Positions 1 to 35,021 of a stretch of DNA of 35,021 nt are shown here, in pieces. This DNA is from a virus, in IMG/VR virus record IMGVR_UViG_3300045999_007880, positions 1 through 35,021 of that record; one strand, written 5' to 3'. Position numbers and translations under genes: made by a program. Every line of letters begins with the position of its first letter. Within the stretch, counting starts at the first letter, position 1. The notes under the pieces are model-generated. The model made no database searches, was not told the origin of the DNA, and saw only the letters and a list, made by a program, of their open reading frames with translations.

Positions 1-9
1 AAGAATATA

Positions 10-76
10 GGATTGTTTCAGCAACTAATCGCTCGAAGAGCATCTGACTTATAATCAGACCGAAACACACAATCCA
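10..76 (+). tRNA. tRNA-like element, anticodon TAT, no T arm
   Basis: A perfect 7-bp closing stem (GGATTGT 10-16 with ACAATCC 69-75) encloses a perfect anticodon-type arm: TCTGA 43-47, loop CTTATAA, TCAGA 55-59, anticodon TAT (isoleucine AUA if translated). The D position has a short GCTC-GAA-GAGC hairpin (31-41). Only nine bases lie between the anticodon arm and the 3' closing strand, so there is no T arm, and CCA is not encoded. It may be a degenerate tRNA-Ile, or a tRNA-mimic such as a Y-type RNA, since the next gene is Ro60-like. Its first 19 bases (GGATTGTT.CAGCAACTAA) recur at 12666 in the structured RNA region. Confidence 0.45.
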
Positions 77-93
77 GATTGAAGGAAAATATC

Positions 94-1518
94 ATGAACT
101 TTACTGCTGCTGTACGTAATCATCTTAAAACTGCCGAAACTCGTACTGAGAACGGGATGCGTGCTCACGCTAACACCGGTTCGCGTATCCTTGACCTATT
201 CTCTACTGTGGGCAGCGCCCGCGGTGTTGATTTAACTTCTCAGCTTCATGCTGCGCTCGGTGAGAGCGAAGACCTCACTGTGCGTACTCTGCTATGGGCA
301 CGTGATATCCGTGGCGGGGCTGGCGAGCGACAGACCTTTCGCAATCTACTCTCCTCTCTAGAGTCTACCGACCCAGCTCTGGCCGGAGAGTTTATGCACA
401 AGATACCGGAACTCGGTCGTTGGGACGATTTGTTCACTTATCGTGATGCAACTAATCGTCAGGCTGCATTTGCTCTCATCAAGCAAGCACTGTCTGATGG
501 TAACGCCCTTTGTGCAAAATGGATGCCGCGTAAAGGTCCAGTCGCCGCTGAGCTGACTCGGTTTCTTGAACTGTCTCCGAAGCAGTACCGTAAGCTACTC
601 GTTCGCCTTACTAAGGTAGTCGAGTCGCAGATGTGTGCTAAGGAGTGGAATTCCATTAACTTCTCACATGTTCCGTCGCTTGCAAGTGCTCGGTACCAAA
701 AGGCTTTTGGGTGTAACGCTCCAGAGGCGTACAGCACCTATATTCGAGAGCTGCAAAAGCCTGTTCAACAGCGTGACCCTACTGTTAAGATTAACGCTGG
801 TGCTGTTTACCCGCACGATGTTGTTAAGTCTGTTGCCCGTGGCAATGCTGCGGTTGCAGACGCTCAGTGGCAAGCCCTGCCTAACTATGTAGGCGACGCT
901 AGCATTCTGCCGATGGTAGATGTAAGCGGTTCGATGGGTAACGCGGGCTACTCTGCTCCAGGCGTTGTGCAGCCGATTGACGTTGCAATAGCTCTTGGTG
1001 TTTATCTCAGCGAAAAAAACCGTTCTAAGTTTAAAGACCTAATCTTGACTTTTAGTGGGGCTCCTGAGTTTGTGCACTTGCAAGGCAATCTGTCCAGCCG
1101 TATGCGTCAGCTTAGCGGTGCTAAGTGGGCTATGAATACTAATCTGCACGCTGCATTTGACCGCATTCTGGATGTAGCTCTGAAGTATCGAGTACCTCAA
1201 GCAGACATGCCTGCAACACTGCTTATCCTCTCTGACATGCAGTTCGACCAGTGCACTCGCTACGACGATACAGCTATGGAGATGATTAAGCGTAAATACG
1301 AAGCAGTTGGCTATACTGTTCCTCGCATTGTCTTCTGGAACCTAAATGCTCGTTATGATAAGAACGGTTCTCCGGTACAGTTCGATTCCCGTGGAACCGC
1401 GCATGTGTCTGGATTTTCTCCTAGCGTTATGCAGAGTGTTCTTGCAAACGACCTCGAAGACTACACTCCCTACAATGTTATGTTGAAAACTCTACTAAAT
1501 CCTCGTTACAACCCTTAA
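94..1518 (+). CDS. Ro60-like RNA-binding protein (DUF2828/TROVE-vWA)
   Basis: 474 aa from the ATG behind AAGGA at 82-86; an upstream in-frame TTG at 79 lacks a better site. The N-terminal ~230 residues are helical and carry ARDIRGGAGERQ (about 69-80), a hallmark of DUF2828/TROVE-type proteins. The C-terminal half is a von Willebrand A fold with a MIDAS motif DVSGS near 275 and LSDMQFD near 379. Ro60 relatives bind misfolded RNAs and Y RNAs through a TROVE ring; bacterial Rsr genes are often next to Y-RNA genes. Here a tRNA-like element ends 18 bp upstream. The family call is fairly secure; RNA partner and role are inference. Distant vWA/MoxR-type function is the alternative. Confidence 0.75.
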   Translation: MNFTAAVRNHLKTAETRTENGMRAHANTGSRILDLFSTVGSARGVDLTSQLHAALGESEDLTVRTLLWARDIRGGAGERQTFRNLLSSLESTDPALAGEFMHKIPELGRWDDLFTYRDATNRQAAFALIKQALSDGNALCAKWMPRKGPVAAELTRFLELSPKQYRKLLVRLTKVVESQMCAKEWNSINFSHVPSLASARYQKAFGCNAPEAYSTYIRELQKPVQQRDPTVKINAGAVYPHDVVKSVARGNAAVADAQWQALPNYVGDASILPMVDVSGSMGNAGYSAPGVVQPIDVAIALGVYLSEKNRSKFKDLILTFSGAPEFVHLQGNLSSRMRQLSGAKWAMNTNLHAAFDRILDVALKYRVPQADMPATLLILSDMQFDQCTRYDDTAMEMIKRKYEAVGYTVPRIVFWNLNARYDKNGSPVQFDSRGTAHVSGFSPSVMQSVLANDLEDYTPYNVMLKTLLNPRYNP

Positions 1519-1532
1519 TCTAGGAAAAGACA

Positions 1533-1808
1533 ATGGCAAAAGGTAAAGCCTCTGGCAAAACTTACACTTCTAAAGGGCTGCACAGCAATGTCAGTCGTAG
1601 TATCACTCGTGCCCTGCGTAGAGAGTATATGCAAAGTGGGGCACGAGTAATGAACCAGCTCCGAGCCTTTCGAAAAGGTAAGCGGGTAGTCGTAAAGATT
1701 GATAACCCGAATAAAGAAGAGACTAATCGTCCCTATCTGTATGTAGAGGCTTCTACAATTTGGAAAGCAATCCCAAAAAATAATCTTAGCACTGGAGGAA
1801 TGCAATGA
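1533..1808 (+). CDS. Small basic protein of unknown function
   Basis: 91 aa, ATG preceded by AGGAAAAGAC. The N-terminal 60 residues are rich in Lys/Arg and Ser/Thr (MAKGKASGKTY...), suggesting nucleic-acid contact, but no family is recognised. It lies 14 bp after the Ro-like gene and its stop overlaps the next start (ATGA), so it is part of the same operon and could act with the Ro-like protein; that is a guess from position only. Confidence 0.6.
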   Translation: MAKGKASGKTYTSKGLHSNVSRSITRALRREYMQSGARVMNQLRAFRKGKRVVVKIDNPNKEETNRPYLYVEASTIWKAIPKNNLSTGGMQ

Positions 1809-1978
1809 GCCGTACTATTGAACTGCGTTATAGCACCTATGATGAAATGAACACTCGTCTTATAGAGTCTCAACCTAAAAACGTGAGCTATGAGTTTGAG
1901 ATTACCGATGAGACCGAGCTTGACACGCTCTATGCTCATTTTGAGCGATTTTGTGAAGCAATTGGATTTAGTGTATAA
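1805..1978 (+). CDS. Small acidic protein of unknown function
   Basis: 57 aa beginning MSRTIELRYSTYDEMN and ending CEAIGFSV. The ATG overlaps the TGA of the previous gene (ATGA) behind GGAGGAATGCA, and its TAA overlaps the dUTPase start (TAATG), a translational-coupling arrangement on both sides. Net acidic; no motif or family recognised. Confidence 0.6.
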   Translation: MSRTIELRYSTYDEMNTRLIESQPKNVSYEFEITDETELDTLYAHFERFCEAIGFSV

Positions 1979-2493
1979 TGTTTTTAAGTCGCACACTCAA
2001 ATTCTTTCGGCTTCATCCAGAAGCTCGGCTTCCCTCTTTTGCTACAGAAGGTTCCGCCTGTTTTGACCTCTGTGCCTCATTGATTCCCGGTGCTGAGATT
2101 AAATCCTATACTTGGCTCAATGTGGTAGGCCTAGAAGCTGTTGGCAACTCTCGTAGTATTGCACTACGTCCTGGACACCGATATCTTATTCCGACTAATC
2201 TTATTATGGATATTCCTGAGCGTTTCTCAGTGCGTATTCATCCACGCAGCGGTCTGGCACTAAAGAGTGGTATTACTCTCATCAACTGTGAAGGAGTAAT
2301 TGATAGCGATTATGTTGAGCCTACCTACATCACTCTACTTAACTTAAGTGACTCTATTGTAGAGATTAAGGATGGCGACAGAGTCGCACAAGGGGAGTTG
2401 GTTCGTTCAGAAACCTACGAGATTGAAGAAATGACAGACCGTCCAGAGCCAAAATCGTCTCGTAAAGGCGGATTTGGGAGTACTGGGGCATGA
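1978..2493 (+). CDS. dut: dUTP diphosphatase (dUTPase)
   Basis: 171 aa trimeric-type dUTPase that hydrolyses dUTP to dUMP and PPi, supplying dUMP for thymidylate and keeping uracil out of phage DNA. The five family motifs appear in order: GSACFDLCA (I), PRSGLA (II), GVIDSDYVEP (III, substrate-binding Asp/Tyr), GDRVAQGEL (IV) and the C-terminal Phe-containing lid RKGGFGSTG (V). An insertion of about 20 residues between motifs I and II makes it slightly longer than the usual ~150 aa. The start is coupled to the upstream stop and the next gene overlaps by 4 bp. Confidence 0.95.
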   Translation: MFLSRTLKFFRLHPEARLPSFATEGSACFDLCASLIPGAEIKSYTWLNVVGLEAVGNSRSIALRPGHRYLIPTNLIMDIPERFSVRIHPRSGLALKSGITLINCEGVIDSDYVEPTYITLLNLSDSIVEIKDGDRVAQGELVRSETYEIEEMTDRPEPKSSRKGGFGSTGA

Positions 2494-2903
2494 TAGTTGG
2501 ATTTACCGCATCAACTTTTGATTTGCTACATGCGGGTCATATTATGATGCTGCGGGAAGCCAAAAGTCAGTGTGACTATTTAATCTGTGGACTACAAGTA
2601 GACCCCTCGGTAGATAGACCACAAAAGAATCGGCCTGTGCAAACGCTCGTAGAGCGATACGCCCAGCTATCGGCTGTGAAGTATGTAGATGAGATTGTCT
2701 GTTATCAGACAGAACAAGACCTAGAAGATATACTCGGTCTGTATCCGATTAATGTGCGCGTTATGGGTATTGAGTATAAGGATAAAGATTTTACTGGTCG
2801 AGAGATTTGTAAACGTCGCGGTATTAGTATCTACTTCAATACTAGAGACCATAGGTTTAGTTCTAGCGATTTGCGAGCACGCGTCTCTCAAAATCAAAGC
2901 TAA
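2490..2903 (+). CDS. Cytidylyltransferase-like nucleotidyltransferase
   Basis: 137 aa with the HxGH class I nucleotidylyltransferase signature in TFDLLHAGHIMML (residues about 9-21) and a C-terminal SSSDLR phosphate-contact motif. Size and spacing match glycerol-3-phosphate cytidylyltransferase (TagD) or the nucleotidylyl domain of RfaE/HldE; these make CDP- or ADP-linked intermediates. The substrate cannot be told from sequence. ATGA overlap with dut places it in a nucleotide-metabolism operon, ended by the terminator at 2930. Confidence 0.85.
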   Translation: MIVGFTASTFDLLHAGHIMMLREAKSQCDYLICGLQVDPSVDRPQKNRPVQTLVERYAQLSAVKYVDEIVCYQTEQDLEDILGLYPINVRVMGIEYKDKDFTGREICKRRGISIYFNTRDHRFSSSDLRARVSQNQS

Positions 2904-2929
2904 TACTTCTAAAGCAGGTAAAAAATTCA

Positions 2930-2958
2930 AAAAAGCGGCTTGACAGCCGCTTTTTCTT
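2930..2958 (+). terminator. Intrinsic terminator
   Basis: An 11-bp perfect stem (AAAAAGCGGCT / AGCCGCTTTTT) with loop TGAC is followed by TTTTTCTTTT. It closes the Ro-like/dut operon 27 bp after the last stop. Its loop forms part of the -35 of the next promoter. Confidence 0.85.
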
Positions 2959-2968
2959 TTGCTATATT
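2940..2968 (+). promoter_or_regulatory. Sigma70-type promoter nested in the terminator
   Basis: TTGACA (2940-2945), 17-bp spacer, TATATT (2963-2968). The -35 is made of the last stem base, the loop and the first right-arm base of the terminator. Predicted TSS is near 2975, so translation of the next gene must begin at the ATG at 2992. Confidence 0.75.
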
Positions 2969-2991
2969 ATAGTATGAAACAGGAGACTTGC

Positions 2992-3258
2992 ATGACTGAT
3001 TTAGAGGGCATGACCCGCGAACAGTTAATTGAGCAAATTGTACATCTTCGTAGAGCGCTCGATCTCTATGAGCGTGAGCGTGCTCGTTTTCGTCACGCAC
3101 ACCCAGAGATGACTGGAGTCTACTTTCTTACTGGTGGACACGGCGAGACAGATGCTAATGAGTTACCTCAGTTTGTTCGCATCTGCCCAGCATACGGTTG
3201 CGCTTGGGAACAAGTCTATGAAAAGACCGACAAAACTATTAGCTATGAAGGAGATTAA
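2992..3258 (+). CDS. Small protein of unknown function
   Basis: 88 aa, MTDLEGMTREQLIEQ at the N-terminus, then a charged helix with many Arg/Glu (LRRALDLYERERARF). The start follows CAGGAGACTTGC; an ATG at 2974 sits on the predicted transcription start and is rejected. Family not recognised. The N-terminus resembles a short coiled coil. Confidence 0.65.
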   Translation: MTDLEGMTREQLIEQIVHLRRALDLYERERARFRHAHPEMTGVYFLTGGHGETDANELPQFVRICPAYGCAWEQVYEKTDKTISYEGD

Positions 3259-3259
3259 A

Positions 3260-3493
3260 ATGAAAATTAGCATTACAGAACTTGCCGTGCACCTGGAAGG
3301 TGCTAACCTAATGTTTGGAGACAATCTAACTCGTGTTAGGTTGGAAGATGACAATGAAGGATACTTTCTCACTCTGACTCAAGAAACTGAAAACCGCGGT
3401 ATGCAGCAAGTGCGTTTGAGTTTTGAGGAACTCGACCTCATTGTTAATGCAGCCGAACAACTGAGAAAAATTGTAGCTGAATCTGAAAGCTGA
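3260..3493 (+). CDS. Small protein of unknown function
   Basis: 77 aa starting MKISITELAVHLEGANL, one base after the previous stop with GAAGGAGATTAAA as ribosome site. Alternating beta strands and a C-terminal helix (DLIVNAAEQLRKIV). No family recognised; it is in a chain of tightly packed small genes. Confidence 0.6.
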   Translation: MKISITELAVHLEGANLMFGDNLTRVRLEDDNEGYFLTLTQETENRGMQQVRLSFEELDLIVNAAEQLRKIVAESES

Positions 3494-3498
3494 GTGCG

Positions 3499-3663
3499 TT
3501 GAAAAAATTTCTAGCTTATCTACACCACCCAACTACTTTTGAGCACTCACAAACCTATACTTTTTTAGCTGACGGGTTGATGTCTGCACTAGTGATTGCT
3601 TATCAAAAAGCTCGTCAAACTGATTTGTATGTAGCGGCTGTTGAGGAACAGAAAAATGCGTAA
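3499..3663 (+). CDS. Possible small protein, TTG start
   Basis: 54 aa (MKKFLAYLHHPTTFEH...VEEQKNA) starting at TTG five bases after the previous stop; its TAA overlaps the next gene by 8 bp. The Shine-Dalgarno site is weak. It is supported because it exactly fills an otherwise empty gap in a fully packed operon and several neighbours also use TTG. No family recognised. Confidence 0.45.
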   Translation: MKKFLAYLHHPTTFEHSQTYTFLADGLMSALVIAYQKARQTDLYVAAVEEQKNA

Positions 3664-4279
3664 TATTATCTTTGTGGATATCGACGGAGTGCTCCTGCCA
3701 GGCAAGATGCACCTCTTTGACCGTAACCGCAAAGCTGTTGCAGATTTTATGGCTGGTTCGCCTGATGGGCTTGTACCTTATTTTGACCCGGTTGCTGTGC
3801 GCATGTTTCAGCTCTGGTCTACCTACTCATCTGCGCAGATTGTGTTCAGCACTACTTGGGCTTTTCGCAGTGAACGCGCAGTTGAGTTTGTCAAGCATAT
3901 CATGGCGAGTAACGATTTAAACTTTCAGTATCATAGTCATCCAGTAACTCCGTTCCGTCTTACTTCTAACAAACTGCATAACGTTGGTTTGTGGGTTGAG
4001 GACTACGGTCGAGACGGCGATAACTATCTCATTGTAGATGATGATAGTTCTATTGCCGCTATTAATAATTATTCTGTACCGTGGATTGAAGATATAGATG
4101 CGAAGGCTCATGCTATCATTCCAGACTATAATGATGGTTTGACTTGGAAGCATTTTAAAGATGGATGCAAACATCTACGCATTGATACAGCAAACATGAT
4201 GCAGCTAGAATTTGGTGTTGTCCCACGTAGTCGTGAGGACGTCGAACGCGAACGTGAATTGCTACACGCTTTTTTCTAA
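3656..4279 (+). CDS. HAD-like phosphatase
   Basis: 207 aa from the ATG behind GAGGAACAGAAA. HAD motif I is IIFVDIDGVLLPG (residues 4-16, nucleophile and acid Asp pair), motif II is the Thr/Ser in VFSTTWAFR near 65, and the acidic motif IV is LIVDDDSS near 125. Such small phage HAD proteins act on nucleotide or nucleic-acid phosphates; the substrate here is unknown. A C-terminal ~60-residue extension follows the HAD core. Confidence 0.75.
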   Translation: MRNIIFVDIDGVLLPGKMHLFDRNRKAVADFMAGSPDGLVPYFDPVAVRMFQLWSTYSSAQIVFSTTWAFRSERAVEFVKHIMASNDLNFQYHSHPVTPFRLTSNKLHNVGLWVEDYGRDGDNYLIVDDDSSIAAINNYSVPWIEDIDAKAHAIIPDYNDGLTWKHFKDGCKHLRIDTANMMQLEFGVVPRSREDVERERELLHAFF

Positions 4280-4288
4280 GAGGATAAA

Positions 4289-4528
4289 ATGAATTATAAA
4301 TATGTACTACTGCTAGACCGTGCTTATCTGCTCAAGTCTCTTGACGAACTGGAGCAGCACGGATACAACCCGGATAAAGATACTTTGTATGAATTGGGTC
4401 GTAAGATTCGAGTGACCTATGAACCGAAGATTGAAGAAGTTATCTCAGCTCATCCTAAAATTGAGATAGCAACCAAAAGTGTGTCACAAGTTGTTAAACC
4501 TACTTGGGGAGGCTCGCATGGAACATGA
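4289..4528 (+). CDS. Small protein of unknown function
   Basis: 79 aa (MNYKYVLLLDRAYLLKSL...). ATG behind AGAGGATAAA, nine bases after the HAD gene, and overlapping the next gene by 11 bp. No family recognised. Confidence 0.55.
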   Translation: MNYKYVLLLDRAYLLKSLDELEQHGYNPDKDTLYELGRKIRVTYEPKIEEVISAHPKIEIATKSVSQVVKPTWGGSHGT

Positions 4529-4730
4529 GCCTAGTCTTAGTGATTTACTTAGACAAGTGCTGAAACGGCTAGACGATATTGAAATGCAAATTAGAGCTGT
4601 TCCTCCCATCCATCCCATAAAGCTAGATTCGCAAACTATAAAATGTGGGAAATGTGGTATGGAATGGAAGGGAGCTATGAACTATAAATGCTATAATTCG
4701 TACTGTCCTATGCAAACAACCTTATTTTGA
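4518..4730 (+). CDS. Small zinc-ribbon protein
   Basis: 70 aa; the start is MEHEPSLSD behind GGGGAGGCTCGC rather than an earlier in-frame ATG at 4479. An N-terminal helix (LLRQVLKRLDDIEMQIR) precedes IKCGKCGMEWKG and YKCYNSYCPM, two cysteine pairs (CxxC and CxxxxC) that would bind one zinc. Likely a protein- or nucleic-acid-binding accessory factor; family unknown. Confidence 0.65.
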   Translation: MEHEPSLSDLLRQVLKRLDDIEMQIRAVPPIHPIKLDSQTIKCGKCGMEWKGAMNYKCYNSYCPMQTTLF

Positions 4731-4739
4731 GTATTAAAA

Positions 4740-5114
4740 ATGAGCAACAAATCTAACTTGCTTGAAGCGCTCTCAAATGCCTCAAGAGAATGGGAAGAAG
4801 CTGTTAAGGAGTATGAGGTCAAGAACGACGCTTGGTGGAACTCTCTTACCGAGACTGAGCGTGAAGATGCGTTTTACGCAGTTGTAAAACGTATCTATCA
4901 AGGCGAGATCAAAGAGCGTGGATCTTATCGCTATGTCCTGTATAATGTGTTTGGATTTGGTCCAGGCATGTATGTTCAGGGAATGGAATGTGGGTATCTA
5001 GAGCTGCATAATGCAATCTACACTCACGAAGAGATGCGAGAACTTCGTGACCGTGAGCTAGCCTCTAAAGGTATTGAAGTTGAAACTACTATGGTGAAGT
5101 TAAAAAATGACTAG
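4740..5114 (+). CDS. Protein of unknown function
   Basis: 124 aa, rich in Glu and aromatic residues (WEEAVKEYEVKNDAWWN), no recognised domain. It follows the zinc-ribbon gene by nine bases and overlaps the SLOG-type gene by 8 bp. Confidence 0.6.
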   Translation: MSNKSNLLEALSNASREWEEAVKEYEVKNDAWWNSLTETEREDAFYAVVKRIYQGEIKERGSYRYVLYNVFGFGPGMYVQGMECGYLELHNAIYTHEEMRELRDRELASKGIEVETTMVKLKND

Positions 5115-5496
5115 AGTGTTGGTATGTGGCGGTCGCGAGTATGGCACTCGGGTAACTGAAGAAGGATATACAGTTATTAATACTGATGAAGTTAGTTATT
5201 TAAACACTATCTTAGATAGTCTTAAAACTGAGTTTACCGATTTAGTTATTATTCAGGGAGAGGCGCGCGGAGCAGATACCCTAGCTAAAGATTGGGCCAT
5301 TCGAAATAAAGTCATGACCCTTAGTTTTCCAGCTAACTGGAAGCAATACGGCAAGTCTGCAGGATATCGACGTAATACTCAAATGCTAGAAGAGGGTAAA
5401 CCTGATATTGTTATTGCGTTTCCAGGAGGTCGTGGAACTGAAATGATGTGTGAAATTGCAGAAACTGCGGGTATCACTGTGCGGAGAGTAACTTGA
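5107..5496 (+). CDS. SLOG-family (DUF2493, YspA/YpsA-related) protein
   Basis: 129 aa. The Rossmann-like signature is complete: MTRVLVCGGREYG at the N-terminus, IQGEARGADTLAKDWA in the middle and IAFPGGRGTEMM near residue 100. SLOG proteins bind nucleotides, nucleotide-derived ligands or NAD-type molecules and are common in phages without known substrate. ATG overlaps the upstream gene by 8 bp and the next start (TTG) overlaps its TGA. Confidence 0.85.
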   Translation: MTRVLVCGGREYGTRVTEEGYTVINTDEVSYLNTILDSLKTEFTDLVIIQGEARGADTLAKDWAIRNKVMTLSFPANWKQYGKSAGYRRNTQMLEEGKPDIVIAFPGGRGTEMMCEIAETAGITVRRVT

Positions 5497-5744
5497 AAAA
5501 AGTGTTAGCACACCTCTATATTTTAGCGTCTGCTTATACTGTAGCCTATATAATGAGCACAGTTATTATTATTGCAGCTGCCCTGACATTACACTTTATC
5601 TTCTGGATTCCTTTGACAGTGCCACCGCTAGAAGTGCTTGGAATTGGTATCAGATTTGTAGCAGTTGTAGCTGCTATTCTCGTAGTATTGTATGCGAGGA
5701 GTCTCGACTATCGTGAATCCGTTGTAGAATACCTACAACGTTAA
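5493..5744 (+). CDS. Small membrane protein
   Basis: 83 aa from a TTG overlapping the preceding TGA, with GGAG seven bases upstream. Two hydrophobic helices, about residues 7-40 and 45-68, separated by a short Pro-rich turn (IPLTVPPLE). Inner-membrane location is likely; function unknown. The 3' end carries a GTTGTAG/CTACAAC hairpin without a T tract. Confidence 0.6.
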   Translation: MKKVLAHLYILASAYTVAYIMSTVIIIAAALTLHFIFWIPLTVPPLEVLGIGIRFVAVVAAILVVLYARSLDYRESVVEYLQR

Positions 5745-5757
5745 AGTTACTGTACAC

Positions 5758-5786
5758 TTGCTCTAAGCTCTTGGATAGGTTATATT
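5758..5786 (+). promoter_or_regulatory. Sigma70-type promoter
   Basis: TTGCTC, 17 bp, TATATT. The leader then has AGTTATC (5788-5794) pairing with GATAACT (5804-5810), a 7-bp hairpin whose loop holds the ACGGAG ribosome site and which ends exactly at the ATG at 5811. Confidence 0.7.
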
Positions 5787-5810
5787 TAGTTATCAGCAAC
5801 GGAGATAACT

Positions 5811-6461
5811 ATGACTGGCCACCGCATCATCCGAAATCTCACTCGTCAAGGTAACGCTGTTCTCGGGGTTGGCTGCTACAGCGCCGCTTTGGCTACTCGT
5901 AGCAACTCAGATGTTGCCATTAAGATTGGCACTAATATGGATGACCCGTGGTTGGACTATCGTGGGCTGGTCATTGACGCTTATTCCAATAACCCGCATG
6001 TGCCGCACATTCACTCGTTCTATAGCGACTCTGCTAATGAGTTCTATGTGTGTACGATGGAACGTCTGGCTCCTACTACCTACAGTGACGAATCGCTTAC
6101 GGATTTTATCCGTGACTACGTGCTTGGCTATCACTCAGATGAGGAAGCTCAGGAGTTTCTTGATACCTATCCGACTCGAGTTCCTAATCCTCAGCAGTTG
6201 CTAGAAGTAGTTAATGCCATTAAGGAAAATACTACTCACGCAAAGAGCGGGCGTCCTTTTGGTATGGGCACTAATACCTATTGTGAGAATGAACAGGATG
6301 ATGATGACGATTGTGAGGGTCGTCGTCTTGATATGCACCGTGGCAACTTTATGTTGCGGGGAGAGGTACTTGTCATTACCGACCCGTGGTGCAATGTAAA
6401 TATGGATGACATAGCTGACTTGAGCCAGTGGGCGGAGCGTACAGTTGACTATTGCGGATAA
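5811..6461 (+). CDS. Protein-kinase-fold protein
   Basis: 216 aa. GVGCYSAALAT near residue 20 resembles a glycine-rich loop, DVAIKIG near 37 supplies the VAIK lysine, LDMHRGNFML near 173 matches the catalytic HxxN loop (Asp replaced in the HRD position) and VITDPW near 188 corresponds to the DFG metal-binding Asp. It resembles small phage kinases such as T7 gp0.7, which phosphorylate host factors during takeover. Kinase fold is fairly clear; activity and target are inferred. It has its own promoter and a hairpin-enclosed ribosome site. Confidence 0.7.
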   Translation: MTGHRIIRNLTRQGNAVLGVGCYSAALATRSNSDVAIKIGTNMDDPWLDYRGLVIDAYSNNPHVPHIHSFYSDSANEFYVCTMERLAPTTYSDESLTDFIRDYVLGYHSDEEAQEFLDTYPTRVPNPQQLLEVVNAIKENTTHAKSGRPFGMGTNTYCENEQDDDDDCEGRRLDMHRGNFMLRGEVLVITDPWCNVNMDDIADLSQWAERTVDYCG

Positions 6462-6636
6462 ACTTTACTACATACTAGTTCCATTTGAGGATGGTTTTCT
6501 CTATGTAATGAAAAATCAAGAAGAGCGTGCATCTTTTCAAACTTGGGAAGATGCACTTGCAGCTGCACGTGCTTGGAAAGCCTATAAGATTGTAGAAGAG
6601 GACAAAGATGAAAGTATATATTGGTCCGTACATTGA
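6445..6636 (+). CDS. Small protein of unknown function, TTG start
   Basis: 63 aa (MTIADKLYYILVPFEDGF...). TTG is preceded by GGCGGAGCGTACAG and overlaps the kinase-fold gene by 17 bp; its 3' end overlaps the next gene by 29 bp. No family recognised. Confidence 0.55.
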   Translation: MTIADKLYYILVPFEDGFLYVMKNQEERASFQTWEDALAAARAWKAYKIVEEDKDESIYWSVH

Positions 6637-7249
6637 CCGCTGGATTAGTCGAGTTCACGAACGTCACATGACTCGGCGATATGGTAATGAGTGGCAGGAT
6701 AATAAAGACTGGATTGACAATACTCTTGAAAAAATTGAGAACGGTCTTCAATCTTTTTACAATGCTACGATTAATCGCTATCTGGACAAAAAAGAACGTC
6801 GCATTGTCGTAAAGCTCGACCGTTGGGATACTTGGAGTATGGACCATACTCTTGCCCATATTATTCTTCCTATGCTGAAGCAACTTAAAACGACTAAGCA
6901 CGGCTCTCCGAACGTCGATGATGATGACGTTCCTGAGCATCTTCGTAGCACTGAGTCGCCTCCTGTCGAGAAGTGGCACGAGGACGGTAATGTTCACGCT
7001 CGTTGGGATTGGGTTCTCAATGAGATGATTTGGGCATTTGAGCAGAAGACTCGTGCTTGGTGGGAAGAGGACTACATCATTGAGCACGCAGAGTTTGAAT
7101 TTAGCTCAGAGCCAGATGAGGACGGTAATCGTGAGTTTAAACTGAAAAAAGAAGGTAAATATGACCGTGAGGGCGAACGTGCTCATCAAGCACGTATGAA
7201 CAACGGATTCCGGCTGTTCGGCAAGTACTATGAAGCCCTCTGGAACTAG
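6608..7249 (+). CDS. Conserved phage protein of unknown function
   Basis: 213 aa starting MKVYIGPYIDRWISRVHER. This opening and the Trp-rich body (WDTWSMDHTLAHIILPML, WEEDYIIEHAEFEF) are of a type I recall from many tailed phages of marine and enteric bacteria, always as a hypothetical protein. Soluble and acidic. Not assigned to any process. Confidence 0.75.
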   Translation: MKVYIGPYIDRWISRVHERHMTRRYGNEWQDNKDWIDNTLEKIENGLQSFYNATINRYLDKKERRIVVKLDRWDTWSMDHTLAHIILPMLKQLKTTKHGSPNVDDDDVPEHLRSTESPPVEKWHEDGNVHARWDWVLNEMIWAFEQKTRAWWEEDYIIEHAEFEFSSEPDEDGNREFKLKKEGKYDREGERAHQARMNNGFRLFGKYYEALWN

Positions 7250-7267
7250 ACAGAAAGGAGAAAGTTA

Positions 7268-8137
7268 TTGAAATTTAACTTTACAAAGGAACAACTAAGA
7301 GAAATTCTACGAGGCAATCCAGACTCAGACCGTTGGTATGAGGCTTGTGTCTCTATTTTTCCAAAATATGATATTACTACTGAGGCTCGTGTCGCCGGCT
7401 TTCTAGCCCAATGCGCACACGAGTCTAATAATTTTAAAACACTCGAAGAGAACTTAAACTATCGGGAAGAAACGCTACTACGAGTTTTTCCAAAGTATTT
7501 TGGACCAGGCAAGCGGAACGCCGCAGAGTACGCACGTAATCCAGAAAAAATTGCTAACTATGTCTATATGGATGAAAACCGGTCTGCTAAAGGAGCACTA
7601 GGTAATGTGCAGCCTGGAGACGGATGGAAGTTTCGTGGTCGTGGATTAAAGCAGCTCACGGGGCGTAATAACTATGGAGCTTTTGGATCGACTGTGGGCA
7701 TGACTGCAGATGAGGCTGCAGCGTATGTTGCGACAGAAAAAGGTGCAATTGAGAGTGCCTGCTGGTTCTGGAATGCAAAGAAGCTTAATGCCGTCGCAGA
7801 CGCTAAAGACATAGTAAAGATGACTAAGATAATCAATGGTGGGGACATTGGTTTAGCTGACCGCAAACAGCGATTTGAACACGCACTGCAGGTACTTGGT
7901 GGAAATTTTACTCCGAGCGCTCCGCCCCCGAACCCGAGCGCTCTGAACCTATCCCAAACCCTCCGCAAAGGGTCGAGCGGCCCCGTCGTCGAAGCGCTAC
8001 AGCGGGCGCTTGGCCTTACATCCGACGGCTCCTTTGGCCCTGGAACCGAAAAAGCCTTGAAATCCTGGCAGTCAAAAAATGGATTAGTCGCAGACGGAGT
8101 CGCCGGGCCAAAAACCCTCGCCAAGCTCCTAAAATAA
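7268..8137 (+). CDS. GH19 endolysin with peptidoglycan-binding domain
   Basis: 289 aa from TTG with AAAGGAG eight bases upstream. Residues ~1-205 are a glycoside hydrolase 19 (chitinase-like) muramidase/lysozyme domain: catalytic Glu in CAHESNNF and a second acid in EENLNY, then GRGLKQLTGRNNY. A Pro-rich linker (SAPPPNPSA) leads to a C-terminal PG_binding_1 repeat (LRKGSSGPVVEALQRALG ... DGVAGPKTLAKLL). No signal peptide, so a holin is probably needed. It cuts the cell wall at lysis and lies immediately upstream of the spanins. Confidence 0.93.
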   Translation: MKFNFTKEQLREILRGNPDSDRWYEACVSIFPKYDITTEARVAGFLAQCAHESNNFKTLEENLNYREETLLRVFPKYFGPGKRNAAEYARNPEKIANYVYMDENRSAKGALGNVQPGDGWKFRGRGLKQLTGRNNYGAFGSTVGMTADEAAAYVATEKGAIESACWFWNAKKLNAVADAKDIVKMTKIINGGDIGLADRKQRFEHALQVLGGNFTPSAPPPNPSALNLSQTLRKGSSGPVVEALQRALGLTSDGSFGPGTEKALKSWQSKNGLVADGVAGPKTLAKLLK

Positions 8138-8167
8138 AATACCCGCCGTTAGGCATTAAGATTGCTG

Positions 8168-8192
8168 CTAGCAAAGTTTTAAGCTTTGCTAG
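8168..8192. other. Inverted repeat between endolysin and spanins
   Basis: CTAGCAAAG and CTTTGCTAG form a perfect 9-bp stem with loop TTTTAAG. No T tract on either strand, so it could be an operator, an RNA-processing or stability element, or a weak terminator. Confidence 0.5.
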
Positions 8193-8220
8193 TATAGCCC
8201 CGCTAAAAGGAGTCAGCTCT

Positions 8221-8715
8221 ATGTTAGGACTCAAAGGAATGATGGTCATGGGCGCTATTATGGCTACTATGGCTGGAGGATTTTACCTCTATTATCAAGA
8301 CACTCAGAAGCGTATGGCAGTTCTAGTAGAAAATGCCGCAAAGTTAGAGACTGCAGTGCAGATGAATGAAGAAACTATTAACTCACTGCAAGAGAGCTAT
8401 GCCGCAGCACAGACAGAGCTAAATACTCTCAACGCCGCCTATCAAAATATTCGTCGTCAAAACCAGCAACTTGCAACAAAGCTGCAGCAAATCGACCTTA
8501 CTGCCGCCGCTCTAGCAAATGCCGAAGGTATCGAACGTGCAGTAAATCGCGGTACAGAAAACGCCGGTAGATGTTTTGAGCTTCTTTCAGGAGCAGAACT
8601 AACAGATGCAGAAAGGAATGCAGAAAATGCGACAGCTTTTAACAAAGAGTGTCCTTGGCTCTATGATAGCTATAAGTCTCGTGGCTTGCTCAACACCTCC
8701 GCCCCGGGCAATTGA
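8221..8715 (+). CDS. i-spanin (Rz-like)
   Basis: 164 aa. A single N-terminal membrane anchor (about residues 5-25, MMVMGAIMATMAGGFYLYY) is followed by a long alpha-helical periplasmic domain with heptad character (VENAAKLETAVQMNEETI to NQQLATKLQQ). This is the inner-membrane partner of the spanin complex that fuses inner and outer membranes in the last step of lysis. The o-spanin gene starts inside it in another frame, the classic Rz/Rz1 layout. Confidence 0.88.
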   Translation: MLGLKGMMVMGAIMATMAGGFYLYYQDTQKRMAVLVENAAKLETAVQMNEETINSLQESYAAAQTELNTLNAAYQNIRRQNQQLATKLQQIDLTAAALANAEGIERAVNRGTENAGRCFELLSGAELTDAERNAENATAFNKECPWLYDSYKSRGLLNTSAPGN

Positions 8716-9103
8716 AATTAGTGCAAAGCCTGTGGAAAAGCCGCCACTTACTCTACCTCCGGTAGACGAACTTAACTTACGTAAGGTAGAGTGGATTGTG
8801 ATTAATAAAGATAATATTGATGCAGTCAAATCTAGACTAGAAACTCAAGGTCAAGCCTTTGCTCTCTATGCTCTTACGGGAGATGGATATGGCAATCTAG
8901 GTCTAAACTTTAGTGATATTCGTGCACTAGTTCAACAGCAACAAGCTATCATACTAGCCTACGAGAACTACTACAAAGAGAGTGCCGCAGCCTTAGATCA
9001 GGCTAACGCACAGATTCGTAGTCAAGCCACTCAGGCTACTCTTGCGAACGCAGAGTCTCAAGAAAACAGCTCTTGGTTGCAACGAGTCGTCCCAGGAAAT
9101 TAA
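8627..9103 (+). CDS. o-spanin (Rz1-like lipoprotein)
   Basis: 158 aa. The start MRQLLTKSV is chosen from three close in-frame ATGs (8606, 8618, 8627) because AAAGGA lies nine bases upstream. A lipoprotein signal peptide ends in a lipobox, LVACS, acylated at Cys, and the mature chain opens with a Pro-rich stretch (STPPPRAIE, EKPPLTLPP), typical of Rz1. Its first 89 bases overlap the i-spanin gene in a different frame; the rest extends beyond it, so the pair is partly overlapping. Confidence 0.88.
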   Translation: MRQLLTKSVLGSMIAISLVACSTPPPRAIEISAKPVEKPPLTLPPVDELNLRKVEWIVINKDNIDAVKSRLETQGQAFALYALTGDGYGNLGLNFSDIRALVQQQQAIILAYENYYKESAAALDQANAQIRSQATQATLANAESQENSSWLQRVVPGN

Positions 9104-9111
9104 GTTGCGTC

Positions 9112-9140
9112 TTGCAGTCTCACTCTTTTTAAGGTATATT
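9112..9140 (+). promoter_or_regulatory. Sigma70-type promoter
   Basis: TTGCAG, 17-bp spacer, TATATT, just after the spanin genes, followed by AAAAGGAG and the ATG at 9162 of a truncated gene. Confidence 0.7.
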
Positions 9141-9161
9141 AAATCATAAAAGGAGCGAGAC

Positions 9162-9236
9162 ATGCGTGATATATGGGTTACATCAGATACACACTTCGGA
9201 CACGCTAACATTCTGCGTTTGTGTGGAGCAAACTGA
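9162..9236 (+). pseudogene. Truncated metallophosphoesterase remnant
   Basis: Behind a good promoter and AAAAGGAGCGAGAC, an ATG opens only 24 codons: MRDIWVTSDTHFGHANILRL... then TGA. TSDTHFGHANI is the N-terminal metal-binding motif of calcineurin-like phosphoesterases, which need ~170 further residues. The gene appears to have been cut off by a deletion or replacement; bases 9237-9289 show nothing coding. Confidence 0.75.
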
Positions 9237-9289
9237 CTATACGCCTGTGCATATCGAAACCCTTCGGGTTCCTTAGGAGAGGACTATTG

Positions 9290-9403
9290 ATGCTGGCAAT
9301 TGTGCTGGGAGTTTCCTATCTGCCTCTAGCGCTTTGGGTAATTCACGAAGTGAAAAAGCCTGTGGAAGACGAAAGCCGAGTCTATGACAAAAATACTCAT
9401 TAG
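9290..9403 (+). CDS. Small single-span membrane protein
   Basis: 37 aa: MLAIVLGVSYLPLALWVIHEV then a charged tail (KKPVEDESRVYDKNTH). AGGAGAGG lies nine bases before ATG; an adjacent TTG is an alternative. Hydrophobic helix residues 2-19. Overlaps the next gene by 20 bp. The coding sequence holds a TTCAC-GAA-GTGAA hairpin. Confidence 0.5.
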   Translation: MLAIVLGVSYLPLALWVIHEVKKPVEDESRVYDKNTH

Positions 9404-9566
9404 TGATAAGCACGCTCCTGTAGTCGTACAGCGCGAGAGTTATAATCGCCACAAGGTAGGTATTCACTATGCAGGCAATCCGTATGAAGGAGTTGCTGTA
9501 GATGTACGTGATCTTGTGCGTGCACTGCATCAACTTTATGGAAAGGATATTTTAAAATGCGACTAA
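9384..9566 (+). CDS. Small protein of unknown function
   Basis: 60 aa (MTKILISDKHAPVVVQRE...), overlapping both neighbours (20 bp and 10 bp). Mixed beta/helix composition, no family recognised; placement directly before the dNMP kinase suggests co-translation. Confidence 0.5.
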   Translation: MTKILISDKHAPVVVQRESYNRHKVGIHYAGNPYEGVAVDVRDLVRALHQLYGKDILKCD

Positions 9567-10087
9567 TGGTAGTCGGATACGCTAGGCACGGTAAAGATAC
9601 AGTGTGTGAGCTGCTTCGCACACTGTATCGTTACAGCTTTCAAAGTTCCTCAATGTTTTGTGCGGAACTGTTTATCTATGATGCACTAAAGAGCAAATAC
9701 GGATACTCTTCACTAGAGCAGTGTTTTGAAGATAGGCATAATCACCGTCAAGAGTGGTACGAACTCATTCGGGCCTTCAATCGGCCTGACGCTTCTCGAC
9801 TTGGACGAGCACTCTACGAACGATATGATATCTACTGTGGACTGCGTAACAAAGCAGAGTTTCACGCGCTACGCAACTCAGGAAGCTTCGACTATTCTAT
9901 TTGGGTAGACCGCAGTGACCATCTACCTCCAGAACCGTCTACCTCGATTAGTATTGAACCGTGGATGACAGACTTTACGATTGATAATAATGGTAGTCTA
10001 GAAGAGCTGCGTATGAACGTAACTACTCTAATGAAGCGTTTGCATGAGACAGAAGCAAGTAAGTTACGAAAGCTATTGCTAGTTTAA
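9557..10087 (+). CDS. Deoxynucleoside monophosphate kinase-like protein
   Basis: 176 aa P-loop kinase. Walker A is GYARHGKDT (residues 7-15), the variant seen in phage dNMP kinases of the T4 gp1 and T5 type, which convert dNMPs to dNDPs for phage DNA synthesis. IWVDRSDHLPPE near residue 115 fits the substrate/lid region and TIDNNGSLEEL the C-terminal adenine-binding turn. ATG at the end of AAGGATATTTTAAA. No second nucleotide-kinase gene is visible in the window. Confidence 0.85.
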   Translation: MRLMVVGYARHGKDTVCELLRTLYRYSFQSSSMFCAELFIYDALKSKYGYSSLEQCFEDRHNHRQEWYELIRAFNRPDASRLGRALYERYDIYCGLRNKAEFHALRNSGSFDYSIWVDRSDHLPPEPSTSISIEPWMTDFTIDNNGSLEELRMNVTTLMKRLHETEASKLRKLLLV

Positions 10088-10112
10088 GTGCCTAGTTACA
10101 TTAAAATAGGTC

Positions 10113-10141
10113 TTGACTCTTACTAAAGTTTGAGCTATATT
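10113..10141 (+). promoter_or_regulatory. Sigma70-type promoter
   Basis: TTGACT, 17-bp spacer, TATATT; the TSS near 10148 lies 13 bases before the ATG at 10161, with AAGAGGAAAAC as ribosome site. Confidence 0.75.
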
Positions 10142-10160
10142 AAATTATAAAGAGGAAAAC

Positions 10161-10361
10161 ATGAAACCGTCTGTGCAATATCTTAAACTCTATGACTATA
10201 TGTGCACCTATGTAGAGTCCGCAGAAAATACTGTTAGTGCTCTACAAGACCTTTCACACCTTGCCACTGTTTTGCAACATGAATATGGAGAACTAGTTGA
10301 ACAAAGATCTAATCAGTCTGCTGGAAACCGGAATCGTGAGTCTACGTTTTCGGAAACGTGA
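10161..10361 (+). CDS. Small protein of unknown function
   Basis: 66 aa (MKPSVQYLKLYDYMCTYVES...), helical, first gene of a promoter-led unit; its 3' third overlaps the next gene by 65 bp in another frame. No family recognised. Confidence 0.5.
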   Translation: MKPSVQYLKLYDYMCTYVESAENTVSALQDLSHLATVLQHEYGELVEQRSNQSAGNRNRESTFSET

Positions 10362-10545
10362 TGGTAGTATTCGAGACATGCGTGCTACGCTTGTTCCTGA
10401 CTTGATTGGGATTGATACGTATAGTATCGCACGCGGCCCGGAGCACGTTCAGTGTGTTTGGGATGTAGACAAAGATGAATGGCGGTCGTTCCGTTGGGAC
10501 AGCTTACTTGAACATTCACCAGAGTCACAGCAGTCGGCAGCGTAA
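10297..10545 (+). CDS. Phage SH3-like protein (DUF2693/WYL_2-type)
   Basis: 82 aa from TTG with GGAG six bases upstream, inside the end of the previous gene. The pattern LLETGIVSLRFRKRDGSIRDM followed by VWDVDKDEWRSFRWDSL is that of the small Sm/SH3-barrel phage family DUF2693, widespread in T4-like phages with unknown role. The long start overlap is unusual, but the conserved region begins close to this start. Confidence 0.7.
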   Translation: MNKDLISLLETGIVSLRFRKRDGSIRDMRATLVPDLIGIDTYSIARGPEHVQCVWDVDKDEWRSFRWDSLLEHSPESQQSAA

Positions 10546-10553
10546 AAATGTTC

Positions 10554-10582
10554 TTGCTTGTTTCCTAAAAATACGCTAATAT
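10554..10582 (+). promoter_or_regulatory. Sigma70-type promoter
   Basis: TTGCTT, 17-bp spacer, TAATAT; leader of about 18 bases with GAGGAGAC before ATG 10607. Confidence 0.7.
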
Positions 10583-10606
10583 AAAATATAGATAGAGGAG
10601 ACAAGC

Positions 10607-10900
10607 ATGATTGAACGTAAGCACAATACTGGCGGAGTTTTTGTATCACCACTAAGGCTTGCGCAAAGTCTATCTCGTGTTGAGGCGTTTCAGCGCGGAT
10701 ATGCTAGTGCCATGAAGAATCTGCCATACGACTATGACCTCTATACTAAGGAAGAGGCTATTCCTTATCTTCGTGGTCGAGCCTTTGCTATCTGGACTCG
10801 GTCGCGCGGTTGGAAGGCTTGTCGATGGAAGAACGGAGTTCTTTCGGAGGCAGCAACGCAGAGACTAGTAGATGCGATGCGTGCGGGGGTAATACTGTAA
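10607..10900 (+). CDS. Small basic protein of unknown function
   Basis: 97 aa (MIERKHNTGGVFVSPLRLAQ...), monocistronic behind its own promoter. Arg-rich and Trp-containing centre (YLRGRAFAIWTRSRGWKACRW) could contact nucleic acid. No family recognised. It is the last protein gene before the RNA region. Confidence 0.65.
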   Translation: MIERKHNTGGVFVSPLRLAQSLSRVEAFQRGYASAMKNLPYDYDLYTKEEAIPYLRGRAFAIWTRSRGWKACRWKNGVLSEAATQRLVDAMRAGVIL

Positions 10901-10917
10901 TTGTAGTAATTTTACAC

Positions 10918-10946
10918 TTGCCCCTTGCTATTTTTTGAGTTATATT
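10918..10946 (+). promoter_or_regulatory. Sigma70-type promoter of the first RNA region
   Basis: TTGCCC, 17-bp spacer, TATATT. A ribosome-site-like AAGGAAGG and ATG (10971) follow, but the frame closes after four codons, so the transcript is most likely noncoding or once carried a gene now lost. Confidence 0.7.
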
Positions 10947-10952
10947 AAATAC

Positions 10953-11340
10953 AGAAATAAGGAAGGCCGCATGTTAGACGTTTAGCCCGTTTCGACGGTT
11001 TGGGCGGAAAATGGAGCGGTCACGATACGGGCGGGTTGGGGGCTGCGTATTGATGCGAAATATGATGAATGGTTCCTGGTAGCTACTAATTCATCACATC
11101 TCTGGCACCAAGAGTAACAAGGTGACTCTATGCTGTTGTAGAGTATGTCAACAGAACCGAGCGGGTGGTTTGACTCTCGCGGGACTGAGTGATTAAGTCT
11201 ATAAAAAGCAACCTTACCAGTTGTAGTCACATGGGAGATGGTCCTAGGCCTAGAGGCCATCTCCCGCTTCTACTCTCACCTGCACTAAGTGCGCCAGCGT
11301 ATCGGGCTTAATAGTAGATGCAGTGCAGCTGAGAGTAGAA
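10953..11340 (+). ncRNA. Structured noncoding RNA region I
   Basis: About 390 bases after the promoter, with no credible protein gene. Hairpins seen: GATGAAT/ATTCATC (11065-11095), ACTCTA/TAGAGT (11125-11144), a 9-bp stem GGGAGATGG/CCATCTCCC (about 11233-11265), and a 19-bp stem with one mismatch pairing 11268-11286 with 11322-11340 around a 35-base loop. That long stem ends five bases before tRNA-Met and could expose the tRNA 5' end for processing. No known RNA class was recognised. Confidence 0.5.
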
Positions 11341-11344
11341 CTTT

Positions 11345-11421
11345 TGCGGGGTAGAGAAGCGGCATCTCGTCTGGCTCATAACCAGAAGATCGGAGGTTCG
11401 AGTCCTCCCCTTCCGCAACCA
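11345..11421 (+). tRNA. tRNA-Met (CAT)
   Basis: Acceptor TGCGGGG, D arm GAGA/TCTC, anticodon arm TCTGG-CTCATAA-CCAGA (anticodon CAT), variable AGATC, T arm GGAGG-TTCGAGT-CCTCC and encoded ACCA. The CTCATAA loop and AGATC variable region resemble initiator/elongator Met tRNAs; CAT could also be Ile2 if lysidine-modified. The 3' acceptor strand reads CCTTCCGCA, two bases longer than needed, so the stem has a TT bulge or two unpaired bases. It is the only canonical tRNA in the window. Confidence 0.88.
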
Positions 11422-11424
11422 AGT

Positions 11425-11567
11425 TTGGAGTGGTGTAATAACTAGTCGCGCAACTAGTAACACAGCCTACGCGATGTAGGAAGATGGGTGGATGAAGACT
11501 CTTGCAATTGAGTATCTCGAGTAATTGATTGCAGTTTTTATCCTTGCTACGTGCTCCCTCCAATCCA
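11425..11567 (+). ncRNA. tRNA-like fold ending in TCCA, GCA loop
   Basis: TTGGAG (11425-11430) pairs with CTCCAA (11558-11563), followed by T and CCA. U73-CCA is the tRNA-Cys end, and a hairpin ACTC-TTGCAATT-GAGT (11498-11513) presents GCA, the Cys anticodon. But it is 143 bases long and has no T arm; extra hairpins ACTAGT-CGCGCA-ACTAGT and CCTAC-GCGAT-GTAGG lie in the D-arm region. It may be a degenerate or interrupted tRNA-Cys or a tRNA mimic. Low confidence in decoding function. Confidence 0.35.
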
Positions 11568-11575
11568 TTTTACGC

Positions 11576-11604
11576 TTGCTTGTTCCTTAAAAATTGCGTA
11601 TATT
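11576..11604 (+). promoter_or_regulatory. Sigma70-type promoter of the large RNA
   Basis: TTGCTT, 17-bp spacer, TATATT. The TSS near 11611 lies exactly at a 7-bp closed stem (GAGCGAA 11615-11621 with TTCGCTC 11675-11681), as expected of a stable RNA. Confidence 0.75.
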
Positions 11605-11610
11605 AAATTA

Positions 11611-13245
11611 TACAGAGCGAAACAGCGGACTAGCCCAGGTCGTAGGCTGTAAGTCTAAGACGGTTATTTCACTGTTCGCTCGTCACTAGGAGGACTCAGT
11701 TCTTCTAGTTGATATACTGAACTCTACCCTGCGGGGAGGTAGTAAGTTGGGCCTTGCAGATTGTGCCCTGAACAATCTGCCGTATTTAACTACCTAGTGT
11801 TCAATAGGTTTCTTCGGAGTAACCCGTCGGCAAGCAATTGCGTCTGTGTATAGATTCCAGTGAAACTGAGACCTCGCTAAATGGTAGTCGTAGCATCTAT
11901 GCGTGCGGATGCTAGCTTTTCTCAGCCTTAGACCTTGCGGGAAACCGAGTGTGGGCTAGGTGATAAATATGTAGAAGCTGTCTGAGCAGTGTCTCTACTT
12001 CTTCGTACTCAATTCGCAGTCTGACGTACGAGGGATTTAATGACTGTGCGGTGTATGGAGCCGTTAAAGCAAGAGATGACCGTTCTTGGTGTTCCGTAGG
12101 TTACAGTTGTCTTAATGCGGGGGTATTACTCGTTTTAACGTCAACTGCTGCAGGCTTTGTTGAGGTTGTGCCCGCGTAGCAAAACACCTCTCCGTGACTA
12201 CCTTAAGTTGATCTAGAAGTGCAAGGCACAAACAAACTAAGATGCCCTGGTAGACGGGGCCACGCAGGTGTGAATCCTGCACTTAAGAGTAGCGCAATAT
12301 GCGTAACAGAGATGGGTTCTAGTTACGCTACCCTGCCCAACTAGTGTGATTGTGTAGGGAGATAGGTGAGACAGCCTTAAAATATGTCCGTAAACACTCG
12401 TCCAACCCACTAACCTGTATCCACGAAAGAGATACTGCCAGAAGGAAGTAACTGGCAACTTCACTTAATCTGTAGACAGGACGTTCACAGCTCTTTACGG
12501 TTTAGACCAAGGGAGACACCCCATTTAGAGCCTGTCTACAGTTTTAGTGAAGTCGTTAGCGTGCTTGGCGTGGGGAAAGTGAGTAGGTAACGAAAGCACA
12601 AGCCAAAAGTTCTCTAGTGTGGCGCCGCAGCTAGAGATACGCAATACCCCGGTTTCACTTGTCAATTAGGATTGTTGCAGCAACTAAAAATGTTTAATAT
12701 TGGTTATTAAAACAACAACGCAATCCTGTAGAATACTCTAAGCAAAAAACCTCCTTTCCTTGCAATTTAGGCAAGCCTTAGAGTCACTGGAATTAAGGGA
12801 TATGTCCAGCAACTGGAAACAGTTGGGTTAACCCCCTAGAGAGAAGTCTGATAGCTGTGGAGCCAAACTCTCTATAATAAAAGTCGTCGGTCCTCCGTGC
12901 CCTAAGAAGGCAGCTGCACGCTAGCAGTTGGTTAACCACGTTGTATTTTAATGACGTATCTCATCCCGTATAGGGGGTGATAGGAGTGTGCAAATTAGGC
13001 TGTTGGCACACACTCTGACAGAGAATCAACTCTGCAGTAACAGTCTATGCTCGATGTTGTCCGTCGGCTCGAGACGAAATCAAATGCCTTCTGCGTAGCG
13101 GTGGGTATAGGGCGGACCCAATAGGCGCACTCTGCGATAACTCGTTATATTCATGTGTAGCGCTGCACAACGTAAAAGGATGAACTCAGAGTGTGAATAG
13201 CAACTAAACAGTTGCAAAGGCTAGAGCAGCGATGTTCTAGCCTTT
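11611..13245 (+). ncRNA. Large structured noncoding RNA region II
   Basis: About 1.63 kb between a clear promoter and a clear intrinsic terminator, without a supported protein gene. It is full of helices: GAGCGAA/TTCGCTC; AGGTAGT/ACTACCT around GCAGATTGT-GCCCTGA-ACAATCTGC (~11725-11800); a cloverleaf-like domain 12202-12287 (CTTAAGT/ACTTAAG directly abutting GCAGG-TGTGAAT-CCTGC like an acceptor/T-arm stack); CTGTAGACAGG/CCTGTCTACAG (11 bp, ~12470-12540); AGGATTG/CAATCCT (12665-12727); CAACTG-GAAA-CAGTTG with a GNRA loop. Size, phage context, tRNA neighbourhood and tetraloops recall the giant GOLLD/ROOL RNAs, but I could not match a consensus. It might be one RNA or several. Confidence 0.6.
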
Positions 13246-13255
13246 AATTTTTCAT
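13216..13255 (+). terminator. Intrinsic terminator of the RNA region
   Basis: 13-bp stem (AAAGGCTAGAGCA / TGTTCTAGCCTTT, one G-T) with GCGA tetraloop, followed by AATTTTTCATTTT. Its GGCTAGAG core is shared by the terminator after the next gene. Confidence 0.85.
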
Positions 13256-13274
13256 TTTAAGTTAGGAGCACACA

Positions 13275-14369
13275 TTGAAATTTTTGTCTAATAGTCTATT
13301 GGCCGCGGCTGCTATGAGTCTCGGTATGTTTACTAGTGCAGCTGCTGCACAACCCCTAGAAAAGGCTAAAGCCTGTTTTGTGTATGTAGGTCCGATTGGA
13401 GACTTAGGTTGGTCCTACCAACATCACCAAGGCGCTCTTGCTGTTAAAGAGGCGTATGGTGACCGAGTTGAGATTGCGTGGCAGGAGAGTGTTCCAGAAG
13501 GAGCTGATGCCGAACGAGTTTTAACTCAAATGGCCTTGTCAGGCTGTAATATTATCTTTACCACTTCATTCGGATATATGGATGCTACTAATACTGTAGC
13601 GGCTCAATTTCCAGATGTACGCTTTGAGCACGCAACCGGCTATAAGCGTGACCATGAGAATGTTGCAATCTACAATGCTCGATTCTATGAAGGGCGTGCC
13701 GTACAAGGAACTATGGCAGGTCGACTAACCAAAACTAATAAGATTGGATATATTGCTTCTTTCCCAATTCCCGAAGTAGTTATGGGCATTAACGCCTACT
13801 ACCTACACGCAAAGCGAGTAAATCCAGACGTTGAGCTGTCTGTAGTGTGGGCATTCACTTGGTTTGACCCTGCTAAAGAAGCTGATGCAGCTAGAGCACT
13901 CATTGACCAAGGTGTAGACATTATTGCTTCACATACTGATTCTACAGCTCCACTTGCAGAAGCTGCTAAGGCTGGAGAAGCAGTACTAGGATTTGGACAA
14001 GCATCTGACATGCTTGACTATGCTCCAAGCCCTCGCATTTCTTCTATCATCGATAACTGGGCTCCTTACTATGTTAAGCGAGTAGGAGAAGTACTTGAGG
14101 GAACTTGGACCTCTACAGACACCTGGGCTGGAATTCGTGAAGGCGAGGTTGAGATTGGCGTTATTACAGACGTAGTGCCTGCGGATGTGAAGGCAGAAGC
14201 GGAAGCTCTACGTGATGCGATTGCTGCCGGTACCTACCATCCCTTTACAGGTCCGATTCGCCGTCAAGATGGCTCGGTCTGGCTAGAGGATGGTGTGACT
14301 GCTCCTGATGGTGACCTACTAAGCATGAACTTTTATGTAGAAGGTATTCAGGGTGATATTCCTCAGTAA
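13275..14369 (+). CDS. BMP-family ABC transporter substrate-binding protein
   Basis: 364 aa from TTG behind TTAGGAGCACACA. A Sec signal peptide (MKFLSNSLLAAAAMSLGMFTS, cleaved after AAA near residue 25) lacks a lipobox. The mature part matches the BMP/PnrA-like family of nucleoside and related-solute binding proteins: VYVGPIGDLGWSYQHHQGA, IIFTTSFGYMD, YEGRAVQGTMAG, KIGYIASFPIPEV, DIIASHTDST. It would work in the periplasm with a host ABC permease, probably for purine nucleosides. A substrate-binding protein in a phage is unusual. No promoter is seen right before it; the gene is bracketed by two terminators with the same GGCTAGAG stem. Confidence 0.9.
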   Translation: MKFLSNSLLAAAAMSLGMFTSAAAAQPLEKAKACFVYVGPIGDLGWSYQHHQGALAVKEAYGDRVEIAWQESVPEGADAERVLTQMALSGCNIIFTTSFGYMDATNTVAAQFPDVRFEHATGYKRDHENVAIYNARFYEGRAVQGTMAGRLTKTNKIGYIASFPIPEVVMGINAYYLHAKRVNPDVELSVVWAFTWFDPAKEADAARALIDQGVDIIASHTDSTAPLAEAAKAGEAVLGFGQASDMLDYAPSPRISSIIDNWAPYYVKRVGEVLEGTWTSTDTWAGIREGEVEIGVITDVVPADVKAEAEALRDAIAAGTYHPFTGPIRRQDGSVWLEDGVTAPDGDLLSMNFYVEGIQGDIPQ

Positions 14370-14394
14370 GTTGTAAAACTACTGGGAACAAACT

Positions 14395-14423
14395 GGCTAG
14401 AGTGGAAACGCTCTAGCCTTTTT
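14395..14423 (+). terminator. Intrinsic terminator
   Basis: GGCTAGAGTG / CGCTCTAGCC (10 bp, one T-G pair) with GAAA tetraloop and TTTTTCATTTTTTT. Closely related to the terminator at 13216. Confidence 0.85.
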
Positions 14424-14433
14424 CATTTTTTTC

Positions 14434-14462
14434 TTGCTCTAGTGCTAAAACTATGCTATGTT
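14434..14462 (+). promoter_or_regulatory. Sigma70-type promoter
   Basis: TTGCTC, 17-bp spacer, TATGTT. Predicted TSS (~14469) is only about two bases before the ATG at 14471, implying a leaderless mRNA. Confidence 0.65.
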
Positions 14463-14470
14463 GAGTTGTC

Positions 14471-14773
14471 ATGGAAATACTACTTGGATTCTTCGTTTTT
14501 GTCTTTGTTATTCTGTTGCCGGCGATTGCTATCTTTAGCTTTACGTCAACAGTGACTCGTGGCGTCTACCATTGGGCAGAGGCCCAAGTAGAAGAAGAAC
14601 CTGTAGTGCACAAAAAGAAGAAGAAAAAACGGCAAAAGACGCCGCAGCCTCAACAACTCGAAACAGTTGAAAGCTATCTTGGATATTCAGAACGTTTTGA
14701 GGACTCAGAAGAGTTCAAACAAATACTGGACAACTATAACTTTGATGTGCGGAGCTACTTGAAAAAAAGATGA
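14471..14773 (+). CDS. Membrane-anchored protein with basic linker
   Basis: 100 aa. N-terminal hydrophobic helix (residues 3-26, LLGFFVFVFVILLPAIAIF), then a charged region with a KKKKKKRQK run near residue 50 and an acidic C-terminal helix. No Shine-Dalgarno site; the start is almost at the predicted TSS. Likely anchored in the inner membrane with a cytoplasmic tail; function unknown. Confidence 0.6.
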   Translation: MEILLGFFVFVFVILLPAIAIFSFTSTVTRGVYHWAEAQVEEEPVVHKKKKKKRQKTPQPQQLETVESYLGYSERFEDSEEFKQILDNYNFDVRSYLKKR

Positions 14774-14880
14774 TACGTCTCGGTTTCTGGATTCTAAGTC
14801 TCTACGCCACTATCGCTATTCTGCCAGCCTTTATCGAACTGCTGCAACGCTTTTTACTCACCCTACAGGAGGTTCTATGA
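14770..14880 (+). CDS. Small hydrophobic protein
   Basis: 36 aa (MIRLGFWILSLYATIAILPA...), one membrane helix. ATGA overlap with the previous stop and with the next start. Codon phasing and coupling on both sides support it; function unknown. Confidence 0.5.
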   Translation: MIRLGFWILSLYATIAILPAFIELLQRFLLTLQEVL

Positions 14881-15026
14881 AAATAGTCTGTCAAGCGCTT
14901 TTTCTTACGCATATCGCAGCCGTCGCTTTGGCATCTCCTTCCCTGCTTGTAGCCTTCTTAGCCGGCGCTAACGCATATCTCTACTATAACCTTTGGAGTA
15001 CACAAAATGCTACGCTTGATTGGTGA
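14877..15026 (+). CDS. Small membrane protein
   Basis: 49 aa (MKIVCQALFLTHIAAVALAS...), hydrophobic over residues 5-35. AGGAGGTT stands directly before ATG; overlaps the phosphatase gene by 20 bp. Two consecutive tiny membrane proteins suggest a membrane-acting pair, unassigned. Confidence 0.5.
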   Translation: MKIVCQALFLTHIAAVALASPSLLVAFLAGANAYLYYNLWSTQNATLDW

Positions 15027-15651
15027 TATTCACGGTCTTCACACTCCCTACCGCGCTCTACTGCAAGACTGGGACGGACCGAGTATCCAGATTGGTGACT
15101 ATGGTCTGGGTTTCTCGGGCTGTGAAGAAGTAGACGACTATATTCTCGGATGGCAGTCTCGTCATCCGCAGCACCGTTTCATCCGCGGCAACCACGACAA
15201 TCCTGCGACATGTCGTGCCGCCCCAAACTATATTGCGGACGGGACGATTGAGGGTGACATCATGTTCATTGGTGGAGCGTGGAGTATTGACAATCCAAAC
15301 GCGCCGCCCGGCTGGTATCGTCGTACTCCTATGTATGACTGGTGGCCAGACGAAGAGTGCAGTGATGAGCAATTCGAGGCTATGCTAGACGCCTATACGT
15401 CTGCAAAGCCGCGCATTCTCATTACGCACGATTGCCCTGCCAGCATCTCCTATGAGATGTTTTGGAAAAGTGGTAAGCTGCACGGTCCTACGTATCGTAA
15501 TCGCACCGCTGATTGGCTGGATAAGTTTTATGAGGCACATCAGCCTCAGCAGTGGATATTCGGGCACTGGCATTTTACTACTCAACTGCAGACCGAAACC
15601 ACTCTCTTTCAGTGCATTGGCGAACTTGACTATCTAGATTTGGAGATTTAA
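15007..15651 (+). CDS. Calcineurin-like metallophosphoesterase
   Basis: 214 aa with the complete metallophosphoesterase signature: GDIHG (6-10), GDYG (31-34), RGNHDN (59-64), THDCP near 140 and GHWH near 185, binding two metals. Small phage members of this family dephosphorylate proteins or cleave nucleotides; the substrate is unknown. RBS-poor start (TGGAGTACACAAA) within the previous gene. Confidence 0.88.
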   Translation: MLRLIGDIHGLHTPYRALLQDWDGPSIQIGDYGLGFSGCEEVDDYILGWQSRHPQHRFIRGNHDNPATCRAAPNYIADGTIEGDIMFIGGAWSIDNPNAPPGWYRRTPMYDWWPDEECSDEQFEAMLDAYTSAKPRILITHDCPASISYEMFWKSGKLHGPTYRNRTADWLDKFYEAHQPQQWIFGHWHFTTQLQTETTLFQCIGELDYLDLEI

Positions 15652-15963
15652 ATGTATGTAGTCGTTACAACTGTTCAGACTTTTCGGCATCGCTATTGCA
15701 TTCCAGTGGAAGAACTGCGGCGTCTTAATTTAGAGGTTGAGGCTACTAACTCTGACCTGCTGGAGTGGGCCCGTGACGAAGTCACAATGGAGGAAGTGAA
15801 AGAGCTCTCACAAGAACACCTTGGAGAGCAAATTATAGACTCTAGGATTATGACACAAGAAGAGACCCTGCAACTCTTTGATGAAGATAACTCCTATCTT
15901 CGAGGCTGGACCACAGAACAAAAGATTCGGTATCTCGATAGTTGGCAAGACAATCGTGCGTAG
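15652..15963 (+). CDS. Acidic protein of unknown function
   Basis: 103 aa (MYVVVTTVQTFRHRYCIPVE...), starting directly after the phosphatase stop (TAAATG). Strongly acidic and helical C-terminus. Contains the 13-base hairpin GTGAC-GAA-GTCAC at 15773. No family recognised. Confidence 0.6.
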   Translation: MYVVVTTVQTFRHRYCIPVEELRRLNLEVEATNSDLLEWARDEVTMEEVKELSQEHLGEQIIDSRIMTQEETLQLFDEDNSYLRGWTTEQKIRYLDSWQDNRA

Positions 15964-16105
15964 TCGTCACCAACTACTACAGGACCTTATAGTGACACTA
16001 GATCGCTATAAGGTTCCTGAATACTGCGGAGTTCCGAACTGGACTCTTGCACAAGAAATTATTGCGCTGCTAGAACAGCGTGCGAAGGAACATCGCAATG
16101 CCTAA
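15956..16105 (+). CDS. Small protein of unknown function, GTG start
   Basis: 49 aa (MRSRHQLLQDLIVTLDRYKV...). GTG overlaps the previous stop by 8 bp; the frame stays open further upstream but would then overlap by 86 bp. Ends overlapping the PEPCK start by 8 bp. Confidence 0.5.
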   Translation: MRSRHQLLQDLIVTLDRYKVPEYCGVPNWTLAQEIIALLEQRAKEHRNA

Positions 16106-17348
16106 CTATAACATAACAACCGTTCCCTCTGGTCGTAGTCCAGAACACAAAGTCTTCTTTGGAGAGGCGACGCGAGAGCTCTGTACTCATCGACCGCAGT
16201 ACTGTAAGGTCGGCACAGAAGGGCAGTTTACTGCTCTCCGTCTAAAGATGGGTATTCCTATTTCAGACGCATACCCGCATCGTCTATATTTCTACAGCGG
16301 TGGAATCCTTTTTCTAGTATTGACAGACAGCGACGTTCATGCTCAGTTTGTTCGTAATATGTTTAGTGTTCTTTCTTATGATTACCCAGCTCCTTTCGAC
16401 CAGGTAGACTGGGTAATCATTCATAGTGTGAAGGTTGAAGTTCCTCATCCACGCATCTACGTTCATCTTGATGCTCGAGAGATGCTGATTGCTGGTACAA
16501 CCTACTTAGGTGAAATCAAGAAGGGCGTGTTCGGCATCCTCGGTTTCGAACTGCCTCGTCGTAACACTTTACCAATGCACTGTAGTGCGTTTACCTATAA
16601 CGGACAGAACAACCTGATGTTCGGTCTTAGTGGAACTGGTAAGACGACTCTGAGCTCTGACCCAGATTTTCAATTGATTAGCGACGACGAGGTGTACTGG
16701 AGCGACAATGGAATACATATGGTCGAGTCCGGTTGCTATGCCAAGAGCGAGGGGCTGTCACCTGAGACGCATCCGACTATCTTCAATGCTGTCGAACTGG
16801 CTAGGAGCGAAGGTTGTCTTGTAGTTGAAAATCCCGACGAGGCAAATGCTCGATTGAGCTATCCGCTGAAGATGGTCGAAAACGCGTATGCGCACACACC
16901 ATTTGCCTTTAAAAGCCCTCACAACATCTTCTTTCTTGCAATGGATGCAGAGGGCATCCTTCCTCCGATTAGTCAGGTGCGCGGTGAGACTATCCGCTTG
17001 CTGTTCGAGACCGGCTATACCAGCCTAATGCCGGGCACAGAAGCTGGATTGCGCGAAGTCAAAAAGGTGTTCTCACCGTGCTATGGCTCGCCGTTTATGC
17101 CGCGTCCTATTCACGAGTATAGCAACCTGCTGATGAACCGAATACAGCAGCACCGTTGTAATGTCTACTTAGTCAACACGGGCATGAATGCTTCAGGCGT
17201 TCGATATCCTCTGGCATTCACCCGGAACTGCATCAAGCACGCTATCTCTAGTGAGTTTTTTACACTAGAGCCTGTAGACATGAGCGAAAATTGGAGACTC
17301 GGCACGCTGCTGAAAGAACTAGAAGAACATAGGAGAACATTACAATGA
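16098..17348 (+). CDS. Short ATP-type phosphoenolpyruvate carboxykinase
   Basis: 416 aa, AAGGA seven bases before ATG. PEPCK converts oxaloacetate and ATP to PEP, CO2 and ADP. Family residues appear in order: GRSP (12-15, substrate Arg), GTTYLGEIKK (133-142, metal/substrate Tyr and Lys), MHCSA (160-164, metal His), P-loop GLSGTGKTT (176-184), SDDE (195-198, metal Asp), ARLSYP (251-256, Arg) and the adenine-site FTRNCIKHAI (374-383). It is about 120 aa shorter than the bacterial enzyme (~540), lacking part of the N-terminus and the last ~80 residues. All catalytic positions are kept, so activity is plausible; a repurposed kinase role is the alternative. Confidence 0.85.
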   Translation: MPNYNITTVPSGRSPEHKVFFGEATRELCTHRPQYCKVGTEGQFTALRLKMGIPISDAYPHRLYFYSGGILFLVLTDSDVHAQFVRNMFSVLSYDYPAPFDQVDWVIIHSVKVEVPHPRIYVHLDAREMLIAGTTYLGEIKKGVFGILGFELPRRNTLPMHCSAFTYNGQNNLMFGLSGTGKTTLSSDPDFQLISDDEVYWSDNGIHMVESGCYAKSEGLSPETHPTIFNAVELARSEGCLVVENPDEANARLSYPLKMVENAYAHTPFAFKSPHNIFFLAMDAEGILPPISQVRGETIRLLFETGYTSLMPGTEAGLREVKKVFSPCYGSPFMPRPIHEYSNLLMNRIQQHRCNVYLVNTGMNASGVRYPLAFTRNCIKHAISSEFFTLEPVDMSENWRLGTLLKELEEHRRTLQ

Positions 17349-17527
17349 GTTATAAACATACAGTCGCAATGACCGTCATCTTAAAGCTTGAAACCGAAGA
17401 TCGGCTCGACCCTGATGAACTCGATCAAATGATTGATGAATTAGAGCATAGCTTTGAGAGTGACTACGGACATGTGATAACAACGATTGAAGAGCACGAG
17501 ATTGTGACAATTAACAGGAGCGTCTAG
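17345..17527 (+). CDS. Small acidic protein of unknown function
   Basis: 60 aa (MSYKHTVAMTVILKLETEDRL...), ATGA-coupled to the PEPCK gene; beta-helix pattern like small dodecin- or ferredoxin-like phage proteins, not assignable. Confidence 0.6.
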   Translation: MSYKHTVAMTVILKLETEDRLDPDELDQMIDELEHSFESDYGHVITTIEEHEIVTINRSV

Positions 17528-17709
17528 TGAAAACCTACTCCTATGACGAGATCTTTTTCGACGACCCGTACAATGATGATAACGTGCTAATGAGCATCCC
17601 GCCAGAGATTGTGGAAGCACTCGGACTAGAGGAAGGTTCGCAAATTGAGATCGAACTGAGAAACAACGAAGTTGTATTGCGTGCAGTAAGGAATAAAGAT
17701 GGAAGATGA
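17527..17709 (+). CDS. AbrB/MazE-like swapped-hairpin protein
   Basis: 60 aa from GTG that overlaps the previous stop by one base, with ACAGGAGCG upstream. SIPPEIVEALGLEEGSQIEIEL and NEVVLRAV match the SpoVT/AbrB DNA-binding fold of MazE-type antitoxins and transition-state regulators. No MazF-like toxin is recognisable next to it (the following 60-aa product is unlike MazF), so it could be an orphan antitoxin or repressor. Confidence 0.75.
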   Translation: MKTYSYDEIFFDDPYNDDNVLMSIPPEIVEALGLEEGSQIEIELRNNEVVLRAVRNKDGR

Positions 17710-17881
17710 AATTAATGTTACAGAGTATCTCAAAGGATTTATCTCTGTAGGGCACCTTGGAGAAAAAGCGTCATACCACTCTGTGCTATGGTTCTCTCTC
17801 TGGGTTGGCGTATACGGATTGAATATTGACGTTCGCCCGCGCTTTGAAATATCTCTAGTGGATCTCCGAACTTATATGTAA
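17699..17881 (+). CDS. Small protein of unknown function
   Basis: 60 aa (MEDEINVTEYLKGFISVGHL...) overlapping the AbrB-like gene by 11 bp. Partly hydrophobic centre (VLWFSLWVGVYGLNI). No toxin family recognised. Confidence 0.5.
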   Translation: MEDEINVTEYLKGFISVGHLGEKASYHSVLWFSLWVGVYGLNIDVRPRFEISLVDLRTYM

Positions 17882-17888
17882 AAAAAGC

Positions 17889-17917
17889 TTGACTTTTAGG
17901 GGTCTAAGTGTCATAAT
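17889..17917 (+). promoter_or_regulatory. Sigma70-type promoter
   Basis: TTGACT, 17-bp spacer, CATAAT (TAATAT two bases later is an alternative -10). Drives the HNH gene and possibly the tmRNA and the genes behind it. Confidence 0.65.
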
Positions 17918-17934
17918 ATATTAAGAAAAATACC

Positions 17935-18588
17935 ATGACATATGAAGAATTTGTGCTATCTAAAGTTAAACGTAAAGATGTAAAAAATTATGAATTAGTA
18001 TTAGAAGCAGTGCTACAAACAGATGTCTCTCCTAGTACTTATTTAATAGATAAAATTGACAGTAAAGCAGTTAGTAGAGGTCTTATAGCTATATTTGGAA
18101 AACCGTCTGATAAGTCGGTGGCTACGTCGTTTAACACGTACTTTATGAAACAGTATCGTAAAACTATATTAGGTGTAGAGGTTGATACTTTAAAAACCTG
18201 CAACACTTGTAAAAAAGAACTCCCTCTTGACAGTTTTTATACCGCGGGTCATAGCCGTAACGGAAAAAGACTTTACAGAGCACATTGTCGCCAGTGCATA
18301 GCTACTAATGAAGCTACTAAAAAATATGAGATTGTTTTAAAAATATTGGGTTACTATTCTTGTAAAATATGCGGGTATGATAGATGTAAAGCAGCACTAG
18401 ATTTTCATCATCTTGACCCCGATAAAAAAGAGTATAAAATATCTGACTTGAGGCACTCAGAAAAACATATTTTAATGGAAGAGCTACTCAAATGTATAAT
18501 CGTGTGTGCTAATTGCCACAGAGAAATACATCAAGGTATGCACTCAGAATTACTGCAAAAAGAAAAAGTACAAGCTCTGATGACGTAA
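17935..18588 (+). CDS. HNH endonuclease
   Basis: 217 aa. The N-terminal ~85 residues are helical. A first cysteine set TCNTCKKELPLDSFYT ... CRQC (about 83-122) resembles the treble-clef region of phage HNH/recombination-VII-like proteins, and the catalytic core is CKICGYDRC ... LDFHHLD ... CANCHREIHQG (145-200). AT-richer than neighbours and no Shine-Dalgarno site before ATG, as often in free-standing homing endonucleases. It stops right at the tmRNA gene, which may be its intron-less homing target region. Confidence 0.85.
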   Translation: MTYEEFVLSKVKRKDVKNYELVLEAVLQTDVSPSTYLIDKIDSKAVSRGLIAIFGKPSDKSVATSFNTYFMKQYRKTILGVEVDTLKTCNTCKKELPLDSFYTAGHSRNGKRLYRAHCRQCIATNEATKKYEIVLKILGYYSCKICGYDRCKAALDFHHLDPDKKEYKISDLRHSEKHILMEELLKCIIVCANCHREIHQGMHSELLQKEKVQALMT

Positions 18589-18885
18589 ATCAGACACAGG
18601 CTGGACTCGGCTTCGAAGCCGACGGCTCCACCATAGATAAACTGAACAGACATAGCCCCTGTAAAGCGGGGGAGCATGGTGGTAATGACAGTGTATCTTT
18701 GATGGGGCCGAAATGGGATCGACAGGTGTGAAAAAGGAAACTAGGAGCCAGTGCGCAAGCGACTGTAACCGCAAGAAACCAACAACTGCAAACGATAACT
18801 TTGCACCTTCTGCACAGGCTCTAGCAGCCTAATGTAAGGGGGAGGCCCCTGCCTAGCAACAGAAGTGGGGCACTTAGAGGAATAA
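18580..18885 (+). ncRNA. ssrA: Circularly permuted (two-piece) tmRNA
   Basis: The acceptor piece comes first: T-arm-like TCGGC-TTCGAA-GCCGA, then CGGCTCC (18623-18629) and ACCA to 18633. After a 70-base spacer, partly closed by CCACCAT/ATGGTGG, the coding piece begins GGGGCCG (18704-18710), which pairs perfectly with CGGCTCC, followed by the D-arm-like GGGATCGACAGG. The tag frame at 18788-18832 reads ANDNFAPSAQALAA and stop, ending in a protease-recognition ALAA. A GC-rich pseudoknot region (GCCCC/GGGGC) follows. tmRNA rescues stalled ribosomes and tags their products. Permuted genes are typical of alphaproteobacteria. Outer ends are approximate. Confidence 0.92.
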
Positions 18886-18886
18886 A

Positions 18887-18982
18887 ATGAAAACACTGTT
18901 AGAAGCGCTATTTAAAAAAACTCATAAAGACCTTAGCACTCACAGAGTGTATACTACTCGGTATGAAGATTTATGTCAGTAG
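18887..18982 (+). CDS. Small protein of unknown function
   Basis: 31 aa (MKTLLEALFKKTHKDLSTHR...), with TTAGAGGAATAAA upstream and the next gene overlapping by 10 bp. It begins right behind the tmRNA and no terminator lies between, so tmRNA and the plcP genes are probably on one transcript. Confidence 0.5.
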   Translation: MKTLLEALFKKTHKDLSTHRVYTTRYEDLCQ

Positions 18983-19107
18983 AAAAAGAACGCCCACCTT
19001 GCAAGCGCTGTGCGGAATACGGTTCTGCCTTTTGCGACCACTGTTTGTGTGAGCAAAAAGATAAGCGTGTTCGAGAGCAAAAAGAGAAACCGCCTCGTGA
19101 AAGTTAA
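18973..19107 (+). CDS. Small zinc-binding protein
   Basis: 44 aa. CKRCAEYGSAFCDHCLC gives two CxxC pairs suited to one zinc, followed by a charged tail (KDKRVREQKEKPPRES). Overlaps the plcP GTG start by 11 bp, so translation is coupled. Family unknown. Confidence 0.55.
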   Translation: MSVEKERPPCKRCAEYGSAFCDHCLCEQKDKRVREQKEKPPRES

Positions 19108-19867
19108 GAGTATCTTTATTTCAGATGTTCACCTCGGTACTCGAGGTTGCAGCGCAGACGCTCTCTGCGCTTTTTTAAAAACATACACCTGTGACAACTT
19201 ATTCCTAGTGGGAGATATTGTTGACGGTTGGAGACTGAAACAACGTTGGTACTGGCCTCAATCGCATTCTAACGTAGTTAGACGTATTCTAACTGCGGCA
19301 AAACGTGGTACAGCAGTCTACTACATACTTGGTAATCATGATGAAGCTCTACGGAAGTTTTTGCCCTTTGAACTCGAACTCGGTAATATCAAACTGCTAG
19401 ACCGCTATGACTATGTAGGGTTAGACGGTAACCGTTATCTAGTCATACATGGCGATTTTTTTGACTCTCTAATGATTGACCATAAGTGGTTAATGCACGT
19501 TGGCGACTCTCTGTATAATTTTTCTATCTGGCTAAACCTACAGTTAAATTCACTGCGTAAACTGCTAAAACTTGAATATTGGAGTTTAAGTAACTACTTA
19601 AAACAGAATGCTAAACAGGCTCTGCAGTATATTAGTTCGTATGAGCAACACCTAGCACAGTACTGTAAGAGTGAGGGGTATAACGGAGTTATATGTGGGC
19701 ATATTCATCGAGCAGAGATTAAGCGCATCAATGATGTAAGCTATATGAACGACGGCGATTGGGTAGAGAGTCGTACCGCACTCTTAGAACATTTAGATGG
19801 AAGGTGGGAATTAGTTTATTATGAAACAGATACTGATAGTCACGGACAATCTTCCGACGCAGATTAA
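19097..19867 (+). CDS. plcP: PlcP-like phospholipase C (calcineurin-type, COG2908)
   Basis: 256 aa from GTG; longer frames upstream run into the zinc-protein gene and lack conserved residues. Metallophosphoesterase motifs: SDVHLGTRG (9-17), LVGDIVDGWRL (37-47), LGNHDE (78-83), VIHGDFFD (116-123) and GHIHRA near 201. The stretch around RWYWPQSHSNVV and the NDGDWVES end are those of alphaproteobacterial PlcP rather than LpxH. PlcP removes the phosphate headgroup of phospholipids under phosphate starvation, giving diacylglycerol. The next gene overlaps by 47 bp and is the partner glycosyltransferase. LpxH-type UDP-diacylglucosamine hydrolase is the alternative. Confidence 0.88.
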   Translation: MKVKSIFISDVHLGTRGCSADALCAFLKTYTCDNLFLVGDIVDGWRLKQRWYWPQSHSNVVRRILTAAKRGTAVYYILGNHDEALRKFLPFELELGNIKLLDRYDYVGLDGNRYLVIHGDFFDSLMIDHKWLMHVGDSLYNFSIWLNLQLNSLRKLLKLEYWSLSNYLKQNAKQALQYISSYEQHLAQYCKSEGYNGVICGHIHRAEIKRINDVSYMNDGDWVESRTALLEHLDGRWELVYYETDTDSHGQSSDAD

Positions 19868-20816
19868 CGGTGTTGTCACTACCTACAAAAATATTGAACC
19901 GTATGCGGCTCGTGATGGTTATAACGTTAGTTATATTCACCCCGGGCGGTACCGCTATGTTGATTGCCCTCGCTATAACGAAGTCAAACTTGCCTATCCC
20001 GCAGGGATGGGGGCGGAGATCGAGGCGATTGCTCCGGATTATATACACATCGCCACAGAAGGTCCTCTTGGTCTGTTTGCTCGAAGGTATTTTACAGTAC
20101 GTGGGTATCGTTACAATACTGCTTACCACACTAAGTTTCCTGAAGGGTTAAAAGCGCTATTCGGAGTACCAGAAACTATTACCTGGCCTCTCATACGTTG
20201 GTTTCACTCAAATTCAAATAGAGTACTAACTACAACTGACAGCATGGTAACAGAGTTACGTAACCACGGATTTAAGGATAACGTAGTTTCATGGACTCGA
20301 GGAGTAGACCGTAGTCTCTTTAAGCCGGCAGTTAGAAATGGCAACAGCAAAACAGTTCTCCTATGTGTTAGCCGAGTGAGCGCAGAGAAGAACCTCGAGG
20401 CATTTTTTAACTTAGACTGCCCAGGTACTAAGAAAATTATGGTAGGAGAGGGACCAAAGCTTGCAGAGTACAAACAGAAGTACTCAAATGTTGACTTTGT
20501 CGGAGCAAAGCGTGGAGCAGAACTAGCATATTACTACCAACAAGCAGACGTGTTTGTATTTCCAAGTCGTTGGGATACCTTTGGGTTGGTTATGATTGAA
20601 GCAATGGCCTGTGGCACTCCAGTAGCAGCCTATCCCGTACAAGGACCTCTAGATGTAGTAGATGATGGAGTGACAGGAGTACTGCACGAATTTTTAGACC
20701 TTGCAGTGCAGCAAGCACTCTTACTAGATAGAACTTGTGTATATCAAAGTAGTCTACGCTGGAGTTGGGAACGAGCCTGGGATATTTTTCGAGACGCTCT
20801 GGTACCGGTAAAATAA
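19821..20816 (+). CDS. agt: GT4 glycosyltransferase, Agt-like
   Basis: 331 aa. N-terminal Rossmann domain ILIVTDNLPTQINGVVTTYKN, acceptor loop HIATEGPLGLFARR and YHTKFPE, then the donor-binding half with CVSRVSAEKNLEAF, VGEGPKL and the E-x7-E region FPSRWDTFGLVMIEAMACGTPV. This matches the glycosyltransferase that sits next to plcP in marine and soil alphaproteobacteria and adds a sugar (glucose or glucuronate) to diacylglycerol, making phosphorus-free membrane lipid. The 47-bp overlap implies tight co-expression with plcP. The sugar donor is not predictable. Confidence 0.85.
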   Translation: MKQILIVTDNLPTQINGVVTTYKNIEPYAARDGYNVSYIHPGRYRYVDCPRYNEVKLAYPAGMGAEIEAIAPDYIHIATEGPLGLFARRYFTVRGYRYNTAYHTKFPEGLKALFGVPETITWPLIRWFHSNSNRVLTTTDSMVTELRNHGFKDNVVSWTRGVDRSLFKPAVRNGNSKTVLLCVSRVSAEKNLEAFFNLDCPGTKKIMVGEGPKLAEYKQKYSNVDFVGAKRGAELAYYYQQADVFVFPSRWDTFGLVMIEAMACGTPVAAYPVQGPLDVVDDGVTGVLHEFLDLAVQQALLLDRTCVYQSSLRWSWERAWDIFRDALVPVK

Positions 20817-20845
20817 ATTAAAAAATAATTGCCCTCCGACACAAA

Positions 20846-20879
20846 ATAGTTACAAAACTGTTACAAATTTCTGTTATAG
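20846..20879 (+). promoter_or_regulatory. Pho-box-like element with -10
   Basis: Two 7-mers at 11-base spacing, TAGTTAC-AAAA-CTGTTAC (20846-20863), followed by AAAT and a third partial copy CTGTTAT (20870). A -10 TATAGT (20874-20879) lies 10 bases after the second copy, the geometry of PhoB-activated promoters that lack a -35. No normal TTGACA is present. Confidence 0.65.
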
Positions 20880-20919
20880 TGAATATACGCAGAGATGCGA
20901 TAACCTATAGGAGAGATTT

Positions 20920-21927
20920 ATGAAAACACTAGTAGCCCTTACAGCTGCCTCAATCATGATTGCCGGCACTGCATACGCTAGAGACCAGATTCGTATCGTT
21001 GGATCTAGCACCGTATTTCCTTATACCCAAGCCGTAGCAGAAAACTTCTCTAATCTTGGATATACAGCCCCTATCGTCGAGTCCACTGGAACTGGCGGTG
21101 GTTTTAAAGAGTTTTGCAAAGGCATTGGCCAAGATACCCCTGATCTTACCGGAGCCAGCAGAGCAATCAAAAGTTCAGAAACCGAACTCTGCACACAAAA
21201 CGGTGTAACTGATATTTCAGAAGCGCTGATTGGATATGACGGACTGTCAATTAGTGGTTCTAGAGCAAACGACTTTAACTGGGATCTTACACTTGAAGAA
21301 GTTTATCTTGCACTGGCAGCACAAGTTCCGGTAAACGGAGAGTGGGTTGCAAATCCATATAAAACTTGGAACGAGATTAATGCAGCTTTGCCTGCAAATC
21401 CTATTTTAGTTTATGGTCCGCCTCCTACTTCAGGAACACGTGACGCCTTTGTAGAACTTGCAATGCATGCCGGTTGTGCTAAGTTGCCGCATGTTGTAGA
21501 AGGCAAATTTGATAAGGACTGGATTGCTGAGAACTGTTCGGGCATGAGACAGGACGGTGCGTTTGTTGAAGCCGGCGAGAATGACAATCTTATCGTTCAG
21601 CGTCTCGAAGCAGATGTCAACGCTCTGGGAATCTTTGGCTACTCATTTCTCTATGAAAACCTTGACAAGCTCAAGGGTGTTAACATCGACGGTGTAGAGC
21701 CTAGCCTTGATAGCATCGGTGATGGGTCGTATCCTATCTCTCGCCCGCTCTACTTCTACGTCAAGAACGCACATCGTGGAGTTATTCCCGGTCTGCAAGA
21801 GTTCATTGAAGAGTATATGAGTGATGCTGCGCTCTCAAAAGACGGATACCTTTCTGAGCGTGGTCTCGTAGCTCTCAGTGATGAAATGCGCGCTGACGTA
21901 CAACTTCAAGTCATCTCAGGTAACTAA
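20920..21927 (+). CDS. pstS: Phosphate-binding protein PstS
   Basis: 335 aa, TAGGAGAG before ATG. Signal peptide MKTLVALTAASIMIAGTAYA cleaved before RDQ. PstS signatures: IVGSSTVFPYT and STGTGGGFKEFC (phosphate-binding loops), SRAIKSSE, PPTSGTRDAFVE and YPISRPLYFYVK. It captures phosphate in the periplasm for the host PstABC transporter. Cyanophages carry pstS under host PhoB control; this gene likewise sits behind a Pho-box-like promoter and next to plcP-agt. Full length for the family. Confidence 0.95.
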   Translation: MKTLVALTAASIMIAGTAYARDQIRIVGSSTVFPYTQAVAENFSNLGYTAPIVESTGTGGGFKEFCKGIGQDTPDLTGASRAIKSSETELCTQNGVTDISEALIGYDGLSISGSRANDFNWDLTLEEVYLALAAQVPVNGEWVANPYKTWNEINAALPANPILVYGPPPTSGTRDAFVELAMHAGCAKLPHVVEGKFDKDWIAENCSGMRQDGAFVEAGENDNLIVQRLEADVNALGIFGYSFLYENLDKLKGVNIDGVEPSLDSIGDGSYPISRPLYFYVKNAHRGVIPGLQEFIEEYMSDAALSKDGYLSERGLVALSDEMRADVQLQVISGN

Positions 21928-21930
21928 CAC

Positions 21931-21971
21931 TTTTGCAGGTGTGACATTTTTGTCACACCTGCAAAATTTAT
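21931..21971. terminator. Strong terminator hairpin
   Basis: Perfect 16-bp stem TTTTGCAGGTGTGACA / TGTCACACCTGCAAAA with TTTT loop, symmetrical A/T tails; could stop transcription from both sides. Confidence 0.85.
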
Positions 21972-21982
21972 CTCAGAAGCAG

Positions 21983-22011
21983 TTGACAAGAGACTGATTC
22001 TATGTTATATT
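21983..22011 (+). promoter_or_regulatory. Sigma70-type promoter
   Basis: Consensus TTGACA, 17-bp spacer, TATATT; the strongest-looking promoter of the left arm, driving the outer-membrane protein gene. Leader ~50 bases with GAAAGGAAAC before the ATG. Confidence 0.8.
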
Positions 22012-22067
22012 AAGATTAGGTAAACAATCGACCTTAACAGATTGCAACATATAGAAAGGAAACTTAC

Positions 22068-22448
22068 ATGAAAACAACTCTTGCCGCTGCAGCTCTAGTG
22101 CTGACTGCCACTTCAGCCTCTGCTATTGAACTCAATTCGAGTCTTGCTCTTAACACCTCTATCGACGGAGAGTATAGCACTGCTACTGAACTCTTCACTA
22201 CGACAGTGTCTCCTGAGATTGTCTACAAGCCTATGAACGGTTTGGCTCTGTGGGCCGGAACTGACCTCAACGTCTATGACGGCACTAACCTGAACCTTAA
22301 CGGGGATGCCTTCACGGGTATCAATCTAGGAGCCGACTACGCACTTCCCCCAATCGGACCAATGGGTGCCGAGCTTTATCTTGAAGCCGGTTTTGACTCA
22401 GATTGGACCTATACTCGTACGCTCGTTGGATTTTCACTCAACTTCTGA
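22068..22448 (+). CDS. Small outer-membrane beta-barrel protein
   Basis: 126 aa. Signal peptide MKTTLAAAALVLTATSASA, then ~106 residues of alternating polar/hydrophobic strands (LALNTSIDGEY, GLALWAGTDLNVYD, INLGADYALPP, AELYLEAGFD) ending in TRTLVGFSLNF, whose terminal Phe is the BAM insertion signal. Length suits a small 8-stranded barrel or half porin. It is a monocistronic gene between a strong promoter and a terminator. Possible roles: altering host permeability or blocking superinfection; unproven. Confidence 0.75.
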   Translation: MKTTLAAAALVLTATSASAIELNSSLALNTSIDGEYSTATELFTTTVSPEIVYKPMNGLALWAGTDLNVYDGTNLNLNGDAFTGINLGADYALPPIGPMGAELYLEAGFDSDWTYTRTLVGFSLNF

Positions 22449-22471
22449 TAGTACAAAAAATTGCAATAAAG

Positions 22472-22506
22472 AGAGAGGCTGCAGCGCTGCGGCCTCTTTT
22501 TCTTTT
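22472..22506 (+). terminator. Intrinsic terminator
   Basis: AGAGGCTGCA / TGCGGCCTCT (10 bp, one T-G pair) with GCGC loop and TTTTTCTTTT. The T tract runs into the -35 of the next promoter. Confidence 0.8.
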
Positions 22507-22533
22507 GCATAGTTGCTCAAAATACACTATATT
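22505..22533 (+). promoter_or_regulatory. Sigma70-type promoter
   Basis: TTGCAT, 17-bp spacer, TATATT, starting inside the preceding terminator T tract. Leader with AGAGGAGAAC before ATG 22557. Confidence 0.7.
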
Positions 22534-22556
22534 AAAACATACAGAGGAGAACAGCC

Positions 22557-22760
22557 ATGAGCGCTAGAGATGTTATTCAATTTTGCGTAGACCACTATGA
22601 AGAAGATGGTTGTGATATCATTGTCGAAACACTCACGCCCGCAGAGATTGAAGCGATTATCGAAGGCTGTGGCAGCCTCGAAGAGGCGATTGATGCAGTG
22701 TTAACCTGGGTGCGCCCTATTCATGAGTATCGTGAAGAGATTAAGAGGAGTGCGTGGTGA
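22557..22760 (+). CDS. Small acidic protein of unknown function
   Basis: 67 aa (MSARDVIQFCVDHYEEDGCD...), helical, first gene of a four-gene unit. The coding region holds GCCTC-GAA-GAGGC (22675-22687). No family recognised. Confidence 0.6.
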   Translation: MSARDVIQFCVDHYEEDGCDIIVETLTPAEIEAIIEGCGSLEEAIDAVLTWVRPIHEYREEIKRSAW

Positions 22761-22972
22761 TGAATGCCAATGAGTTTGTGCGTGCCTTTCTGCAGAGTGA
22801 CTTTCTTGAGGCGCTAATTTGTGATAAACTGCGTAACTCGATTGAGGTGACAGAAGAACTCATACGAGAGTATGAATCGCGGGCCTATGACCGTCTGGAG
22901 CTAGAAGATATCGCACGTTGGAAGCAAGATCTGGTTCACTTGCGCGCTGTGTTGCAGTACTATGGAAGATAA
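22760..22972 (+). CDS. Small helical protein of unknown function
   Basis: 70 aa (MNANEFVRAFLQSDFLEALI...). ATG overlaps the preceding TGA (TGATG) with AGGAG nine bases upstream; GTG codons at 22754 and 22757 are possible but closer to the ribosome site. Charged long helix; unknown. Confidence 0.6.
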   Translation: MNANEFVRAFLQSDFLEALICDKLRNSIEVTEELIREYESRAYDRLELEDIARWKQDLVHLRAVLQYYGR

Positions 22973-23147
22973 TAGCACTACATTTGATCGTAACTGGCTC
23001 GAAGAACGGGTAGAGCCCCTAGCTCGTATGTTGGCTGCTGAAGCGATGGGTCTCGTCAAAGACCCACACGGCGAACGACTGCCACACGAACTCTGGAGCC
23101 AGCGCATTACAGAAGCTCGTAAACTGTTAGGACTAGATAATGTTTAA
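22962..23147 (+). CDS. Small protein of unknown function
   Basis: 61 aa (MEDNSTTFDRNWLEERVEPL...), overlaps both neighbours (11 and 8 bp). Helical, soluble; the segment PHGERLPHELWSQRITEAR may be a motif but is not assignable. Confidence 0.6.
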   Translation: MEDNSTTFDRNWLEERVEPLARMLAAEAMGLVKDPHGERLPHELWSQRITEARKLLGLDNV

Positions 23148-23325
23148 CGTTGGTGAAGTCCTAACAGGACTCTTTTATATAATTATGTTTGCTGTAGCCG
23201 CTGCGATAATGCTTGCTGGATACGTCCTCTGGCAAGCCGTTTTTGCGTTGACACCTTGGGATACGTGTGCTAAGATGGCTACAGATTCAGCGAAAGTACA
23301 GTGCATGGAGGCACACTATGACTGA
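23140..23325 (+). CDS. Small membrane protein
   Basis: 61 aa with one or two hydrophobic helices (residues 9-38, GLFYIIMFAVAAAIMLAGYVLW) and a short Cys-containing tail (DTCAKMATDSAKVQCMEAHYD) that may lie in the periplasm. Unknown function. Confidence 0.6.
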   Translation: MFNVGEVLTGLFYIIMFAVAAAIMLAGYVLWQAVFALTPWDTCAKMATDSAKVQCMEAHYD

Positions 23326-23362
23326 CGCACCAGAACGCATCGGGCTATCGCACACCTTTTGA
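23318..23362 (+). pseudogene. Fifteen-codon gene remnant
   Basis: ATG behind GCATGGAGGCACACT (good ribosome site), ATGAC-type overlap with the upstream stop, but only MTDAPERIGLSHTF then TGA. MTDAPERI is a familiar beginning of longer phage proteins. The frame is lost just before an HNH endonuclease gene, suggesting truncation when that gene arrived. Confidence 0.45.
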
Positions 23363-23378
23363 AAATAGGGACTAACTA

Positions 23379-24335
23379 ATGTCTAAACTACCTTCTCAAA
23401 GCTATTTACAGTCCAGGATTTACTATAATCCCGAAACAGGTGAAGCTCGCTGGAAAACGGTAGACGAGAGTTATGGACCTGCCTGGAAAGGTTTTAACGC
23501 TAGGTACGCTAATAAGAGCCTCTCTAGAGAACTTCGTATACATGGTAAAACCTACTCTACGGCGTATATTCTGTACAAGATGTATCACGGAACTGAAGTA
23601 GATAAGCTGCGTTATGTAAATAAGGACTCGCTTGATTACTCGATTTCTAACCTAGTACCGATGCATGATATAGATGCGAAAGTAAGTGCGGCTCCTAGTG
23701 GTAAGGCGCAAAGTTATAAACCAATTCCTACAGAGTGTTTTGAATTGCTCCGCTACGACCACAAAACAGGAGAGCTGTTTTGGAACCCTAGGGGAAATAA
23801 GAGTTGGGATGCTAGATATGCTAATACCATAGCAGGATATACTAATAGTCGGGGATATGTCGATGTTAAGGTAAGTATTGACGGATGCAGACTTCGTTAT
23901 AAAGCACACAGAATCTCTTGGCTACTCTACTACGGAGTGGACCCTGTCAACTATCAGATTGACCACATTGATGGCTGTAAAAACAATAACTGTATCAAGA
24001 ATCTACGATTAGCTGATTCTAGTTTTAACGTCCAGGCTGCTGCACCAGCAAAACGTTTTAACTTTAGAATTAACTCAGGTAAGTACCAGTCTACGATATC
24101 AATACAAGGTAAACAAATACAATTAGGTACCTTTGACACAGAAGAGCAAGCCCGAGCCGCATATGAATCTGCGATTCAAAGGTACAAACCCGTCTATACT
24201 TTTACAGATGAGGAGCAGGCAACACTAGACGAACTCTATGACGCCTACCCAAATGCTAATCCGGCACTGCAACGTGCCGCACACAATCTACAACTAAAAG
24301 CCATCCACTCATACAACTTTACAGGAACACTATGA
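23379..24335 (+). CDS. HNH homing endonuclease with AP2-type domain
   Basis: 318 aa. Two NUMOD4-like/repeat segments (RIYYNPETGEARWK, LRYDHKTGELFWN) precede the HNH core HRISWLLYYG ... QIDHIDGCKNNNCIKNLRLAD (about 177-220), and a C-terminal AP2-like DNA-binding unit YQSTISIQGKQIQLGTFDTEEQARAAYESA (given in part; residues 235-266). This architecture is typical of free-standing phage homing endonucleases, which cut an uninfected allele and spread by repair. It overlaps the next gene by 4 bp and follows a gene remnant. Confidence 0.9.
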   Translation: MSKLPSQSYLQSRIYYNPETGEARWKTVDESYGPAWKGFNARYANKSLSRELRIHGKTYSTAYILYKMYHGTEVDKLRYVNKDSLDYSISNLVPMHDIDAKVSAAPSGKAQSYKPIPTECFELLRYDHKTGELFWNPRGNKSWDARYANTIAGYTNSRGYVDVKVSIDGCRLRYKAHRISWLLYYGVDPVNYQIDHIDGCKNNNCIKNLRLADSSFNVQAAAPAKRFNFRINSGKYQSTISIQGKQIQLGTFDTEEQARAAYESAIQRYKPVYTFTDEEQATLDELYDAYPNANPALQRAAHNLQLKAIHSYNFTGTL

Positions 24336-24571
24336 AAGCCCTACTCCACACAATCCTCGACGTTACCCCAATTCAAATCGACCTGCCGGAAGCACGCTGG
24401 TTTCAGCACAATGTGATTGCTCTCAACATTTACTCGAATGTGCACGAATGCGTCTGGGAAGCCGTCCTCGGATATTCCGACACTGGAACTCCGATCACCC
24501 GCAGCGTGACGAAGTCACAACCGGACACGGCCAACACGCTGCGAGAACTCAGAACGCTGTGTGAAGCTTAA
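24332..24571 (+). CDS. Small protein of unknown function
   Basis: 79 aa (MKALLHTILDVTPIQIDLPE...). ATGA overlap with the endonuclease. Its stop overlaps, tail to tail, the stop of the minus-strand gene at 24568. It contains GTGAC-GAA-GTCAC (24506-24518). No family recognised. Confidence 0.6.
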   Translation: MKALLHTILDVTPIQIDLPEARWFQHNVIALNIYSNVHECVWEAVLGYSDTGTPITRSVTKSQPDTANTLRELRTLCEA

Positions 24572-24813
24572 CCGACGTAGACGCTAGACCCAGCACTAGA
24601 TCGACCCCAAATCGTATTACCGCTCTCCGTCGGAAACAGGGTGGTAATCGCACCTCGATCGCCATATCCAGGGGCATAGATGAATCCGGCACTAGGCGCG
24701 ACATTATTCGTGCCTAGTCCAATCTCCACAGGATGAGCTCCCACAACTTGAAAAGCTACGGTAGCCGAGTTAGATAACACCGCCCAAGAGGTGTTCATAG
24801 TATATATACTCAT
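24568..24813 (-). CDS. Putative small structural protein
   Basis: 81 aa (MSIYTMNTSWAVLSNSATVA...GRSSAGSSVYVG), rich in Gly/Ser/Thr/Ala and beta strands, AGGAGAACAAT upstream. Composition and end resemble short phage head- or tail-decoration proteins, for example head-fibre or trimeric capsid-surface proteins. It follows the LamG gene by nine bases in the same operon. Confidence 0.55.
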   Translation of the reverse strand: MSIYTMNTSWAVLSNSATVAFQVVGAHPVEIGLGTNNVAPSAGFIYAPGYGDRGAITTLFPTESGNTIWGRSSAGSSVYVG

Positions 24814-24822
24814 ATTGTTCTC

Positions 24823-25551
24823 CTACACTCCATAGGTAGCACGAGTGGCTTCAAAATTTGCGCTAATCTCTTCAGCACTAAGCCCTCGAGTGTAAAAATA
24901 GGCTGCCCCAATTCGACCATTTAAGTAGAGCGAACTTACTCCAGCCCCGATAAATCCAAAATACAAAGGATTGTTTTCTGAGTAGGAGTCAGTGCCGTGA
25001 GCGGTACTAATAATCTCTACATCATTTAAAGATACCCGAGTACTACCTGCCTCAGCTGAGATACGCGAGACAAAGGTGAATAGCTTCCAGGTATTTAATG
25101 GTAAAACGTCGTTTGCAGTAGTACTAATTCGTTGACCACTAGCCCCATTTGTAACTACTCGTACGGCTCCCGCATTACTGAACAGTCCACCCCAGTACCC
25201 GTCAAAATTAAAACTAGAGGATAGCTTGCCAAAAACTGGAACTTGGGTATTGGCGGCACCATAAGAATTCACGAGAACCCATACTTGCAGTGTTTTTTCG
25301 GTAGCAACGCTTAAAGAGAGCTCGGGGCTAGCAGCAACACTAATTCTATCGTTGCTGCCATCTAAACTAAAAGTACCATCAAAAGTAGCTCCCTCTATAG
25401 TAGCTACAACAGAGTTGACACGACTAGTCCAGGCTCCTGAAGTATAGTCACTGCTCTCAAAGCGAAAGTGTAGTCCATCGGTAACAAAAGTAGAGCTGCT
25501 GCCTACTAGCTCTCTAAACATGTTACGCTGCAATCCAAAAATACGCTTCAT
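24823..25551 (-). CDS. LamG/concanavalin-A-like lectin-domain protein
   Basis: 242 aa; AAAGGAGAAATCCG precedes ATG. After a short N-terminal tail the chain is a LamG-type jelly roll: GLHFRFESSDYTS, FSLDGSNDRISV, KTLQVWVLVNSYG, TWKLFTFVSRIS, YLNGRIGAAYFYTRGLSAEEISANFE. The last segment is the typical LamG closing strand with family position for the helix. Phage proteins of this kind decorate tails or capsids and bind host glycans. It has its own minus-strand promoter. Confidence 0.8.
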   Translation of the reverse strand: MKRIFGLQRNMFRELVGSSSTFVTDGLHFRFESSDYTSGAWTSRVNSVVATIEGATFDGTFSLDGSNDRISVAASPELSLSVATEKTLQVWVLVNSYGAANTQVPVFGKLSSSFNFDGYWGGLFSNAGAVRVVTNGASGQRISTTANDVLPLNTWKLFTFVSRISAEAGSTRVSLNDVEIISTAHGTDSYSENNPLYFGFIGAGVSSLYLNGRIGAAYFYTRGLSAEEISANFEATRATYGV

Positions 25552-25570
25552 CGGATTTCTCCTTTATACT

Positions 25571-25599
25571 AGGATAGCCTAATCTACGCTTAAAGTCAA
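25571..25599 (-). promoter_or_regulatory. Minus-strand promoter
   Basis: On the minus strand TTGACT, 17-bp spacer, TATCCT, for the LamG operon; TSS ~25564, only 13 bases before the start codon. Confidence 0.65.
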
Positions 25600-25648
25600 G
25601 TGTCACCTTCTAGAAAAGGGCAATCCCCAAAAGCTAAAATAAAAAATA

Positions 25649-25677
25649 TTGACTCTTGGTTTATCTTCGGCTACTAT
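25649..25677 (+). promoter_or_regulatory. Plus-strand promoter of the sRNA
   Basis: TTGACT, 17-bp spacer, TACTAT; divergent from the LamG promoter 50 bp away. Confidence 0.65.
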
Positions 25678-25683
25678 TATTTA

Positions 25684-25892
25684 GGGAAGATGCTAAAAAG
25701 AAACTGAAAAACACTGGGGTTTAGAGAATCCTAACCCCAGAGAGTTAAAAACACCTGATTAAGACTAGAGTTTATTAAAACCCTGCATTAAAAAGACCCT
25801 AAAACCAGGATTTAGACTAGATTTCATTAAAAAGAGCTATATACTAGATTAAAACTACTGAATCCCGAGCCAGGTGCTTCGGGATTTTTTTT
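25684..25892 (+). ncRNA. Small RNA candidate, ~209 nt
   Basis: A complete unit: promoter, ~200 noncoding bases, intrinsic terminator (AATCCCGA/TCGGGATT and eight Ts). The longest ATG frame is five codons. A 9-bp hairpin CTGGGGTTA/TAACCCCAG lies near the 5' end (~25714-25740); the A-rich body has CATTAAAAAGA twice (25786, 25825) and ACTAGA three times. Could be a trans-acting sRNA or a replication primer. Class unknown. Confidence 0.55.
25861..25892 (+). terminator. Intrinsic terminator of the sRNA
   Basis: 8-bp stem AATCCCGA / TCGGGATT, ten-base loop, then a run of T. Confidence 0.8.
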
Positions 25893-25915
25893 ATTTCTAC
25901 TCTTAGAGCTGTAGA

Positions 25916-26103
25916 GAAACGAGGTTTCGTTGTCGGTGCTGGGGCGAAACGAAGTTTAGTGTGCGGCCTTGGCTGTTTGTTTTTAAACGAAGTTTAATCT
26001 GGGGCCTTGGCTGTTTGTTTTTAAACGAAGTTTAATCTGGGGCCTTGGCTGTTTGTTTTTAAACGAAGTTTAATCTGGGGCCTTGGCTAGGGCACGAAGT
26101 GCC
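25916..26103 (+). other. Cluster of GAA-triloop hairpins
   Basis: Six small hairpins: GAAAC-GAG-GTTTC (25916), AAAC-GAA-GTTT (25947), TTAAAC-GAA-GTTTAA (25983, 26021, 26059), GGCAC-GAA-GTGCC (26091). Five have the C-GAA-G loop known to make unusually stable DNA hairpins and found in phage origins such as that of phiX174. Noncoding; candidate origin or single-strand initiation sites. Confidence 0.75.
25963..26088. repeat. 38-bp tandem repeat, three copies plus a partial
   Basis: Units at 25963, 26001 and 26039 and a 12-base partial at 26077. Each holds GGCCTTGGCTGTTTG and a perfect hairpin TTAAAC-GAA-GTTTAA. First unit differs only in its first bases. There are no spacers, so it is not a CRISPR array. 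Confidence 0.95.
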
Positions 26104-26383
26104 GACTAGGCGTTTTAAATCTACCAGCTAGAGGTCTGTCTATCGACCAGTTTTTAATTACTACATTTTAGGATTGATTAGGAGGTGGTTGCTTGAGCGC
26201 CTTGCAGTCGAAAAAATTTCATTTTTTTCTGACTCTCCCTCCCGGCCAGGAGCGCACATTCAGTCCCACGACGTCCTAGCTTCTCTCCCTCTCTAGTCTC
26301 TTTTTAGAGAAAAGAGGGTTTGTCGGGTCGCCCCGCCGCCCCAACGACGTGCAATCATTCGTTTTCTTCGTTAGAAAAAATGT
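26104..26383. other. Noncoding stretch without recognised feature
   Basis: About 280 bases between the hairpin cluster and a terminator. Pyrimidine-rich plus strand in the middle (CTCTCCCTCTCTAG, CCTCCCGG) and no supported gene on either strand. Possibly part of the origin region or the distal leader of the minus-strand units. Confidence 0.5.
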
Positions 26384-26412
26384 AAAAACCCGGGACTTAC
26401 CCGGGTTTTTTA
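26384..26412 (-). terminator. Bidirectional terminator
   Basis: AAAAACCCGGG / CCCGGGTTTTT, 11-bp stem, five-base loop. On the minus strand the stem starts within the TAA of the small membrane gene; the flanking A and T runs allow termination in both directions. Confidence 0.85.
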
Positions 26413-26583
26413 GTTTTTATCGTTCTTTTTTAGGTAATAACTCATAAAATAAATTAATAGTAGAGGCCAGGTTAGCCCTAGCAGCAAACTTGCACTAAAG
26501 TTAGTCTCGCCGACAAGCCAGCCCAACCAAAAGTATGCTCCTGCAGTAGAGAACAGTGCAATTACAAGATATATGCTTAACAT
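26410..26583 (-). CDS. Small membrane protein
   Basis: 57 aa (MLSIYLVIALFSTAGAYFWL...), two hydrophobic helices (residues 3-22 and 28-48) and a basic tail (YYLKKNDKN). CAGGAGATTAA precedes ATG. It is the last gene of the minus-strand arm, ended by the terminator overlapping its stop. Confidence 0.6.
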   Translation of the reverse strand: MLSIYLVIALFSTAGAYFWLGWLVGETNFSASLLLGLTWPLLLIYFMSYYLKKNDKN

Positions 26584-26649
26584 TTAATCTCCTGAACCCG
26601 CAATGTGACTTCGTCACGTACGCGGCCACGGTTTGAATCACGTTTACGT

Positions 26650-26678
26650 TTGACACGTCGTCGAATTACTACTAGAAT
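26650..26678 (+). promoter_or_regulatory. Repeat promoter 1
   Basis: TTGACA, 17 bp, TAGAAT in repeat 1, pointing rightward into the minus-strand gene block. Confidence 0.6.
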
Positions 26679-26753
26679 CGGCGCTGCTGTGCAGTGGGGG
26701 CTCGCAATATGACTCTGTGCACAGTGCAACCACGCTTCAAAACATCTTTACGC

Positions 26754-26782
26754 TTGACAAGTCGTCGAAAGACTACTAAAAT
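26754..26782 (+). promoter_or_regulatory. Repeat promoter 2
   Basis: TTGACA, 17 bp, TAAAAT in repeat 2; the best -10 of the four. Confidence 0.6.
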
Positions 26783-26857
26783 AGGCGCAGGAGAGTAGAG
26801 GTAGCAAAAGATATGACTTCGTCATGTACGCGGCCACGGCTCAAATCGCCTTTCCAC

Positions 26858-26886
26858 TTGACAATGCGTCGTCGATCTACTACTAC
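26858..26886 (+). promoter_or_regulatory. Repeat promoter 3
   Basis: TTGACA, 17 bp, TACTAC in repeat 3; weak -10. Confidence 0.45.
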
Positions 26887-26961
26887 TGGCGCAGGGGAGT
26901 AGAGGTAGCAAAAGATATGACTTCGTCATGTACGCGTACTCCTCTCAAATCGCGTTTCCAC

Positions 26962-26990
26962 TTGACAACAAGTCGTCGAACTACTACTTT
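26962..26990 (+). promoter_or_regulatory. Repeat promoter 4
   Basis: TTGACA, 17 bp, TACTTT in repeat 4; weak to moderate -10. Confidence 0.45.
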
Positions 26991-27097
26991 GGCGCGCTGC
27001 AGTGCAGCGGGGGGAGAAAAAGTCAATCTTTTCAACGCGTTGGGAGGAGGGTGAAACAGCATGGAATCGTGGTGAGGGTGTAGATTAATGTTGAATT

Positions 27098-27141
27098 TCA
27101 AGCGCTTAGGGGGCCGGGCCCCGCGCCGGCTAACACCTTGA
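27098..27141. repeat. Intergenic GC palindrome copy 1
   Basis: Divergent copy (TCAAGCGCTTAG ... CTAACACCTTGA) directly abutting the stop of the minus gene at 27143. Confidence 0.7.
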
Positions 27142-27142
27142 T

Positions 27143-27337
27143 TTAGAAGGATTTTAGCAGGTCGGCGACAGTTCGCTCGAGTGTCTCGTTCTGGCGTTCA
27201 ATCTCGGCGATCTCAGCCTGTAGGCTTTCAATCTGCGCCAGCAGCTCGTTAACGCGAGCACGACGCTCGGTCATAATACCGCGCAACTCCTCTAAGAAAG
27301 AGTTGAGTCGCGCGGTAATCTCTGTATTAGTTGCCAT
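27143..27337 (-). CDS. Small coiled-coil protein
   Basis: 64 aa, almost entirely heptad helix (ITARLNSFLEELRGIMTERR ... AEIERQNETLERTV). Likely a dimeric coiled coil; function unknown. Starts one base after the stop of the gene at 27339. Confidence 0.65.
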   Translation of the reverse strand: MATNTEITARLNSFLEELRGIMTERRARVNELLAQIESLQAEIAEIERQNETLERTVADLLKSF

Positions 27338-27338
27338 A

Positions 27339-27554
27339 TCACACCGCGCTAATTTCTATAATGTCACCAGCCCAATACGCCTTTAGCGTTTCGACCACCT
27401 GTTCCCAGCTTTCAAAAGTAAAGTTCGGGTCGTCAGGATTTCCCTCACACCAAACACCGTCATCCTCTTCATCATCGCAGACAATGCTAAAGTTTGAGGA
27501 GTCGTTAAGATCTCCGTAGCACTCAATTCCGCTTATCAGCCGCATTTTCATCAT
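27339..27554 (-). CDS. Small acidic protein of unknown function
   Basis: 71 aa (MMKMRLISGIECYGDLNDSS...), Asp/Glu-rich with CDDEEDDGVWCEG; GAGGAGAAATGAA before ATG. The two Cys might bind metal; no family recognised. Confidence 0.6.
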   Translation of the reverse strand: MMKMRLISGIECYGDLNDSSNFSIVCDDEEDDGVWCEGNPDDPNFTFESWEQVVETLKAYWAGDIIEISAV

Positions 27555-27565
27555 TTCATTTCTCC

Positions 27566-27829
27566 TCAGTAGATTACGGGAAGTTTGATTTCTCTGATTA
27601 GTTGGATGTATTCGTCTTTTATTTCCTGCAAGCGTTGCGGCCAGTAGTCTATATCCAATTCCGCATCTGTAATCGTCTCACGCAGCGCCTCCGGAATTGG
27701 CTCATTCTTCAGTGCCAGTTCAGCAATATCCGCTTTTGCTTTATGCAGGTTCACTTGCGCCAGAACAAATTTGAGAAAGGCTTCTGCTAGGTTGCGGTCC
27801 AGTCTGTCACGTTCAACTACGTCTATCAT
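27566..27829 (-). CDS. Small helical protein of unknown function
   Basis: 87 aa (MIDVVERDRLDRNLAEAFLK...), amphipathic helices throughout; TAGGAGAACTGAG before ATG. First gene of a three-gene operon from the promoter at 27855. Confidence 0.6.
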   Translation of the reverse strand: MIDVVERDRLDRNLAEAFLKFVLAQVNLHKAKADIAELALKNEPIPEALRETITDAELDIDYWPQRLQEIKDEYIQLIREIKLPVIY

Positions 27830-27854
27830 CTCAGTTCTCCTAAAGATTGAGCAT

Positions 27855-27883
27855 TATATCGCATAAAGCTACGAGCTTTGCAA
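27855..27883 (-). promoter_or_regulatory. Minus-strand promoter
   Basis: TTGCAA, 17 bp, GATATA (TATAAT overlapping by two bases), preceded by TGC. Same layout as the other right-arm promoters. Confidence 0.7.
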
Positions 27884-27897
27884 GAGGAATATTTTCT

Positions 27898-27948
27898 AGT
27901 GTTATTAGCGGTTTAGCCGGCGGGGCGCCCCGCCCTGCAACCCCTTGA
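27898..27948. repeat. Intergenic GC palindrome copy 2
   Basis: Core GGCGGGGCGCCCCGCC is a self-complementary hairpin between TTTAGCC and CAACCCCTTGA; left arm degenerate. Confidence 0.65.
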
Positions 27949-27963
27949 TATACAAGGGGTTTT
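27941..27963 (+). terminator. Plus-oriented terminator-like hairpin
   Basis: CCCCTTG-ATATA-CAAGGGG followed by TTTT on the plus strand; would stop rightward transcripts from the 104-bp repeat promoters. Bases 27964-28074 show nothing else; GGGTGTGGC/GCCACACCC (28075-28098) is a further 9-bp hairpin just after the next gene's stop. Confidence 0.55.
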
Positions 27964-28105
27964 GGGCGTGCATACGGTATAGCACGATTAACCGCCGGGT
28001 GACGCAAGCGACACGGATTTGCTTTGACCATTTAACGCCGGGTCTGGTATCTTTTCTGATCCGAGGCGATAGGCGGGTGTGGCCTTGCAGCCACACCCTC
28101 GGTCG

Positions 28106-28444
28106 TTAGGCTTGAGCAGCCTTGACAAACGCGATGACGGACGCAATCGCTTCCTTCGTCGCACCCATGAAACCCTCGACCGCAAACGGGGCGACGGCCT
28201 CAAGTTCGTTCAGAAGGTCTTTTTTGCTCGGACCTTCCTCACGCTTCGCCTTGGCAGCCTTCGGGGCAGCGACATAGGCGCCTTCCCGAACCAGCTTCGA
28301 CCGGACCGACCGGACCGGCTTGCCGAGTTCAGCCGCAATGGTCTCGAGACCATCGTTGCCGAGTTCCTCGTAACGGGCGAGCAGACGCTCGACCATTTCC
28401 GAGGTGTAGTTTTCCGCTTTCGCGGCCTTCGCACGTTCAGCCAT
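28106..28444 (-). CDS. Predicted HTH (Myb/SANT-like) DNA-binding protein, paralog A
   Basis: 112 aa. YTSEMVERLLARYEELG ... IAAELGKPVRSVRSKLVRE (residues 13-55) reads as a three-helix homeodomain-like HTH with the recognition helix RSVRSKL. A Lys/Ala-rich linker leads to a C-terminal helical domain (KKDLLNELEAVAPFAVEGFMG). It is clearly related to the product at 30253-30612, about half identical by eye, and the upstream regions are also alike, so the two arose by duplication. Likely a small transcription factor or nucleoid protein of the phage. Confidence 0.75.
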   Translation of the reverse strand: MAERAKAAKAENYTSEMVERLLARYEELGNDGLETIAAELGKPVRSVRSKLVREGAYVAAPKAAKAKREEGPSKKDLLNELEAVAPFAVEGFMGATKEAIASVIAFVKAAQA

Positions 28445-28482
28445 TGGAACCTCCGTTGTTGGCTGCCTCTCTCAGTAAGAAC

Positions 28483-28511
28483 ACCATACGCGAGCGCGAA
28501 GCATAGTGCAA
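28483..28511 (-). promoter_or_regulatory. Minus-strand promoter
   Basis: TTGCAC, 17 bp, TATGGT. Upstream it carries GCAAGAAAAATGTTT and a half copy of the palindrome (ATCAAGGGCTTGG), shared with the promoter of the paralog at 30650. Confidence 0.65.
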
Positions 28512-28573
28512 GAAAAATGTTTGCTGTGATATCAAGGGCTTGGTCGTTTAAGGCAAAAAAGATTATGTAGTGT

Positions 28574-28621
28574 TTTCAAGGGCTTAGCCGCGGGGGCGCC
28601 GCGCCGCCTAACCCCTTGAAA
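28574..28621. repeat. Intergenic GC palindrome copy 3
   Basis: TTTCAAGGGCTTAGCC ... GGCTAACCCCTTGAAA-type arms around GGGGGCGCCGCGCC. Between it and the gene at 28749 lies a 9-bp hairpin GTTGCTGCG/CGCAGCAAC (28683-28709). Confidence 0.8.
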
Positions 28622-28748
28622 GTTTGTGCTTTTGTTTGCGGGTATAGCGGGTTTTGTCGCGTATGACACGCGGCTTTGTAGCGTTGCTGCGACTCATCGC
28701 CGCAGCAACCGGATTGCGAGGTTTTGGTAGTTTAAGCCTAATTCGCAT

Positions 28749-29228
28749 TTAAGCCTCTCCCAGTTTTTGATTGACGCGAATTGCATTGAGACAAACTATC
28801 CCAGCGCGACGAATAGCAGCGATTACCGGTTTAGCATCATCAAAAGCAATTACGGGCAAACCGCGGAATTGCCGCAGATTTAGCAGACGTTTAATCTTTC
28901 GCACCTTTAGAGGCCCATCCGGGATACCATCTTCTGATCCGTCAATAGGGCGATGTAGAATAGAGTGAAAGTGTAGGCCGTGCATTGAGAGAAAATCAAA
29001 GTCATCTTGCTCCATTGCACGAGCCGTGCAAATGACGACATAGTTTTCTGTCCTATCTAGAGCCTTAAAAGTTTCAGCCAGAGGCAGCAGCGTGTCACGC
29101 ATAATGTTAGCACGGGTTTTATTCCGAAAATACCCTTGCAAATCAAGAGTGCCATCCGCTCGATTGGGAGTGCGATGTTTAGAGTTGACGAGCGTTTCGT
29201 CTAGATCAAAAACCACGATGCGTTTCAC
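28749..29228 (-). CDS. HAD-superfamily phosphatase
   Basis: 159 aa from GTG with AGGAGACAGCTC upstream; the longer in-frame extension lies in the promoter. HAD motif I VVFDLDETLVNS (5-16), motif II ICTARA near 66, Lys region GPLKVRKIKRLL near 113 and motif IV IAFDDAKP near 130. Comparable to phage 5'-nucleotidase/polynucleotide phosphatase HADs; the substrate is unknown. Monocistronic unit. Confidence 0.8.
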   Translation of the reverse strand: MKRIVVFDLDETLVNSKHRTPNRADGTLDLQGYFRNKTRANIMRDTLLPLAETFKALDRTENYVVICTARAMEQDDFDFLSMHGLHFHSILHRPIDGSEDGIPDGPLKVRKIKRLLNLRQFRGLPVIAFDDAKPVIAAIRRAGIVCLNAIRVNQKLGEA

Positions 29229-29252
29229 GAGCTGTCTCCTAGCTGATGAACG

Positions 29253-29281
29253 TTTATCGCATAAGTGGAGGAGGCTGTCAA
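29253..29281 (-). promoter_or_regulatory. Minus-strand promoter
   Basis: TTGACA, 17 bp ending TGC, GATAAA. The region just upstream on the minus strand has ATTTTAC-GAA-GTAAAAT (29287-29303), a C-GAA-G hairpin. Confidence 0.75.
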
Positions 29282-29302
29282 CGCCTATTTTACTTCGTAA
29301 AA

Positions 29303-29346
29303 TCAAAGGGTTAGCGCGCCGGGTGCCCCCGCGTGTAACCCCTTGA
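29303..29346. repeat. Intergenic GC palindrome copy 4
   Basis: TCAAAGGGTTAGC ... TAACCCCTTGA arms with CGCCGGGTGCCCCCG core. Confidence 0.75.
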
Positions 29347-29362
29347 TTACACGCGGTTTTTT
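29329..29362 (+). terminator. Plus-oriented intrinsic terminator
   Basis: CCGCGTGTAA / TTACACGCGG, perfect 10 bp, then TTTTTT on the plus strand, overlapping palindrome copy 4. It faces against the local genes and would block rightward antisense transcription. Confidence 0.7.
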
Positions 29363-29383
29363 GGTGGCCTAGGCGGCCACCAA
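29361..29383 (-). terminator. Hairpin around the exonuclease stop codon
   Basis: TTGGTGGCC / GGCCACCAA, 9 bp perfect. The TAG stop of the gene at 29369 falls at the loop. The A run that follows on the minus strand makes classic intrinsic termination uncertain. Confidence 0.55.
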
Positions 29384-30076
29384 CGCATTTTGCCCGTCAA
29401 TTCCGAGCCGGGTATTAATCTTTTTCCAGACGGAACCCGCCAATTCAGACGGACGGGAAACAACGGGCATCGGCTTTTTGCGACGAATTGCTTTAAGCAG
29501 AATATCGCTCTCAATTAGGCAATCGTGCCACGCAATATGCCGCTCTTCAAAGTCAGCCTGTTTCATTTCCCAGCGATAGGCACTTTCCGCGCTGGTCGAA
29601 ACATATTTGCCCGAGGCCGTCGGTTGCGCCGTATAGTCGAGCGGAACACTTGAACCCCAAAAGTCCCAAATGTCCATGATTTCAACACGTTGCGCCATCC
29701 AGCGAATGTCGCTTGTGCCCATTAGCACGTTGAATGTATGCGGCAGATATTTGAAGTCAAAAGCCGCATTATAGGCACACGCAATTACGCGATGACCCGC
29801 CGCTTGCAATTCGGCAATTTGCCGATTGTATTCGTTGCGAACCTCGACAATAGTTGCCGGACGAATAAGTTGCGAATAGGCGTCATCAAAATAATGGCCC
29901 AATTTGTCCGCATAGAATGGAACGTCATAGCGGAAAGCCTCACGAATAACAAACGACCCTTTGTTGTATTCGCGGCCCGATTTGTCAATGATACGCCAGC
30001 CAATATCAAACGCAATGCGCTTCCGCATTGTCGTTTCAATATCCGTGACGACGAACAGAGTCGGCTTGATAGGCAT
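29369..30076 (-). CDS. DEDD-type 3'-5' exonuclease
   Basis: 235 aa. ExoI VVTDIETTMRKR (residues 9-20, Asp and Glu ligands), ExoII CAYNAAFDFKYL near 100 (Asp) and ExoIII HDCLIESDIL near 190 (His and Asp five residues apart), the DEDDh order of DnaQ, RNase T and related enzymes. It could trim DNA or RNA 3' ends; with an RNA-rich phage, an RNase T/oligoribonuclease-like role is possible. Own promoter, hairpin at its stop. Confidence 0.85.
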   Translation of the reverse strand: MPIKPTLFVVTDIETTMRKRIAFDIGWRIIDKSGREYNKGSFVIREAFRYDVPFYADKLGHYFDDAYSQLIRPATIVEVRNEYNRQIAELQAAGHRVIACAYNAAFDFKYLPHTFNVLMGTSDIRWMAQRVEIMDIWDFWGSSVPLDYTAQPTASGKYVSTSAESAYRWEMKQADFEERHIAWHDCLIESDILLKAIRRKKPMPVVSRPSELAGSVWKKINTRLGIDGQNALVAA

Positions 30077-30105
30077 GTTGTTTCCTTTTGCGTTTCAGTC
30101 TGTTT

Positions 30106-30134
30106 GATATACGTCAACAGGCACAATTCGTCAA
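30106..30134 (-). promoter_or_regulatory. Minus-strand promoter
   Basis: TTGACG, 17 bp, TATATC; leader with AAAAGGAAACAAC before the exonuclease ATG. Confidence 0.7.
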
Positions 30135-30153
30135 GAGGTATTTTTGCGTATGA

Positions 30154-30200
30154 TTTCAAGGGCTTGGGCGGCGGGGGGCCTCCGGCCCTAACCCCTTGAT
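30154..30200. repeat. Intergenic GC palindrome copy 5
   Basis: TTTCAAGGGCTTGGGCGG ... CCTAACCCCTTGA; core GGGGGGCCTCCGG. Confidence 0.75.
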
Positions 30201-30225
30201 TTCTCAAGGAATTCGGGCCGGTTTA

Positions 30226-30245
30226 GGGGGCGGTCGCCCGCCCCC
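30226..30245 (-). terminator. GC hairpin after paralog B
   Basis: GGGGGCGG-GCGA-CCGCCCCC on the minus strand, 8-bp stem with GNRA-type tetraloop, just downstream of the gene at 30253. No T tract. Confidence 0.5.
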
Positions 30246-30252
30246 CGCGACA

Positions 30253-30612
30253 TTAAGCCGCAGTATCAGAGGCCGGAGCCTCAGCGTCCGCGTTCGCTTC
30301 CGCGAACGCGATGAGGTGGGCCAGCGCCTCTTTCGTGGCACCAGTCAGGCCGTCCACGGGGAACGGCACCATATCCTCGAGGATATTGAGCAGTTCCTTT
30401 TTCGACGGGCCTTCCACCTTGGCCGCCTTCACTTTGGGCGAGGCAACATAGACGCCCTCGCGCACAAGTTTCGAGCGGACCGAACGCACGGGCTTGCCAA
30501 TCGCTTCCGCGATAGTGTCAAGGCCGTCATTCCCGAGTTGCTCATACATATCGAGCATACGGGCCACCATTTCGTCGGTGTAGTTGGCGGGTTTAGTTTT
30601 CGCTTCAGCCAT
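30253..30612 (-). CDS. Predicted HTH (Myb/SANT-like) DNA-binding protein, paralog B
   Basis: 119 aa from the ATG behind AAAGGAGAACATC; the upstream in-frame extension covers the promoter. YTDEMVARMLDMYEQLG ... AIGKPVRSVRSKLVREG mirrors the paralog at 28106, including the recognition helix and the C-terminal GPSKKELLN and LTGATKEAL segments. The C-terminus adds an Ala/Glu-rich tail (NADAEAPASDTAA). Two copies with diverged linkers suggest either dosage or different operators. Confidence 0.75.
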   Translation of the reverse strand: MAEAKTKPANYTDEMVARMLDMYEQLGNDGLDTIAEAIGKPVRSVRSKLVREGVYVASPKVKAAKVEGPSKKELLNILEDMVPFPVDGLTGATKEALAHLIAFAEANADAEAPASDTAA

Positions 30613-30649
30613 GATGTTCTCCTTTGCTTGGCTGTCCTTCAGTAAGGTG

Positions 30650-30678
30650 TTTATCGCACAGGCCGAGGCAACATGCAA
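30650..30678 (-). promoter_or_regulatory. Minus-strand promoter
   Basis: TTGCAT, 17 bp ending TGC, GATAAA; upstream GCAAGAAAAATGTTT and ATCAAGGGCTTGG shared with the promoter of paralog A. Confidence 0.7.
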
Positions 30679-30740
30679 GAAAAATGTTTCCTGCAATATC
30701 AAGGGCTTGGGGTTTTGATGCAAAGTTTTTTTGTGTTTGT

Positions 30741-30788
30741 TTTCAAGGTGTTAGCCGCCGGGGCGCCGGGGTGGTTAACCCCTTGAAA
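30741..30788. repeat. Intergenic GC palindrome copy 6
   Basis: TTTCAAGGTGTTAGCCGCC ... GGTTAACCCCTTGAAA; core GGGGCGCCGGGG. Confidence 0.8.
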
Positions 30789-30829
30789 CTATTGTCAATC
30801 TACCCTGATTCTAAATGAATGTTAACTGT

Positions 30830-31330
30830 TTATCCAAAGACTCGAGCATTGCCATAGACTGAAGCAGTGCCAAAGACTGAAGCATTGCCATAGACTGAAG
30901 CATCGTCAAAGACTCGAGCATTGCCATAGACTGAAGCAGTGCCATAGACTGAAGCATCGTCAAAGACTGAAGCATCGTCAAAGACTCGAGTATCGTCAAA
31001 GACTGAAGCATTGCCATAGACTCGAGCATAGCCATAGACTCGAGCATTGCCATAGACATAAGCATTGCCATAGACATAAGCATCGTCAAAGATTGAAGCA
31101 TAGCCATAGACATAAGCATCGTCAAAGACTCGAGCATTGCCAAAGACTCGAGCATTGCCATAGACATAAGCATCGTCAAAGACTGAAGCATTGCCAAAGA
31201 CACAGGCATTAGGCCCGATATAGGTGGTGCTGGCAACAGTCGCCGTGTCAGCGACCCATCCACCCCCGTTAGAGTGTTGATGAGCAGGAACAAGGCCTTT
31301 ACCGTCTTGGAAGTCAAAAGTGCTAGTCAT
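30830..31330 (-). CDS. Hexapeptide-repeat (left-handed beta-helix) protein
   Basis: 166 aa. After ~35 residues (MTSTFDFQDGKGLVPAHQHS...) the chain is about 21 tandem hexads of the form A-x-V-[YF]-[GD]-[ND], for example ASVFDD, AYVYGN, ARVFGN. This [LIV]-G-x4-like periodicity predicts a left-handed beta helix. The 18-bp DNA repeat makes the length prone to change by slippage. No acyltransferase residues are seen, so a structural or DNA-mimic (pentapeptide-repeat-like) role is conceivable. GGGAGAATGAT precedes ATG; other frames are also open only because of the repeat. Confidence 0.75.
   Translation of the reverse strand: MTSTFDFQDGKGLVPAHQHSNGGGWVADTATVASTTYIGPNACVFGNASVFDDAYVYGNARVFGNARVFDDAYVYGYASIFDDAYVYGNAYVYGNARVYGYARVYGNASVFDDTRVFDDASVFDDASVYGTASVYGNARVFDDASVYGNASVFGTASVYGNARVFG
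30836..31204. repeat. 18-bp coding repeat array
   Basis: About 20 imperfect 18-bp units of the form CATAGACTGAAGCATTGC with AAAGACTCGAGCATCGTC variants, encoding the hexads of the beta-helix gene. Confidence 0.85.
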
Positions 31331-31354
31331 ATCATTCTCCCTTGCTGTTAAGCT

Positions 31355-31383
31355 TTTATCGCATAACTATGCGCGCCTTGCAA
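31355..31383 (-). promoter_or_regulatory. Minus-strand promoter
   Basis: TTGCAA, 17 bp ending TGC, GATAAA; drives the beta-helix gene. Confidence 0.7.
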
Positions 31384-31401
31384 GCACAATAAAATGCTTA
31401 G

Positions 31402-31446
31402 TTTCAAGATGTTAGCCGCGGGGGCGGCGGGGTGATTAACCCCTTG
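31402..31446. repeat. Intergenic GC palindrome copy 7
   Basis: TTTCAAGATGTTAGCC ... ATTAACCCCTTG directly abutting the stop of the minus gene at 31447. Confidence 0.75.
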
Positions 31447-31713
31447 TTATTCTTCCTCTTCATCCTCTCGACAGCTATAGCATTGCCAGCAGAGGCAATC
31501 GCCTGTCGCTTTATCCACCTCTAAATTGTCTTGCAGAAAATGCCAGCCACATTCATCACAATTTGCAAGATCCTCCCAAACAAGATCGAAAACAATGCTT
31601 TGCTCTTCTTTAGTTAGCGTCTCATACTCTTCGCCAAATTCGAGATGGAAACAGCCATCATTATTCCAGGCAATTTCCACTGCGAGTGTTTCGAGTTCTT
31701 CACGACTTGCCAT
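31447..31713 (-). CDS. Small zinc-finger protein
   Basis: 88 aa, acidic. CDECGWHFLQD ... CLCWQCYSC gives CxxC ... CxCxxC-type clusters near residues 52-82 that should bind one or two zinc ions. Tail EDEEEE. Last gene of a three-gene operon; function unknown. Confidence 0.65.
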   Translation of the reverse strand: MASREELETLAVEIAWNNDGCFHLEFGEEYETLTKEEQSIVFDLVWEDLANCDECGWHFLQDNLEVDKATGDCLCWQCYSCREDEEEE

Positions 31714-31715
31714 TT

Positions 31716-31919
31716 TTAACTCCCTGAATAGATGATTTGAGCAAGGCTAGTTCCTGTCGGCGAGCGAGGAAACTGAATGATTTGCCCACGAGGGTATGGG
31801 CAGCCTTCCACGCCGCAAGGCCAGATTGCCGGTTCATTATTTGTTTCCGCCCAGCAATTAATGCCGCAATGCGAGCATTTGCCGACCGGCTCTAGTTTTC
31901 TAAAATCCAACGCTTTCAT
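31716..31919 (-). CDS. Small zinc-ribbon protein
   Basis: 67 aa starting MKALDFRKLEPVGKCSHCG; an in-frame ATG 30 bases earlier lies inside the upstream gene. CSHCGINCW and CGVEGCPYPRG supply four Cys for zinc. GAGGATATCGAAT before ATG; overlaps the previous gene by 20 bp. Confidence 0.65.
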   Translation of the reverse strand: MKALDFRKLEPVGKCSHCGINCWAETNNEPAIWPCGVEGCPYPRGQIIQFPRSPTGTSLAQIIYSGS

Positions 31920-32082
31920 ATTCGATATCCTCAAGTTGAGCAATGGCATCAGTCACGAGACGACGCTTATAGAGCAGCAATTCACGCTGCATCTTAAGAC
32001 GCTCAATCTCATTTTCGAGTTTTTGCATTTCGCCGTCAATGTAGTGGCGGTCTTTTAGCAGACTGTCCATCAGGCTTTCCAT
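31900..32082 (-). CDS. Small coiled-coil protein
   Basis: 60 aa (MESLMDSLLKDRHYIDGEMQ...), continuous heptads to KRRLVTDAIAQLE. Start chosen at AAAGGAGATAGCT; the longer frame overlaps the promoter. Function unknown. Confidence 0.6.
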   Translation of the reverse strand: MESLMDSLLKDRHYIDGEMQKLENEIERLKMQRELLLYKRRLVTDAIAQLEDIEYESVGF

Positions 32083-32106
32083 AGCTATCTCCTTTGTTGA
32101 TGCTTT

Positions 32107-32135
32107 CTTATCGCACGCTCTGCCGCGCGTGTCAA
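32107..32135 (-). promoter_or_regulatory. Minus-strand promoter
   Basis: TTGACA, 17 bp ending TGC, GATAAG; drives the 32082-31447 operon. Confidence 0.75.
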
Positions 32136-32154
32136 GCACAAAATAACTGTTAGT

Positions 32155-32200
32155 TATCAAGAGTTTAGCGCGCGGGGCGCCGGGGTGGCTAACCCCTTGA
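32155..32200. repeat. Intergenic GC palindrome copy 8
   Basis: TATCAAGAGTTTAGCGCGC ... GGCTAACCCCTTGA; core GGGGCGCCGGGG. Confidence 0.8.
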
Positions 32201-32205
32201 AGATT

Positions 32206-32223
32206 GGGGGCTTTTCAGCCCCC
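32206..32223 (-). terminator. Hairpin containing the stop codon
   Basis: Minus strand GGGGGCT-GAAA-AGCCCCC, 7 bp with GNRA-type loop; the TGA stop of the gene at 32215 spans stem end and loop. T content after it is weak (AATCTTC). Confidence 0.6.
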
Positions 32224-32475
32224 ATAGTCCTCATCAGTTCCCCAACCCGCCGAGGCCAGCGCCGACGCATGGTCCCCGTCCATGCTGTCGTCATAGTCAT
32301 CTTCCTCTTCGTCATACCAGCCCGCGGATTCAAGGCAAATCTCCGCAGCCTCTTCGGGGGGCACGCCGTCGTCATAGGCATCCCGCGCCAGCCAGTCGGG
32401 CAAGTCATCTTGCACAACACCTGCAATGCGAACCAGCACCGCATCAACCGCCGCTTTCCAAGTTTCAAAGTCCAT
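32215..32475 (-). CDS. Very acidic small protein
   Basis: 86 aa (MDFETWKAAVDAVLVRIAGV...), Asp/Glu-rich second half (WYDEEEDDYDDSMDGDHA). AAGGAGAGCGAAG before ATG. Could be a DNA mimic or inhibitor by composition only; no family recognised. An opposing open frame on the same strand (32157-32468) is a shadow. Confidence 0.6.
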   Translation of the reverse strand: MDFETWKAAVDAVLVRIAGVVQDDLPDWLARDAYDDGVPPEEAAEICLESAGWYDEEEDDYDDSMDGDHASALASAGWGTDEDYGG

Positions 32476-32486
32476 CTTCGCTCTCC

Positions 32487-32585
32487 TTAGTTAAAGGTAA
32501 AATAGTGGTGAATCATCAGGCTGATTCCAAGCGTGGTAAATACCACAATTAGAATTGTATCGAGCAGGTTAGAGTTCAGTTTCAT
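32487..32585 (-). CDS. Small single-span membrane protein
   Basis: 32 aa (MKLNSNLLDTILIVVFTTLG...), one hydrophobic helix; CTAGGAGTCTGCA before ATG. It sits between two genes of the same operon with 9-bp and 11-bp gaps. Confidence 0.5.
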   Translation of the reverse strand: MKLNSNLLDTILIVVFTTLGISLMIHHYFTFN

Positions 32586-32594
32586 TGCAGACTC

Positions 32595-32789
32595 CTAGAT
32601 TATGCCATAGACGGCGAAACTACCAACTGCGGCGTTTGTTACCAACAGCCACCAGTCTTGCTGTTTGACAGAGTGGACAGCCCATGCAATAGCAGCGAGC
32701 AGCCCACATGTCAAGGCGATTTTTACGTTGAACCCGGTTGCCAGCAGGGCCATTTGCGAGATGACGAGAAGTGTTCCGAGCAGTGCCAT
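32595..32789 (-). CDS. Small multi-span membrane protein
   Basis: 64 aa from ATG behind CAGGGAACTACT; an upstream in-frame ATG lies within the promoter. Three short hydrophobic segments (LLGTLLVISQMALL, IALTCGLLAAIAWAVH, WWLLVTNAAVGSFAVYG) resemble a YgjV-like helical hairpin fold. Function unknown. Confidence 0.6.
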   Translation of the reverse strand: MALLGTLLVISQMALLATGFNVKIALTCGLLAAIAWAVHSVKQQDWWLLVTNAAVGSFAVYGII

Positions 32790-32812
32790 AGTAGTTCCCT
32801 GTTTGCTCAGCT

Positions 32813-32841
32813 TGTATGCCATAGGCTATAGCATGTTGCAA
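32813..32841 (-). promoter_or_regulatory. Minus-strand promoter, CATACA type
   Basis: TTGCAA, 17 bp ending GG, CATACA, followed by AGCTGAGCAAACAG. One of three right-arm promoters with this alternative -10. Confidence 0.65.
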
Positions 32842-32860
32842 GAGGAATGTTTCGTAATGA

Positions 32861-32908
32861 TTTCAAGTGGTTAGCCGTCGGGGCGCCCCGCGCTGTAACC
32901 TCTTGAAA
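32861..32908. repeat. Intergenic GC palindrome copy 9
   Basis: TTTCAAGTGGTTAGCC ... TAACCTCTTGAAAA; core GGGGCGCCCCG. Confidence 0.8.
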
Positions 32909-32909
32909 A

Positions 32910-32930
32910 GTGGAGGCTTTACGCCTCCAC
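32910..32930 (-). terminator. Intrinsic terminator containing the stop codon
   Basis: Minus strand GTGGAGGC / GCCTCCAC, 8 bp, with the TAA stop of the gene at 32919 in the loop and CTTTT after the stem. Confidence 0.7.
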
Positions 32931-33440
32931 CTCCTCATTTTCTGCTTCCCATTGCGCGACAGCATCTGAAATGCCGAATTGGTTATCCAATTCTTCCGGA
33001 ATCTTTTCTTGCACTTCCGCGACAGTGCCGGGAATTGAGAAGTGTTCATCCAATCCCGTGTTATCCGCTTCACCGCAAAACGCGTTTCCCCATTCGATAT
33101 ACCGAATGTTAAATCGGCGAGTGCTATCTTGTTCAGCCCAATAGTCGAGAGCCGCAATCGGCGGGCTCCATGCGCTATCAAACCAAAGATTCATCCACCC
33201 ATCTTCGATTGAGTGAGATACAATCTCCGCTTGCACGTCCCATTTAGTGCCCCAATTCGCCACGCGCCAGCCAAACCAATGCGGCATCAAGGTGTCGTTG
33301 CTTTCGGGATATTCAGGCTCCGGGCGCAAATGGTTTAGCAGACTTGCGGCATTATTCTCACTCTTAATCAGCGCCGCAATCGCAGCAATTTCCTCGGGCG
33401 AAGCTTCGAGGTAGACATGGTTTTCGCACCAGTTAGGCAT
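32919..33440 (-). CDS. DUF1281/api92-like ferredoxin-fold protein
   Basis: 173 aa. The MPNWCENHVYLEAS start, FGWRVANWGTKWDV and WFDSAWSPPIAALDYWA segments are the signature of the api92/YubB (DUF1281) family found in phages and plasmids, of unknown function. GGAGCGCACA before ATG. First 8 bases overlap the gene at 33433. Confidence 0.8.
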   Translation of the reverse strand: MPNWCENHVYLEASPEEIAAIAALIKSENNAASLLNHLRPEPEYPESNDTLMPHWFGWRVANWGTKWDVQAEIVSHSIEDGWMNLWFDSAWSPPIAALDYWAEQDSTRRFNIRYIEWGNAFCGEADNTGLDEHFSIPGTVAEVQEKIPEELDNQFGISDAVAQWEAENEEVEA

Positions 33441-33549
33441 TGTGCGCTCCTTTCAGTTTGTAACGCGTATAGGGCTCATCACTCATCATCTGAATAAACA
33501 GATAATTGAGAAAGTCCAGATACTGTTCATATTCCCAGCCGTCTTTCAT
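33433..33549 (-). CDS. Small protein of unknown function
   Basis: 38 aa (MKDGWEYEQYLDFLNYLFIQ...). GCGAGGAATAAG precedes this ATG; the longer open frame overlaps the upstream membrane gene in another phase. Unknown function. Confidence 0.5.
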   Translation of the reverse strand: MKDGWEYEQYLDFLNYLFIQMMSDEPYTRYKLKGAHNA

Positions 33550-33550
33550 C

Positions 33551-33694
33551 TTATTCCTCGCAGGTTGTGAAGCCGTAATCCACATTGTTAATCTCCCAGT
33601 GCATATAGCGTATTTCGACGTAACTCCACGAAATTGCGCTGATGAGAGCCGCAATTCCGAGCAGCAGAAATCCAAGTTCTTGCAGGCGTTCCAT
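33551..33694 (-). CDS. Small membrane protein
   Basis: 47 aa (MERLQELGFLLLGIAALISA...), one hydrophobic helix, residues 7-24. GAGGAGAGACTA before ATG; the frame upstream of it is promoter sequence. Unknown function. Confidence 0.55.
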   Translation of the reverse strand: MERLQELGFLLLGIAALISAISWSYVEIRYMHWEINNVDYGFTTCEE

Positions 33695-33720
33695 TAGTCT
33701 CTCCTCTGTTTGCTCAGCTT

Positions 33721-33749
33721 GTATGCCATAACACACGCCAGCCGTCAAC
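33721..33749 (-). promoter_or_regulatory. Minus-strand promoter, CATACA type
   Basis: TTGACG, 17 bp ending GG, CATACA, then AGCTGAGC. Confidence 0.7.
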
Positions 33750-33767
33750 AACTATTTTTCTCTGTCT

Positions 33768-33819
33768 TATCAAGCGTTTAGACGCCGAGGCGCCGGGGTG
33801 GCTAACCCCTTGTTATTAC
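33768..33819. repeat. Intergenic GC palindrome copy 10 (52-bp exact direct repeat)
   Basis: Contains the palindrome copy (TATCAAGCGTTTAGACGCC ... GGCTAACCCCTTG) and is identical over 52 bases to 34191-34242, 423 bases away, flanking one gene. Confidence 0.9.
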
Positions 33820-34118
33820 TAATTATTGAGCCAGAACACTTCCACCAGTTCTTTAGCCTCTCGCAAGCCAAGACGCGGATTAAAGGTGTCCCTCAACTTC
33901 TTGATAGCCTCAATCTTTTTGCCCTCACGAGCAAAGTCCCGAACCGTGTGAAGGTCGCCCAAAGAATACTCGGGCGCATAGGTCGTGGCAACAGGGCTAA
34001 CAGGCTGTTCGCCCACAATTTGCGCAGCCTCTGTGAGGCTCTTGGCAATATACTCGTCGCCGTTGTCCTTACCGATAACAAGCCCGTTGTTAACAACTCG
34101 AATATAGTCGTAGCGCAT
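33819..34118 (-). CDS. Protein with L7/L12 C-terminal-like domain
   Basis: 99 aa from MRYDYIRVVNNG; the earlier in-frame ATG lies in promoter sequence. The C-terminal 35 residues, KKIEAIKKLRDTFNPRLGLREAKELVE, match the factor-binding helix-turn-helix of ribosomal protein L7/L12 (IKxxREatGLGLKEAKxLV). In L7/L12 this face recruits translation GTPases. Phage proteins with this domain are seen occasionally with unknown role; interaction with EF-G/EF-Tu or mimicry is a speculation. Confidence 0.7.
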   Translation of the reverse strand: MRYDYIRVVNNGLVIGKDNGDEYIAKSLTEAAQIVGEQPVSPVATTYAPEYSLGDLHTVRDFAREGKKIEAIKKLRDTFNPRLGLREAKELVEVFWLNN

Positions 34119-34143
34119 AACTCTCTCCGTTGTTTGCTCAGTC

Positions 34144-34172
34144 TGTATGCCATAACACGCCCTAGCTGTCAA
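34144..34172 (-). promoter_or_regulatory. Minus-strand promoter, CATACA type
   Basis: TTGACA, 17 bp ending GG, CATACA, then GACTGAGC. Confidence 0.7.
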
Positions 34173-34190
34173 CAACTATTTTTTGCTTTA

Positions 34191-34242
34191 TTATCAAGCG
34201 TTTAGACGCCGAGGCGCCGGGGTGGCTAACCCCTTGTTATTA
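34191..34242. repeat. Intergenic GC palindrome copy 11 (52-bp exact direct repeat)
   Basis: Identical partner of 33768-33819; abuts the stop of the gene at 34240. Confidence 0.9.
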
Positions 34243-34443
34243 TTGGATAACCTCCACAGCTTCCCAATTCAGATAACAGTCTGCAAACAATCCCTCCACA
34301 AAATACGGAATATCGTCATAACTTTCCTCAGCAGCCATTTCTTTAATAGCCTCATTAGCGTGCAGCCAGCGCATACCGGCTTCACGGCTGGCGAAAACAA
34401 TATTGCCTTCGCCAATATCCCATTCACTCCACAGTCTAAACAT
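34240..34443 (-). CDS. Small acidic protein of unknown function
   Basis: 67 aa (MFRLWSEWDIGEGNIVFASR...), AAAGGAGAAACC before ATG; a longer frame overlaps the gene at 34455. No family recognised. Confidence 0.6.
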   Translation of the reverse strand: MFRLWSEWDIGEGNIVFASREAGMRWLHANEAIKEMAAEESYDDIPYFVEGLFADCYLNWEAVEVIQ

Positions 34444-34454
34444 GGTTTCTCCTT

Positions 34455-34706
34455 TCACCACCACACAGTTTTCAGTTGTTTCAGTTCCCGAATAGTTTCT
34501 GGAACGCCTTGCATCCACACAGATGTAATCGTTAGCAGCAAAGCATAAATCCACGAAAGCGGATGCAGCAATCTAAGATGCTGAATTGCTTCCCCATATT
34601 TATTTTCACGCCACTCAATCGCGCCGAGGTAGTGCATTATTCGCAGCAACTTCAAGTGCTTTAGCTTGAATTGTTTGCTTTCTTGAAAGTTCATGCTTAC
34701 ACCCAT
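34455..34706 (-). CDS. Small protein, possible membrane association
   Basis: 83 aa; MGVSMNFQESKQ from 34706, or MNFQESKQ from 34694. The first ATG overlaps the upstream stop by 10 bp; neither has a strong ribosome site. A central hydrophobic helix (LSWIYALLLTITSVWM) follows a basic amphipathic part. Unknown function. Confidence 0.55.
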   Translation of the reverse strand: MGVSMNFQESKQFKLKHLKLLRIMHYLGAIEWRENKYGEAIQHLRLLHPLSWIYALLLTITSVWMQGVPETIRELKQLKTVWW

Positions 34707-34993
34707 TTCTCAAAGTCACGAATGAAAGAAGCCTTGCGTGCTTCAAATTTTTCTTCACGTTCTGCAATCTCTTTTTCGCGGCCGTCAAGTTCACGCTCTT
34801 TGCGATAATAGCGATTGCTAGCCTCGTTATAGTTACTCCAGAGTTTAGCGTTTTCTCGCCGCAGCCGTTCAAGCGTCTCGCAAGCCTCTTTCAGCAGCCG
34901 CGCTTCTTTGACCTTGCCTTTTTCAACAAGCCATTCGCCATTTTCGGAAACATAGTGTTCGCGGATACGATGCTCGATCAGTTTGTCAGTCAT
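34697..34993 (-). CDS. Coiled-coil protein of unknown function
   Basis: 98 aa (MTDKLIEHRIREHYVSENGE...), long charged heptad helix (LERLRRENAKLWSNYNEA ... EKEIAEREEKFEARKA). AAAGGGAGAGCGCT before ATG. The promoter lies beyond the window edge; GAGCAGACTGAGTG at the edge resembles the start of a right-arm leader. Confidence 0.65.
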   Translation of the reverse strand: MTDKLIEHRIREHYVSENGEWLVEKGKVKEARLLKEACETLERLRRENAKLWSNYNEASNRYYRKERELDGREKEIAEREEKFEARKASFIRDFEKWV

Positions 34994-35021
34994 AGCGCTC
35001 TCCCTTTCACTCAGTCTGCTC

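Follow-up and report, generated by a model that had tools for sequence, protein, structure and literature searches.

Iterons and the tandem operator arrays of phages and plasmids are short, directional sites that are repeated in tandem and strongly conserved. They are the closest known kinds to the array described here, a likeness drawn from sequence and not a claim of membership: in both cases short, directional, tandem and conserved elements lie beside a gene for a DNA-binding protein. The array differs from them in that its units stand ~85-105 bp apart and have a variable interior, that no initiator has been identified, and that binding is putative. We describe this array as it occurs in a 35,021-nt stretch of viral DNA (hereafter the window), its counterparts in related phage contigs, and the explanations that may account for it.

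The tandem array in the window and its surroundings

The array occupies positions 26602-27017 of the plus strand and consists of four tandem 104-bp units, a period also recovered by repeat finders. The hexamer TTGACA starts at 26650, 26754, 26858 and 26962, that is, in steps of exactly 104 bases. The first-pass annotation had spoken of four exact repeats, each with a rightward promoter and a conserved spacer; the stepping is indeed exact, but the units themselves are diverged copies, 65-81% identical (65% and 81% when compared with the reference unit). Unit 1 (26602-26705) opens with the mini-hairpin GTGACTTCGTCAC (26605-26617), and its TTGACA is followed after 17 bp by TAGAAT (26673-26678) and then CGGCGC. 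Unit 2 (26706-26809) is devoid of a mini-hairpin and has TAAAAT (26777-26782) at the same 17-bp distance, followed by AGGCGC. In unit 3 (26810-26913) the mini-hairpin ATGACTTCGTCAT (26813-26825) precedes TTGACA, GTCGTCGAT and CTACTACTACTGGCGC, and the position of the -10 hexamer is taken by TACTAC, which leaves this unit without a -10. Unit 4 (26914-27017) carries a second copy of ATGACTTCGTCAT (26917-26929), TTGACA and GTCGTCGAACTACTACTTTGGCGC, with TACTTT as a weak -10. The supposedly constant spacer is present as GTCGTCGAA in units 1, 2 and 4 but is replaced by GTCGTCGAT in unit 3, and units 3 and 4 show a 3-nt shift in its distance from TTGACA (repeat spacings of 104, 107 and 104). The hairpins said to accompany the repeats are genuine, each 13 nt long, and occur in units 1, 3 and 4. 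At the right-hand junction (27014-27035, plus strand), AGAAAAAGTCAATCTTTTCAA resembles AGAAAAGTCAATCTTTTCAA, which flanks a single-copy promoter at another site of this phage (coordinate 6037 of the union, see below). Since the array is also present in a near-identical contig from a separate assembly (L029/L122), it is not an artefact of one assembly.

The window and two near-identical contigs (G001 and G002) together form a phage union of at least 80 kb. Genes of the window run rightward from 1 to 24.5 kb, and a block of small leftward genes, presumed early from their size and arrangement, extends from 35 down to 27.1 kb. The rightward array faces this block and thus opposes the early genes, as had been proposed. 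It is placed between a GC-rich dyad (TTTCAAG..TTAG..CTAAC..CTTGA; 27095-27144), which itself lies past the end of the leftward gene before it, and a minus-strand gene for a 57-aa predicted membrane protein (26410-26583). The dyad, TTTCAAGG..TTAG..CTAACCCCTTGAAA, recurs in 11 copies between 27095 and 34240, separating most of the early genes; some copies run into T-runs, and a leftward sigma-70-like promoter usually stands behind a copy. The dyad is a candidate terminator or operator. The 57-aa gene, the next leftward gene after the array, has AGGAG before its ATG and no evident promoter of its own, and is followed by a bidirectional intrinsic-terminator-like hairpin (26384-26410). Further to the right, the minus strand encodes a phrog_1725-like helix-turn-helix (HTH) DNA-binding protein (28106-28444) and its paralogue (30253-30723). 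Another motif, GTTCACNTTTTGTTCC, is repeated in early intergenic regions of G001 (union ~3.4-6.5 kb) and occurs in tandem in contigs L162 and L172; it is a further candidate operator.

A directional element in related uncultured phages

Relatives of the HTH protein encoded at 28106-28444 were found in 42 contigs. Among 43 loci checked, a profile derived solely from the four units of the window matched about 17, almost always on the same strand, with E values of 1.3e-14 in L162, 1.6e-5 in L190 and below 1e-3 in L187, L199 and L173; the single full-length unit of L162 is 78% identical to unit 1 over 95 nt. Searching with the DNA pattern of the core retrieved 27 contig stretches in IMG/VR and no match in GTDB genomes or in named phages; the idea that plasmids or these two collections contain related DNA was rejected. 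Also set aside as chance matches were those of a broad TTGACA..GTCGTCGA pattern, found in 120 unrelated-looking stretches, and an 18-base match in L145, which is unrelated sequence. A refined family model recognises 63 elements in 34 sequences. These are contig fragments; since many relatives are near-duplicates or close to one another, the independent events are fewer than the counts suggest. All four window units are included, with E values between 8e-9 and 2e-3 (8e-9 for unit 3, the best, and 8e-7 for unit 4).

These uncultured tailed-phage contigs carry one to four tandem copies of the same directional element. The family consensus reads CTTTYTACTTGACA, a variable interior, CTACTACT or CCACTCT, GGYGC, and a GC stem whose loop measures 3-9 nt; in short, CTTTYTACTTGACA..CTACTACTGGYGC plus GC stem. 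Over 11 relatives, nine of which were gathered via the neighbouring protein and not via the element, the 34-bp core of unit 1 is 99% identical, whereas identity is 56-66% in the spacer and in either flank. The array is absent from L124 and L125 (distant relatives of the virion gene). Our literature search, confined to open-licence papers, returned nothing matching the element, which is weak evidence of novelty. Judged from these comparisons, the array is one case of an undescribed, strongly conserved, directional non-coding element that many related environmental phages have next to their early genes.

A divergent gene of the HTH family lies within 425 bp of the element in all 12 testable contigs found by the DNA pattern alone (about eight distinct sequences), and in relatives one family member stands directly behind the elements. 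The element is located upstream of the leftward sigma-70 promoter of the HTH gene and always opposes that gene; the promoter itself (TTGCTY/TTGATY-17-TATAWT) lies between the two, its -35 often 43-46 nt from the element. Only some of the HTH paralogues of a phage, usually one, are so accompanied, the others being mostly without elements. The HTH region of the protein (VRSVRSKLVREG) is nearly invariant among relatives and takes the form of helices in a structural model, where residues 11-60 have block pLDDT values of 77-89; when this model was searched against the PDB, no match was confident, the hits being three-helix DNA-binding folds at E >0.3. The window, L162 and G006 depart from this layout, their arrays lying beyond the last HTH gene, towards the point of gene convergence. 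In the first two, 1-2 kb separates the array or unit from the HTH genes, which lie on its other side, and the gene found behind it encodes a small membrane protein instead. Because it is the 57-aa membrane protein, not the HTH protein, that is encoded behind the array of the window, the identity of the gene regulated there is a guess.

Proposed binding sites, a possible rightward transcript and other readings

The conservation, fixed orientation and placement of the elements argue for a cis-acting regulatory array. The reading that we tentatively prefer, at a little under an even chance, is a directional, iteron-like stack of protein-binding sites at the edge of the early region that would control early transcription. 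The core of each unit would be a putative site for a protein and the array a stack of such sites; the binder would be the neighbouring HTH protein or a partner of it, the HTH family encoded nearby being the candidate. In relatives, the array would act from its place just upstream of the leftward promoter of the HTH gene. Some units (1 and 2 in the window, the first unit of L162 and the 'long' units elsewhere) would in addition carry a rightward sigma-70 promoter, from which a short antisense or non-coding RNA might be started towards the dyad or a terminator. Promoters would account for only some of the units, while putative binding sites would account for all of them. Of the possibilities raised at first pass, iteron-like binding sites fit the family best, being directional, tandem, conserved and upstream of a DNA-binding-protein gene; in all contigs the element keeps one orientation relative to the neighbouring gene. 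Against binding sites speak the asymmetric core and the variable stem loops, which would be less usual in the operator of a dimer than in RNA or single-stranded DNA, the distance and side of the HTH genes in the window and L162, and the site of G006, which has TTGC in place of TTGACA.

The near-invariant 34-bp core is shared by a group of environmental phages, and no named relative carries the element in the collections searched. As it adjoins a small, multi-copy HTH protein family, it may offer a concrete protein-site pair and a marker of the early region of these phages.

The strong rival, somewhat unlikely in its own right yet clearly ahead of the remaining ones, holds that the array would serve above all as a rightward promoter of a discrete non-coding or antisense RNA, of which the downstream units, and the short units of other phages, would be RNA elements or motifs; it may coexist with the binding-site array. 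Promoter-like sequences are in excess in the window, TTGACA-N16-18-TANNNT occurring 6 times against 1.06 expected by chance, with 3 of the 6 inside the array. Units 1 and 2, the only ones with a good -10 at 17 bp, are the two top-scoring promoter-like sites within 24.5-35 kb and match a sigma-70 promoter at 11 of 12 hexamer positions. In L162, the closest relative, a perfect rightward TTGACA-17-TATAAT-CGGCGC (12 of 12 positions) stands at the orthologous place, and this promoter unit is followed by three more degenerate units and then a rightward intrinsic terminator, cccctaactccttgaagttagggg-CTTTTTT. A rightward, single-copy TTGACA-17-TAAAAT-CGGCGCC with similar borders is moreover found twice elsewhere in this phage, each time in another early intergenic region. 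The perfect promoter and terminator of L162 make a non-coding or antisense transcript plausible, and this part of the earlier proposal gains from units 1 and 2, though not from units 3 and 4, which have no good -10. In having a promoter directed against early genes and, in L162, a terminator after it, the array recalls the small antisense and non-coding RNAs of phages, from which it differs in lacking an Rfam family or a conserved fold, the transcript being putative.

Relatives differ in the room that they leave for a -10. In their 'short' units GGYGC follows TTGACA after 16-17 nt, with no space for the hexamer, whereas in 'long' units the interval is 23-27 nt; about 10 of the 12 distinct long units have a good -10, where chance would give 8%, and no short unit has one. 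A sigma-70 -35/-10 pair spaced by 16-18 bp is seen in units 1 and 2, in L162 and in the long units of relatives, is weak in unit 4, and is missing from unit 3 and from every short unit; the conserved core, furthermore, is longer than a promoter requires. Since a -10 would not fit in most relatives, the 'four rightward promoters' are not a conserved function. Relatives with short units only, having no rightward -10, also weigh against the RNA reading, as do the few rightward terminators (4 over ~20 kb, albeit against 0.2 in shuffles). The GC stem behind GGYGC keeps its pairing despite changes on both sides in the close relatives L182 and L180 (GGCGC-TAC-GCGCC versus GGTGC-TAC-GCACA), with a loop of variable length. 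By contrast, single-unit folds of the window units were no better than shuffles (z-scores of -1.3 to +2.0), and the idea that the four units share a conserved RNA structure was rejected; the consensus fold of the 11 relatives has almost no covariation support, and nothing in the array or element matched Rfam at the curated threshold. Should a rightward RNA exist, these phages would have a conserved antisense transcript directed against their early genes.

More ambitious, and improbable in our estimation, is a new class of phage control in which a phage protein would read the tandem sites together with C-GNA-G mini-hairpins, extruded in DNA or formed in RNA, and so time early transcription, the promoters of some units being secondary.

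Two further readings appear more doubtful still, and equally so. For a replication origin with iterons one may cite the directional tandem repeats, the mini-hairpins and a strongly AT-rich stretch within 1 kb of the L162 array. Gene direction and skew disfavour it. An origin would be expected at a divergent boundary or GC-skew minimum with an AT-rich unwinding region, but the point immediately left of the array is one of gene convergence and of maximal cumulative GC skew, as would be expected near a terminus; the lowest-GC stretches of the 80-kb union lie elsewhere, and no initiator gene is recognised beside the array. The suggestion that the transcripts prime replication gains no support, on the same grounds. 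The array could otherwise be a neutral or selfish hairpin repeat spreading in intergenic DNA with no role; the same phage does harbour many mini-hairpins and a 38-bp tandem repeat that has one copy more in one assembly than in another, but orientation and position are fixed in divergent contigs and the core stays almost identical amid much more variable flanks.

The least probable reading by far, four tandem small genes on the plus strand (29-45 codons, e.g. MTSSCTRPRLKSPFHLTMRRRSTTTGAGE) or a basic peptide encoded by the opposite strand, draws on an ATG or GTG at the same place in every unit and on 3-nt indels, but was rejected for both strands. In a permutation test on substitutions between units, silent or conservative changes were not in excess in any of the six frames (9 silent codon differences against 20 expected in the plus reading). 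There is no protein-family match, and the opposite-strand ORF has no relative except in the near-identical contig.

Mini-hairpins and other features of the phage

Mini-hairpins of the C-GNA-G type, with stems of 5-7 bp and mostly an ACGAAGT apex, are strongly enriched in the window and in the 80-kb union. ACGAAGT sits at a stem apex in 17 of its 23 occurrences, against 0.36 expected; examples are found at 9342, 15773, 17663, 24506, 25984-26103, 26605, 26813, 26917 and 29289. The enrichment extends to most of the phage group, L124, L125 and L171 excepted. Promoters of the N4 virion RNA polymerase are hairpins, and the likeness lies in a 5-bp stem with a GNA triloop (ATGAC-GAA-GTCAT, minus strand). 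Unlike them, the mini-hairpins described here are scattered over many sites, within genes as well as between them and mostly on the sense strand, and a reading as N4-type promoters was rejected because the many copies inside genes on the sense strand have the wrong direction. No N4-type polymerase was recognised in the contigs examined, which are incomplete genomes: the largest ORF of the incomplete union is of at most 677 aa, and the large ORFs checked in relatives are tail or structural genes or unassigned.

Several other features of the window were noted. The 38-bp tandem repeat (25947-26088) lies in an 860-bp non-coding gap, contains an AAAC-GAA-GTTT mini-hairpin, and is present in 3.7 copies, with one more in G001. 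Coding repeats of 18 and 54 bp, both multiples of three, are located within a leftward ORF at 30834-31210. A phage RNA-binding protein (phrog_850, DUF2828-like) is encoded at 79-1518 and is up to 50% identical to proteins of many named phages. Finally, the phage possesses a permuted, two-piece tmRNA gene (18573-18832), which scores 104.5 bits against an Rfam threshold of 47.
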